Position numbers and translations under genes: made by a program | The notes under the pieces: model-generated | The model's input: the letters and a program-made list of their open reading frames with translations, nothing else | What the model was told of the DNA's origin: nothing | Database searches by the model: none | Shown: in pieces, positions 1-64,000 of the stretch | How positions within the stretch are numbered: position 1 is the first letter of the stretch | Layout of the letters: each line of letters begins with the position of its first letter | Assembly (NCBI GenBank): GCA_964035545.1 | Contig: OZ037769.1 | Location: 12,015,633-12,079,632 of the forward strand | DNA from: Bugula neritina | Taxonomy: Eukaryota > Bryozoa > Gymnolaemata > Cheilostomatida > Bugulidae | Direction: 5' to 3' | Length of the DNA: 64,000 nt

Positions 1-1475
1 GTTATTATGTTGATTTTTGGCAGCGTGATAGATGCGAGAGACTTATAAAAGGTATTTACAGAAGAAACTGATGGGTTTGATGGACTGCTAACAGTATAAA
101 TTAACTTATCGGTGAATTGCTACTGCAATCTGAGCTCAACTCTTTAGAATAATAGTCTGAATCAGTAAAATATTAATATATACAGCACCCCTACATTCCT
201 ACGACAGCAGTTTTATAACATGATGAACGATATGACTGAAATAAACCAAAATATCTGTTTTATCTCAAAGCTAAATATTCACTGTACAATGGGATATTAA
301 ACTCTAAACTTTGAACTTACATATGTACTATAAGTAGAATGTAAAAATTTGAGACATAGGTGGCAATGCTCTTGACTGTCTGTCCCTAATCTGCAAACAT
401 GTCGGTCAGCATGACAAAATGTATTTTCGGTTGTAAGAGATGGAGGGTTCCAACTTTTTAGCAAATCGAATGACTTGTATACACTAAACAGTGGCAAGCA
501 TAGAGTAATATATCAAACAGTTAGCAATAAATGAGTATGTTCAACAGTTAGATACACTTGTAGTGATATATTAAACAGCTAGTATTAAAGTAATATAGTC
601 AACCGTGAGTAATATAGCAATATATACAACAGTTGATAATAATATTATATTAACATATTCAAAAGTTAGTAATACAGTAATATATTCAACAGTCAGTAAT
701 TTAGTAAGATATTCAAAAGTTAGTAATAAAGTAATATAGTCAACAGTTAGTAGTATAATAAAATACTCAACATTTAGTAATATAGTAAAATATTCAACAG
801 TTAGTAATAATATAGTAATCTACTTAACAGTTAGTAATATAGTAACATATTCAACAATTAGTAATATAGTAACAAATTAAACAGTTAGTAATATAGTAAT
901 ATACTCAGCATTTAGTACCATACTAATATATTTAACAGTTAGTATTATAGTAATATATTAAACAATTAGAAATATAGTAATAAATATTACACAGTTAGAT
1001 ATACTAACAGACTGCAATAGTCTAGTCTCTGATAAAGTTAAACTAAGTCTAAAAGTATCGTAATAAGTAGTCAATGAGAGAGATTTGGGAAACTCTGTGA
1101 GGTATTCTTTAAAGTTGAGATGATAAATTGGGTCAAAGAAAATATCTGGGTCAGTTTCATAAGTATCTAATAGCTAGTATACTATAGATACTAATAAGTT
1201 CATATACACTTGGATCTGCCAAAAAAACATGCAGCTGTAACAGCATAGCTGTGTCCTATGCAGTTGACAGAATGGCACCTGTGCTGGCTAGTCAACTTAA
1301 GATTTGATGCTGTGATGGAAAGCAACAGCAACTTGGACAGCAACTTGGCATTGTGCCTAACAAGGTTGATCCAGGGTATAATGGGCACACTCTAAGTTTA
1401 ACTATACCCATTATGTAATCAACATAAACAGGTTAAAGAAATTCAAAGCAATACAAAGGATTGGTATGACACTCC
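1..1475. repeat. Left arm of a large inverted repeat
   Basis: Read in reverse complement, this segment matches 10245-11405 over almost its whole length. The outer end (about 1-300) matches 11110-11405, and the inner end around 1380-1475 matches 10245-10340 closely. The left arm is longer because its internal minisatellite (about 480-1020) has more units. The arm may continue left of the window, so the true outer end is unknown. No coding frame is supported inside it. Confidence 0.85.
480..1020. repeat. AT-rich minisatellite in the left arm
   Basis: Tandem, diverged units of roughly 25-32 bp built on a core like AACAGTTAGTAATATAGTAA. The reverse-complement array lies at about 10690-10930 in the right arm with fewer units. 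Confidence 0.8.
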
Positions 1476-2509
1476 TTCTACTATATATCATACATAATAT
1501 AAACTCCTTCTACTATATCAAATAGTATAACCTCCTTTTGTGTAAATTACTGCAGTCAGCAGAAACCAACCTTTAGAACACCAAATATTTACAGATAAGA
1601 ATGTGTTATTTTAAGGTGTCATGTGGTAGAGATTATTGCTGTACTAGATACGCCCACCTCTGATACCCTACTCTTATCTACTCTTTTGTTTGTACAAATG
1701 TTTGCACCTTAACTGTTATTAACATAGGTGGATAGGTATAAAGATATGTCAGTGATGATGAAATAGATAATAATGTTAATAGTCTAGAAGTAACCTCCCA
1801 AAAAAGGCTCAAAAAATTGGCTTATTACACTTTACTAGGTGGCCACTAAAAAAAAGTTGTTTCTAGATTAGAATTTTGTGCTGATTATAAATCTACAAAC
1901 TGTAGCATTCTGTCTCTACCCAAACTCAAGTTATTGCAAAAAGCAAAACGACATTTTGGATAGGTCATGATAAAAAGAAATGTGGATTGTGCAAAATAGT
2001 ATCCAATTTTACCAAGCTATCTTGAAGAAAAAATATATGCTGAAAAATAAAAAATAATTGCCTATTACCTAGAATTCTATGCTGATGCTGAATTTAAAGA
2101 CTGCAAGACGCTATCTCAAATTAAAACCAAGTTGTTTACGTAAACATATATCTTCGTTATGAATCGACATACTGCATGCTGCATAAGCATATATACAGAA
2201 TAATTGTATGACCAAGCTATTTATACGAAAACAAAAAAAGTCATACTGATGTGTGAAAAAACTGTATTCATAAAATTATAGCACAAAATAAATGTTGAAA
2301 GGAATAAATATTGAAATCTTTTGAACACAGCCCAAGTGAATCATATGCTAGTCTGTCAGTAGCCGTTAAACATTGGCAAAAATCAACAAGATCCTGTAAA
2401 ATTATTTAGAGAAACAGAAGCATGAGAGATGATCAAAATCAAATTGTTTATAGCAAAATATATAACACATGTCTAAAAATAATGCTTTATTATGAAAAAG
2501 TATTCCTGT

Positions 2510-3230
2510 CATCATTGTCGCTGTCGTCAGTCTCATCAGCTTCTTCTTCCCCAATATAGCGCAATTCTTTTCAGACAATACTTACATTGACAAACAACAG
2601 TGCATGCACTGCTTTTGAGACTTCTGACATCCACATCTTGATATGTTGCAACTGATCTTACAGGAGCAGTTTAAACTTTCCAATATGCATGTTCAGGTGC
2701 GGGAGCTTGAATCATTCACTTTATATTTATGCTGCCATGATTCTCAACAATCTACCTATGATGTTCTGGAGGTGGTGTATCAATATAGGCTGTTGTCGAT
2801 AACCCTTCTCCAATTGGCTCCTGATAATTTGCTCTTTTTACATCCAAATTTAATTTATCTTTTGTTGGAGGCACACTGTATTGAGTTATTTTAGACGGTG
2901 AACAAAATACAGCGTATCGGACGTCATCTGTATTTGAATTTTTTGCTCCATAAAGTTTACAAACAAATTGTTCTACTTCAGCCGCTGTAATGGCTGGTAT
3001 AGCTTGAAATACTTTTTGAGGGGTTCAAAGCTTCCCATACATTCTGGATATTTCCTCAAAAGAGAGTAGGCTGTGCGCTATCCTTTTCTATAAAAAGCAC
3101 TGTAGTCGAATCTCAACCTGTTGAAGCATGAAATCTAGTAAGTGCTGCACACAACTGCGGTCCGAATTTATTTGCTGCAATGTTGAAATCCAAATACCTA
3201 ATATGATTATGGTTTCTTCCCAGATAGACA
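2510..3230 (-). pseudogene. Relic of a TGCD/RANYQ-motif gene (nuclease-like)
   Basis: A conceptual minus-strand reading gives a frame with QLCAALTRFHASTG, then a stop (TGA) where a Cys is expected before Asp. After a frameshift come AFYRKG-like and EVEQFVCKLYG segments and then PPTKDKLNLDVKRANYQ. An acidic tail (GEEEADETDDSD) follows about 200 bp later. The order HA-TGCD ... FVC-LYG ... PPT-D-L--H--RANYQ is that of an uncharacterised family common in invertebrate genomes; its TGCD block recalls the helix-hairpin-helix of FEN/XPG-like nucleases (inference). At least two frameshifts and two stops make it a pseudogene. Confidence 0.6.
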
Positions 3231-3959
3231 CTATTTTTATTTTGCTACCATATATATTAATATTACCTATAAAACTGTTGTATTGATTGCTAAATAGCAT
3301 AATATGCTAACAGCTATAATAGCTAACATGAATTATTTAGAATAATATTCTATTGATTTTACAAATTTGTGTGGGGCAAAAAGTAGTAAATTAATACATT
3401 AATAATAGACACTATTTTTAATTGATACTTATTAACAAAATATCTTTTCACACAACGTGTAAGATGTATAAAATATACAAAATTATTAAGTTAAGGCAGA
3501 TCAAAGAAATTTATTTATGTGCTAAATAACAAGCAATTAATCCAAGTTTATTTCAATAATATTAAAGCAGATTGCACATAAAAATACATTTTACCAAAAA
3601 AAATAACAAGCGTGTAAGTAGGCAGTTTAGCCTAGCCTCTATTTGGGATGATACCATGATTACAACACCCGCGAAAAAATATAATTGGCAAGATAAGGTA
3701 ATGTCTTGCAAATATAGCGAAAATTAAGATGAAAACATCAGTTTCTTGAGATTTGATTATTACGCTCCGGCTGTTGATGTTCATAAGATATTTTGCATGT
3801 AACAAAGTTTGTGTACCTGCTTCCTCGTGATCTGATTGTAAGCATTTGAGTTCTGCTTTCTTAGGAATTCCACCATGTTTGAAAAATTCTAGCTGAATGC
3901 AATTTTTGTTTGGTATGCAACAGCTATAATAACAATATTGTTCTCTAAAGTATTTCTAC

Positions 3960-6900
3960 TCCATTTTTCACACAAAAATGCACCAGTCTCAAACGCAGCT
4001 TGTTCTATTTGCTAATAAGAAATTATTTTTGTGACAACTGGCACACAGGAAAAAAGTACATGCCTATGATTTTTGAATAAGATAGCCCAAGATCATTTTT
4101 CTAATGGGTGGCTTAAATATATAACATATATATTTAAAATTAGAAGAAAGCTTTAGGGTATTTCTTTTGCAACTATAACTGAGCTAGATTGACTATAGAG
4201 TCGTTATATTAAGATAGTATAAAAATATGCATTTTAACCAAAAGCATTGTTTTAAAAACTAAAATTAATTGCTTATGTATATATTATAGTTCAGCTTAAA
4301 TTTATTGGCATAGCTCAATCGTACACATTAAAAATATTATCATCCGATATGTCCAGACCAACCTGCTCATGCTTCTCATTACTTTTTGCAAAAGTAGTTA
4401 TTATAATAAAAATCATGAGGAAAATCATTACCAGACACAGATTTACTTAGAATTTGACTCTTTTACAGCTGATCAATAATAATGTTTGCTTTATAACTAA
4501 AATACCCATTCCTTTGCTTGTTTGTTTGTCCATATAGTCTGCATCTTTTCAGATTTTTTCACATGAAAATCACTAGAATGAAACTCAGAGAAGTGAAAAA
4601 CACATCTATGATTATCTGCAAAAGTTTTTGCTAGTATATATAATAAACTAGCTTCAATAATTTCAAGATAATACTTGACAGATTTGGACAAAGTTGTGGA
4701 GAAACAACTCCTGTAAGATTTTAAAGAGCTTTTGTGACTCACTATAGGTGAACAGAACAATTTAGAATTTTTATAACAAAAAATTGAGAAGAGTATCTAT
4801 AATTATCAGCAAAATTATTTGGCTTATATAGAATAAATTAGCTTTAATAATTCTAAGATATATAGCCCATTCACAAAAACATCAAGAGGAGACAAATCCA
4901 TATTCATTTTAACAGTTTGAAGCGCTTTTGTGGCTAACTGGGTGCACAGAGCAGTCTAGAGTTTTCACAGATTAATTAAAACCCTTAAAACTCTCCATTT
5001 CTAAAAGAATTGCGTGGCCACCTCTCGGAGTGTAATGAGTGAAAGATAATTGGAGGTTACTTGTAGACTACTAAGCATAATAATTGTTTAATTCATATAC
5101 TAGCACTTGTAACCAGTGCATGTCATTTAGCAACATTATACAATTTATTTATGTTATTGTCATTTAATTATAAAACAAAATAGGAAAAGCGGGTACATTT
5201 GTATTTGGCGAATATACTTGGTAAAGTGCTCCTGAAATAAAACATTTCACAGTCTATTTAATTATAGAGTTCTGTTCTGTTAGTTTTTGAAGATCAATGA
5301 GAATATAATTGTAAAACGTTGCAGGCTTTTTACCATTTCTTTGTAGACATACCACTTTTCTAAATAGATGTTTGAGACCTGTCTTTTTTTTCAAAACCAC
5401 AAAAATGGCAAACAGCTCATATATTGCTGTTTCAATAGTGATTGGTAAACATTCATTCTTCTTGCTACAAAAGTATATGAGATGCAAAGACACATTGTTA
5501 ACAAATGTGATTATATTTAATATTGTGCTCATTATTTTTAGAGAATATTTATTTTAAGCTAATTTTTGAACTTCAAAAATTAAAAAAATCCAAATTTTGT
5601 TATTTTACATCACTGGTAGAGGCTTTGTTAATAAAATCACATGTTGCACCTATTATAAGACACTACCATGTATAGTTGCCAGATATATTTTAGGCTGCTG
5701 ACCCACAAACCAAAAATTTAGAAACAAATACTTCAAAAAAATTCTTTTAAAACATTAAAGCAAAGAAAGCTGCTGTATTTGTACAATAATTTACATTAGA
5801 ATTATAATAACTAACCCAACTTTTTTATACTATGTATACAATAAAATTCTGTAATATTTTGTAATCACTCAAACAAACATTTATTTTGTTTCTGTAGTTT
5901 TAAAAAACAATTTATCACATATTAGTACGTTTTTTAGTTGAAGTGTTTTTGCTCTTTATAGCTAGCCTGGATTTTCACATAACAATTTTTAAAGTTGTGA
6001 TGAGCTTGAGTATCAAAAACAAGAAAATTGAATTATAACAAGTTAATCATAAATAACAGAAAATATATTTATATCTACTGCAGATACTCTTAAAACTTAC
6101 GACTTTGCAAAAAATGACAACATTGTTAACTATAAACTTTTACCGACTGCCTAGAAAATTACACATTTCTTATAAGAGCTTTTTTTCAAATGAGCATAAT
6201 ATATTTTAATGTAAAACAACATATTTAGCACATATCAAGGAAATTTAGGAAGATGGCCTACCAGTTTTCATACTTTCGATAATTTAAGGTTTGCAGTGGA
6301 CTAGTACTAAATGGCCTACAGAACATTTATTTTAAACGTACTGCATTACTAATAGTCTAGAAGTTTTAACCTTTAATTATTTTTCACTTGCTACGCTTTA
6401 AGGGCGGGTCATGTACACATTCTCCTTAAAAATGGAGAGTTTCAAGGATTCTAATTAGTCTGCAAAAGCTCTAGATTGTTCTGTGCAAACAGTTAGTCAC
6501 AAAGGTCTTCAACTTTATGGGAGTTGCTTTCTCCATTATTTTGGCTAAATATCTTAAAATTATTAAGGCTAATTTATAATAATGTTGTAGTTTTATGCAA
6601 AAAACTACTATGTGTAGATATGTGCGTCTGAGAGAGCTAGAACATAACTTTTTGTATTTATCCAAGAGAGAGAACTGTGAGTGTTTCGAAAATGATAATA
6701 TATATTTACAAACATAACATTGGAGAAAAGATATCAGATAAAACAGTAGTATACAACATCAGAACTATACATGAGTAGCAATACTAACTAAATACTACTG
6801 GGTGCACGGATTGTCTTGCTTATATTATAGGGGAGCTTAATCCTTTTTGGCTCGCAAGTTCAGGTCCCCCTGCAGATGACTATCTGTAGCGGAGGCCACC

Positions 6901-7690
6901 ATTCAGTCAAGTGCTGCCATGCGGCATGCATGGGAGTGTCACAGTAAAAAATAAAGATGCATAGCCAGTGTGCTTGCAGTAGTGTTAGTTAGTTGCTTAG
7001 ACTATGGTTCATATTGTGACCAAGGGAGGGGGTAGAGCATGATGTATGTCACGGTCATCACAATATAATACACACATAGAAACTTCTGCAGATGATCATA
7101 GATGCATTTTTCACTTTCTTGTAATATTTTTGTGAAAGCATCTGCATGAAGGAAAGTGGACCATGAAAAAACAAGAAAGCTGTAAAAATGTCTAAATATG
7201 GGTGACTCTATGTCTGATAATTATATTGATTGTCATCATAATTCTAAATATCACAACCAAGCACTTTTGCAAAAGATGGTAATGAGAAGCATGAGCAAGT
7301 TGATTATGGATTCTGAAGGATATTTTTAACTTGTGTGATTAAGCTTTACCAACAATTAATTTAAATCAAACGATTTATTATACATGTATATGCAAGGCTT
7401 TTAAAGCACTGCTGTTGATTTATAAATGCATACTGTTCTTACTATATTTTAATAGTGACTTCAGATCGGCAAAATTTATTTAGGTTAGTTATATTTACAG
7501 AGAAAATTCTCTAAAGATTTGCTATAATTTAAAATATATAATATGACTATGTTTAAGACACCAAATTGAAAAAAGATCTGGTGCTTTATTTAAAGATTAT
7601 GCGGGCAAGTACTTCTTTTATAAGCATTGCCATTTGTCAGAAAAGATAATAATTTCTTATTAAAAAATAGAACAAGCTGTTTGGGGCTGG
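3960..7690. repeat. Nested imperfect palindrome centred near 5.7 kb
   Basis: Several block pairs are reverse complements in mirrored order: 3980-4120 with 7560-7690, 4110-4170 with 7490-7545, 4350-4420 with 7240-7320, and 4870-5078 with 6340-6560. The arms are diverged but colinear. The centre (5080-6340) is AT-rich; no gene or RNA feature is supported there. Confidence 0.7.
4500..5000. repeat. Direct tandem duplication of about 230 bp
   Basis: 4570-4765 and 4780-4985 are diverged direct copies. Both run through a TATCTRTGATTATC-type start, AATAATTTCAAGATA, then GAGCTTTTGTGACTCACT / GCGCTTTTGTGGCTAACT and AACAGAACAATTTAGA / GCACAGAGCAGTCTAGA. Confidence 0.6.
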
Positions 7691-8240
7691 TGGAGTAAAC
7701 CGGAAACACTAACACCAAGTATCATTACAAGTGCTGGTTAATTATGACAGACCTTTATTACATTTAAGTGAAGGGTTGCCTAAGGCTGCATGCAGGCTGC
7801 TACAAAAATATTGTTTATCCAATTTTAGGCAAAACTTTAGCTATCAATTCAGAAATTATGGAGGAAGCTTAGATGATAGCATTGAAACTATGACTCCAAT
7901 GCAAGTTTCCATAATGCATAAAGCATTTAGTCTAAAAGTAATCTCCAATTATCTTTTACTCAATACACTCCGAGGGTGAGCCAAGGACAAGCTGATTGAG
8001 TAAGCAAGAAACACTACCACCAGTTGCACCATCCTAAGTCTGAAGAGATTATTTAAAGCAAATCTACCATATTTGAGTTGAGGGCTAACTATAGGCATTT
8101 ATTGCTGAACTATAAAAATATTTCCTACACAATGTTTGACAGCATTTTGGCTATCACATTAGAAAGGATGATAGAAGGCTAGAAGATGGTAAAATAAAAC
8201 TACAAGTCTAATGCAGAGTTTCTCATCATAAGCATAAAAC
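7690..8240. repeat. Direct duplication of about 250 bp
   Basis: 7690-7935 and 7990-8240 share order and wording, for example GGAAACACTAACACCA / AAGAAACACTACCACCA and CATAATGCATAAAGCA / CATCATAAGCATAAAAC. A TAGTCTAAAAGTAATCTCC-type repeat end lies between them. Confidence 0.55.
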
Positions 8241-8850
8241 ACTGCTATAACTAAACAGTTTATAACAAAAAAATAATTCACGAAATCAAGATTACCGCTT
8301 CCAATCTAATTGAATTCCCTACATGCTTTCACATTCTTTTAGAATTTTTTTTCTGATAGGCTCACAACACTTACTTACAATGTTAAACTCAGTCTATACT
8401 ATGAATAAGATTCTTATTAACCTATATGTGTCTTCATGAATGCTACCGAAGAGGAATTGGCCACAGATTGCTGGGCTTCACACATTCATCATGCCTAAAA
8501 CTCAACTGCTCTCTTTGGTGGAATTGCAGGACTTTAAGAACTGAAAACTGTTCATCCATTTTCAGTTTGTATGTTGACACACTCCTTACAAAAATTATTC
8601 TAACAGCGCATTCTTATAATTTTTTATGCAGAGTAGAAGTTTTCCGTGACTTATCCAGAAATCAGTTTTAAGATTAAGGACAGATTAGGGCATGCTATGA
8701 TAAATGGTCATGAAACAGCTGTTTATAAGGGTTCCAATCAAAATTTCTAGACAATTTTTCTGGCGATAAAGAAAAAACCTCTGGTACCTTTGTTTTTGTT
8801 TGAAACGTAAATAACAGAAACTATACTTTCTCTCTGTGAACTCTACTTTA

Positions 8851-9046
8851 TACGACTTACATAATTATATCATGTTATAAATTTAAGCATGCACTTGACT
8901 TCAGTTGTCTTATGAACTCTACTACGTTTTGAAAATTTTGGCTAAATGCAGGTTTTCTCAAATGCAACAACGTAGTAGAGTTCATAAGACAACTGAAGTC
9001 AAGTGCATGCTTAAATTTATAACATGATATAATTATGTAAGTCGTA
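8851..9046. repeat. Perfect 78-bp inverted repeat with 40-bp loop
   Basis: 8851-8928 and 8969-9046 are exact reverse complements, I found no mismatch, with a 40-bp spacer. Perfect arms in an otherwise diverged repeat province point to a recent or conversion-maintained structure. A transcript from either strand would form a long perfect RNA hairpin. No known microRNA sequence is claimed. Confidence 0.9.
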
Positions 9047-9324
9047 TTCATATGTCTTTAACTTTTTAGCAATGCTTGCTAGCATTTCGTACCATAGAAC
9101 CTTGTACTATAATGATTATATTTGTGTGTGAATTTAAATTAAAATACTCCTCGTGTATTATTTTATGAAGCTCTCAACTTCAAGTCAAAGGAGACTTTAA
9201 CTACAACTATATAAATATAATATTATTTTAAATTTATGCATTCCACTTTGTTGTAAAGCACACAAGTTCATACCAAAAATTCACATGTTTAAGTATCAGT
9301 TGACATTTTATGAAGTGAAATTGA

Positions 9325-9699
9325 TTGATTGATTGATTGATTTTATTTCTATCACTAACATGATATATGTTGTGAAAAAAGGTGTTAAATACCGATGCCC
9401 ATGATATTAAAAATGATAACAGTGTAAACATACATGGCTTAAAAATAGGAGTAAAAAGTCTCTGAGGCTGGAAGTTCAATTAACAAAAATTATTATACAA
9501 GTTTAGTTAGCTTGAGTGCTGCCTGGCGTATCCTAGGTGTATGTAATAATCCGGGCAGTTCATCCAGCTTGTAGCATACAGATTGTACATTGGTCAGTAT
9601 GATGGCTGGCAGGGGAACTCTTGAGTTTTTAACTTGATGTTTCACACGAACCCGGCTCGTTTTCCTCTTTTTCTTGCTCTATAAAGTATTCCAGGGTCA
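9325..9699 (-). mobile_element. Internally deleted LINE: coding head joined to tetranucleotide tail
   Basis: Minus-strand translation of 9699-9507 gives RARKRGKRAG, a frameshift, then VPLPAIILTNVQSVCYKLDEL. That is the characteristic start of the endonuclease domain in L2/CR1/Rex-type LINEs (PPLP-I-L-NVQSL-NK-DEL). Instead of the rest of the endonuclease and reverse transcriptase, about 140 bp of non-coding sequence follows and then an AATAAA(ATCA)n-type tail at 9346-9325. The central several kb are missing. It could not move without a partner. Confidence 0.65.
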
Positions 9700-9717
9700 A
9701 CATTTTAACTATGATGT

Positions 9718-9970
9718 AGTAGAAGGAGTGTATACTATATTATCAAATAGTATATACTCCTTATACTTTATCATATAGTATATACTCCTTGGACTACATC
9801 ATATAGTACACACTCCTTCTACTATATCATAATATAGTATACACTCCTTTTACTATATCATATAATATACACTCCTTCTACTATATCATATAGTATACAC
9901 TCCTTTTACTATATCATATAGTATACACTCCTACTATATATCATATAATATATACTCCTTGGACTATATC
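9718..9970. repeat. Tandem array with palindromic 28-bp unit
   Basis: About eight diverged units of the type ACTCCTTCTACTATATCATATAGTATAC; the TATATCATATAGTATA part is itself nearly palindromic. Two related units lie at 1470-1540 at the inner edge of the left arm, so this array sits symmetrically inside the outer inverted repeat. Confidence 0.8.
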
Positions 9971-10244
9971 AAGTACAGTGTTTTCTGAAACAAAACTTTT
10001 AGACACTTTCATAAATATTTACAGTTCAGCCTGTCTGCTTTTAATTAAATTCTGTATTTTCCTATCTTTTGTATACATTTTTACAAAAATATTTGCTATT
10101 TGATACTCTCTCATGTTGGTTATTGAGAGAAAATATGTAGGTAATGATTAAACAGATGACCATGTATTGCTCTTTAGTCTCATCAAAGATGCCAACCTAA
10201 TAGATGATGGTATATGTAGACATATATGTGGTAAGGAGTACATT

Positions 10245-11405
10245 AGATACTCCTGTCATACCAATCCTTTGTATTGCTTTAAATTTCTTAAACCTGTTTA
10301 TGTTGATTACATAGTGGGTATAGTTAAAAATAGAGTGTGCCCCTTATACCCTGGATCAAAATTGTTGGGCACAATGCCAAGTTGCTGTTGCTCTCCATCA
10401 CAGCATCAAACCTTAAGTTGATTAGCCAGCACAGGTGTCTATCTGTCAACTGCATAGAACACAGCTATGCCGTTACAGCTGCATGTTTTTCTGGCGGATC
10501 CAAGTGTATATGAACTTATTATAGGATCTATAGTATACTATTTGATACTTATGAAACTGACCAGATATTTTCTTTGACCCAATTTATCATCTCAACCTTA
10601 AAGACTACCTCACAGAGTTCCTCCACTCTCTATTATTGTGTGCTTATTACGAGACTTTCAGACTTAGTTTAACTTTATCAGAGATTAGACTATTGCAGTC
10701 TATATTAGTATGTCTAACTGTTGAATATATATTACGATATTACTAACTGCTGAATATATATTACTATATCACTTAATGTTGAATATATTACTATATTACC
10801 AACTGTGGTATATATCACTATATTACCAACTGTTGAGTCTATTACTATATTGCTAACTGTTGAATTTGTTGCTATATTACCAACTGTTTGATATATTACT
10901 CTATGCTTTTTACTGTTTCGTGTATCTAAGTCATTCAATTTGCCAAAAAGTTGGAACTTTTTATCTCTTACAACCGAAAATACATTTTGTCATGCTGACT
11001 GACATGTTTGCTGATTAGGGACAGACAGTCAAGAGTATTGCCACCTATGCCCCATATTTTTACATTCTACAAGTACACATGCAAGTTCAAAGTATCGATT
11101 TTAATATTCTATTGTATAGTGAATATTTAGCTTTGAGATAAAACAGATGTGTGTTTGGTTTATTTCAGTCACTTTGTTTATCATTTCATAAAACTGCTGT
11201 CGGTAGGAATGTAGGGGTTCTTTACATATTATTATTTTACTGATTCGCACTATTATTCTAAAGAGTTGAGCTCAGATTGAAGTATCAATTCACTGGTAAG
11301 TTAATTCATACTATTAGCATTCCATCAAACCCATCAATTACTTCTGTAAAGACCTTTTATAAGTCTCTCCTATTTATCATGCTGCTGAAAATCAACATAT
11401 TAACA
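10245..11405. repeat. Right arm of the large inverted repeat
   Basis: Reverse complement of 1-1475 with small indels and fewer copies of the internal minisatellite. Its outer end lies only about 270 bp upstream of the TATA box of the GTPase gene. The arms are far longer than those of ordinary cut-and-paste transposons. A foldback-type or large terminal-inverted-repeat element is the simplest reading. Confidence 0.85.
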
Positions 11406-11615
11406 CCAATGCTTCCTTAATCTTTCTCTCATGTTAATTAGTCATAACTTTCTGTTATGTTGAATAGTAATAATTTTTTGTTTTCTGTAAAATAATAGAT
11501 ATCAACTACTCTACTCCAAATACATATATAGTGTGTCATCACCCTCGTTTTACTCCCTTACTGTTGGCTAAGGGTAGTGCCCTTTGATGGTTGTCACAGT
11601 ATCAAAGCAATTAGA

Positions 11616-11705
11616 TCAACCAATAGAAACTCTGCTCTACTAATTACACACCCACCATCACACTGTGGACTATAAAAACCCAGTGTATACTTCGTCTCTC
11701 ATAGC
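11616..11705 (+). promoter_or_regulatory. CCAAT/TATA promoter of the GTPase gene
   Basis: A CCAAT box (11620-11624) is followed by CTATAAAAA at 11670-11678 and, about 27 bp on, a TCTCATA initiator-like site near 11697. The spacing fits a focused RNA polymerase II promoter. The first splice donor lies 120 bp downstream. The start site is inferred, not measured. Confidence 0.65.
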
Positions 11706-11820
11706 TGAGAGCAACTTGCTCATAGTTCTGTATAATATCATACTGTATACTTGGTATGATCTACATAATATCCATATTACTCTCTGCACGCAAGAACTGC
11801 TCTTTGGACAGATATTGAAA
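11700..11820 (+). other. Noncoding exon 1 of the GTPase gene (5' UTR)
   Basis: The segment runs from the predicted start site to AAA|GTGAGT at 11820/11821, a strong 5' splice site. It has no useful reading frame. The next good acceptor, TTTTACAG at 13287-13294, is followed directly by ATG. Exon 1 is therefore untranslated in this model. Confidence 0.55.
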
Positions 11821-13294
11821 GTGAGTGTTATATAACAATACACTGTATAAACTATTTCTTAGTAGTAACTGTATGACACTTGCTTTAATCACATGTTTTA
11901 TCAGCTACACAATGTCATATTTTGTTGTCTCGACTCCACTTTTCTGTGGCTACAAAAGTCATCTTTAATTTAGGCCGTTCAAATATTTTTGGAGTGCTGC
12001 TGGTTGTGTAATGTGTATGTAAATGCTGTAATAATATCCTAATGTGTATAATATTAGACTATGCTATAACTATATATATAATGCGTATATTATACGACAC
12101 TGTGTATATTATACAATTTTATAAATATAATGTGTAAATTATATGATATACTGTTTATGTTATGTAATTTTATGGTTATATGTGAATACTTTATGATACT
12201 TTGTTATATATTATACAATAAGTATTATAAATATAGTGTGTATATTATAATATGATGATGTGTATGTTATGTAATGTTATAACTATAGTCTGTATATTAT
12301 ATGATACTGTGTATGTAATGTAGTACTATAACTCGATGTATATAATACATACTGGTAGATTGGGAATATCAGTATTTACTATGTAGTTTAGATGTAATCT
12401 CACAACTAAAGCTCGGAGATTAAATTTTGCAGTTTTTTATAATGCGCTAGTTCATAGATAAAAGTCCACTCTGAATTTTGTAGTACATGTTACTAAAGTA
12501 TTTTTTGATGAAAGTTCTTGTAAAGTGGAAATAGAGAAAACATTTTTAGTTCTAAACAGTAATGAAAATTGTACCGTAGAAATGAGTTATGTGCGTTAGA
12601 TTTGGCCTCTCTTTGTAATCTGTGGAGGTACAAACTGTACAGCTAAAACATAATTTTTGCTGTGGATCTGAAAGAATATATTTTTATTTATTTGTGCATA
12701 CTAATCAAATTAGGATCAGATTCAACCAAATAAACAAAGTTTCAATATATTTGTTGTGTTCCACCCAGTGGCTTATTGTACCCCAATACCGGGCACAATG
12801 AGCTGATTTTTTCGTCATGAAAATTCCATTATTCTGAAAATTGTGAGAAAGATAGAAACAACAAAGTAATACTTGTAATAGACAACAGATGCAGCATTTA
12901 AACTAGAGATTATTGAACTATTAACTTGAAAACAGATGAATGAAAGCAAAAAGTTCAAAAATCAGCCCATTGTACCCCCCACGTTACCCCTATAGTGATA
13001 ATGAGTTTCACAGATTAGTCAGGCCCTTCAAACATCTCAACTGCCTTAAAATTTGTGTGGCCTGCTCTTTGGGTGTAATGACTGAAAAAGCAATAGCGAT
13101 TACTTCTAGGCTAATATTATACTGGTGTTAATTATAACAATAAAAACTAGGTTATATTCTGCTCAATATAATATTATACTATAACAATGTTGGCTGTAAA
13201 CCCATATTATACTGCTCAATACCACTATCAAATTCCAATTCTATGTATTTATCTTTATAGGCATTGAAAATTCAAATGTTCTTATGTTTTACAG
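11821..13294 (+). other. Intron 1 with AT minisatellite and repeat fragment
   Basis: 12050-12340 is a degenerate array of TGTATATTATAYGATACTGTG-type units. 12940-13110 is a diverged inverted copy of the repeat end seen at 4900-5078 (CACAGATTAGTCAGGCCC, then GGCCTGCTCTTTGGGTGTAATGA, then GATTACTTCTAGGCTA). No other gene is visible in this intron. Confidence 0.5.
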
Positions 13295-13330
13295 ATGGCA
13301 CGTAGAATATTGTCATCTTTTAACTTTACG
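13295..13330 (+). CDS. GTPase exon 2 (start codon, 12 codons)
   Basis: TTTTACAG directly precedes ATG; the exon reads [12 protein letters not shown] and ends in ACG|GTGAGT, phase 0. It is short but has strong splice sites on both sides, and its phase matches exon 3. Confidence 0.65.
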
Positions 13331-16300
13331 GTGAGTTCCACTGAGTCTAAAGTATGTAGCTCTTTTTTCTTGCATAAATGAAGTCAAATGGTGTCAGGTG
13401 GAGATAACACAGGTAAAAATAGCACATTCTCAAAATTTGAGATGGGAACTTGGTTTTTCGGGTTTGAGTTTGGGGTTTGGGAAAATTTAACATTAGTGTG
13501 CCATTAGTACCTACTTTTCTTTTTATGCCATTATTAACTGTGCCATTATCACTTGTGCCATCGCTATCTAAAATCCTGATTAGTATTCCTAATATACTAT
13601 TTTGATGTTGACTGTTAATTTAGAGTTGACATAGTACATAGCTTAAAAGCCAACTGTATTGCTAATTACTTAAATAATATCTCACACACTTTAATCATGC
13701 AGTACTAAAATATTTTTATATATGTTAGTTTTCATTTGCATACCGTTTTAAGGTACTTAGATGCTTAAGAAATTTTGTTTTATAATGAATTTTTTTCCCG
13801 AGTATTGAGGTAGTTTATAAAGTTACTCGCCTTTACACAGGTTATCATAATAACATATGGTTTATTTTTGTTCGAAAATGTACTAAAATTATTTGGATTT
13901 CTGATTGCTTGGAAATAAAATTTTCGGTCGGCTTTGATTTTACTGCTACTATAAAACTTATCCTAATTAAAGCTAGTTTTTATTACATGCTATTGTTAGC
14001 TGCTTCAATTTACAGCCTAATCATTAATATGGCTTGGAGGTCTAAACTTTGAACTTTCAAGCTATATCAATGATTAGCCTGTGCAGTTCAAGCTGGCAAG
14101 CCGAATCTTGGTAAAGTTCAATGTTGAATGCGTAGGAAAATTGAACAGAAATTAAGTGCCAAAAGATTTCAAGTTACAAGTGAGGGAGGTAACTCTATAA
14201 AATACCACACACACCCTCTATCAGAAAATACACCTTCTAATACAACATAAACTAATGGGGAAAAATGGCACAAAAAAAGGAAACAGGGGGCCAGAGGAAG
14301 CAAGATGTTCTGCCTGTGTGAAATGCCTAATGCACTGGTGGCACAAGGCGTAGACCCGTTGGTAGGATTATTCTCCACACGAGCAAAAATATGTGCATGA
14401 TGTTGTGAGGCATGTACCCTTAGTCGCCGTGCTGTGGAGAATTTTCTCCTGCATCGGCGACACTTGAGGTTGCCTGCCTCAACACACGCTCTGTCTATCT
14501 TGTGCCGGGTATCCGCTGTGACCCGGTGCTGGTGGTTGGTCAGCACCCTGGGCAGCTCCAGTGCCCTCCATCTTTGGCCTTCTATTTCAATTGCCACCGC
14601 CCCGCTGTCCATATCATCTGATCTTCCCATATCATCTGGACTTCCACAGGTTCTGGAGCAGGCTCTACTGAAACAATCGGGACATGCTCAGCAGATAAGG
14701 AAAAATTCCCCAGGCTGGTAGCAGCTGAACCAGGGTTCCAAATAGAAAAGAAACCTGGCTGAGCTGCTCCAACCTCATCCAGATCTATCAAATTATCTGG
14801 AATATTAAGCACAGGCCGTGGCTGACCGATAGTACTACAACCGAAAGTTCGACATTTGCTTGTATGGTGCTTTAAAAGCTGGAATATTAAGCAAGTCTAA
14901 AATATCCACCAACCCTATGCCCTGGTCAGACAGGTCATCAAGGGAAGACTCATCTCCTAAGCTCGCCTGAAATTCTCCAATTACGGTGGCTATGACCCGA
15001 ATAATTAATTGAATTTGAGTATGAGTTGGACTGAACTTTAAAAGGGAGGGGTTTTTTCATACAGAAATATTTGACTGGACGTGGTTGTCTGAAGTTTTTG
15101 GCAAAGTGATACTTGTTCTTGAAATTTTAAAATTGAAATCAGTGTGCCCGTTTGTAACTGGAATAAGAGTTAAAATGACCAAGCCTCGTGTTGTCAGATT
15201 TTCATGTGATGACCCGCCAGTCATTTGACTCGTGTTCCGGTTTTCGGCCCGTACTTTAAAATTCTTCAGGGGAGATTTCGCAGCTTTGGAGACATCTGGC
15301 CATGTGGGGGTCAGAATATATAACTGTATGAGGTGCATTGCTTCTTGGTGGGGATATGCCCACGGGCGCCACATGGTAATCAGCCAGATAATTTGGGTTT
15401 CCTGCTTTTTTGCTGTCTCTCCAACTGCACTGGTGTACCAGATTGCTGTGAGAGTGTCACAGGGGAAAAGGTCCTTTAGTTACTCACTTCAGCCAAGGAA
15501 GCAATTTCTGTTATCATGGCTAGACCCAGGACCGGCCGAACTGAGGATCTGGGGAGAGAAGAATGAGGAGGAGGTTCAGGTGCACCGTCGGGCTAAACTG
15601 GATCGCGGAAAATGATTTCCCAGTCTCTTGGCTGAGCCAGCCGTCTTCTAGAGATGGACGGGCTGGCTGGTTCTATCAGTGGAGGTGCCTGTTCTGCTGC
15701 ATCTAGGCTGCCATGGAAGAGTTTTGACCGCTGCTAATTTTGGACCAAGACTTGTCTTGAGTGCTCCACATGGTACGTGGTACGTAGGGTTGGCCCGAAG
15801 GGCATTGGCGTGTCCGGTTAGTTTTCTGACCAAAAAGGGCCGTGCTCCAAACTATGAATATTGTTTTTTCCCAGCTGTTTTTCTACACCAAGGTGGGTGG
15901 GTCCTTCGTCCCGTCTCTTGATGTGTAGACGCTGTTTGCAGTTCTCCTCCGGCCGATGGCTCCTCCCGTCGGCGTTCCTGTGCTTCTTCTCAGCACGATG
16001 CTCCATCCTAGAGGAGAAACTTGGCAAGAATCTCCAGCCATGGGGCTACCTGGCTTGAAGGCTCTGCATGATTGCACAGCCATATCAGGAATGCATGGTC
16101 ATTTTGTAACCTGAACGTTCTCTTATACAGGTATGGCTAGAAGTGCTTGACAGCCTTGACTACTGCCAGGAGTTTTTCCCGGGTGGTGCAGTAGTTCTTC
16201 TTGGCTGTTGAGGAGGTCTTGCTGTAATAAGTCACTACAACCTTCGTCTAGGATGTACTCATTAGCCAGGTCAGGGTACGCAAAGATACGTGCCTTGAGG

Positions 16301-19300
16301 TGGTCAAACACCTGCTGCTCCTCCTGTGTCCACTGCCACCGGACTCTCTTAGCAGTTAGCTGATTCAAAGGCTGAGCCACTCTTGCACACCCAAGTGTAT
16401 ACTGCCTGTAGAACTCCACCAGGCGCAAGAATGTCCGCAACTCAAGGACATCTCGGAGGACAGTCCACTTTTTCACAGCCAGCACCTTCTCCAAGTTCGT
16501 AGCGCTGCCTTCACAACTAGTCACATGGCCAAAGTACTTGACTTTCGGCTGTAGGAGTGTAAACTTGGAAAGCTTCAGCTTTAGTCCGGTAGCTTGAAGA
16601 CAGTCAAAGACCTTTTGCAGACGACTGACTTGAGTCGTAAAGTCTGGGGAGATAACTATGGCATCGCTTAGATAGATGAGCAAAGTTTTCCAATGCAACC
16701 CACCAAAGTCCTACTTCATGAATCGTGGGAAAGTTGTCGGGGCGGACTTCAGTTCGAATGGCAGTACTACTTTCCATTTCCAGAGCCCGTCACGGGTGAT
16801 GAATGCCGCTTTTTTCTGTGCATCATGACTGAGGGGCACCTGCCAGTATCTGCTCAGCAGATCAAAAGTATGAAAGTACTTGCTTCTCAAGAGGGCATTC
16901 AAAGACTCATTTATTCGAGGAAGGGGGTAAACATCCTACACTATTGAGCGTGCGCTAGTTTATGCAGAATCTCCAGCTACCATTCTTCTTGTTGACCAGG
17001 ACCACTGGAAAGCTCCACGCCCCTTGGGCAGGCTTAATAAAGTCTTGATCGAGAAGATCTGCACTTGTCTGCTTACCTCCTTCTCCGGGCCTAGTCGTTG
17101 AGTTGGCTGCCTGATAGAAGTAATCCTGACTGCCAAGGATATTTCATGGCGCACAACGTTGGTCAGCCCCTTGTCTTCATATCTATAGCTGAAGACATTA
17201 CTGTATTCCACGGGTAGTTGAGCCAGTTCTTAGCATTTGGTGCTACTATCACAGTTCTCCCAGCCTTCACCATACAGGTCAGTCACGTGCTCTGGTATCA
17301 CTACCTGCCTGGTCCAACGGGGAATTTCTTGGATGTCAGCTACTGTTTTCAGTGTCGGCCACACATCCGTTTTTGGATGGAGTAGTACCTCCCCACCAAG
17401 GCGCCAGCTGGCAGTTTGATAGGTCCAGTGAAAGGGTTGATGCATTGTACAAGGAGCTTTTCCTGGCAGTCTAGCCAATTTAGGCTGTTTGCCAGCTAAA
17501 TATTTTCCGGCATCCCTTCCACCATTCCCAGTTCGATTAGTCTTTTGCAGTTCAACTTGCAGCGTAGGGTAGCCTGGGATTGTCCGGGTACCGTGCAGTC
17601 TTTTACCACCTGAACTTTGTGCACCACGGGGTCTGCCAAACTTGTCTATGCAGACAAGTTTTTTTCCAGCCATCACCAACGCCGAGTTTTAGAAGTCCAT
17701 GCAACATTGGTGTTTCTCCAGAAACGGCATGCCCAGAATTGTGTCTTTCTTTAGAGGGCTGACAAAAAAAGTCTTGTGGATCACCTGATCACGGACTCGT
17801 CCAGATAGGGTAAAAACGCCATAGAAGGGAATGCATGATCTGAGTGCTAAGGTACTTCTCGAGGGCTCCAACGGTGTCAGAGAAGTGCTGACTTAATAGG
17901 TTGGTAGTACAACTGGTCTTCAGCAGGAAAGTGGCAGCTTTAGCCGCAATTTTTTCCGGGAAGGAAGTAGCTGCTTTCGTATAGTTGAACACTCCTGGAG
18001 TGGTCGGCCTCTGTGAGAGACACTTCTTGGGTCTTCACTGTGGATCACCTTTTTGTCTTTGCAACCTTGGGGGTTTTTTTAAAGATTTAGAGAGTTTTTT
18101 GGGAGCCTTTTGTGAGTAAGCTGTATTTTCCTAAGTGACCTCGTCGGATAACCCGCAAGCCGTTGTGGAGTGGCCAGTTAGAAAGCTCGGGCAAGCCTTG
18201 GGGTCTCCAAGATCTCCGGAGTGCCTACCACCCTGTACCAGTAGACTCCATCCGAGTACCGTGCCGCATGACAGAAAGTTCAGGTGGGGCTTTGGGCTCC
18301 CTACTCTTTTGCGTTGGTCGTTCAGTGTTGACGACCCTTCTATCGTTTTCCCAGATGCCGTTTGAGCTCTCCGCGGGATGGAATCTATTTGGGGCCCACG
18401 GTTGGCGGAATCTATCATAAGCCTCGGGTGTTTAAAGGCATCCTCTCCCTTTTAGAAAATTGCCATTGTACGTAGCCCAAGGTGCCACACACCCCGTAAG
18501 TGGGTTGGTTAGGCCTGGCAGGGTTGGCCCGAGAATTTGGTGTCCGCCTGCAAGCCTGTTGTTGTTGCATCTATCTCTACTCCATTCAATTGCCGGCCCT
18601 TCACCATGTCCAACAACATTGTGAACTGCGGGAAGGCAGGTGTCATGTCAGCAACGGTGATGACTTGAACCTTCTTTTTGGGCGTCTCCTCTACTCAATT
18701 TGCAGTAAAATCTGCTCTATGGCAAGTGTCTAATTAATAGTAGGACCGTCCCATGTTCAGAGTTTTTTCTGTAATGAAGATGTTGGCTGCCAGGTAGTAC
18801 GTCTGGAGTCTACCGTTGTTTACGGTTCTGAAGAAGGCCTTGCAGACCAGGTCCCGCCGTTTCTCTGGGTCGATTCAGCTATATGCTATCAGTGCCATGT
18901 CTTTATGATGTTAGCATGGTCCTGTAGAAAGGCTCTTCTATCTTTTCGCATGCTCTATAATTTGTCCCAAGCATCCCTGGCGTTCATGCGGAAATGTGCT
19001 CGGAGCGTCTGGAAGTTGTGGTAGACATCATCTTCGAGCGCATAGCTTTTAGCTGGTTCAGTCAAATAGTTTCTTGGCCGGAGAAGGCGTACCGGTGCCA
19101 GTCAATTGGTGATGGTAGCCACGTCTTCGAATTTCTTGATACACCGTTGGACATCGCTGTCGCTTCAGAAAATTGGTGGAGGAAGGCGATGCCTGTCACT
19201 AGGGGGTGCTTGATTAGCTCCGCCGACTTCTTGGAAAACTGTTATTAGGTTCTCTATTATGAAAGCCTCTTCTTCTTCCATTCTAGCAATCTGGCTCCTC

Positions 19301-22300
19301 TATTTTATTTCTTAAAAGGCTTCGTGATTATTCAAAATCTCACTACTGCCACCAATACAGTAAATTGTGGGTTATTGAATACAATCAGGCAGAGAACATA
19401 ACTTTCTATAAGCAAAAAGAAATAAGAGAGGTCTTCTAGTGTGTGCAAAATAAGTTTTATTGTTGAGAGTAGTTTGTTCCAACGTGAGCTCCTGTCTTAA
19501 ACTGACTAGGAGCTCAAAATGGGCCTTTTGTTATACTGGTCAAACAAAGGAAGTTTATAATCTTTGACTGACAGTCGGCTAAAGTTTGTAATGTCGAATT
19601 TTAGTGTGTTGACATTTAGAATGTCGAGGTTTGACAATCGGAATTTTGGCAAGCTGGCAAGCCAAACTTTGGTCAAGCTCGATTTGCAATTCATAAGCGA
19701 TATTGAACAAAAATTAAGTGCCGAAGGATCGTAAGTTACAAGCGTGGGTAATGAATAACTATTCACTATGCTAAAAACTTAACAATAATTATGGTGTTCA
19801 GAAAAATAAACCATATGTTATTATGATAACCTGTGTAGAATGGAGCAACTTTATAAACTACCTCAATACTCGGAAAAAAATTCATCATAAAACATAATTT
19901 TTTAGGGCATCCAAGTACCTTAAAACAGTATGCAAATGAAAACTAACCTATATAGGTATATTTTAGTACTGCATAAGTGGAATGTGTCAGATATTATTTA
20001 ATAAAAGAGTTGGAATGATTGAAAACATACAAATGCATTTATTAAAGCCCAATGGCAATTCTATACCTGAAGTGGACTTTTTTCAAACGGTCAACATTAA
20101 AAATTACACATACTTACAGTAAGCTGTCTTTAACTTACTAAATTATGGTTGTCCCATTTCCGATTTGTCTCTTTTCAAAGTGTGTATTTTTGAAATGATA
20201 TTTTGGAAAGGACTCACCAAAGAAAGCTGAACCTGTGACAATTGTTGCTTTCCAATCTGGATATCCAAAGATAGATAAAGATGCTCTAGCAGCAATACTT
20301 GAAGATGTGGACAACCTGCCCTTAATCATAGTTTCAATGATCGGGGTTGCGAGAGTTGGCAAATCGTTCCTTCTTAATCTGTACATGAACTACTTGAACC
20401 ACTTGGAGAAGGTTAGTACAATTTGAAGCTATTCTTATAGTTGTGTATTATAATTACGGAAAGAACTATGGTCCATTGATTGCGTAAGGGTTAAATTGAA
20501 AAAAGAAATTATAGTTACTGGCAATATTTAAAATATTTTTAAAAATGTTAGTGCCGTTCAAGTAAGTTGCAGTCAAGTGTTGAGGCTCTAAAATGAGCTG
20601 ATTATAAATTTTATAAATGTACAATATTTTACTTTTTATTTGTGGCAAAAACCAAATGAGAACTTTATCGAATAAAAAATCACGAGGTGCAATTATGCTG
20701 TTCTTAAACATTGTAGTTTTTAGTTGTGTTTTGTAGTGTTTTGCAGTTCTAGTTGTAGTTGGTATTGCTACAAGAACCTGTAGATGCTAGTCATCGTGGG
20801 TGTGCCAAAAATGGGCTGGTAATGCACATCAATACTAACCTTTGTTGCTATATATCACTGTGAAGCCAACATTCTACTTATTTCAAATCTGCAAGTAGCT
20901 TTCTTGTATCTGTATCTGTAGACTACACATCCGTGCGTTTAAAACAGTATATTTCCTCTATTTACCGGAAATCAGCCATCAGCTAATAAAAACAGATTAA
21001 ACTTCAATTTATACTTAAATAATGTCAACCCAATTAATAAAATGTATTAGTATTGGGTCAAAAGCAAATCCTGAAAAGATGTCTGTTGATCAGAATAAAC
21101 TAAAATCTGGTGTGACTTATAAGAACACTACAGAGTGTCTGCACGCTAAAAGTTGCCATTCTAGATGCTCCAAAAAATAATATCAGTTATATCCGGAAAG
21201 CAATACATCATGCCATCATATGCCCCGCCCACCTATCAAATTTTAGTCAAAATTATTTTGAAACATAGTTTCATAGGTGTAAAACATTTCCAGAAAATAA
21301 TTTGAATATCAAGAATTGGCCAACCTCTGCATACTCACTCCTTTTCAACTGAGAACCTCCCAGATACAAGAAAGTCATTTTCAGACTTGAAATCAATATT
21401 ATAAGAATGTAGGCGTTACAGTGATATATAGCAACAAAAGCAGTATTGTGCCAGGAATGGCTTAGTGAGTTGGCTAGCAACAAGCATCGAGCAACACTTT
21501 CTTAATCTTTGAATTTTATTTACTCTTTGTCTTGTACCCTATTAAAATATCAAAGAATAACTACATCCTGCACAAAAATACATACATAAGTAAACTTCAA
21601 ATAACATCAACAAAAACATAAAACTTCAAAACTATAATTCTAGTTACAAACATCAGCTCTTTATAGCGCTTTCCTGGCAAGTGAATTGCTAATATTTCTA
21701 ATACATTAAAAATAACATAACCAAAAAGCTAACAAAATAGCTGAACAAGCTGCAAAAAGCTAACATATTGTTTATTCAAATTTTGGCAAAGAGCCAGGAT
21801 TTTCTCCCTGACACATCGGAGGGGTGAGGTTGGCATGATCATGGCTAGTTAAGAGGCCATGATTTTGACAATAACTAGCAATAAAAGTATGCATCAATTT
21901 GCTAACTAGGGCAAGCTTTAAGCAGTACAAAAGGAATTACTCAGTCTACATCACTTAAAGGATTGCTCTATCTTGTCTAATAAATGGCCATTTAGGTCAA
22001 ACACACATAATATTGTGTTTTTCTAAGCATGCATTGACAAAAAGCATTTGACCAAAGGTAGAAAAAGTTAGTTGAAGTTGAGGGTGTAGATTGGTAACAG
22101 CCAAAACGCCGATTTTGAAATGAGCTGGGAAATGTGACGTAACAGCGCCAGCATTCCTGCTGGTCACGTGACTATACAAATGAATAACTATAGAAATATG
22201 ACTGTGAGATGTAATCTTTTAGCTTGTAATTTGTATATTTATAGAAGTGCAAATGTGAATTATCTCAACCTATAGTTTTTTGACATTTTAAATAACATGT

Positions 22301-25300
22301 ATGTGATAGCATTAGGCTATATTTTGCTTGTAAACATTAGAAAAAGCCTTGCAAAAACATGCATTCTTTAGGATGAATGCCTGCGATCGATCTAAACTAG
22401 GTCAGATTGTGCAATATTACGGGCACACCAAAGCTGACCTATATAGCGCACTGTAACTGCTTGAGCGTTATTGGTTGATGTTGCGCCCAGCAACCTTGAA
22501 TACTAGCGTTATAGTTAGCACGTGCAGCATAGTTACTGGCGTTCACACGTCACGTTTTAGGCTCTTCTTTTTCATGGCTGAAAATTTTACCTCCCTCAGA
22601 ATTGGAATTTTGAAAAGCTGTTTTCTAGGCACATATCCCTTTGCAAAGCCACAATTGTTTGCATACACATTAGATTATAGTTCATAATTATAATGTGATT
22701 GTAATAAACTAAGATTGAGCAATCCTTTAAGCACCGATCTTACTCATAATTGGTGTATATAGGACATAGAAGTGCAAGGCGTTGAACCCTGCGCTTAGCA
22801 GAATATCTTTAGCCCCTTTATGCTCATAGGTTTGTCCTCCTATCTGAAAATGTTTGTAACATTGAATAATTTTTGAATTATGCCTTCTACCCCCCCCCCC
22901 CCCCGGAATAACTTGCTTTACTGTACCAAAGATTTTTCATGTTGGCCACTAAGTTGACTATCTGAAACCTTTTCTAACAAGTTTTTGTAAGTTCCATTTG
23001 GATCAATGCACTTTTCTCATTTATTTGATTCGCGTTAGTTCTAGTGAGCTGAGGTCCTGGATCAAAGATCTGCGGCTTTCTTTTCGATTTAGTAAGTGTT
23101 CTATTGACATAAAATTTGTGAGAGTTATGTCCGTAGGTAATTAGTAGGGCTATGTTCTTGTGAAGAGCACCATATGCTTTGTCACTCGCATCTGAAAAAA
23201 TTACTAGGGTGGGTTTCCCAACTACTCTCTGCGCCTCCAGGCAACGCTCATGATCCACTGATTGTAATTCAAACATGCCTTGGAAAAAGGTAATCCAGCG
23301 AGCGCCACACACTTTTGGCAGAGCATCGTCCCAGCCTAGTTTGAGCTCCCATGTTTCGCAAAGTAAGAGCTTTGCCTTCAAAAGAAATGGGCTTATCAAT
23401 CCTAGAGAGTCATAGATCCTTATCACTTGTTCTAAGACTGAGCGGCGCGTCAAACTGAGAAGGGTGGCTCCAGGCACCATGTTTCTTGTAGGATCGGGAT
23501 TGCTGTGTACCCCACGCTTTTTTATGCAGAAGTCGAGACAGGTTTCAAAAGTTGATTTGTCCTTTACAGGACTCTGTCCTAGTCAAACAACTTGAATAGT
23601 CTGAGCTGGACTAACCACACTATCTGCTATTGAGTCCACATTCACCCCAGGTGCTGCTTCTCCTCCATATGCCAATGCTTTATAACAACTCCTGCCTCTT
23701 TTAAGACGTGTGATGTGTTTTTTGTCAGCTACAATGCTTTATCTACAGTCTCCGCAGAATCAATCATGTCATCCACACAAGCTGACTCTTTTAATAAAAA
23801 GGCTACGTATGACAACTGGTTCTCAAAAAGCTCAGCAGTCTTGTATACAGCCTCTATGCTAACTGCGGCCGCCGGACGGTCGCCCATACTCCCCCTCTGT
23901 ATAACAAAGGTATCTGGTGGTCGTTCCTCTAAATCCCGCCACAAAAATCGATGACAATGCTGCTCGACTTTCTCAATGTGGATGGAGTTATGCATTTTTC
24001 CAATGTCCCCCAGTAGCGCAATTTCTCTCTCTCTCCACCTCAGCAATACACTTAGTAGGTGGCTGACGTATGAATCTGGTCCTTTAGCAAGGACAGAGCT
24101 GGGTGACATTCCTTTGTGAACTTGACTGAGATTGAAGACCTTTATCACAGGTGTAGAAGATGCTTTTGGGTTACCGATAGCCAAGTGTGACAAGTAAAGT
24201 TTCGGTCCCACACAATCTTTCAACTCTTCCGATGACAACTTTCTCATCACAGCTCTCTTAAACATGTTACATATTTGATCAGTGAAAATTCTAGCCGAAT
24301 CTTCATTTTCTCTCAAAGCCCCCTCTGCAGCTTTTGGTGCAGCCAATGCTGGATAATCATTGTTAGGTAACTCTCGTGCGTCTCTAACTCATAGATTCCC
24401 AGTCACCCAATGCTTGTTAGCTGAACTACATTGCAAATTATAAAAAATACTTTGCAATTCTTTTTCTATGAATGAGAAGGTGAGCCCAACTCCTGGAAAT
24501 TTTTCAGGTTCAATGGCACCATCTTTAATGGTTTGCTCTGTTCCTAGACTTTTACCTTGAATTAATGAATCTCATTTCACAGCTTCCCCCACACCTGTCA
24601 AATATGTATGCGGCTTAGAAAACTCCAAATGCTGCAATACAAGTGCTTCACTGCTTTTTTCTACTGCTTGACTGCACATACTGATTTGTGTAAAATGTGA
24701 TTTCTGCTCTCCGCTCAGTCTTAAGCATGAGTGAGTTCCATGGAGACACATGCCAAATGGACCTTCCAACACTTTTAAGTTAGATTCCGCTGTGGCAACT
24801 ACCTGCCTAGGATGAAGGCTACAAAGGTCTGCTCTAATTAAAATATCTACCCCCTCCGAGTGGCGCTGAAATAGGTTCGGATTTAGGTTAAGAAAGAGCT
24901 CCTTGATGACTTGGAAATTGAGACTCGATACTTTCCCAGTTATCTGGTCAAGTCCAAAACAGGTGATTGTAACTGGTTTTCCTGAACTTGAAGCTAAACA
25001 AACTTCATAGAGGTAAGTCGAGTGTTGTGGCTCTACATTACCAGTAGTAGTCAAGTCGAGCTTAACTGGTCTGAGACGTTTTGCCTTGATTCGCTTTGCT
25101 GCCCGGTGTGTGATAAACATACCGTGGAACCGCTATCAAAAAATACAGTTACTTTCTTTTTAAAATCAACGACGTGAACCTGTTGGATCAAAAGTAAAAT
25201 GGAGCTATTATCACTAGAATGACTAGTTGTTGCTGTTACAAGCTGATTTTTGCATAACAAATAATTGTGATTAGACAGGTTACAAATAGTACACGGAGAT

Positions 25301-28300
25301 TTAGAACGACAATGTTTCATTTGGTGATCTTTAAAACATCTGTAGCATACACGAGATTTTTGAACTTCTTTAATACGATCAGTTACATTAGGCGACAAAA
25401 TAGTTTGCATTCTTCAGTCGGGTGAGGTTTATTGTGAATAATGCATCTATTGACCTGTGTGTCACTGTTGTGAGCGCTTGAGGGTTCAGCAATGCTCCCA
25501 TGAGTTCTAATGGACTTGTCACTTTTCTTTTGTTGCCTCTCCGCTAGTCTTCTTGATATAGCTCTCTCATCTTTTAAGTAGCTCATGAACAAAGAGAAAG
25601 GGTGTACTTTTTCCTCTAAGCTGGCATCCACTCTTTTCGAATGAGTACAGGCAACAAATCACACAACTCATCCACCATTGGCATGGTGACACTGTTGACC
25701 TGTGCCACTTCCCTTAATTGGCTATAGCTTAGCTCCACTTGGTTTACAAATTTGATGAGCCCCATCAGGTCTCCTTCTGGGACTGGCCTCAACTTTTTTG
25801 AGTCACTATGCACACATTGTATGTTTAAACTTAAGTCACAATAGATCTCGTCTAATCTATTCCACATCCGAGCATAAGCCCCTTCTTGAGTAACTGAAAT
25901 GGGTTTGACCACGTCTGATGCTTTATCCTTTAGACAAGATTTAAGGGCCCATGCACGTTCAATATCATTATAGTATTCGCAGTGCACATGCTTACGTCAT
26001 ATTGATCGAAAATCTACCCATGCCCTTCTATTTCCACTAAATGCTGGCAAGGGAACTTTGATAAATTTTGATCTTCTAAATGTACTACCACTTGAAAGTT
26101 CAGAGTTTTCCTCACTATTCAAATCTGGTAAAGGGTAACTTGAGGCTCTACTACTACCATTCTTGTAGGCGGACACAACCGACGTATCAAAATTACTTGA
26201 CCGGCCCTGAGAAGCACTTCTATACCCTGCTAAGTTGTTATTTCAACTTTCAAGTGAAGGGCTAAATGATGTAGACTGAACAATACCCCCATCATGCTGT
26301 TGGAGATTTAGTTTGCCGAAAATATTGATCACCTGTTAGGTCACACTTGCATACTTTTATCGCTTGCCTCAATTTAAAAATACAATCATGCAAATTAGAA
26401 AGATCAAAGTTTTTATGGTAAGCAGAAAAATCAAGTAAAGCTACACTGTTAGTTGAATGCAATTCAGCTTTATAAATAAAAAGTTCTTTGTCACATTCAC
26501 CATTCTCATAGCTAGATAAAATAACATCAGCTGTTTTAATGTAAGTTTCTACATGCTCAGCTAAGTGATGAAAACAAGATTTAATGGCACCTTTGTATAT
26601 ACCCTCAATATTTTTCGAGATATTCATTTAGATTAAGACCACTAACCGTACGATAGCTACTAAATGTCTCATCATTTTCTACCATTTCACTATACTGGAA
26701 ATGAACAGTCAGTAACTCTTGGTAAATGTCTTCCAATTCCTTCCGGCTCTGTTCTAGGTTGCTCTGACTGTTACTGCTGAGTCGCTTCGTTGCAGCTGTG
26801 AGGCGAGCCTTTAAGCGTGACCGCTCCTCTTTCATCTCTGTTACAATTCTTTTAGTTTCAATTACAATTGTTTAACTTCCCTGGACACTGATACCTGATG
26901 TATTACTGGATACAGTTGTTGTTTGCTAACACTGGATACTGGCACTTGATACTGGACACTGCTACTTGTAGTAGTACTGGATACAGTCAGTGTTTGATGA
27001 CACTAAATAATGGCACTTGATGCTGAAACTTGCTACTTGTATCTTCTTTTATAATCTTCAAGCTATTCAAGTAGCTAACAGCATCTAAATTTGCTTTTTT
27101 GTAACCTTGCTATTCTTCAGCTAGTACTACATTATTCATCTTCGCCAATATGGAGCACCAATTTCGTAGCAACATCAAACTGGATGATTAGTACTGTCTT
27201 GAGAAAATGAGTACTCTTCCAATTGCTATTTATTGCTGGTATAATGGCTCCTGCTGTTTGGTACTGCTGGTGATTTAGTACTTCTGATGATGTTTAGTAC
27301 TGCTGGTGATCTAGTACTTCTGGTGATATTTAGTACTTCTGATGATGTTTAGTACTGTGCCAGGAATGGCTTAGTGAGTTGGCTAACAACAAGCATCGAG
27401 CAATACTTTCTTAATCTTTGAATTTTGTTTACTCTTTGTCTTGTACTCTATTAAAATATCAAAAAAATAACTACATCCTGCACAAAAATACATACTAAGT
27501 AAACTTCGAATAACATCAACAAAAACATAAAACTTCAAAATTATAATTCTACTTACAAACATCAGCTCTTTATAGCGCCTTCCTGGCAAGTGAACTGCTA
27601 ATACTTCTAATACATTAAAAATGACATAATCAAAAAGCAAACAAAATAGCTGAACAAGCTGCAAAAAGCTAACATATTGTTTATTCAAATTTTGGCAAAG
27701 AGCCAGGATTTTCTCCCTGGCACAAGTATTGATGTGCTCCAACAGCCCATTGCGTTCTAATGGGTGCCATCTAGTTTGCACCAATCATTACTCAAAGCGG
27801 TTTAGCCAATGGGTCATTTTACTTAATTTAGTACACACTCGAAATCTCCAGTTTTAGCTATTTTTCCCAATTTAGCTGCTAATATGTATGGGTTTTTGCC
27901 TAAAACTAATAGCATATTAATGAATACAACTAAATAGTCAAGGTTATTTTTGACTTTGCCTAATTTCCAATGTTTTTTCTAATTATTTAGCTAATTTGGA
28001 TTTGCAGACCGTTATGGTTTTTTCTAACGGTCGCAGATGTATAATATCAAGTGCATATGACAATGACTGTGCTTTAATGTTAAGGAATCCCCTCCTAGCC
28101 TTTTCTGTTGCGCATAATGAGAATCCGCACATAAGTATAGCCTACCATGTATAGTAAATTTCAATGAATTTTGAGCAAACTTTACCGTAAGGTCATAATT
28201 TGCTGGTGTGTACTAAATAAAGTAAACTGACTCCAATAAATTAAAAGCCATCTGAACTTGGAATTGAATATTACAAAGAGTATAATGGAACTTGAAATTG

Positions 28301-31300
28301 TAGTGTGAATTTAAGTTAATAACTAGATAATGAACAGCTTTGAAAGCTTAGTCATTGATACCCTGTTTTGATATTTTAGAATGGAGATGATAAAAAATGG
28401 GAGTTTTCTAAAGAAAAAACTGAAGGGTTTCCCTGGGGGAAAAGTGAAGAGGCGGTAACTCTAGGAATATCTGTGTGGAGCAAACCTTTCATTATCACGC
28501 CAAGAAAGGGTGAAAGGGTTAGACACCAACACTTGTATGTTGAAGGTTTTTTGCTGTTAACTAGTTTGTAGATCAGTTGTTGCACAGTGATATGATATAC
28601 TAAATTAATTATATATTTCTAAATATCCTAGGTCTATAACAAGTCATTAAACAAAAACTAATTGCCCTTTTCTCACATCTTGCTTGTAAGTTAAGTTGCG
28701 TTTCCTGTTTTGCTCTTTGCTTTCCTTCATGTAAGCAAAGTTACTATCCAAGTAAAGTGACTATCGAAGCAAAGTAACGTAAAGCTATTATCCAAGTAAG
28801 GTTACTGTTGCCAGATCGCTGTTCTGTTGATGGACTGTGAAGGAGAAGGTCATCTCAGTGGAGACAGCAGAGTAGATAATCTAGTAACCTTTATTTCTTT
28901 GCAAATTGCATCTGTGCAGCTGATTAACGTAGACAAACTCATTCATCCAATAGATCTTACCAGACTCAAGGTATTTTGTACAGTAACATGAAGTAAGATT
29001 ATTTTATTTATTGGATTTTATTCAATCATGCTTATAATTTTATTAAAGCAAATAGAACCAAAAATGTGTTTTATCAAAAATACTTGATAAATTATTTGTC
29101 ACGTGATACAAGTCTCAAAAAAACCAATCGATATATTAAAACAAAATTTTATGTAAGGATGCAAGTAAACATGATTAAAGCTAAGTTTACATTCTCAACT
29201 CCTTGTAGCTGTGTTTGGACAATGCTGAAATATCTCACGATGATGAAAGTTTAGCTGATGACAGTCTGTTCAGGTCTCTAGTGTTTGTAACCAAAAATTA
29301 CAACCAGGGATCTTGTGGCGAAGATAACAAAGTTTTTGACAAGCTGGTAAGCTTTAGTAAATAAAAAGTAGTAAATTTATAAATAATGGTGTTTTAGTTA
29401 TGTGCAGTAACTGACTTGTGAATTTATTTTAGGTTAAGAGTCCTAATCAAGATCTGACGACTCTCATCAAAGGCATAAAGAATACTTTTAAACCCATAGT
29501 ACAGTTCAAGTTTCCATTCCCGGGGGAAATCATAAATGATGCCACACAAGACACCTACGACTGGGATCTAAGTGGTATGATATTAAAATGTATAGACAAC
29601 TAAAACTTGTGTCGCATGCTATCAAGAATATTGTAGAAGCAGTATTACAATTAAAGTGTTATAAAGTATTGCTTTTCGTGAATGCCTAGCATATTGTTGT
29701 GGAATTTCGAGGATATATACAATTCCCCTTTGTGGGTTTTGAGAAGAACCAATGCACTTATTTAATCTAATGTTCTTATTGGAGAGAAAGGTACGAGAGT
29801 GTTCTGTGGGTAGACATGTTTCGTAGGTTGCAATATTATAGAGGCCAAACCTACTTCCTTTATTATTAACCAAGCAAAGACATATTTACAAGTAGCAAAA
29901 TAACAATACATAATCTTAGAATACAACCGTAACTAACTACACCCCAACTCTCTGGGCTGGCGTGGTCACCTTCTTATATACTGAGATAAGCCCATTTACA
30001 GGCTGACCAATAAGCCCAAGCTTATGAATAACACTGCGGAGTCAGCCAACCAATCATTGTGCATCCAAATATTCATCTAAACGGAAGCTCAAAATGTTCC
30101 AGCAATTGCAGCTACGGCTGGCTTGATGATGATTGGTCCATGGGCTCTGGTTCGAGAGATTGCCATAATAATATAGTTGATTGTAACGCAATCTGATTAG
30201 TGACTGATGAGTGAGTCCAGCTAAGTTGATGGCCATCACGTAGCATACGTACTCTCCAATAACAGTTATCAGTCAAGCTGGACAACTAACCACTAACTAC
30301 TAGCCATTGACAATGTGTTATTATAATAACGACAGGGAAATAATAATATAAATAACTCAAAATTTACCACAATATACTAAATTGTTAAAAACATTAGTAA
30401 AGTGCTTTTTAAACAAATACAATGAATATTGGCTGCTGTTGAATAGCTTTCTCTGTTTATATAACCGAATTATATTTAGTCAAGCAAATAATGTAGTTTT
30501 ATGAAGAGTACTAAAGTGTTTGGCCTAGTAAACACAAAGTTATGGGAACCCTGCAAATGCCATTGATGGTATTAAGAAAAGCATCTTCTCGTGCCTCGTC
30601 TGAATAAATCCTTAGCCCAATTGAACAAAAACTCTTTTCATCAGGTATTCCTTACAAGGATGATGACTATAAACTTGTGTGATATTTTTAGATTGACCAT
30701 GCATAGACTTTAAGGAGCAAGTAAGCTGTTTTCAGTAATCTATATTCACTGTTTTACCATGGATCAAAATATGGAAGCCTTTAAATTGAATTTAAATGAC
30801 TAGTAACACTTATTTTCATCTGCTATTAATTTCCTTGTAATTTCAAGCCTAACAGTTCTGTAAGTTTATGAATAATCTGTAAGACAGCTATTAATTTATA
30901 TAAGATCTCACTGTAAATTGCCGCTAGATAATTAGTGAAATCATAAAAAAAAACATTGAAAAGCTCTAGCATTAGTGAACTTACTGTATATAGTTCCGGT
31001 AGGATCTTACAATATTTTACCGACATTTTATTTTACCTCTATATAGTAACTCATATTATAACTGTACTTCTGCTACCTACTTACCTTAAGAGCTACTCAG
31101 ATTTATCTGGCCAAATTGATTTAGAATTGAAATGAACAAACTGGCCAAAACCCATAGAATGACATTGAAACTAAGTTGAATGAAGAAAGTTTCATGACTA
31201 GAAATAGCAAATGGTGCATTTTGTCTTTTTCCAATTGAGCAAGTAGTCATTGTGCTCCTCTAGGTATTAAGAGAACATTTCTGAGTACAGCAAAAAGTCT

Positions 31301-31744
31301 TTTCAGACGGATTTCTTTCATGGATGATCAGCGTGAAAGTCAGCACTGTTGGGAAACTGCTGCTGAGGCTGCATATGTATTTGAGGTGATAACTATATAT
31401 TATAATATATTCTATATAATGTTATATACATAATATGTTGAAAATTAAACCATATATATTAAATAATATGTTGGATATTATACTCTATATAGTATATATG
31501 CTGGATATTATACTATGTATTATAATAATATGTAATTTCCACATTAAAGTTGTTATAAAAATGTTATGTAGACAATAAAAGATAGATTTGAGGACAAAGA
31601 TTTGCCAGAAGTACTAACAAATAGAGATCTTTTAGATGACAGCATCTGCCGTAGAATATACTCTGATGTTTCAAAGAGCTGTGAAGTGATGCTGTTTCAG
31701 GTAGTCTAGTGTTCTACAGCTATTATATATATGTATATATATAA

Positions 31745-31835
<91 letters not shown>

Positions 31836-31898
31836 AATCTGTGAACAGCAGCTGTTTCGGGATTTGTCCCATCATCAGCACAGAACAGAGTATAATAT

Positions 31899-31966
<68 letters not shown>

Positions 31967-34900
31967 CATGACAAAATAATGGCACAAAACACATTCCTCA
32001 GAGGAATCTGGTCAAGATCAACTGAGATTGAAAAGCGGTCTATGACAATAGCAAAGATTAGCTAGATTTGTAAACAAGTTTCAACACCAAAAGAAAAGCT
32101 AAGCTAAATGACGTAGTGCATTTCTTCAACTTTTCAGTACCTTTTTATTTATTTACACTAAACTGCGTAGCTCTTGAGAGGTGTATGTAATGGTATACCA
32201 TTTTCATGTAGTGTAGCCAAGCTGTACAAGATAAATATTTTAAATAATGTAATAAACTACGATATAATAACTAATACTCTAAACTACACTGCATACCAAG
32301 TTTTCACTTCACGTTCTGCATGTTGAGTGAATTACTAGGCAATAGAGGCGCACGGGTTGTATTTCATCTTTATTTTTCTTATACAACAGACCAACCTTTC
32401 TTATATGACCAACCATAAAACTTATGAAGTATGGTTAACTATAATATAATAAATGATCAACTGATAGTAATAAAAAACATTAACACAAGGAACTATATCA
32501 TTACTCATTGAAACTATAACACTATAAATTATAAACCAAAACAAAACTTGTTTATAGAATAACACAGTGGAATACAAAATAGCTACCTTGTGGTTATGCT
32601 CCTAGTAACATACTGAGTACTAATTTTCATCTATTTGCTTGCTATAAATAACTACAAATAGCTATAGTAGCTAACGGTAATTAGCTATTGTGGTAGTTTA
32701 TAAAGTTGCCCCCTTTGACACGTTACTGTAGTAACGTACAGCTTATTTTCTGAACACAATAATTACTGTTAAGCTTTTAGCTTAGTGAATAGTTTATTCA
32801 TTACCCACGCTTGTAACTTACGATATTTAGGCAGTAATTGGTTTGGTTCAACGTTGCATACGCATTGTAAACCGAGCTTGACCAAAGTTCAGCTTTCCTT
32901 TTGTTGAACTCCGACATTCTGAATGCCGGAACACCCAAGCCCAACATTCTGAACTTTCACCAATTGTCAGTCGAAGGTTGTAGACTTCCTTGGTTTGACC
33001 AGTATAAAAGAAGGCCCATTTTGAGCTCCTAGTCAGTTTAAGACAGGAGCTCACACTGGAATGAACTATTGTCAAGAATAAAGCTTACTTTGCGCACACT
33101 ACAAAAACTATCTTATCTCTTCTCTCTAACAAGGAGTTATGTTCCCTGCCTGATTGCATTCAATAACTCGCAAGTTACTACATTAGTGGCAGCGGTGAAA
33201 TTACAAATACTTAGGCAGCCTTACAAAAGAAAGAGAGAGGAGCCAGATGGCTAAGATGGAAGAAGGATGAGAAGAGGTCCTCACAATAGAGAAGCTAGCA
33301 ACAGCGCTTTAGGAAGTCGGCGGAGCCAATTAGGCACCACCTGGTTGCAGGTATCGCTATAGAGAAGCTGGCACAGACAGCATATAGCCGAACCGACTTA
33401 GAGAAACAGCGGGACTTGATTTACGAGGCCTTCTTCAGGACCATGAACAAAAGCAAACTCCTGAGATACTACTTGGGGCCAAGATTTTTATTATAGAAAA
33501 GGTTTTAGATATAAGACGATCCTATTATAAAGTAGACGCCCTCCATGAAGCAGATTTCACTGCAAATCAAGTAGAGGAGACACCCAAAGAAGAGGCTCAA
33601 GCCACCGCCATTGCTAACACGGCATCGACCTCCCCCGCAGTTCACCATATTTTTAGATATGGTGAAGGGCTTGCAATTGGAGGTCGTGAAGATGCAACAA
33701 CAACAGGCTGACAGGTAGACGCCCGATTCTTGGGACAACCCTGCCAGGCCTGCCCAGCCCATTTGTTGGGGATGTGGCAATGCGAACACATACAACGGCA
33801 ATGTTACCCGATGGGAAGAAGCCTTTAAACACTTGAGTCTCATGGTAGATTCTGCCAACCTTGGGCCCTGGATAAACCACATTTCAGGTAAGCTAGAAAA
33901 GCACCTCAGAGAGCGACAGAAGGGCCGGTCTATAGTGGACGGCAAACGCATCGAAGTAGAAGAGCCTAGGGCTCACCTAGATCTCCTGTCGTGCTGAATG
34001 GTACCTAGATGGAGTCTACTGACAAAGAGTGGCAGGCACCTCGGAGATCTCGGAGACCTCAAGGCCTACCCGAGCCTCCTACCTGGCCACTCCACAACCA
34101 GTTCGCGGGATTACCTAACGAGGTCATTGAAGAAGATACAGTTTACTCGCAAAAGTTTCTCAAGCTACCTGCTAGACTTCTGAAAACTCCAAAGCTCGTA
34201 AAGACGAAGCTGCAACTCACCATAATAACCCAAGAGATGTCTCCAACAGAAGTCAACCCCTCCAAGAGTGTCCAGCCATACGGAAACAGCTACTTCCTAC
34301 CCAAAAAAACTGTGGGTAAAGCTGCCTCCTTCTTGCTGTACACCGGCTATACTACCAACCTACTTAGTCGGCGCCTTTTTGACACCCTTGGGGCGCATGA
34401 AAGAGCCAATATCCAATCGTATGAAGGAGCACATGGTACGCTGGCAAACGGATGATGCATTCCCTTCTACGACGTTCTCACCCTACTTGGATTATTCCGT
34501 GATTAAGTGATTGATGAGACTTTCATTGTCAGCCATCTGAAGGAAGACGCCATTTTGGGCATGCCGTTCCTGAAGAAACACCAGGCTCGCATGGACTTTC
34601 AGAACTCGGCATTGGTGATGGCTGAGAATGAACTTGTCTGCTATGTTGACAAGTTTGGCAGATCCTTGGTGGGCGGAGTCCAGGTGGTACAGGACTGCAC
34701 GATACCCGGACAGTCCCAGGCTACCCTGGGAGGTACCAGGCTACCTTATTTCTAGGCTCCCTGCAAAAGGATCGCTAGACTAGGAATGGTAAAAGGAATG
34801 CTGAGGAAAATCCAGCTGACAAATAGCCTGTATCGGGGAAACTGACTGAGGGAGCTCCTTGTATAATGCTTCAACCCTTTCTCTGAACTTATCAAACTGC

Positions 34901-37900
34901 CTACTGGCGCCCCGGTAAGGAAGTACCACTATATCTAGGAAATGGCTGTGGGCTAGCACTGGAGATAGTAGCTGGCACCCAAGAAATTCTCCCTCGGGCC
35001 AGCCGAGTAGCGGTACCAGAGCACGTGGCTAATCTGTATGATGGAGCCGGCGGGGACTGTAATAAGAGTGCCGATTGCCAGGAGCTGGCTTGACTACACC
35101 TAAATTACAGTGATGTCTTCAGTTATGGAGATGAAGAGATGGGGCTGACCAAGGTTGTGTGCCATGAAATACCCTTCGCAGCTAAAACCACTCCCATCAG
35201 GTAGCCGACTCGATGACTGGGCCCGGAGAAGGAGAAGGAGGTGAGCAGACGAGTGCAGGATCTTCTCGGCAAAGACTTGATTGAGCCTGCTGACGCTGCA
35301 TAAAACTCTTCAGTGGTACTGATTAAGAAAAAAGATGGTAGCAGGTAGAGATTCTGTGTGAACTACCCCAAACTGAATAGTGTCACCATCCAGAATGCCT
35401 ACCGCCTCCCCCGGAGAGATGAGTTTCTGGATGCCCTTGTGGGAAGCAAGTACTTTAGTACTTTGGATCGTTTGAGCGGGTACTGGCAGGTGCCCCTCAG
35501 TTCTGATGCACAGGACAAGGTAGCATTCAACACTGCCTCGCAACCTTCCAACCACTCATAGCGCAGGTCCTCAACGGGCTACACTGGAAGACTCTGCTCA
35601 TCCAGCTAGACGATGTCATAATTATCTCCCTAGACATTGCGACTTATGTCAGTCGTCTGCGGAAAGTCTTTGGCCGTCTTCGGCTTAGGCTGTCGGACAG
35701 AAGCCCTCCAAGTGTACGCTCTTACAGTTGAAAGTCCAGTACTTGAGCCATGAGGTTTGCCATGACGGTGCCGTTACTGACTCTGAAAAGGTGCTGGTTG
35801 TGGAAGAGTAGGCTGTTCCCGAGATCTCCTTGCGTTGCAGGCATTCCCGGGCTTAGTGAGGTATTACAGGCAGTATATACCTGAGTTTGCATGGGTGGCT
35901 GAGCTTTTAAATTGGCTAATCGCTAAGGGTGTCCAGTGGCAGTAGACAAAAGAAGAGAAGCAGACATTTGACCACATCAAGAATCGTCTGATGGAGACGC
36001 ATATCTTGGCGTACTTCTATCTGGCCAAGGACACCGACGCCAGCGACTACAGTGTGAGAGCTGTTCTGTCACAAGTCTAGGATGGGGCAGAGGTAGTAGT
36101 GGCTTATTACAGCAAGACTCTCCTGATTGCCGAAAAGAACTACTGCACCACCAGAAAGTAGCTCTTGAAAGTAGTCAAGGCGGTCAAGCACTACTGGCCA
36201 TACCTGTATAGGAGAACGTTTAGGTTACAAAATGGCCATGCATTCCTGATATGGCTGTGCAAACGTGTAGAGCCTTTGAGCCAGATTGCGCTTTGGATGG
36301 AGATTCTTGCTGAGTTCTCCTATAAGATAGGGCATCGTGCTGCGAAGAAGCATGGGAACATCGACGGGATGAATCGGCGGCCGGAAGAGACCTGCAAACA
36401 GTGTCTACACATCGGGAGACGGGATGGAGGACCCGTTCGCCTTGACGTAGAGAAACAGCTGAAGAAAGACAACGTTTTGTAGTTGACAACACGGTAACCT
36501 TCAGCCAGAGCATCAACAGACACTGTCAATGTCTTGCGGGCCAACCCTACGCTGTATCAAAACGTCAAGGAACTGAGCCGGCTCCAGCAGATGTTGCATT
36601 GGGCAATAGCGGACATCTTCTGGGCTAAGAAGGAGGGTCGCTGACCTATTGAGGAACAATAGCAACAGAAAGATGTCAAGTACCGACACCTCTGTAGCCA
36701 CTGAGATTCCTTCAAGGTCAGCCAAGAGGGCCTGCTCATCATATCACAGGCAGCAGACAACCGTCGTCAGGAGAGAGAGCGTGTCGTATGCCCAAGCTCA
36801 CTCTGACAGGAGCTGATCTGGAAAACCCACAAACAGGTTCATGCTAAAGCCAGCCAAATTATCAGGTGTTCACTACTGCGGTGATACTGGCTAGACTAAC
36901 TCGGGACGTGCGACTGCAGATACGGCAGTGTGAATTATTCTATGCTAGCAATCAAGGCTGCCTTATGGAGACCGCGAGTCAACGCCGGCTGTACGCTGGT
37001 CGGTCGTGGCAGATAGTGGCAGTGGATCTAGCCGGACCTATGCCGTTATCCACCAGAGAGACTACTTGGATACTTGTACTCACGAACCATTTCACTTGGT
37101 GGGTCGACGCCCTGGTCATACAAGATGCGCAGCTTTCACTGGGCGGGCCTTAGATCAGAGAGTGTTCTGCCACTTTAGACTTCCCAAACAGATCTACACT
37201 GCCCAGGGCGCCCAGTTCTAGTCCCAGTTAATGGGAGACCTCTACCGGATGTGGGGGGTAAACTAGCGTTGAACTACCCCATATCAACCGCAAGAGAATG
37301 GAGTCATAGAAAGGAACAATAGGATGTTGGGTGATGCTCTCCGGATCCTGCTCCAAGGCTGAGGTCAGGAAGAATAGAACGTGGCACTGCCTCAAATTAT
37401 GCAGGTCTACAGCAGAACACCACACTGCAGTACCCAGGAACCCCCGAACCTCCTGATGCTTGGTCATGAGACCCGGGTCCCAGAGCACCTAACTTTTCAT
37501 GTTCCAACACCCAAGTCCCCTGTACATTAGTACGTGGCAAACCTCACAGAGACAATGAAAAAGGCCTACTATGCACTGCGGGAATAGCAGTGGCAGGCAA
37601 AGACGAAAGACTCAAATGATCCCTCCTTGTACCAGTTAGGGGACTGGGTGTGGATGGTGAGCTACCGCAAGCATCGCGGACAGTTGGCTAAACTTCAGCC
37701 CAAATTCATGGGCCCCTACTGTGTCATAGAGGTTTTACCCAACCACACATGCTGTGTGGAACGCCTAAGTCCGGTCTTAGTCTAGAACGAGCAGCTGTTA
37801 AAACCTCACCATGGCAACTTAGACGCTGCGAGTCAAGCACCCTACCACCCTGTTAGAACCAGTCCGCCAGCCTATCTCCAGAGGATGGATGACTCAATCA

Positions 37901-40900
37901 AGAGAATGAGAGATCATTGTCCGTGAACCAGTTGAGCTCGACAGTGCACCTGAACCTACTCCTCCTTGACCCAGATCTTCAGTGTGGCTGGTCCCATGTC
38001 TAGCCCCAGTGAGAGAGGGTGCCCCAATGGCTGAAGTGAGTGACCAAGGGATCCTTTACCCTCCGGCACTCACACAGTAGCCTGGTATACCAATACATTT
38101 GGAAAGACCGCAAAGAAGCAAGATACCCCCCCCCCCCCCGTTATCTGGCAAATTACCATGTGGGGCTCGTGGGGATATCTCCACCAAGGAGTAATACACT
38201 TAGTACACGTATATGTTCTGACCCCCGCATGGCCATATGTCTCCAGAGCTGGGAAATTTCCCCTGAAGAATTTTAAAACTCATGCAAAATTGGAACAGGA
38301 GTCAGATGTAGAGCTGCTCCACCAAAAATCGTTGTGGAAAATGACTGGACACGTGACCAACGGGTCGTCACATAAAAATCTGACAACGCAAGGCTCAGTC
38401 ATTTTACCTCTTACTCCAGTTGCAAACGGACGCGCTAATTTCAACTTGAAAATTTTAAAAATGGGAATCACTTTACCAGAATCTTTGAACAGCTACTTCC
38501 AAGCAGCTATTTCAGTAGAACTAGACCCTCCATATTCAGAATTCAGTCCAAATTATCAACTTCATCTAATTAATCCGGTCAAAGCCACACTGATTGAAGA
38601 ATTTTAGAGAAGTTTGGGAGATGAATCCCCTTTGACAACCTGTCTCACCAGGACCTGGATTGGCTGCTCTTTTAGACTCACATGACTTTCCAATTATTAA
38701 GACACCATACAAGCAAATGCCGAATTTCGGCGGTAGTACTATAAGCCAGTAACGGCCTGTGCTTAATGTCCGAGATAATGTCATAGATCTGGATGAGGCT
38801 GGGCAAGTCAGCCCGACTTTCCTTCAACCGGAACCCTGGTTCGGTTGCTACCAGCTCGAAAGGTTCCCCAACACCAGCTGAGCATGCCCCCGTTGTTCCA
38901 GTTGAGCCTGCTGCAGAACTCGTGGAAGTTCAACTTCTCTTGGAGGAAAAGCAGGTGATATTGGACAGTGGGGCAGTGTCGATGGATATAGAAGGACCAG
39001 AATGAAAGGCACTGGGGCTGCCCAGGGTGCTGACCGACCGCCAGCACTGTGTCACAGTGGACACCTGGCATAAAGTATACAGGGCGTGTGGCCAAGCGGG
39101 CAACCTCAAATGCCGCCAATGCAAGAGAATATTTCCCACAGCACAGCGATTTTGGGTACACGCCCCACAACACCACACAAACGTTTTCGCCCGTCTGCAA
39201 ACTCTAAGATATCTCCAATAAATATTGATGGCTCTACAACTGAGTGTTTGGTTTGCTTCATTGATGCTGTTATTGAATTTGCAAGACAGTCAATTGCTCT
39301 TAACTCTAAACCAGTGGCGGTAAGATTTAAAGTTTTTACTTCTAGTGGCTGGTTGTTGTTAGTCATTGGGTTCATCTTATGTAGTATTAGTCCTGTAGTT
39401 CTGTCGCTTGCATTATCTAATTGATGCGTTGGTATTCGTTGTGGTTCAGTGGGTAAAATTATGTCGTCACTAAACATTAGTAATCTGCCCAGCATTTCTA
39501 AATCAAGATCTAAGCCGTCGGCTGTTGCTGAGGTTCTATGGAACATTGGAGCATTTGCTTGTTTGTGCTCAAAAACTCTTCTGACATCTCTTAGGCTGTT
39601 CATTTCTTTTTTTGTTATATTCAATAAATATTTTATCTTCTGTTTTTCCAAACATTTCAGGTCATTTAGTTTTGTGTCTGTCAGGTTTCAGTAGTTGTCA
39701 CATTCTTGTTGAAGGAGAGTATGTAAAGATTTTATTCCTTCCTCCATTTTATTGTCTAGAAGAACATTCAATTCTTTATATAATTCTGCAACATCTTTGG
39801 CATCTTGTTCTATTTTGCGCAGATGCATTGGTGCTGTTTTTTATTGCTATTTATAATTGCGTTATGCTGATTAAACTTTTTTCTAATTAATTTAACAACT
39901 GAGTTCGTGAGTTTGGTGATCTTGTTTTCTTTACCCTTTTCTGACCATTCCCTATAGAAACGACTTTTTACTGATATTGCTATAGGCTACTCAGTATTTC
40001 ACTAGGAATACAACCACAAGGTAGCTATTTTGTATTCTATTATATTATTATATATTCAAGTTTTGTTTTTTGTTTGTTGATAATTTATAGTGTTAAGATT
40101 TCAATGAGCAATGATATAATTTCTTGTGTTAATTTTTATTAAAAAAGTCACAATTCTAAGTCAAAAAGCTAACTCACAATTTGACCGGCTTTTTGTACCC
40201 CTACTAATTTTCATCTACATGCTTTTTATAAATAACTATAAATAGCTATAATAGCTTACAGTAATTAGCTATACAGCTGAGTCATGCTAGCTTTGAAATC
40301 AAAATTAGTGGCAGGAAGGGCACAAACCACAGCCCAGGTGAAATGCAGTCTCCGAACCCTGTCTAGCACAAGAAAAAATTGTATACTAATGAATTATGTG
40401 TTGATGCTGTTTTTTATTCAGTTTTCAAGCGAAGAAAAACTTGAAAGATTTCTCAAGTTGGAAGACTTAGAAAAAGCTATAAAAATTGAAGCCGACGTTT
40501 TTAGAATTAGGTTTCAGTCAGAAGTTGAAATCCATGGCATGAAAAACCCAAAATATTACAGGTTTGCTACTGAATATACTTGATTGCAAACATTTTACAG
40601 GTTGTGAGGTTGTGCTGTGTTGCATGCCGCTATTGATGTCATATAGAATTTTACTTTTATTATCCATTCTCTTTTGTCAGCGACTTGTTGACTTTTTTAT
40701 TGAATGTAATAAATTTTGTAGCAAATACCAGTTGGAGCTCGAGCGGACTATTGGTATACTTCACCTGATGGCAGTCGTGGAACAGAAGAAAATGCGACTC
40801 CGAAAACTGCAGAAAGAGCTGAAAGCAGCCAATAAAAGAGCATTGGAGCAGCTTCTCCTAAAACAAAAGGCTACTATTGAGAGATGGATTAAAAATTTAA

Positions 40901-41373
40901 AAGAATCTGTTGATACTGCAATGTCAAAAGATCGTAGATCTGTAGAAGAGCTACAAAAAAAGCTGAAAGAGGCAGCAAACTGGCGAGCTAGAGAACGAAT
41001 TGAAAAGCAGTTGAAGGCAGCTGAAGGAAGGCTTGAGAAAATTAGAAGCAATTGTGATGAAGATGTTCGAAGGTTAAGAGATTATAAAGAGACTGTAGAA
41101 ATCAACATAAAAATTGTTAAAGGAGATGTTACAGTTTATACAAAGCAGGTGAAAGAAGAGATTGAATGCTTAACACCCGAAATTGAGGAAATGGCTGTAA
41201 AACTAAAAGAGAGACTGGAGTCACAATCTAGTTTGAAAATAAAGCATTTCTTCATAAATGCTGGTCTAGTTTTAGGTGCAGTTGTAGCCTCACCCCTCAT
41301 TCTCATTGCTGCCGCCGCATTTGGATTATTGGTGCTAGGTGACACTGTTATAAGTAAAATCAAGCGTAAATAA
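13295..41373 (+). CDS. Atlastin/RNF112/GBP-like large GTPase, 10 coding exons
   Basis: Exons are 13295-13330, 20211-20411, 28380-28517, 28815-28970, 29209-29346, 29433-29574, 31264-31385, 31572-31700, 40422-40561 and 40722-41373 (TAA). All have AG/GT borders and matching phases and join into 617 aa. The N-terminal half is a dynamin-superfamily GTPase: P-loop GVARVGKS (57-64) with the Arg that serves as arginine finger in atlastins, switch-I region GFPWGK..AVTLGI (Thr106), and G3 DCEG (132-135). The G4 position reads VTKN (204-207) instead of the RD of atlastin/GBP. Residues about 402-560 are a highly charged coiled coil. The last ~42 residues are a hydrophobic hairpin ending in KIKRK, as in membrane-anchored atlastins. 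This family fuses ER membranes or acts in innate defence; the role here is unknown. Phylogeny would decide which subfamily. Confidence 0.88.
13331..14030 (+). other. Start of intron 2, with an inverted flank of Gypsy-A
   Basis: 13665-13880 is the reverse complement of 19805-20030, so the two flanks of Gypsy-A are inverted copies of each other. The rest is AT-rich with no gene. Confidence 0.6.
14330..15374 (-). pseudogene. Gypsy-A post-pol accessory frame with C2H2 finger
   Basis: Block 1 (15374-15057) starts [10 protein letters not shown] and includes SPLKNFK. Block 2 (14812-14330) has [11 protein letters not shown] and then [20 protein letters not shown], a C-x2-C ... H-x4-H finger. Both blocks recur in Gypsy-B at the same place, after pol and before the 3' LTR. 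Function unknown; a nucleic-acid-binding accessory protein is an inference. Confidence 0.6.
15880..19340 (-). pseudogene. Gypsy-A gag-pol remains
   Basis: In minus-strand order: gag remnants (about 18730-18000), protease part with [17 protein letters not shown] (expected DTG is KTS), a [11 protein letters not shown] block at 17750-17700, and reverse transcriptase at 16902-16400. The catalytic box reads YLSDAIV, so one catalytic Asp is lost. RNase H follows (YILDEGCSD). Frames change many times. A Trp-Gln-Trp-Thr stretch that is broken in B and C is intact here. Confidence 0.8.
19355..19866 (-). repeat. Gypsy-A 5' LTR and primer site
   Basis: It is colinear with the Gypsy-B LTR (32690-33186): shared AGTTTATAAAGTTG start, TGACTGTCAG, TTTGACCAGTATAA, GAGCTCCTAGTCAGTTTAAG and ATTCAATAAC near the end. 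The B-type TATAAAA has become TATAACAA here. TGGCAGTAGTGAG, the primer binding site, follows on the minus strand at 19351-19339. A remnant of a second LTR (AAGCTGGCAAGCC ... AATTAAGTGCC) is at 14085-14170. Confidence 0.75.
19805..20030. repeat. Right inverted flank of Gypsy-A
   Basis: Reverse complement of 13665-13880 (shared TTTTCATTTGCATAC, GTTTTAAGGTACTT, CGAGTATTGAGGTAG, CACAGGTTATCATAATAACA). The part from 19866 inward is LTR-like and is also found at the start of Gypsy-B. Confidence 0.7.
20211..20411 (+). CDS. GTPase exon 3 (P-loop)
   Basis: GGAAAG|GAC to AAG|GTTAGT, 67 codons, phase 0 on both sides. It contains [10 protein letters not shown] and the P-loop [12 protein letters not shown], in the atlastin order (PVQI--, then P-loop, then FL--ML-Y). 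The acceptor has a weak pyrimidine tract; upstream acceptors would bring an in-frame stop. Confidence 0.85.
20412..21446 (+). other. Intron 3, part before the BEL insertion
   Basis: AT-rich intron with no supported gene, RNA or transposon. It ends in AGTAT, the target duplication of the BEL element. Confidence 0.5.
21447..21815 (-). repeat. BEL 3' LTR
   Basis: 369 bp, TGTGCCAGG ... CCTGACACA as read on the plus strand. Preceded by the target duplication AGTAT. Confidence 0.92.
21959..22726. mobile_element. TTAA-flanked terminal-inverted-repeat element nested in BEL
   Basis: TTAA (21955-21958) precedes AGGATTGCTCTATCTT. At the other end the inverse, AAGATTGAGCAATCCT, is followed by TTAA (22727-22730). 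The 16-bp ends differ at one position. 768 bp with no coding capacity: a non-autonomous element. TTAA choice is typical of piggyBac-like transposases, but the ends do not match a piggyBac sequence I recognise. Confidence 0.75.
22974..24346 (-). pseudogene. BEL reverse transcriptase and RNase H start
   Basis: 24346-23729 holds [53 protein letters not shown] and CVDDMIDS, the BEL/Pao reverse transcriptase blocks (catalytic DD preserved). After a short gap, 23480-22974 has [20 protein letters not shown] and [12 protein letters not shown], then [12 protein letters not shown], the first catalytic Asp of RNase H. The frame decays after that and no integrase follows. Internal deletion makes it non-autonomous. 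Confidence 0.85.
24572..25987 (-). pseudogene. BEL gag C-part, zinc knuckle and protease
   Basis: 25987-25616 is a gag block ([19 protein letters not shown]; Pfam DUF1759 type). 25410-25270 has two knuckle-like clusters ([13 protein letters not shown] and [14 protein letters not shown]). [14 protein letters not shown] is the aspartic protease active site with DSG (DUF1758 type). 25120-24572 continues the protease region. Frames are broken between the blocks. Confidence 0.8.
26292..26835 (-). pseudogene. BEL gag N-terminal part
   Basis: 26835-26605 and 26627-26292 overlap in different frames, with Met starts and coiled-coil composition ([33 protein letters not shown]). This is the usual N-terminal gag of BEL elements, upstream of the DUF1759 block. 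One frameshift separates the two parts. Confidence 0.65.
26885..27356. repeat. BEL leader with short tandem repeats
   Basis: 26888-27040 repeats ACTGGATACWG/ACACTGGATACTGGCACTTGATACTG-type units. 27240-27356 repeats TACTGCTGGTGATTTAG / TACTTCTGATGATGTTTAG. A TTGGTGCTCC-like minus-strand site (about 27165-27145) could be the displaced primer site. The expanded leader separates it from the LTR. Confidence 0.5.
27356..27724 (-). repeat. BEL 5' LTR
   Basis: 369 bp, the same start and CCTGGCACA end. Followed by the second AGTAT. Confidence 0.92.
27725..28379 (+). other. Intron 3, part after the BEL insertion
   Basis: AT-rich; the AGTAT duplication opens it and the exon 4 acceptor closes it. No other feature seen. 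Confidence 0.5.
28380..28517 (+). CDS. GTPase exon 4 (switch I)
   Basis: ATATTTTAG|AAT to AGG|GTTAGA, 46 codons, phase 0. It carries [20 protein letters not shown] and [11 protein letters not shown], matching the F-W-G----TTGI-IWS-PF region of atlastin and RNF112. Confidence 0.85.
28815..28970 (+). CDS. GTPase exon 5 (G3 motif)
   Basis: TTGCCAG|ATC to AAG|GTATTT, 52 codons, phase 0. It reads [20 protein letters not shown] stands where DTQG/DTEG occurs in relatives. Confidence 0.88.
29209..29346 (+). CDS. GTPase exon 6 (G4 region)
   Basis: CCTTGTAG|CTG to CTG|GTAAGC, 46 codons, phase 0. It ends the GTPase core; [14 protein letters not shown] aligns with the F-SLIFLVRDW segment of atlastin, with TKN in place of the RD dipeptide. 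Confidence 0.85.
29433..29574 (+). CDS. GTPase exon 7
   Basis: TTATTTTAG|GTT to AGT G|GTATGA; it ends in phase 1 and is completed by the GT of exon 8. It contains [14 protein letters not shown] and FPFPGEI, the end of the G domain (L---I---F--I--FL-P-PG in relatives). Confidence 0.85.
29690..30330 (-). mobile_element. Solo-LTR-like insertion in intron 7
   Basis: Read on the minus strand, this GC-richer block has a TATA box (CAGTATATAAGAAGG, near 29980), AATAAA (near 29865) downstream of it, and a TGTTATTATAATAACA palindrome at its upstream edge. That is the layout of an LTR. No second copy or internal coding is in the window and no target duplication was found, so borders are approximate. 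Confidence 0.4.
31264..31385 (+). CDS. GTPase exon 8
   Basis: CCTCTAG|GT ATT to GAG|GTGATA. The phase-1 start matches exon 7; it ends in phase 0. It encodes a helical segment after the G domain. Confidence 0.8.
31572..31700 (+). CDS. GTPase exon 9
   Basis: TTATGTAG|ACA to CAG|GTAGTC, 43 codons, phase 0. It is acidic and helical ([20 protein letters not shown]). A (TA)n tract with a hammerhead ribozyme starts about 35 bp downstream, in the intron. Confidence 0.8.
31735..31960. repeat. (TA)n microsatellite split by a hammerhead
   Basis: Long TA tracts at about 31737-31832 and 31903-31967 flank the hammerhead copy at 31833-31890. Apparent open frames here are pure Ile-Tyr repeats, not genes. 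Confidence 0.95.
31833..31890 (-). ncRNA. Type I hammerhead ribozyme, degenerate copy (HHR1)
   Basis: On the minus strand: helix I strand TCTGTG, core CTGATGA, helix II region TGGG-ACAAA-TCCC, core GAAA, helix III CAG-CTG-CTG, U16.1, then the cleavage-site base and CACAGA closing helix I. All core bases are present. Two changes relative to copies 2 and 3 should weaken it: the closing pair of helix II is now U-C, and the cleavage triplet is GUU instead of GUC. It lies in the intron after exon 9, antisense to the GTPase gene. Confidence 0.85.
32330..32615 (+). repeat. BEL-2 LTR-like sequence, plus orientation
   Basis: 32460-32610 is the reverse complement of 40000-40145 (shared GGTAGCTATTTTGTATTC, ATAATTTATAGTGTTA, TTTCAATGAG-AATGATATA). 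The other copy adjoins a BEL gag fragment, so this is taken as an LTR of the same family in opposite orientation. Confidence 0.5.
32690..33186 (+). repeat. Gypsy-B 5' LTR and primer site
   Basis: It contains TATAAAA (33003-33009), the conserved GAGCTCCTAGTCAGTTTAAG block, AATAAA (33077-33082) and, just after its end, TGGCAGCGGTGAAAT as primer site. It is colinear with the Gypsy-A LTR. Confidence 0.75.
33200..36240 (+). pseudogene. Gypsy-B gag, protease, reverse transcriptase, RNase H
   Basis: gag remnants to about 34010; the protease region has [18 protein letters not shown] (expected DTG reads YTG) and [16 protein letters not shown]. Reverse transcriptase at 35358-35900 includes [20 protein letters not shown] and [20 protein letters not shown], with a catalytic box reading QLDDVII (Tyr of YLDD lost). 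RNase H (36000-36240) has [13 protein letters not shown] at 35943-35945 replaces the Trp that Gypsy-A keeps; Gypsy-C has the same stop. Confidence 0.8.
36560..37860 (+). pseudogene. Gypsy-B integrase
   Basis: A zinc-binding region (HTR-like [10 protein letters not shown]) precedes [19 protein letters not shown] (first Asp of the D-D-E core), TAQGAQF then a TAG (37219-37221), and an E in [10 protein letters not shown]. The C-terminal part has [13 protein letters not shown]. The TAG after QF is shared with Gypsy-C. Confidence 0.75.
38158..39221 (+). pseudogene. Gypsy-B post-pol accessory frame with C2H2 finger
   Basis: Block 1 (38158-38607, 149 codons open) begins [10 protein letters not shown] and includes FPLKNFK. 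Block 2 (38793-39221) has [11 protein letters not shown] and [20 protein letters not shown] followed by QHH, a C-x2-C ... H finger. It is homologous to 15374-14330 of Gypsy-A. There is no resemblance to an envelope: no signal peptide or membrane segment is visible. Confidence 0.6.
39222..39960 (-). pseudogene. BEL-2 gag fragment
   Basis: Minus-strand reading gives a coiled coil ([20 protein letters not shown]), one stop, then [20 protein letters not shown] and finally [12 protein letters not shown], the entry to the DUF1759 gag block. It breaks off there at the Gypsy-B junction. It is a different family from the BEL element at 21-28 kb. Confidence 0.6.
39961..40275 (-). repeat. BEL-2 LTR-like sequence, minus orientation
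   Basis: 40000-40145 is the reverse complement of 32460-32610. 40201-40272 is also a direct copy of 32623-32690 (ACTAATTTTCATCTA ... ATAGCTATARTAGCT). This mix of inverted and direct copies shows a rearranged insertion. Confidence 0.5.
40422..40561 (+). CDS. GTPase exon 10
   Basis: TTTTATTCAG|TTT to TAC AG|GTTTGC, ending in phase 2. It is helical ([20 protein letters not shown]). It follows an 8.7-kb intron full of retroelements. Confidence 0.8.
40722..41373 (+). CDS. GTPase exon 11 (coiled coil, membrane hairpin, stop)
   Basis: The acceptor AATTTTGTAG|C AAA TAC gives the one-nucleotide start that completes the phase-2 codon. The nearer TTTTGTCAG at 40672-40680 would throw the frame and hit a stop. 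The exon encodes a long Lys/Glu/Arg/Leu coiled coil, then a hydrophobic run from about 41247, then TAA at 41371. No AATAAA is seen in the next 180 bp. Confidence 0.82.
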
Positions 41374-41593
41374 CATTAACATCTATAGACTTTGAACTCT
41401 AATGACAGCTCTTCATCTAAAGTGTGTTTTAGAAACTTGAACAATTACTAAGTATGATAGTTTTTAGCAATATTAGTCGCATTGTGTTGCATCATTAATT
41501 TGAAAAGAATTGAAATATATTTTACCATACATGCAGTTTGTTACTTACTGTGTGATTACTTGTAGTATATATTGACATATAATATATAGTAAC

Positions 41594-41598
<5 letters not shown>

Positions 41599-41658
<60 letters not shown>
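41599..41658. repeat. (TA)n microsatellite
   Basis: Uninterrupted TA tract that ends exactly at the HHR2 repeat block. Confidence 0.95.
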
Positions 41659-41661
<3 letters not shown>

Positions 41662-41716
41662 AATCTGTGGACAGCAGCTGTTTCGGGGTTTGTCCCCTCA
41701 TCAGCACAGAACAGAG
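41659..41716 (-). ncRNA. Type I hammerhead ribozyme (HHR2)
   Basis: Minus-strand fold: outer helix I CTC/GAG, internal loop TGT/TT, inner helix I TCTGTG/CACAGA (6 bp), core CTGATGA, helix II GGGG/CCCC with loop ACAAA, core GAAA, helix III CAG/CTG with a 3-nt loop, then U and the GUC cleavage triplet. Cleavage falls between 41670 and 41669. Every conserved core base is present. The very short helix III is the form known from Penelope-like elements and small metazoan retrozymes. Confidence 0.93.
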
Positions 41717-41941
41717 TACCATGGCCCACACCTTCGCAATAGTAGAAACTCATGTCTCTATTAAAGCATATTTAAAAGGTGTGTAAACTCAAGCCAGAGA
41801 GCTCAATTGACTCTAGGGGTCACCTAGGAGTCACGTGCCTTGCAAAATGCTAGCAGCTTGAGTTTGTTACCATAGTGAGAGAGCTCAATCGCTGAATGTC
41901 ATTGCTGAGCATTAAGTGAGAGCATAATACCTCAATCTGTG
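41670..41941 (-). ncRNA. 272-nt retrozyme-like unit between two ribozymes
   Basis: Cleavage by HHR3 (between 41942 and 41941) and HHR2 (between 41670 and 41669) would release exactly this minus-strand segment, with a 5'-hydroxyl and a 2',3'-cyclic phosphate, the ends that RtcB-type ligases join. It has no coding frame. An 81-bp block (41659-41739) recurs identically at 41931-42011, so this is slightly more than one unit of a tandem array. Circular RNA formation is an inference. Confidence 0.7.
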
Positions 41942-41988
41942 GACAGCAGCTGTTTCGGGGTTTGTCCCCTCATCAGCACAGAACAGAG
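41931..41988 (-). ncRNA. Type I hammerhead ribozyme (HHR3)
   Basis: Identical in sequence to HHR2, with the same fold and GUC cleavage triplet; cleavage between 41942 and 41941. It is followed at 42012 by a long (TA)n tract. Confidence 0.93.
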
Positions 41989-42011
41989 TACCATGGCCCA
42001 CACCTTCGCAA

Positions 42012-42017
42012 AATATA

Positions 42018-42093
<76 letters not shown>

Positions 42094-42112
42094 CATATAT
42101 ATATACATATAC

Positions 42113-42145
<33 letters not shown>

Positions 42146-42151
42146 CATATG

Positions 42152-42225
<74 letters not shown>

Positions 42226-42234
42226 TACATATAC

Positions 42235-42320
<86 letters not shown>
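42012..42320. repeat. (TA)n microsatellite with TACATA variants
   Basis: About 300 bp of TA with scattered CA/TG substitutions. All long frames through it are Ile-Tyr repeats. Confidence 0.95.
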
Positions 42321-42323
<3 letters not shown>

Positions 42324-42329
42324 TACGTC

Positions 42330-44840
42330 TCCACAGTTAGTTTGAGGTCATGCTTTTCAGTTTCTGGCTCTTTGCCAGGTGCTTTATGTTCTATATGAAC
42401 AATGTTCCACTGATAGCTCGAACAGGTTGAATGTCACAAGAACAGAAAAAATATGAAAAGATAAAGAAACTTATGTTCTCCAATATACTTTTCTATTTTT
42501 TTCAAAAGCCAATTCATGTTTAAGTTATAGCTTGTTGAAAAACATAGTCCCCCTTCCACATTCTTTTTAATTTATACGCTCCTGACTTGTTATTGTGTCT
42601 CAATATGCCTTGTATTTGAGTGCCCGTTAGTCTCGCTTCACTAACTTTGCCTATACTTCACAAGTGCCAGTGCTGCTGGCTCAAAAGTTAAATGTTATAA
42701 ACTGTCAGCTAAAACCCAATCCTGTATTCCTAGGTTGGTTGGCCTAAATAAAACAATAGTCAAATCATGATTTCATGTTTTAAAAATTTCTCTATTCTAA
42801 CCTACTGCCTAGCTAGCTCTATTTTTGATGTATAATTACAGAATTTGTGATACATTCTTTTGGCAACCATCCGAGTTATAAAATGCAGAAATGGTACTTA
42901 TAATATTATATTATTATCATTATAATATATTATATAGTATTATGTGTGTTTTTATTATACTGCATAATATATATTTTATTATTGTTGTAGTGCAAACAAG
43001 TGCAATTAACCTAGTTTTCAAAATGTACCTCTAAATTACCATAATATCAGTTTAGATATTTTCATGCTTTGTTAGGTAAACCTAAAAAAAGAAGCTGTAT
43101 TCCCAAAGTAAAGGGTGTTGAACTATGAACTATATTAGATTAGCCACTCTGCTACCAAGTGCATCAGTATAATAATATATGAATAGCTCTGATGCTTTGT
43201 CTCCGGTGGCTGGCTGCGATATGATAACTTAGCCAACTTCCAAGAGTTTAAAATTGGCGCAATTATTCAAGAGGTTACATACTGCACAGAGCTAGCAGTG
43301 ATAGTAACCTTGCTATTGACAGTACTTATTACAACTGCCAGCATATAAGCTGCATTGTAAAATGCCGTTGGGGTAGGCTAGTAAAACCAAATTCTGCTCT
43401 CTAATATACCTTAGACACAATGCAGCAACATAATTTTTAGTTTCAAATTACATTGCCACTCTTACATGAGCTGTGGGCTTCATAAAAATTCATATGATTA
43501 GAGATTTATGCTATAGGCCCTACCTGTGCTAGTGTATGATGAAAATAACACACCATTGTCAAAGTTAACTTCAAGTATGTTGTTTTCCAAAAACTCAGTA
43601 TTGTCCATTTATCTCTCGCTTACAAATACTTATGTAATAGCATACAGTTTAAGTTTTATTTTGGAGCACATCTGCAAACTTTACAATAAGAGCTTGCTTT
43701 ACCAGTCTATTTCAGACCTGTTTTTGTAGCTAGTAACGCGCAAGCTACTTATTTTTAAACTTTTGGGTCACTTGTTCAAAACCATTAGCTTTGCTAGTAA
43801 CCCGAGGCTATTGCAACAGTTCACTGCTAATCAACATGAATTGACAGCCTAATAATTATAACCCATTTGCGCGGTTCAGAGGTTAGAGGCGTCAGCGAGG
43901 AGTTGGTTGGTCATGGTTCAACCCTGCTTTTTTTGCATTTTTTTTTGCAAATCCTACGCATGTATAATAAATATGGCTATAATTGTAAAGTTTTTTTTAA
44001 CTTTTGTTCAACAGTAAGACAACATACATGCATAATAATTAGATATTGAACACTGGGCTAAACCTTAAATTGATCTTATAGAATACAATGTACTTAAAAT
44101 AATCATATGTGAATTAGAGAAACTGAAAGTACACCTGCTGCACTATAGACAGACCTTTACTGACAAGACTGTAAAGTGAAAAGATTTAGCTGAAATTAAC
44201 TTTGCCAAACAAACAAAGAATTATGTTGTGCTGAGGCATTTTCAATAGATTATAACATAGTGGGATGATTCAGCTCAGTGCTAATGTAAAACAGGGAACA
44301 TTATATTGGCAGAAATCTATTAGATTGCCAATTTGTGCGAGAGGGTACTATATGTTATTGTGATAGCGCGCAGAGCGGCAAACGTGCTATGAATGTTATA
44401 ATTAGTCACAGGAGCGTAGCTAGAACCACCATATGAAGAATTTAGAAAATTGCAGTGAAACTTGCAAAATGGTGTATGTTTTTACCAAATTGTGAAGACC
44501 ATAAACAGAATTTCAAAAAACAAAGAAAGTATATTAGAGAAAACATATCAAGGAATGTCAAGTTTAACTTTTATACTTTATAAAATGAATCCCCTGTGCT
44601 ACAGCAGTGGAACATGGAGGGTGTAAAATTTTACTTATTATGCAACAACTTTCTCAGAAATTTTTTTATTGAAAAATTAAAAAGGTATATGAAGGAGGAA
44701 TGCAAGAGCTATCTTTTCATGTAAAATTTATTAATGTGAGACAAAAACTGTTCGAGCTATCCCCTGGAAACCGTTTATATATAACATAAAGCAGTGCCTG
44801 AATCTGGAAAGTAGTGACCTTAAACTAACTGTGTCTGTAG
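42330..44840. other. Intergenic region, nothing firm
   Basis: AT-rich with short frames that lack start context, splice sites or recognisable motifs. The only structured item is the Pol III-like segment at 43868-43935. Confidence 0.5.
43868..43935 (+). repeat. tRNA-like Pol III promoter segment, possible SINE head
   Basis: GCGGTTCAGAGGTTAGAGGC resembles a tRNA D-arm/A box. GGTTCAACCCT (43915-43925) is a good B box at tRNA-like distance (about 43 nt). GCTTTTTTT, a Pol III terminator, follows at once. No acceptor stem closes, so it is not a tRNA gene. No second copy was seen in the window. Confidence 0.35.
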
Positions 44841-44843
44841 CTT

Positions 44844-45690
44844 CTATACATCTGTCAAAAGGGACTGGTCTAGAATAGTGTTTCCGTCAGTTGTGTCACG
44901 GGTACCCCTCCTCTTCTTCTTTCGGTGACTAGGTAGGATGGAGGTAGCTGTGGTCGGAGGGTGAGAGCCTCCTTTTACTGTTTGTCCTGAGCGGGATACT
45001 AGAACTCGGAGGGACTGTGTAACTATCTCTGGAGTCGGTGCAGTTGATGTTGTCTCATTAGTCAGGGGGTCAGCGTCAGAGTCGCTCTCAACAGGCCGTC
45101 GGGTCAGGGGAAATTGAGTCAGTAATGCTTGTCGCCGGTCCGGTGCAGTCATGTGAGGCAGTATAAGATCTCTGAATTCAGCGTAGGAGTCGGCGTCAAC
45201 TCCATACAAATTTCCAGTATAACAATCTTGTGTTCTTTGGTGTCGGAGTATGGCGTCCCTGTAGAAGTGATAAACTCCACAGGGACAAAATGTCACAGTA
45301 AAATGTTGGGGTACGTGTATCTAATAGAGCCTGTATCTCTGCAGATACAGGTTTAGTCTCACCTGCAATAGAGTATTTAAATTTATCGTACTAACTTTGA
45401 ATCACACTCTATGAATGGGACTCCCTTCTTCAGTGCGATACTGACAACTCAATCACACAGTCTATTAACCCACTGATTGTAAGATCAGTTGGGCCGACTG
45501 TCCCACTCTAGTCGTCAATGCATCGCCTGACATTAGGAGTTTCAACTTTATCATTATGACAAAGTGAGACTGATATCGGCTACCAGAATAAATTCTAATT
45601 AAGTAATAGAATTTCTAGTAGACTTACCCTCCAAAACAGTTGCTGCATCAGCCAAGATGTTTGCTGTCTGTTTTTATAGGGCTCGTAGTA
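44844..45690 (-). CDS. Small two-exon gene of unknown function with Cys/His finger
   Basis: On the minus strand a TATAAAAA box (45678-45671) precedes a short exon with ATG (about 45648) and MQQLFWR, ending GGAGG|GTAAGT at 45628. Joining to the acceptor CTATTAG|ATA at 45320 keeps frame and gives about 165 aa ending at 44844. The other acceptor, TTGCAG at 45363, keeps frame too but adds a TAG. The protein begins FCPCGVYHFYRDAILRHQ, a C-x-C ... H finger-like start. It then has DADSYAEFRDLILPHM, a Thr/Ser-Pro-rich middle and HRKKKRRG, a likely nuclear localisation signal. I do not recognise the family. It lies just downstream of Gypsy-C and could be of transposon origin. Confidence 0.5.
45671..45690 (-). 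promoter_or_regulatory. TATA box upstream of the two-exon gene
   Basis: GAGCCCTATAAAAACAGA on the minus strand, with an ATG about 25-30 bp and a GTAAGT donor about 45 bp downstream. Confidence 0.5.
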
Positions 45691-45848
45691 GCCAAATTTA
45701 TTCACTGCAAAAGACGTGCTGTCTGTTTGCTGGTTGTAATTGAAAAGAGCGCTCACAGCTAGAGTGGTTAGGTAACACCCTATACGCTAGTGAGTTGGCT
45801 TCTGACTCTTCGGCTGACCTGTTTTATCCGCCACTGGGCAGAATACTA

Positions 45849-47705
45849 TCAATTACTTCGCCCCCCCCAGACTTCTTTTGCACATGTCGATGTCGACCTG
45901 CTATAAACACTATGCATGTCGACCAAGTCGCACAAGAAGTCTCTCAAATAAGATGGTGGCGCCCTAGTACGTTGGCTATGTTCCAACTGTACTGGGATAT
46001 TTGCTGCTACTGGTGACTCTACCACCACGGGTGGTGTCGCCAGTACGGGTGGTTCCACCAGTACGGGTGGTTCCCTCCCAGCTGCCTCTTCCTGATGAAT
46101 TTGAGAAAATTCCATTTCATCCGGGGCGACAGGCGTGTCGGCCGGCTCCACTAGTGGTGGGGCCGGCTCAGACCAATCTTCCAGTGTGCCGGCCGCCTCC
46201 TCCTGGGGCGGGGGCGGCTGGGGCAAGTTGGTCGGTGCGTCGGCCGCTCCCTCCTGACCTGGCAGCACTTCTTCTATTTCTCTGTACGCCATGCCTCGCC
46301 CGCTCATGGGAGGGCGCCGTGCAGGCTTCAAGAGTGGAGGGGCCTGTCCTGCCGCATCAGGGCTTGCCTAGTATGGTTTTAACTGTGCTTTGTTTTGAAT
46401 CGACATTTGTCCAAAACGTTCCACTTTATAGGTGTGATTTGGCATCACCTTAATCACGCAATAAGGACCCACAAACTTCGACTGTCCGCGCCGCCGGCGA
46501 TGACTAGTCATCCAGACTCAGTCTCCCACTTTGTACAAAGGCGGGTCGTCAGAGTCACCACTCCTGACCTGTTACTGCTGCTCACGTAATACCTTGTGAG
46601 CTGTCCTCATGCGTTTCACGAGCTCATCCACATAGTCATGGACGCTGTTCTCTGGAGCCGGAACGTGGTAAGTTACGTGCTCAGGCACTCTGGTTTCTCT
46701 CTCCAGCATGAGAAAATTAGGGGTCTCCAGTGCACTGGAGTGAGGGGTACTACGGTTAGCTCACATGATTTGCGGCAGCACCAAGTCCCACTCTTCTTGG
46801 CTCTTACCGATAAGCAGGCTTCTCAGTGTGTTCCTTAGCATTCGGTTGTTCCGCTCCACAACCCCATTCCCTTGCGGATGATACGATGTCGTCCAACTCT
46901 GGTTTATCTCCCACGTTTTACAAAGATCGCTCATGAGCTGCGACTAAAACTGGGTGCCCTGATCAGAGTTTAACTGTTCCGGCAAGCCGAAATAGCAGAA
47001 CACCTGCTGATCCAAGGCTCTGGTCACCGTGGGGGCCGACGCATCTGGAATAGCCAGCGCATCAGCCCACCGCGTGAAATGGTCAGTTAACACCAGTATC
47101 CAGTTATTACCTCTCACTGTCGTGGGCATGGGACCTACCAGATCTACAGCAACTACCTGCCACAGACGACCGGCATGGAGGCGGCGCCTCCCTGCGGTCT
47201 CAGTGAAGCTGCCATGCTTACTAGCTTGGCATACCTCACACTTCTGCACCCGGAGTCGGACATCCCGGTCATACCGGGCTAAAATCACCTGCCCAGCTCC
47301 TGCATGAGCCTGCTTATGGGTGTCCCAGATCAACTCCCGCTGCAAAGCAAACGGACAGACTACCCTCTTTCGTTCACGGCGATTTGCCCCAGTTGTTAAC
47401 GATATCGTTAGCAACCCATTGCCATTAAACCGGAGGGAGTCCCAGCGGTCACAGAAATACTTGAACTCTGCACACTTAACCCACTGTTCGGTCTTACTAG
47501 GTCGCCGTCCCTCCTTCTTGGCCCGGACTAGGTCAGCTACTACCCTTGGTAGTGTAGCTTGGAGCCGACACAGCTCCTTGACGTTCCTGAGTAGCGTGGG
47601 GTTTGCATGAAGGTTGTTAACAGCTTTACTAGAGGCTTCGGACCGAAGTTGTCCTTCCTCCCAGCTGTATATACCTGCTTTCTCTACTGGCTTTTCAATG
47701 TCCAA
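45849..47705 (-). pseudogene. Gypsy-C integrase and polyprotein tail
   Basis: 47705-46944 has the His/Cys zinc site (HKQAHAG ... CEVCQASKHG), VVAVDLVGPMPTTVRGNNW and LNSDQGTQF, two Asp of the D-D-E core. A TAG (46946-46944) interrupts, then the frame resumes with the Glu in GVVERNNRML. 46331-45849 is a Pro/Glu/Val-rich tail ending near RAPPSYLRDFLCDLV, the usual end of this Gypsy clade's polyprotein. Besides the shared TAG there are further single stops. Confidence 0.82.
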
Positions 47706-47913
47706 GCGAGGGGGTCCATCGTCCCTACGCTCGCTATTTTGGCATTGCTTACACCCATCTGCCCGGCGGCGGCTCAGTCCGTCGGCTTTACCGTGTTTCT
47801 TACCGGGTCGGTGTTTGATCCGATAAGAAAACTCTGCCAGGATTTCAAGCCAGCGCTACTTGGCTAGATGGCTCAGCCCGTCGACACAGCCATATCAAAG
47901 ACACATGGTCTGT

Positions 47914-48213
47914 TCATAATTTGAACGTGCATCCGTACATATATGGTCTGAAGTGTTTTACCACCATGACTACTGCCAGGAGCTCTCTCCTGGTGGTACA
48001 GTAGTTTTTCTCAGGCGCCGACAGAGCCTTACTATAGTAAGCTACCACCACCTTGTGGCCATCTTGGACCTGAGACAGCACAACCTCCACATTGTGGTTA
48101 CTGGCATCAGTATCCAAAATGTACTCCTTTGCCGGATCAGGGTACGCCAAGATGGGCGCCTCTACCAACCGATCCTTGAGGTGGTCAAATGCCTGCTGTT
48201 TTGTCTGTGTCTA
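47914..48213 (-). pseudogene. Gypsy-C RNase H
   Basis: YILDTDASNHNVEVVLSQ (catalytic Asp), [20 protein letters not shown] (catalytic Glu) and VKHFRPYMYGCTFKL. A TAG at 48213-48211 sits at the Trp codon also broken in Gypsy-B. Confidence 0.85.
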
Positions 48214-48288
48214 CTGCCATCGCACCCCCTTTGCTGTCAGCCGGTTTAATGGCTGTGCAATTCCTGCGAAGTCTGGTATGTACTGACG

Positions 48289-48880
48289 TTAGTACCCTAC
48301 CAGGTCCAGGAACGCTCGCAATTCAGGGAGGTCGACAGAGACAGCCCAGTCCCTCACAGCCCATACCTTCTCGGGGTTGATGGCGACCCCGTCTTGACCA
48401 ACTACATGGCCCAGGTACTTAACCTCTTGTTGCAGCAATGTGCACTTAGAGGGCTTGAGTTTCAGAACAGCAGCTCGAAGTCTGTCAAACACTTCTCTGA
48501 GCCGACTGACATGAGTGTCGAAGTCAGGAGAGATGACAATGACATCATAGAGGTAGATGAGCAAAATCTTCCAGTGTAACCCACTCAGGACTTGCTCCAT
48601 GAGTCGCTGGAAGGTGGCCGGCGCAGAAGTAAGTCCAAATGGCAACACCTTCCATTTCCAGAGCCCATCCCGCGTAATAAACACGGCCTTGTCCTGTGCA
48701 TCAGGACTCAGGGGCACCTGCCAATACCCACTTAGCAAGTCCAACGTACTGGAGAACTTGCTGCCAGCTAAAGCATCTAACGACTCATCGATCCTAGAAA
48801 GAGGGTAAGCATCCTGAATGGTCATGCTGTTCAGTTTGCGATAATCCACACAAAACCTCTAGCTCCCATTCTTTTTCCGA
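48289..48880 (-). pseudogene. Gypsy-C reverse transcriptase
   Basis: [39 protein letters not shown] and LPFGLTSAPATFQRLME are intact. The catalytic box is YLYDVIV, so the first Asp of YLDD is Tyr and activity is likely lost. A TAG stands in place of Trp in the GSW-RF stretch just upstream (near 48860). Confidence 0.85.
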
Positions 48881-48954
48881 ACCAAGACAACTGGAGAGCT
48901 CCAAGCACCATGGGCTGGATCAATCAGGTCCCAGTTCAGAAGGTCTTGCACCTG

Positions 48955-49974
48955 TCAGCTCACTTCCTTTTCCTTTTCAGGACCTAACCGGCGGTTCGGC
49001 TGCCTGATAGGCACCGTCCCAGCCGCCAGGGGTATCTCATGACAGACAGCCTTAGCCAGGCCCATGTCATGGTCTTCGCAACTGAACACATTCTTGTACT
49101 CAGAGAGTAGCTGCGCCACTACCAGGCATTTCCGCTTACTCTCACAGCCATTGCAGGCATCCTCATACAAATCTATCAAGTGTTGAGGCACCGACCTCCT
49201 GCCGTCCCTAGTGGGTACCCGTCGGGCCTCGTCCGCTGTTTCCAGGGCCGGTTTGACATCCTCTCCCTGCACGGTGTAGAACTTCCCTACTAGTGACCCA
49301 GCCGGCAATTCTACCAACTCCATGAAAAGATTCACACACTGGACCAGGAACTCCCTCCGCTCAACCAGTGTATTCAGACTGTTAGCGAGCTGGACGCCCC
49401 CAAGTGCACCTTCCACCACTCCCAAGTCGGACATTTTCCTACAGTCCACTCTGCAGCGAACTGTAGCCCGAGAGCGCCCAGGGAAAGTACAGCGCTGTAC
49501 CACCTGCACTCCCCCCACCAAGGGTCGGCCAAATCGGTCAACACAGGCCAGCTCACGTCCGGCCATCACCACCGCCGACTTATTAAAGTCAATGTGGCAC
49601 CTGTGTCGCTTCAAAAATGGCATGCCCAAGATGGGGTCCTCCTTGAGTTGGCTGATGATGAAGGTCTCGCTGATCACCTGATCACAGACTCTACCAGTCA
49701 ACTCTATCACACCATAAAAAGGAATACACGACCCGTATGCCAATGTGTCGTGTTCCCCTTCATATGGCTCCAGGTTAGCCCGGTCCCTAGCACTGAGTGT
49801 GTCAAACAGAAGCCGGCTCAGAAGATTTGTGGTACACCCAGTATCCAACAAGAAAGTGGCAGCTTTTCTGGCAAGTTTACCAGGGAGGAAATAACTGCTT
49901 CCATATGGCTGGGCGCTCACTGAGCAGTTCGTTTCTGGAGGTGACACTTTATGTGCATGGATTTGGGAATGCAC
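48955..49974 (-). pseudogene. Gypsy-C protease and connection domain
   Basis: 339 codons open. AATFLLDTGCTTNLLSRLLF is an intact aspartic protease site (DTG). [18 protein letters not shown] is its conserved flap region. The C-terminus leads to the reverse transcriptase with [16 protein letters not shown]. Confidence 0.85.
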
Positions 49975-50349
49975 CTGTGCTTTTCAGTTGCGAGGGGGTG
50001 GTCGACGTCTCGTGGGCAAGCGGGTTACATCTCGGTCTTGCTCACACACGGGCACCTAGTGAATGCTCGGTCCTGCGCTCGTGTGGGCAACTGAGGGAAA
50101 TCCCTGTCTTGCTCCCACTTGTTTTACATCCCCTCATTAGGCAAACCTTCAAAGCGGTTTTTGAGTGCCCCAAACCGGAGGTTCTAGCGGGCCTTGCGAC
50201 CTGCTAACTTTCCTGGAGGCTTGCCACTCTGGCAAAGGCGGCCTCCTCACCTGATTGGGTTTGGGCCTTGGTCTTGGCCTTGGCCTCGAAGGGTTAAACC
50301 AAGGCCCACGGTCGGCAGAGCCTATCGGGGGCCGTTTCTGTTTAACTGC

Positions 50350-51171
50350 CTCTCTCTACCACGGAAGCAACCTCGTACGAAAAGCCCACAACTGCCCCAA
50401 CATGCGGGGCCTTGCCTGCTGTCGACAGCTGCCGGTGACCTGGTTGGTCGCTCTGCTGCCGACTGTTGACGTGGTTGCCTGATTTCGACTAACAGCTCGC
50501 GAACCAAGCTTGTGGTCAAGCTGGTCGGCTCGCCGGCTGCCGCCGTGGTGACATGTGCAGTCGTCTTGGCCGGCAACAACGACGTCAACCTGATGCATTG
50601 TCGTCCCAGGCCGGCATGTACTGTCGGCTTGGAAATAAGCATTTCCAAGCCTGAGAGCTCGCTCCATGGTCTCAACCTCAGCTACTAGCAAGTGTTGCCT
50701 TAGCCCTACATTGCTAATAAACTGGAGAAAAGCATCTAGTGCCAAACTTTGCCGACCATTCGCAGGTAAGTCACCATAAGCAACTTGTGCTAGCCGTTCT
50801 ACTACGGTTGCGTGCTCTCGCAAGGTAGTCTTAGGATTTCTCCTAAGTCCCTAGAGCTGTACACGAGCATCCCGAGCAGTCAGCCCAAACCGGGCTCTCA
50901 ATGCCTCAAAAATATCGCCGACGTCCTGGCCTATCCCATAGGGTTTAGCCGGCCCTGTCAGACACAACCGTAGCTAGATCAGAGTAACGCTGGCAGGCCA
51001 TCGACAGATGGCCGCCACATCACTGAACTCAGTGATAAATTGCTGCACATCCTTTTCTCCTGAGAAGATGGAAGCACGTAAATGATACCTGTCCATAGGC
51101 AGCGCTGGGCCGCTTATGTCGTCCTCCATCGCTACCGGTTGCTGACGGGGTATGTCTACGTCGACGGCCAT
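50350..51171 (-). pseudogene. Gypsy-C gag
   Basis: Starts MAVDVDIPRQQP at 51171, 40 bp after the primer site. IFSGEKDVQQFITEFSDVA is the usual gag capsid entry. After stops it resumes with LREHATVVERLAQVAYGDLP. A decayed zinc knuckle (ACWGSCGLFVRGC) ends it near 50360. Confidence 0.75.
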
Positions 51172-51225
51172 CTTTTACTCCCTGGCTAGGTACATTTGCA
51201 ATAAGAAAGATCCCATCGCTGCCAC

Positions 51226-51560
51226 CACTGTTGTGAGTTTACGATTCACTATAATTAGTGGGTCTACTTATTCAAAGCCACTTCACCAGGTTTATCACGA
51301 ATTGAATAGAATTTATTATTTACAAACTATACAGCAAAAAAAGTTACTAACGCTAATGCACACGATTACATACTAGAGAGTGATTTATACACAACTTTAA
51401 ATGATGAAGATCCGATTCACTCTGCCGGCTACGCTGCCTAACAAGCTTCTACTATACATTGGCAGCTTCGCTTACTACTAATTGTTAGCTACATCCTATT
51501 GGTTATCACGGTGGTGCCATCTTGGCGACATGATGCTGGCTACATCATGTAACTGTCCGA
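51226..51560 (-). repeat. Gypsy-C 5' LTR and adjoining primer site
   Basis: Upstream of TGGTGGCAGCGATGGGA on the minus strand. It has a TATA box and an AATAAA-like site (GTAAATAATAAATTC). The outer border is approximate because no second copy exists in the window. Confidence 0.55.
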
Positions 51561-52195
51561 TATAAAGTTATCCTTTTGATATAAAAACTACCGATTGGGA
51601 ACACAATACTAAAACTCTTTACAATATCTTAGAAAATATTATTTTCAAAATTACACAAATAAAGGAGTATAAAGTCACAACAATAAACTATTCATGGATA
51701 AAAATTTATGGAAGTAAAACAAAAATTAACGCTTGTTATGATGTGGCAAATATTCAATTTTTTTCAAAATTCATAGGAATTTGCCAATATTCAATGGCTT
51801 AGCATTTATGCACACAAAGTATTCTGCAGTATGTGTTATTATTAGTGCAAATTGATAGGTGTTATCAAATCACACACCAAATTTTAAGGCTCAGTCTAAA
51901 AAAATAATAAAGATATGGACGTTTACCAATTGGTCTAAAAGTGAAAATCGCAAATTTTCCTCAAAATTTTTTCCAACCTTTGTTCATGGAAGTAGTCATT
52001 TCTCAAAAATTTTTAGTGTCAGGACAGAAATATTCAAAAATTATACTCAGGACATGTTTAGGTCCATTTGGTGTAAATATGAACAAAATCTGAGACACAA
52101 AGGCGTGGGACTTTCTGAAATTTGGTTGATTTGACACGGAATGACCCATCTGCTGATACATTTTTCGACCCTTTCACATATCTAATTTTATAAAT
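51561..52195. other. Spacer between Gypsy-C and Gypsy-D
   Basis: AT-rich, no gene or RNA recognised. It replaces the integrase and 3' LTR of Gypsy-D. Confidence 0.5.
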
Positions 52196-52198
52196 AAA

Positions 52199-53520
52199 TC
52201 ATTGTAGAAGAAGCTTGAATCTCTGTATTCGAGGTGGTAAACTATCTAGGAATATTTTCTCAAAAAGGGTCACAAGAGGCCGATGATCAGTTTCTATGAG
52301 AATGTTTTTCATTCCCAGGATGTACTGGGAGAATTGTTCCATAGCCCAGCAAACACCAAGACCTTCAAGCTCAAAGGCAGCATACTTCTGCTCCGTCTCT
52401 GTCAAAGAACGACTAGCCGCTGCTACCAATCTGCGAGTCCCGTCAGGCTGAATCTGACTAAGTGTAGCCCCAAGATTTGTTTACTAGCATCTGTTGCTAC
52501 TATTGTCTGCCTTTTTGTTGAATATGGAGCTAGCACTGGTGTGCTTTTAAAAAGATCTTTTACTTGCTAAAAGGTTTCATCATGTTCCTGTGACCAAACC
52601 TAAGGAGTATCTTTTTTAAGCAAGGCGCGAAGCAAAGCAGTCTTTTCTGACAAGCATTCGAAAAATTTAGCGTAATAATTGGCCAGCCCCAGAAAACTTC
52701 TTACTGCAGAGACAGATTTTGGAGTCAGAAAATCCAACACTCCTTGTAAACGGGGGGCCTGCATGGATTTCCTTTTCATCTATCACATGACCTTAAAATT
52801 CCACCGATTTGACTCCAAACTTGCATTTAGACTTATTTAGCGTCATTCCAGCACACATGATTCTATCGAAGACCTTTTTTAGCTTAGCATCATGATCCTC
52901 TTCAGTGTTGTCAATCACCAATATGTCAAATGTTCATAAAGATAATTACTCCACTTAACCCTTCCAGTATTCTGTTCATCTCTGCCTGAAATATCTCCGG
53001 AGCACTGCATAGACTCTGTGGTAACCTGAGGTACCGATAACTGCCGGAGTGAGTAAGAAACGTAGTAAGTTTGCTTGATTTTTCAGACAAGGGTATCTGC
53101 CAGCACCCACTGTTTGCTTCAATTTAAGACCAAACTTTTCCTTGACCCAATACAGCTTGACTGCTGTCTACTGTAGACATAGGGTTCACTTCTCTGACAA
53201 CATGTTTATTGAGTTCTGTATAGTCAGTACAAATTCTCACTTTGTTTTGATCTGACTTAGGCACTACGACTATTGGGGCTACCCAAGGAGTTGGTTCTTC
53301 TACCTTCTTAATCACACCATCTTCCAACATCTGTTTAAGTGCCTCGTCCACCATGTTTTACTGGGGAAATAAAATTGGCCTGGGCACGTAGATGGCAAAC
53401 AGTTTTGCATCAGGTCCTAATGCAATCAAGTACTCGGACTTTACACAACCTAACCCCTTAAGCAGTTGATCATCCACACTCACATTTCCAATATGGCACA
53501 AAGATTCATCAAGAGTGTAG
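52199..53520 (-). pseudogene. Gypsy-D reverse transcriptase and RNase H
   Basis: 53520-53354 holds DQLLKGLGCVKSEYLIALG and LFAIYVPRPILFPQ; 53354-53124 VDEALKQMLEDGVIKKVEE and WVAPIVVVP; 53100-52570 continues in changing frames with several stops (the YLDD box is destroyed). 52429-52199 is RNase H (RSLTETEQKYAAFELEGLGV), ending abruptly at RIQRFKLLLQ. Confidence 0.8.
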
Positions 53521-54619
53521 CGTCGCCACTAACTATAGATGAGTTGTACTGGTGTTGGTGTTACTAACTTTATTTTTATAATTATTCCAACTGCCGTAAG
53601 AAACTATAAAAGTAGGTTAATATATGCAATTATAATAGGCTTTCAAAATAAAACCAACAAAAATAAAAAACCAACAATTATTTATGACTTTTAAAGTAAT
53701 CAAACACATATACATATTTTTTATTATTCACCTCTTGCCTTCTTTTAGTTGCTAGCTAGGGTGAGTTTAACTCTAGGAAACGACATTGTAGGTTTACTAA
53801 AAATATTAAAGTTTATAATAAAAAATGACAATAAATGATAATTGCCATAGACAAAGTTAAGTGATTATATCAGTTAAGACAAGTAATGATGTATGTATTA
53901 CATAAACAAAGATTAAATTTGTATTCAAAGTTGACTTGAATAAACAGTTGCAGTAAAATACTGTTATGAATAGATGTAAAACGTTAAGCTACAAAATAAG
54001 GTTCTATCCTGTGACAACCTGATTAATAACTGGAGAGCCTGCCTTTAGAATTCACAATTTTATGAAAAATCTATTATAAAGTAAACACATAGCCATAATT
54101 TTATTATGCACCAACCACACTGGCATTTCAAACTTGTTAAACTCCTAAATATGCTAAATAAACCAAATATTTATTATTAAGTTGAAATAGATAAAAATAC
54201 TTAAGGAAAGCTTCAAACTATTACAAATACTGAAAAACAAAACTAACCTGTGCCTCTTTAGGTTAATTTCAATTTAAATTCATTTATATTTTGTTAATTA
54301 TATCATTAAAATTGATTGTTCTTCATGCGATGGAACTTGCATTTCTAGCGGCTACTATTCTACTAACTGAAGGTTCAACCTCTGCACTGAAACATCCAGG
54401 CTGCCAAGGCATAAAGCCACAGCCAAATAACGAAGGCATGCTGTTATCTAATAAATGAATTGACAACTATTGCAGTCGTTGCGTTGCGTATATAGGCGAG
54501 AATCAAGTGATGTGATAATCTATTTGAGTGGAACGTTGCGCTAAACGCAATGCTGAATGCTTAATAAACTGTTAGATATTCATTACATTATGCTGCTTTT
54601 ACAAATTGAAATAATTATG
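53521..54619 (-). mobile_element. LTR-like insertion between Gypsy-D protease and reverse transcriptase
   Basis: About 1.1 kb of non-coding sequence interrupts pol: the protease frame ends ...LCKVIT at 54620 and pol resumes at 53520 with YTLDESLCHIGN. In minus orientation it has a TATATAC site near 54495 and AATAAA near 53570. A solo LTR or similar element is likely. Confidence 0.45.
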
Positions 54620-55144
54620 CTATGTGATAACTTTACAAAGAGAAATCAGTTTTAGCTTTTCACAGCAGGCTGATCTGCTTAAAAGAGGCACCTTCTGACC
54701 TGAAATTATGTTAAGATCTTCAGTGATCACCGTGTCCTTAATTTTTAATTCGCTAGTGATAACTCTCACGCATGTTAGAGGAGTGTTTCCTGGGCCTCTT
54801 AGCGTCTTTTTTGTTGGTTTCGCATCACCTGTACAGTGACTGGGTCCACAAACACTGAGAGCAGCCCCTGTATCTAATTTAAATCTAATTTTCTGGCCAC
54901 GCCATCTACTAATGCTAACTGTAATATCAGCGAACCAGGAATCTCCTTCCACTGATTTGATAAAAGACATCTCACCCAAATAAACATCGTAATCTGAATC
55001 CATAACATTGTGTTCTTCTACCTCATAGATTTTCTGGGAACACCTTAATTTCCAGTGATTGTATTCTTTACAATTTTTACATTGAGTGCCATAAACAGGA
55101 CAGCGGCGATTTTGCGGATGATTTCTCTCACAGTTGCTGCACAA
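54620..55144 (-). pseudogene. Gypsy-D zinc knuckle and protease
   Basis: 174 codons open. CSNCERNHPQNRRCPVYGTQ followed by CKNCKEYNHWKLRC gives two knuckles; RFKLDTGAALSV is the protease active site. Confidence 0.8.
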
Positions 55145-56202
55145 GGTTTTTTTTAGCTTTTCAATGGGTCTTTCCTGGTCTGGTCTAAACTGACTTACTA
55201 CTCTAGATTAATTTTTTTTATTTGGCTGGTTTTTTTAATACCAGGGTTTGTACTAATTTGAATTGCTTCTACATCTTGTGGCTTCAATGATGTTGATTTA
55301 GATTTTAAAGCCTCTGATTTTTCGGCCAGTCTCAGCGTCCTTATAACAAAATCCAAAGTTAATTTCTCATCAGTTTCCCTCATCAACTTTTCCATTTCTT
55401 TTGTGTCATCTAGTTCAAAGAGCAACTTATCTCGTTATAATGAATCTCTCTGACTTCCAAATTCACATCCTTAAGCCAGTTGTCTCAGTTTCATTAAATA
55501 CACATTTACTGTATCTTCATTTTGAGCACAACTATGAAACCTGTGTCTGGTAACAACAACTCCTGAGCTAGGATTACAATAATCTTGAAAGCGGTTGATT
55601 ACATCAACTAATCTTCGACCCTCAGTCCCTTCATCAAGCTCCGTGATAGTGTTATAATTCTTCCAATTATAATGTTTAGAGTGGATTATATATGCAACTA
55701 TATCCTATTTGATTTATAGCTCCAAGCACCCCACTCGTGGTACGAGATAAAAGTCTATATTTAATCCGATAAATACAAGTAATAGTAAATACTTTTAATT
55801 TCTATAATACATTCAAAAGTCTACTATCTTTTTTCACATACTACTCTCAACTGTTATCTATATAAAACTGTCCGGAAGCATTCTGCTTCGCAGGGGGTAA
55901 TCACGTGCTTCAATGTGATTGGCTCTAATGCACGTGTATAACTAGTAAGCTTCGCTGGTCACTACACCAGTCCCATTATTATCAGGAGTACTAGGAAACT
56001 CCCTCTGAGAATACAACTCTCTCACATCTTTACCACCAACATGCCTAAACAAAGTTAGCTTGTTCCTTTCAGCAACCTTTGAAGTGCCAACCAAATCAAT
56101 TGCAAACAAGTAATCATTAAAGGATCTAACCCAACGACGCCATACCCGTGAAAGGTCATCTGCTCTGATATCTAATTAGGCCGGTGGTGTAATCCCTTCC
56201 AT
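55145..56202 (-). pseudogene. Gypsy-D gag, split by an insertion
   Basis: ATG at 56202 (MEGITPPA then a stop), WRRWVRSFNDYLFAIDL and FRHVGGKDVRELY. After the insertion it resumes with RRLVDVINRFQDYCNPSS, RHRFHSCAQNEDTVNVYLMK and DKLLFELDDTKEMEKLM, the classic gag of this clade. Confidence 0.75.
55660..55980 (-). mobile_element. LTR-like insertion within Gypsy-D gag
   Basis: About 320 bp with no gag similarity separates two gag parts that are otherwise colinear. It contains TTTTATATAGATAAC (TATA-like) and two CACGTG/CACGTGA sites within 40 bp of each other. Borders are approximate and no target duplication was found. Confidence 0.5.
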
Positions 56203-56300
56203 GACCACTCAATTCTATTGACTTTCTTATTACTCAAACTTCTCCAGTCACACAATAACGAAGGCTTATAATGGGTTACTCAAAGCACTGCCACCATGTT

Positions 56301-56960
56301 TTAGTATATTACATTAGTTTATGCTAATGTTTAATCTGTTTATAACTGATTAAAATTGCATATTATTTTTAATATTTATTCAGTACATCTGTCGCGTAAA
56401 ACCCATAACCATAAAAACTGATTTATAATGAATTGTTGATATAAAGAACAAAAGAACACAATTACAAAGTATATAACATGTAATTATAATAAGAGAATGC
56501 AACTGCAAATTACATAACATTACAACACATACTACCATATTATTATAGCCTACTACTTTGAAAGCTGGACTATTACAATATTTTGCCTCACCTACTATCT
56601 TCAGTGTTGTGATTAACTCTTTCATATATGACAGTTGGATATCATGATCGGAATTAATCAGGTCTAGTCCAGCACTTCTATTCAGAAGCTACCAAGATAT
56701 TTATAATATAGGCTAAATTAAATTTGCCTGTTAACTATCAAAAACTGTTTTTAAATGTGCCACATATTTTTCAGAAGACAAGGCATTCTGTTTTCTTACC
56801 ACGGCAATCATTTTTGACATTAGTTCTTTCAAGGAATTTATTTCTGCCCGTCAAACAATAATATCGGACTGCTGCACCAGAAACAATCAGTAAGACAGAG
56901 CAGATTATTTTGAATAGTGTAGCTACAATAGTATGTATTCACAGTATCTGTGTATAATAA
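56301..56960 (-). repeat. Probable Gypsy-D 5' LTR, then unassigned DNA
   Basis: On the minus strand, upstream of the primer site, the sequence ends ACTAAAACA and includes GAATAAATATT, a polyadenylation signal, at about 56380. The upstream LTR border is unknown. No gene. Confidence 0.4.
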
Positions 56961-56961
56961 A

Positions 56962-57174
<213 letters not shown>

Positions 57175-57235
57175 GCTACAAAATTGTTAACATCAGTGAC
57201 TTATTAGAGCAATCTATAACACACACATACACACA

Positions 57236-57292
57236 CACTTATCAATTATCAATTACCGATTACCAATCACTGATTACCGATTATCGATTACC
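57236..57292. repeat. Degenerate GATTACC minisatellite
   Basis: Repeats of 7-12 bp such as CAATTACCGATTACCAATC and GATTACCGATTATCGATTACC directly beyond the (TG)n tract. Confidence 0.7.
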
Positions 57293-59220
57293 CAAAGCTA
57301 TATTAAAGCCTAAAATTAATATAGCCACTTTAAATTGTCTTTAAAAAATTGTCATTAAAACTGATATTTTCACTTCCAAAAAATTGGTTAAATGTGTTCA
57401 TTACCCATCACTGCAACATGAGGTGTTTATCTGTTCTAACAGCCATATTGTTTGCATAACCTCTATTCTCAAAATGAAGTCAAACAATCGAGTCTATATG
57501 GCAAAGCAACAGATTGGAAAATATTGCTTTATGCATAAAAAAGAATTTGATTTCTCATTTGTCACCCAATCAGCTTAGAGCACTCAGCGAGTTCAATCAG
57601 CAATTAAATACATGCTTTGTTTTGTGTTTCTTTATAATTGTAAAAGATTGAGCTTGTTGCTAGAATATAACAAAGGCTTTTCCATTGAACTATTCAGTTC
57701 TTCACTGACATCCAAACACAACATTGGGGACATGGTAACACTAAGGTGTATCCCTTATGCTTATCGTGTTTGCAAAAATGTCATCTCACTTTCTATCTAG
57801 ATGTTACCTTTCAATGAAAGCTTACTACTGCTAACTCACTGGCTAATTAAACATTCGTCATGATAAAATCTGACAGAATACACAAAATCGGTGTCAAAAA
57901 TTGCACGGCATGTACGAGTAACATAATTTAGAAAAAAAAATAAGGTGTGATGTTATTGCTGAAAGACCTTGCCTTATTTGTTTGCTCAAACCAAGTACAA
58001 TTCGAATATATAAGTCGTGACTCTCGCCGTCAAGATTTCTAAGACTCCAAATGATAATAAGTGTGTATGTGCTTCAGTGACCCTACTGTTAAGATCCTTA
58101 GAAATAACATTTTAAGACTATTTTTCCTGTTTTTGACATCATTGTCATATAATATTACAGTGATGCCAAGTTCGTGAAAAAATGATTTGCTGTACAAATA
58201 TTATTTAGGCAGCTTTATGACCTGTGGTGGGCCAGTTCAGAAGAGAGCATGTGACACCCATTTAGTCATGACTCGTATTGGCTTGTCCTTGCCTATCATA
58301 ATATGCCCTTGTGTATGCAAAGGGAATAGATTTGGAGAAGTAAGAACTGGAAATTCGAATCTTGCACACAGTTCTATGCTGATCATCTTCTGTTCGGAAT
58401 AACAGCAAAAAATCAGTGAGGATGCCTGAGCAAACAAGTTTTACTTTGCTGAGTGGAATGTAAGGACCTTAATAGATATATAAGGCTACATGCATTCAAT
58501 AAACCCAAAAAATATGATCCGCAGACCTGAATAAACTGAGAACAGTCATTGTCAATCTGACGGACTGCTATGATGATGATGACATTATAATGATAGCTCA
58601 TATCTATGAGAAATTATACAGAAAATGGAGCTTTTTCACATACTTCCTTTTTTTGAAATGTTAATTTCTTTTAATGCTATGCCACTTTAAAAAAATGCTG
58701 ATACCCCCTCCTTTAGTTATCCTATAACTACTCACAATTCTTGCTCATTATTCTTCATCTCTCAATTTTGATTATTGGCTTGCCAGTCACGTATCTCTTA
58801 AACTGAGCCTTGATGACTTTAGCATTATAACTTCAAGTACAGCCAAGTTACATATTTACCTACCACCGGTGATATATACTGTCTACAAGCCACTTACTGT
58901 AACACGAAATGCATTTAATTTGTAGTTATTAATAATTTCATAGTTTGCTAAGCTTCACTAGCTCAGTCTTCGGTCAGATAGCATATAATAATTACTTTTC
59001 TGGCATGATAGATTTTAGCTTTGAACTCACTGAAACTTTGAGACACATTTGAAACAAACTCCTACTTTGCTCAGATGTTAATATTAAAATGATATTCCAG
59101 GTAATTAAATAAGTGAAGTGTTTTTATTCTGTACTCTGTACAGTAGGATTTTGGTGGCATAACGTTATAGATATAAACTATATTATTATATTCATATACC
59201 TATAATTAAGCAGCATACTA
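57293..59220. other. Gene-poor intergenic DNA
   Basis: Short frames only, none with recognisable motifs or splice context on either strand. Confidence 0.5.
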
Positions 59221-59224
59221 AGAA

Positions 59225-60300
59225 ATATATTTTTCCCATTCTGCAAACTTCAAATCTACTCTCATAACTAAGTTACTGAACAGTTTAAACTTACATTTGC
59301 AGTTTCTAGATTATCTCCAACAATTGCTATGAGCTGTGACTCACATAATTTGGATGAAAATTAAGAATTTTCGGCTGATACATCAAAAATAGAAATGTGT
59401 TTTTATAAGTGTTAAGTATACAAAGCAAGTAATACCATTTGCAATAACAACTGACAGCTAGTTTTAAGCAAATGATTAGAGCGTCAAATGGATATATATA
59501 ACATTGGTTTCAACTATCGTCTATCTAATGCTTTATAATAACTGCTGCAATAATCAACCATATGTATGTCAATATTTTACAGCATGCTGACTAGTTTATT
59601 TTATTTCGGGGGAGGGAGGGAGTTATAGTTATCAGAAAGCAAGGATTTGATGTTTTGAATTCAGAAAGACTGTATCAGTCTATTTATAACAACCTTGTAG
59701 TATAATCTTCTAAATGCTCACCTATAATATATTTTACAATAATATTGCAATATTAAAATGTTAAAACAAAGCATTATTTTACATTCCTCACCTCACCCCC
59801 CCTCCCCCCCCCAGATAATCTAGTTAATAGTTCATTGCATTTGTTTAAGCGTGTATGTAGATTGAATTATTCCTCACATAGAGCTCAGTTATCGATTACA
59901 ACAGCATATTGTAGAATATTGCATATGGTTGATAACTGCAGTAGCTACAACGTATTGAACTTATAGGCGATAATTGAAACCAATGTTATATATATATATA
60001 TATCACATTTGACTCTTTAATCGTTTGCTTAAAACTAGCTGTCAGATGTCACTGCAAAAGAATTACTTGCTTTGTATACTTAACATTTATAACAACACAT
60101 TTCTGTCATTGATGTTTATATATCAGCTGAAAACTCCTATTTTTCATCAAAATTATGTTAGTCACATTTCACAGCAATTATTGGCGATATTATAATAACT
60201 GAAAATGTAAGTTTAACTAGTCCAGCAACTTAGTAAGCAATGAATATTTTGTAAAAACAAGTTATTGGGAAGATTTGAAGTTTGCGCAACATGAAAAGAT
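59225..60300. repeat. 1.1-kb imperfect palindrome with G-rich/C-rich inner arms
   Basis: Left arm 59225-59650 matches the reverse complement of 59800-60300 in order: AACTTCAAATCT, AGTTTAAACTTACATTT, AATTGCTRTGA, AAGTATACAAAGCAAGTAAT, AGCTAGTTTTAAGCAAA, CATTGGTTTCAA and CAATAATCAACCATATG all have mirrored partners. Next to the centre the left arm has GGGGGAGGGAGGG (59608-59620) and the right arm C7-T-C9 (59796-59812). A foldback element or MITE-like palindrome; no coding. Confidence 0.85.
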
Positions 60301-61320
60301 ATAGAGAAGGGTGTGGTTAATTCAAACAAAGATTGCGTTCTCGAGCATAGGTTGTGAAAAATAATATTGCCAGCCTAAAGACCAGCACCGTGAAACTCAG
60401 TCATATGTGGCCATATTTTTCCATTAAAACTGAATGCATAAAAATTTTACTCACCAAGATAAAGCCTATTTTCAACCCGTAGGTTTATTGGCACAACACA
60501 CCCTGTATGGAGCTTCAGTCTATGGCATATGCTTAACAAACTTTTTGAGTGTGAGAATGTGTGAATTTTTTATCCTAATAAAACTCCATTTTAGACATGA
60601 TTTTGCTAGTTAGAAAAGCTACAGATATTAATGGTGTAAATTCTGTTATTTGTAAAACATCATTATGAGTGTTATATTATAAAAGGATTTAGAAGCAAAA
60701 TATTTTCAATGATAAAGATTAAAATAGTAGAGTTATAGAAACATCTTTATTTGTACGAACTGAAATTTATGCTATGACATTAAAAAGTTGTAGTATTTGC
60801 TGTTACAATTACTTAAAGAAAATTTATCTATACAGCGGTGTAGCACTAGTAATGCTAACCTTTGCTCACTTTTCTTTTCCATGTCCTGATTGGGTAGAAG
60901 GATTATAAGAGCACTATAATTAGTGATGATTTTTTAAATGAAAAAGTCATTTCCACATATTCTGTTTTGTCATTAATTAAAATGCGAGCTTCATATGTAA
61001 GCTCATTTTTCAATCAATTATATGTTTTAACTATAGTTATATAAATAGGCACTTGGACTTATATAACATTGCTATTTTTGCTGTTTTATTGCTACATTTT
61101 CAAAACATATAAGAATAATTCAATGAAACCAGTTATGAAAAACTTCCGTCAGCAAACCGATGATGTGAATGCATCGTATAACTATAAAAAGGTGAAAATG
61201 TAAACACGTCTATATCTTGACAAAGCACAATGCTAATTTTACTCTGTTTCTTATACTATAATGATGACTATAAAACATGAATTAATTTATCTGAAATCAT
61301 TTGCTACAAATTTTATTTTC
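60301..61320. other. Intergenic DNA, nothing seen
   Basis: AT-rich, no motif or repeat partner recognised. Confidence 0.45.
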
Positions 61321-61324
61321 TATT

Positions 61325-61535
61325 GTGCATTTTGATGGTATTTTTTAACAAGTCTAGTCAATTCTGATATTTGTTTGAAAGCCTGCATCCTGCATGTTTC
61401 ACATTTGTGGGGCATATTATAGTTTCTTCTGTGTTTGTCTTTATATGATTGTCTAAACTAAACTAAATGATAATTGAAGTTCTTTCTACAACTTACGCAC
61501 TTGTATTGCCTTTCTTCACTATGTGTTCTCACAGA
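61325..61535 (-). pseudogene. C2H2 zinc-finger gene relic, 3' part
   Basis: Minus-strand reading: VRTHSEERQYKCVSCRKNF then a stop (finger linker H-S-E-E-R-Q-Y-K-C in place of HTGEKPYKC), followed in another frame by PHKCETCRMQAFKQISELT and LVKKYHQN, a second finger with one His replaced. It continues the fingers at 63472-63640. Confidence 0.65.
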
Positions 61536-63305
61536 AGTGTTATACAGAAGTATAAAACAGAGCGAAAATCTTGCAAAACATTGCTTCGTCACAAGAAGAG
61601 GAACTATGTAGTTGAGAAGGTATGTAAACCATTAGAGAGGGGAAATTCCAAGCCTTTTTTCAAACACCTGAGGCAAAAAACTGGTCAAGATAATATTTCT
61701 ATGTCTCTTACTGACCCTGATACTAATCAACTAACTGACAACTCACTGAGATGCGCTGAAATCTTGAACAGTTATTTTTATAGTCAGTTCTGCCAAGATC
61801 ACCAGGTGTCACAATATCCAAATTATAGCAGTGATACTCATAACATATGCATATCCATCAAGGGGCTTGAGTCACTTATTAGAGGTTTGGCAAATGGTAA
61901 ATCACCGGGGCCAGACGGCATAAGAAAACCAGACCTATTAGTTGATACTGGAATAAATGCCACTTGTCTTCAGCACATATACCATGCCTCACTTAAATCT
62001 GGAAAACTACCAAGAGAGTGGAAACTTGCTAATGTAACCCCAATACATAAAGGAGGAAGCAAGGAATCACCACAGAATTATAGGCCTATCTCTCTCACAA
62101 GCATTCCGTGCAAAATGCTTGAGCACATAATCCTGCACTACCTGAATGCAACCCTTGACAATATACTTCACAACAGGCAGCATGGTTTTCGGAAGGGAAT
62201 GTCATGCGATACTCAGCTGTGCTCAACATACCATGACATTGCCAAAGCGCACGACCAATCACAAGACACACATGCAATTGTTCTAGACTTTAAAAAAGCA
62301 TTTGACAAAGTCCCCCATTCCCTACTACTACTGAAACTACGTCGCATTCCAGAAGTTAACCCACAGATTATAAATTGGATTCAAGATTTCATCACCAACA
62401 GAAAACAGAGAGTTGTAATCAAAGGCTCATGCTCAACTGAGCTCCCAGTAACATCGGGCGTCCCCCAAGGATCTGTACTAGGACCCACACTATTCTTGGT
62501 CTATATTAACGATTTACCAAGTTGTGTCAATTGTTGTGTCAGTCTTTATGCAGATGACACCCTGTTGTACCAAAGAGTAAACTCAGAAGCAGATGCTGCA
62601 GACTTCCAGGTCAATATCGATGCAGTATATAACTGGTCCCAACAGTGGAAGATGCCTTTTAATGAAAGTAAATGCCATGCTATATCATTTGGTCGCCAAA
62701 CAGGCCTTCCATCTTATAAGCTTGGGAGTACACCTGTCCAATGGACTGAAGAGACCAAGTATCTCGGTGTGACCATGCAGAGTAACCTTAAATTTGACAA
62801 ACACATTGTGCTGAAATCACAAAAAGCTAGCAGAGTCCTAGGAGCAATAAAGTTTGCTCTCCATGATGCTCCAAAAAATGGCAAACTCTTGGCTTACACC
62901 AGCCTCTGCCGTCCATTGTTGGAGTATGCAGATACCCTCTGGGATCCTTATTTAAAAACCACCATACATGATATAGAAATGGTTCAGAATCGTGCTGTGA
63001 GGTTCATATCAGGTCTCAAGGGGCGAGAGAGTGTTAGTGACGCTCGATGCGAACTGGGTCTACTACCATTACAAACGAGGCGTAAAAATCATAGACTCAC
63101 ACTATTGACACGTATTCTACAGTCTGAAGCCACACACAGTACACTTGCATCAGACTATGATGAGGTTGTGGAAAATCGCTCTCTCATGTCCGTAACTACG
63201 AGATCAGCAGCCCAAGGTTTACCCAACTCCATTTCTTCTCGCTCTAGCTGTTACCACCAAAGTTTCTTACCAAGAACGATACGCGACATGAGAGGATTTA
63301 CCTAG
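61467..63305 (+). CDS. LINE reverse transcriptase (open, 5'-truncated)
   Basis: 612 codons without a stop. In order: NGKSPGPDGI, REWKLANVTPIHKGGSKESP, QNYRPISLTS, QHGFRKGMSCDTQL, VLDFKKAFDKVPHSLLLLKL (first catalytic Asp), SGVPQGSVLGPTLFLVYIND, and YADD at residues about 361-364. Thumb and C-terminal blocks follow (ETKYLGVTM, AYTSLCRPLLEYADTLWDP, MVQNRAVRFI, ARCELGLLPLQTRRK). The first 25 or so codons are flanking DNA, so the Met at 61467 is fortuitous. All visible catalytic residues are intact; only the missing endonuclease marks it as dead on arrival. Insertion must be recent compared with the Gypsy elements. Confidence 0.88.
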   Translation: MIIEVLSTTYALVLPFFTMCSHRSVIQKYKTERKSCKTLLRHKKRNYVVEKVCKPLERGNSKPFFKHLRQKTGQDNISMSLTDPDTNQLTDNSLRCAEILNSYFYSQFCQDHQVSQYPNYSSDTHNICISIKGLESLIRGLANGKSPGPDGIRKPDLLVDTGINATCLQHIYHASLKSGKLPREWKLANVTPIHKGGSKESPQNYRPISLTSIPCKMLEHIILHYLNATLDNILHNRQHGFRKGMSCDTQLCSTYHDIAKAHDQSQDTHAIVLDFKKAFDKVPHSLLLLKLRRIPEVNPQIINWIQDFITNRKQRVVIKGSCSTELPVTSGVPQGSVLGPTLFLVYINDLPSCVNCCVSLYADDTLLYQRVNSEADAADFQVNIDAVYNWSQQWKMPFNESKCHAISFGRQTGLPSYKLGSTPVQWTEETKYLGVTMQSNLKFDKHIVLKSQKASRVLGAIKFALHDAPKNGKLLAYTSLCRPLLEYADTLWDPYLKTTIHDIEMVQNRAVRFISGLKGRESVSDARCELGLLPLQTRRKNHRLTLLTRILQSEATHSTLASDYDEVVENRSLMSVTTRSAAQGLPNSISSRSSCYHQSFLPRTIRDMRGFT

Positions 63306-63478
63306 CTTACCTATCAATTTTCCTTTTAAATATCACTATCTAAATTGAATAATATCAGCGGTAATGCGGAAGCACTAAAAAAAACGGAGCACTCACTGTC
63401 ACACACATGAGGCGCTCTACTAACGTCATATGATGGTCAAGAGCGTTCTACCTCATCAGAGGTAATCAGAGGTAATAT
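61536..63478 (+). mobile_element. 5'-truncated CR1/jockey-like LINE
   Basis: It starts in the linker between endonuclease and reverse transcriptase (YKTERKSCKTLLRHKKRN), so the endonuclease is lost. It continues through the reverse transcriptase to a short 3' UTR, ending in two copies of TCAGAGGTAA at 63456-63475, the sort of short tandem tail common in this LINE group. It is inserted in opposite orientation into a zinc-finger gene relic. Confidence 0.8.
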
Positions 63479-63640
63479 GAAAAGTTACAGACGTTTTTAG
63501 TTTAAAATCCTGACCACATATTTTGCATTTGTATCGCTTTTCTTCAGTATGTATTGTCATGTGAGCATTTAGGTCACATTTTTAGCCTAAAAGAATTTTT
63601 GCATTTTCACTTTTATAAGGCTTTTTGTTCTTTGTAAGCT
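63472..63640 (-). pseudogene. C2H2 zinc-finger gene relic, 5' part
   Basis: Minus-strand reading: KPYKSENAKILLG, a stop, then KCDLNAHMTIHTEEKRYKC, KICGQDFKLKTSVTFHI. Linkers HTEEKRYKC are typical C2H2. The first finger has lost its Cys pair and gained a stop. The last finger is cut off after its first His by the LINE. Confidence 0.7.
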
Positions 63641-63649
63641 TTTATGTGT

Positions 63650-64000
63650 TTGATTATAACAGCTTGCTAAGTAAAGGAATTATCTTATGATAGCTTTGCT
63701 GTTGCGGTCTTATAAAGAAATTGGACGTTGAACAAAGATATATATTTTATACTTGTTAATTGATTTAGTTGTTAAAGCTGGCGTTATACAATGTATCTTC
63801 TCCTCATTGAGATGATTAGCTAATTGAAACCGCTAAGGTTTATCAAAAAAAGTCTCTGTGGTAAGGTAGGATTTAAAGCCTGTACATATGCATGCCTATA
63901 GCATGACAATTGTCACAAGCTGCGCTAATATATACTTTACAGCAATCCATATTTGAAAATATCATTACCTGTCCATGAAATGCCATACTTTTTCTGTTAG
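63650..64000. other. Window end, nothing seen
   Basis: AT-rich; could be the intron or upstream part of the zinc-finger relic. No finger is recognisable here. Confidence 0.4.

Follow-up and report, generated by a model that had tools for sequence, protein, structure and literature searches.

A hammerhead retrozyme family of Bugula neritina with 3' ends fixed at TA microsatellites, and a Penelope-like element as its candidate helper

How small animal-type retrozymes re-enter DNA is an open question, and an insert in the genome of the bryozoan Bugula neritina belongs to a family that bears on it. Metazoan non-LTR retrozymes were described as carrying type I hammerheads in units of 170-400 nt, with LINEs or Penelope-like elements proposed as helpers (Cervera and de la Pena 2020, PMC7229834), and a 2020 review states that retrozyme repeats show no motif revealing the helper element (PMC7761336). 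The insert lies in the window, that is, the whole 64,000-nt stretch of DNA that was analysed, in which the following features were recognised:

41931..41994, minus strand: upstream hammerhead ribozyme, type I (read in the sequence; helices counted in family copies)
41659..41722, minus strand: downstream hammerhead ribozyme, type I (read in the sequence; repeat comparison)
41670..41941, minus strand: 272-nt unit between the predicted cut sites (sequence)
41655..42011 (L048:2288-2644), minus strand: retrozyme insert of 357 nt, equal to 1.31 units (BLAST segmentation)
41600..41658, no strand assigned: (TA)n tract on the 3' side of the insert, putative primer site (sequence)
42026..42320, no strand assigned: TA-rich microsatellite on the 5' side of the insert (six pure TA tracts of at least 16 nt)

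The initial annotation had reported two identical type I hammerheads on the minus strand at a spacing of 272 nt, and sequence inspection and repeat comparison agreed with it. The 85-nt blocks around the ribozymes were 99% identical at a spacing of 272 in a repeat search of the window, their sole difference (41658 versus 41930) lying where the insert meets its flank and not in the ribozyme. The complete core that had been claimed (CUGAUGA, GAAA and GUC) was present in both minus-strand copies, as was the claimed helix geometry, with a 6-bp helix I (UCUGUG/CACAGA) and an outer 3-bp stem (CUC/GAG), a 4-bp helix II (GGGG-ACAAA-CCCC, loop ACAAA), and a helix III (A-CAG/CUG-U, 3-nt loop) that measures 4 bp if A15.1-U16.1 is counted. 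Cuts after GUC are predicted at 41942/41941 for the upstream ribozyme and at 41670/41669 for the downstream one, positions that confirm a 272-nt unit running from 41941 down to 41670. The Rfam type I check proposed earlier was negative, the window having no Rfam match at the gathering threshold and, at a relaxed threshold, only RAGATH-1-hammerhead (15.2 bits, E 6.6). Rfam was therefore dropped as proof of a hammerhead and, its scores being below threshold, the identification was based on the core motifs themselves, on their pairing and on the copies across the genome. A 59-nt piece folded without constraint was uninformative (minimum-energy fold not a hammerhead, z -1.20). Judging by the core, transcripts carrying two complete hammerheads would be expected to cleave themselves.

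The window copy had been called dimeric; at 1.31 units it is less than a dimer, yet both ribozymes are complete. Its 5' start corresponds to unit position 203 and its 3' end to unit position 11-15, the last bases being common to the insert and the TA repeat. The GC content of the unit was 45.2%, and its predicted circular fold reached -82.5 kcal/mol versus -67.5 ± 5.1 in 100 shuffles (z -2.96); the minimum-energy circle was without the hammerhead fold, and forcing the hammerhead cost about 10 kcal/mol. An ORF with reverse transcriptase and GIY-YIG domains was sought in the insert and not found, the window frames of at least 120 aa that cross it being runs through the TA repeat. The claim that no coding lies nearby is too strong, as a 276-aa ORF (40543-41373, plus strand), coiled-coil-like with a hydrophobic C-terminus and without a Pfam match, ends at 41373, about 280 bp away. 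Simple patterns for the Pol III A and B boxes expected of a schistosome-type SINE with hammerhead were absent from the unit; the schistosome repeats carry a tRNA part. Both these repeats and the newt hammerhead satellites measure a few hundred bp and bear type I hammerheads (as cited in PMC7229834 and PMC4918200), like the window unit, the newt helix III being weaker than that of the window ribozyme. The earlier reading as a non-autonomous small retrozyme fits the tandem 272-nt units, the 45% GC, the hundreds of dispersed copies and the compact predicted circle. The window element is almost certainly a member of a retrozyme family without coding capacity, and is best placed among the small non-LTR retrozymes, which are already known.

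In the 215.8 Mb of genome searched, a 25-nt ribozyme block spanning the end of helix II, helix III and the 3' strand of helix I occurred at 569 places with at most 2 mismatches (control 0). The core pattern CTGATGA-N4..16-CGAAAC-N5..12-GTC occurred at 368 places versus 9 for the reversed pattern, and all but about three of its places among the matches listed resembled the window family. These genome-wide pattern counts are complete totals, while single places were inspected among the matches listed. Viral contigs gave 0 matches to the ribozyme pattern. The 67 loci fetched (L009-L048 and L050-L076) were best similarity matches, a non-random set favouring the ribozyme end, and BLAST split them into 79 segments, some of them neighbours or local duplications and so not all independent. 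Segments ranged from 0.1 to 5.06 units, many of them less than one unit, and 28 of the 79 measured at least 340 nt, which leaves room for two complete ribozymes.

Among 114 full-length ribozymes 37 were distinct, of which 34 of equal length were compared, three of other length being excluded. In these 34, 97.2% of cells paired versus 30-52% with slid partners. No double compensatory change was found among them, and within-column shuffles paired equally well; the family is too young for such changes, and covariation neither supports nor contradicts the ribozyme fold. Two subfamilies were separated by 12 diagnostic positions, the sole one within the ribozyme changing a helix II G-C pair to G-U. 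Variability was lower in the ribozyme than elsewhere (0.014 versus 0.031), and selection is not claimed from it because copies were picked by ribozyme similarity. A divergent hammerhead-like core with helices unlike those of the window family (G000:C1:4239114-4239148) may be a chance occurrence or a second family.

What is new here is the integration anatomy, in which the inserts stop at a single position of the unit on their 3' side, next to TA microsatellites. The 3' end fell at unit position 15 in 69 of the 79 segments and at positions 9-15 in 75, the remaining four lying at positions 1, 6, 23 and 134. This common site is just past the ribozyme cut site, while 5' starts were scattered across the unit. 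The 3' flank was TA-alternating in 66/79 segments and the 5' flank in 48/78; TA tracts of at least 16 nt, with a margin of 3 nt on either side, take up only 0.75% of the 64-kb window. Because position 15 includes a TAT common to the repeat, the true join comes after unit position 11 or 12. In four arrays (L030, L037, L045 and the window array, L048) the internal units have G at position 12 and the terminal copy has A, which looks as if it had been supplied by the TA target. Genome-wide, the ribozyme block was followed by GAGRTATATAT at 426 places and by the next unit at 124; these numbers and the 569 blocks are not strict parts of a whole, since their mismatch limits differ. Some inserts lie at the junction within a composite repeat, as do those at L027 and L028, which (GT)n precedes and (AT)n follows; this speaks for a microsatellite older than the insertion. 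Duplication outside the TA tract was not above control (5/77 versus 4.5%), and one inside TA would be invisible. A signal of stopping after exactly one lap (11/77 starts in unit positions 1-16, p 0.005) is not claimed, because starts in that range are TA-rich and, in any case, 24 of the 47 5' ends flanked by TA begin with TA or AT. Among the titles and abstract openings listed in a search of open papers, none concerned retrozymes with a microsatellite target or the place where retrozyme reverse transcription starts, which is no proof of absence.

Plain satellite-like DNA with a relic ribozyme, multiplied through recombination or slippage among TA tracts, is a very improbable account of this anatomy. 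TA tracts are recombination-prone, and L011 holds two arrays of equal length and ends 590 bp apart, like a local duplication; yet DNA recombination would not fix one end position in 75/79 segments, the loci lie on many contigs with one constant end and scattered other ends, and the ribozyme core has been kept in 368 places.

Some copies are arranged as pairs. Retrozyme copies stand tail-to-tail across one TA tract at L056:1239-1853 and back to back at L017:1547-1698, arrangements expected if both strands of the TA repeat can prime. Two outward pieces at L051 (1467-1692 and 1887-2098) both start at unit position 61 behind an identical 30-nt upstream flank, and resemble a single insertion that was duplicated in inverted orientation.

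The constant 3' end together with the scattered 5' ends implies that reverse transcription began at a fixed RNA site. As this start lies 11-15 nt beyond the cut site, the template was not the simple linear product of two cuts; the RNA copied crosses the cut site, and it was either a ligated circle or RNA left uncut there. That the template crosses the cut site is very probable, and the array structure suggests that it was probably a circle rather than uncut RNA. Retrozyme units differed by 0.60% within arrays (55/9215) and by 3.59% between arrays (35839/998566), and a circle copied in several laps explains this simply, along with arrays of up to 5.06 units. The alternative is that uncut tandem linear transcripts are copied, by a Penelope-like or other enzyme, with the ribozyme trimming the RNA or being dispensable for insertion. 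Any RNA crossing the cut site would yield the observed junction, and source arrays of identical units would also give a low within-array difference; in the anole Penelope assay, moreover, ribozyme-dead RNA was inserted equally and none of the reads stopped at the cut site (PMC11167929). Linear arrays copied serially with 5' truncation would nevertheless become shorter with every cycle, whereas arrays with two to five units are still present, and published animal retrozymes are described as accumulating as circles (PMC7229834); copying of uncut transcripts is considered unlikely.

A candidate for the enzyme was found among the Penelope-like elements of the same genome. The initial annotation had linked the unit to Penelope-like element repeats; the window insert is not itself such an element, and these elements appear instead as its likely helper. 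A first reading that the genome had no Penelope, drawn from the single SLX1-like gene (identified by eye) that matched Pfam GIY-YIG, was overturned by locus L091 and by a reverse transcriptase search with a Penelope-type query, which gave 64 matches (best E 1.5e-52); the longest of their open frames measured 777 aa. The endonuclease region escapes Pfam, and no Pfam, NCBIfam or PDB match was found for it; by eye, putative GIY-YIG-type motifs were recognised at the C-terminus of the L091 protein (YKITC...TYVGETGRRL) and also in L090. Two Penelope-like 3' regions were read, L091 (C3:16071950-16073500) and L090 (C3:11210650-11211900), and both end at (TA)n, which begins 63 nt (L091) or 96 nt (L090) past the start of the last strand of a hammerhead-like fold, the short and long ends differing by 33 nt. 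At L090 a retrozyme faces the Penelope-like end across the same TA tract. The Penelope 3' motif has a stem I (CUACU/AGUAG), CUGAAGA, a stem II and GAAA, without stem III; the predicted fold agrees with this, and no Rfam ribozyme match was obtained for it. The end motif occurred at 363 places genome-wide, with the short end followed by TA at 157 and the long end at 179, and 9 short-end rows among the matches listed read AATTA, the long form.

The pairing of neighbours was scored for both kinds of element. Among the 100 Penelope-like end motifs listed, 27 of 29 neighbours within 3 kb were outward, one was inward and one same-strand; among 100 listed of the 569 retrozyme blocks, 12 of 15 neighbours were same-strand, two outward and one inward. 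Three retrozyme/Penelope pairs stood tail-to-tail with end motifs 57-70 bp apart, one of which was read across the TA tract. The outward pairs and the two end forms match the published Penelope anatomy of inverted pLTRs with an optional tail on one side, 33 nt here and 31 bp in the rotifer (PMC3846280). In vitro, Penelope initiates internally at two adjacent sites that bound the genomic tail, and its enzyme cuts AT-rich DNA on both strands (PMC11167929).

Since the retrozyme and the Penelope-like element have their target and initiation style in common, the latter is somewhat favoured as the helper. Against a common enzyme, Penelope has two end forms and outward inverted pairs, whereas the retrozyme has one main form and is mostly tandem; the two sequences have nothing in common beyond 9-nt matches; and in the anole assay insertion in vitro did not depend on the ribozyme, uncut RNA being the main substrate (PMC11167929).

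Mobilisation by a LINE-type element targeting (TA)n, in place of a Penelope-like element, was also weighed. Several LINE families with long open frames are present in the genome, LINE products, too, typically have a constant 3' end and are truncated on the 5' side, and LINE-like duplications of 15 bp are reported at Nematostella repeats (PMC4918200). The four families taken from the best 150 of 2124 reverse transcriptase candidates were nonetheless rejected as partners, since the tails of 12 copies were (CAAA)n, (AGAGGTAATC)n, (GTAA)n or ACA-type, none of them TA. LINEs begin copying at the 3' end of the RNA (PMC11167929), while the retrozyme start would lie inside the circle; a LINE helper is judged quite improbable.

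The joint explanation that best fits the family, a retrozyme circle with a TA-primed internal start and a Penelope-like enzyme as the likeliest agent, is held with reasonable confidence. Transcripts of arrays with two complete hammerheads would cut themselves into 272-nt RNAs, as the core suggests, and the host would ligate these into circles, as in published retrozymes. A (TA)n DNA end would then come to lie on the circle's UAU, which is 12-15 nt past the cut site, and reverse transcription starting there would run from part of a lap to about five laps. Such a process would leave the anatomy observed, namely that inserts in TA microsatellites have a constant 3' end and a changing 5' end and are made of identical tandem units. 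The likeliest enzyme would be that of the genome's Penelope-like element, whose 3' ends also lie at (TA)n. The full proposal, in which a circular hammerhead RNA of 272 nt would be a parasite of a Penelope-like enzyme that opens TA microsatellites, starts at a fixed internal site past the cut and makes several laps on closed RNA, is put forward tentatively. If true, the genome would hold a record of target-primed reverse transcription on a circular RNA template and would identify the helper on which a small retrozyme depends.

The window family is an unusually readable integration record among small retrozymes. Its start site and its target are both fixed, and the same genome contains a candidate helper that shares this target; together these form a countable signature, which makes the ideas of a circular template and of a Penelope helper directly testable.

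Like metazoan retrozymes, the family has a type I hammerhead, tandem 272-nt units, GC below 50%, no coding capacity, a compact predicted circle and many dispersed copies; unlike them, as far as the available text describes them, its 3' ends are tied to a single position in the unit and to TA microsatellites (PMC7229834). AT-rich insertion, an internal start downstream of the hammerhead and tandem copies are features it has in common with Penelope-like retrotransposons (PMC11167929, PMC3846280), from which it differs in encoding nothing and in having a complete helix III and a single main form of end. The plant LTR retrozymes are also non-autonomous, with hammerheads that would release a circularisable RNA, but are described with type III ribozymes, LTRs of about 350 bp, a tRNA primer site and 4-bp duplications, in contrast to the type I ribozyme, the 272-nt unit and the TA tracts found here (PMC4918200).

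Other mobile elements were recognised in the window. A LINE-type reverse transcriptase (RVT_1, E 2.8e-40) lies at 61467-63305 on the plus strand and belongs to a repeat family with (AGAGGTAATC)n tails. Retrotransposon remains occur on the minus strand at 22974-23582, with a Pao-type peptidase domain, and at 46944-48858, where an integrase core stands beside a reverse-transcriptase-like frame recognised by eye.
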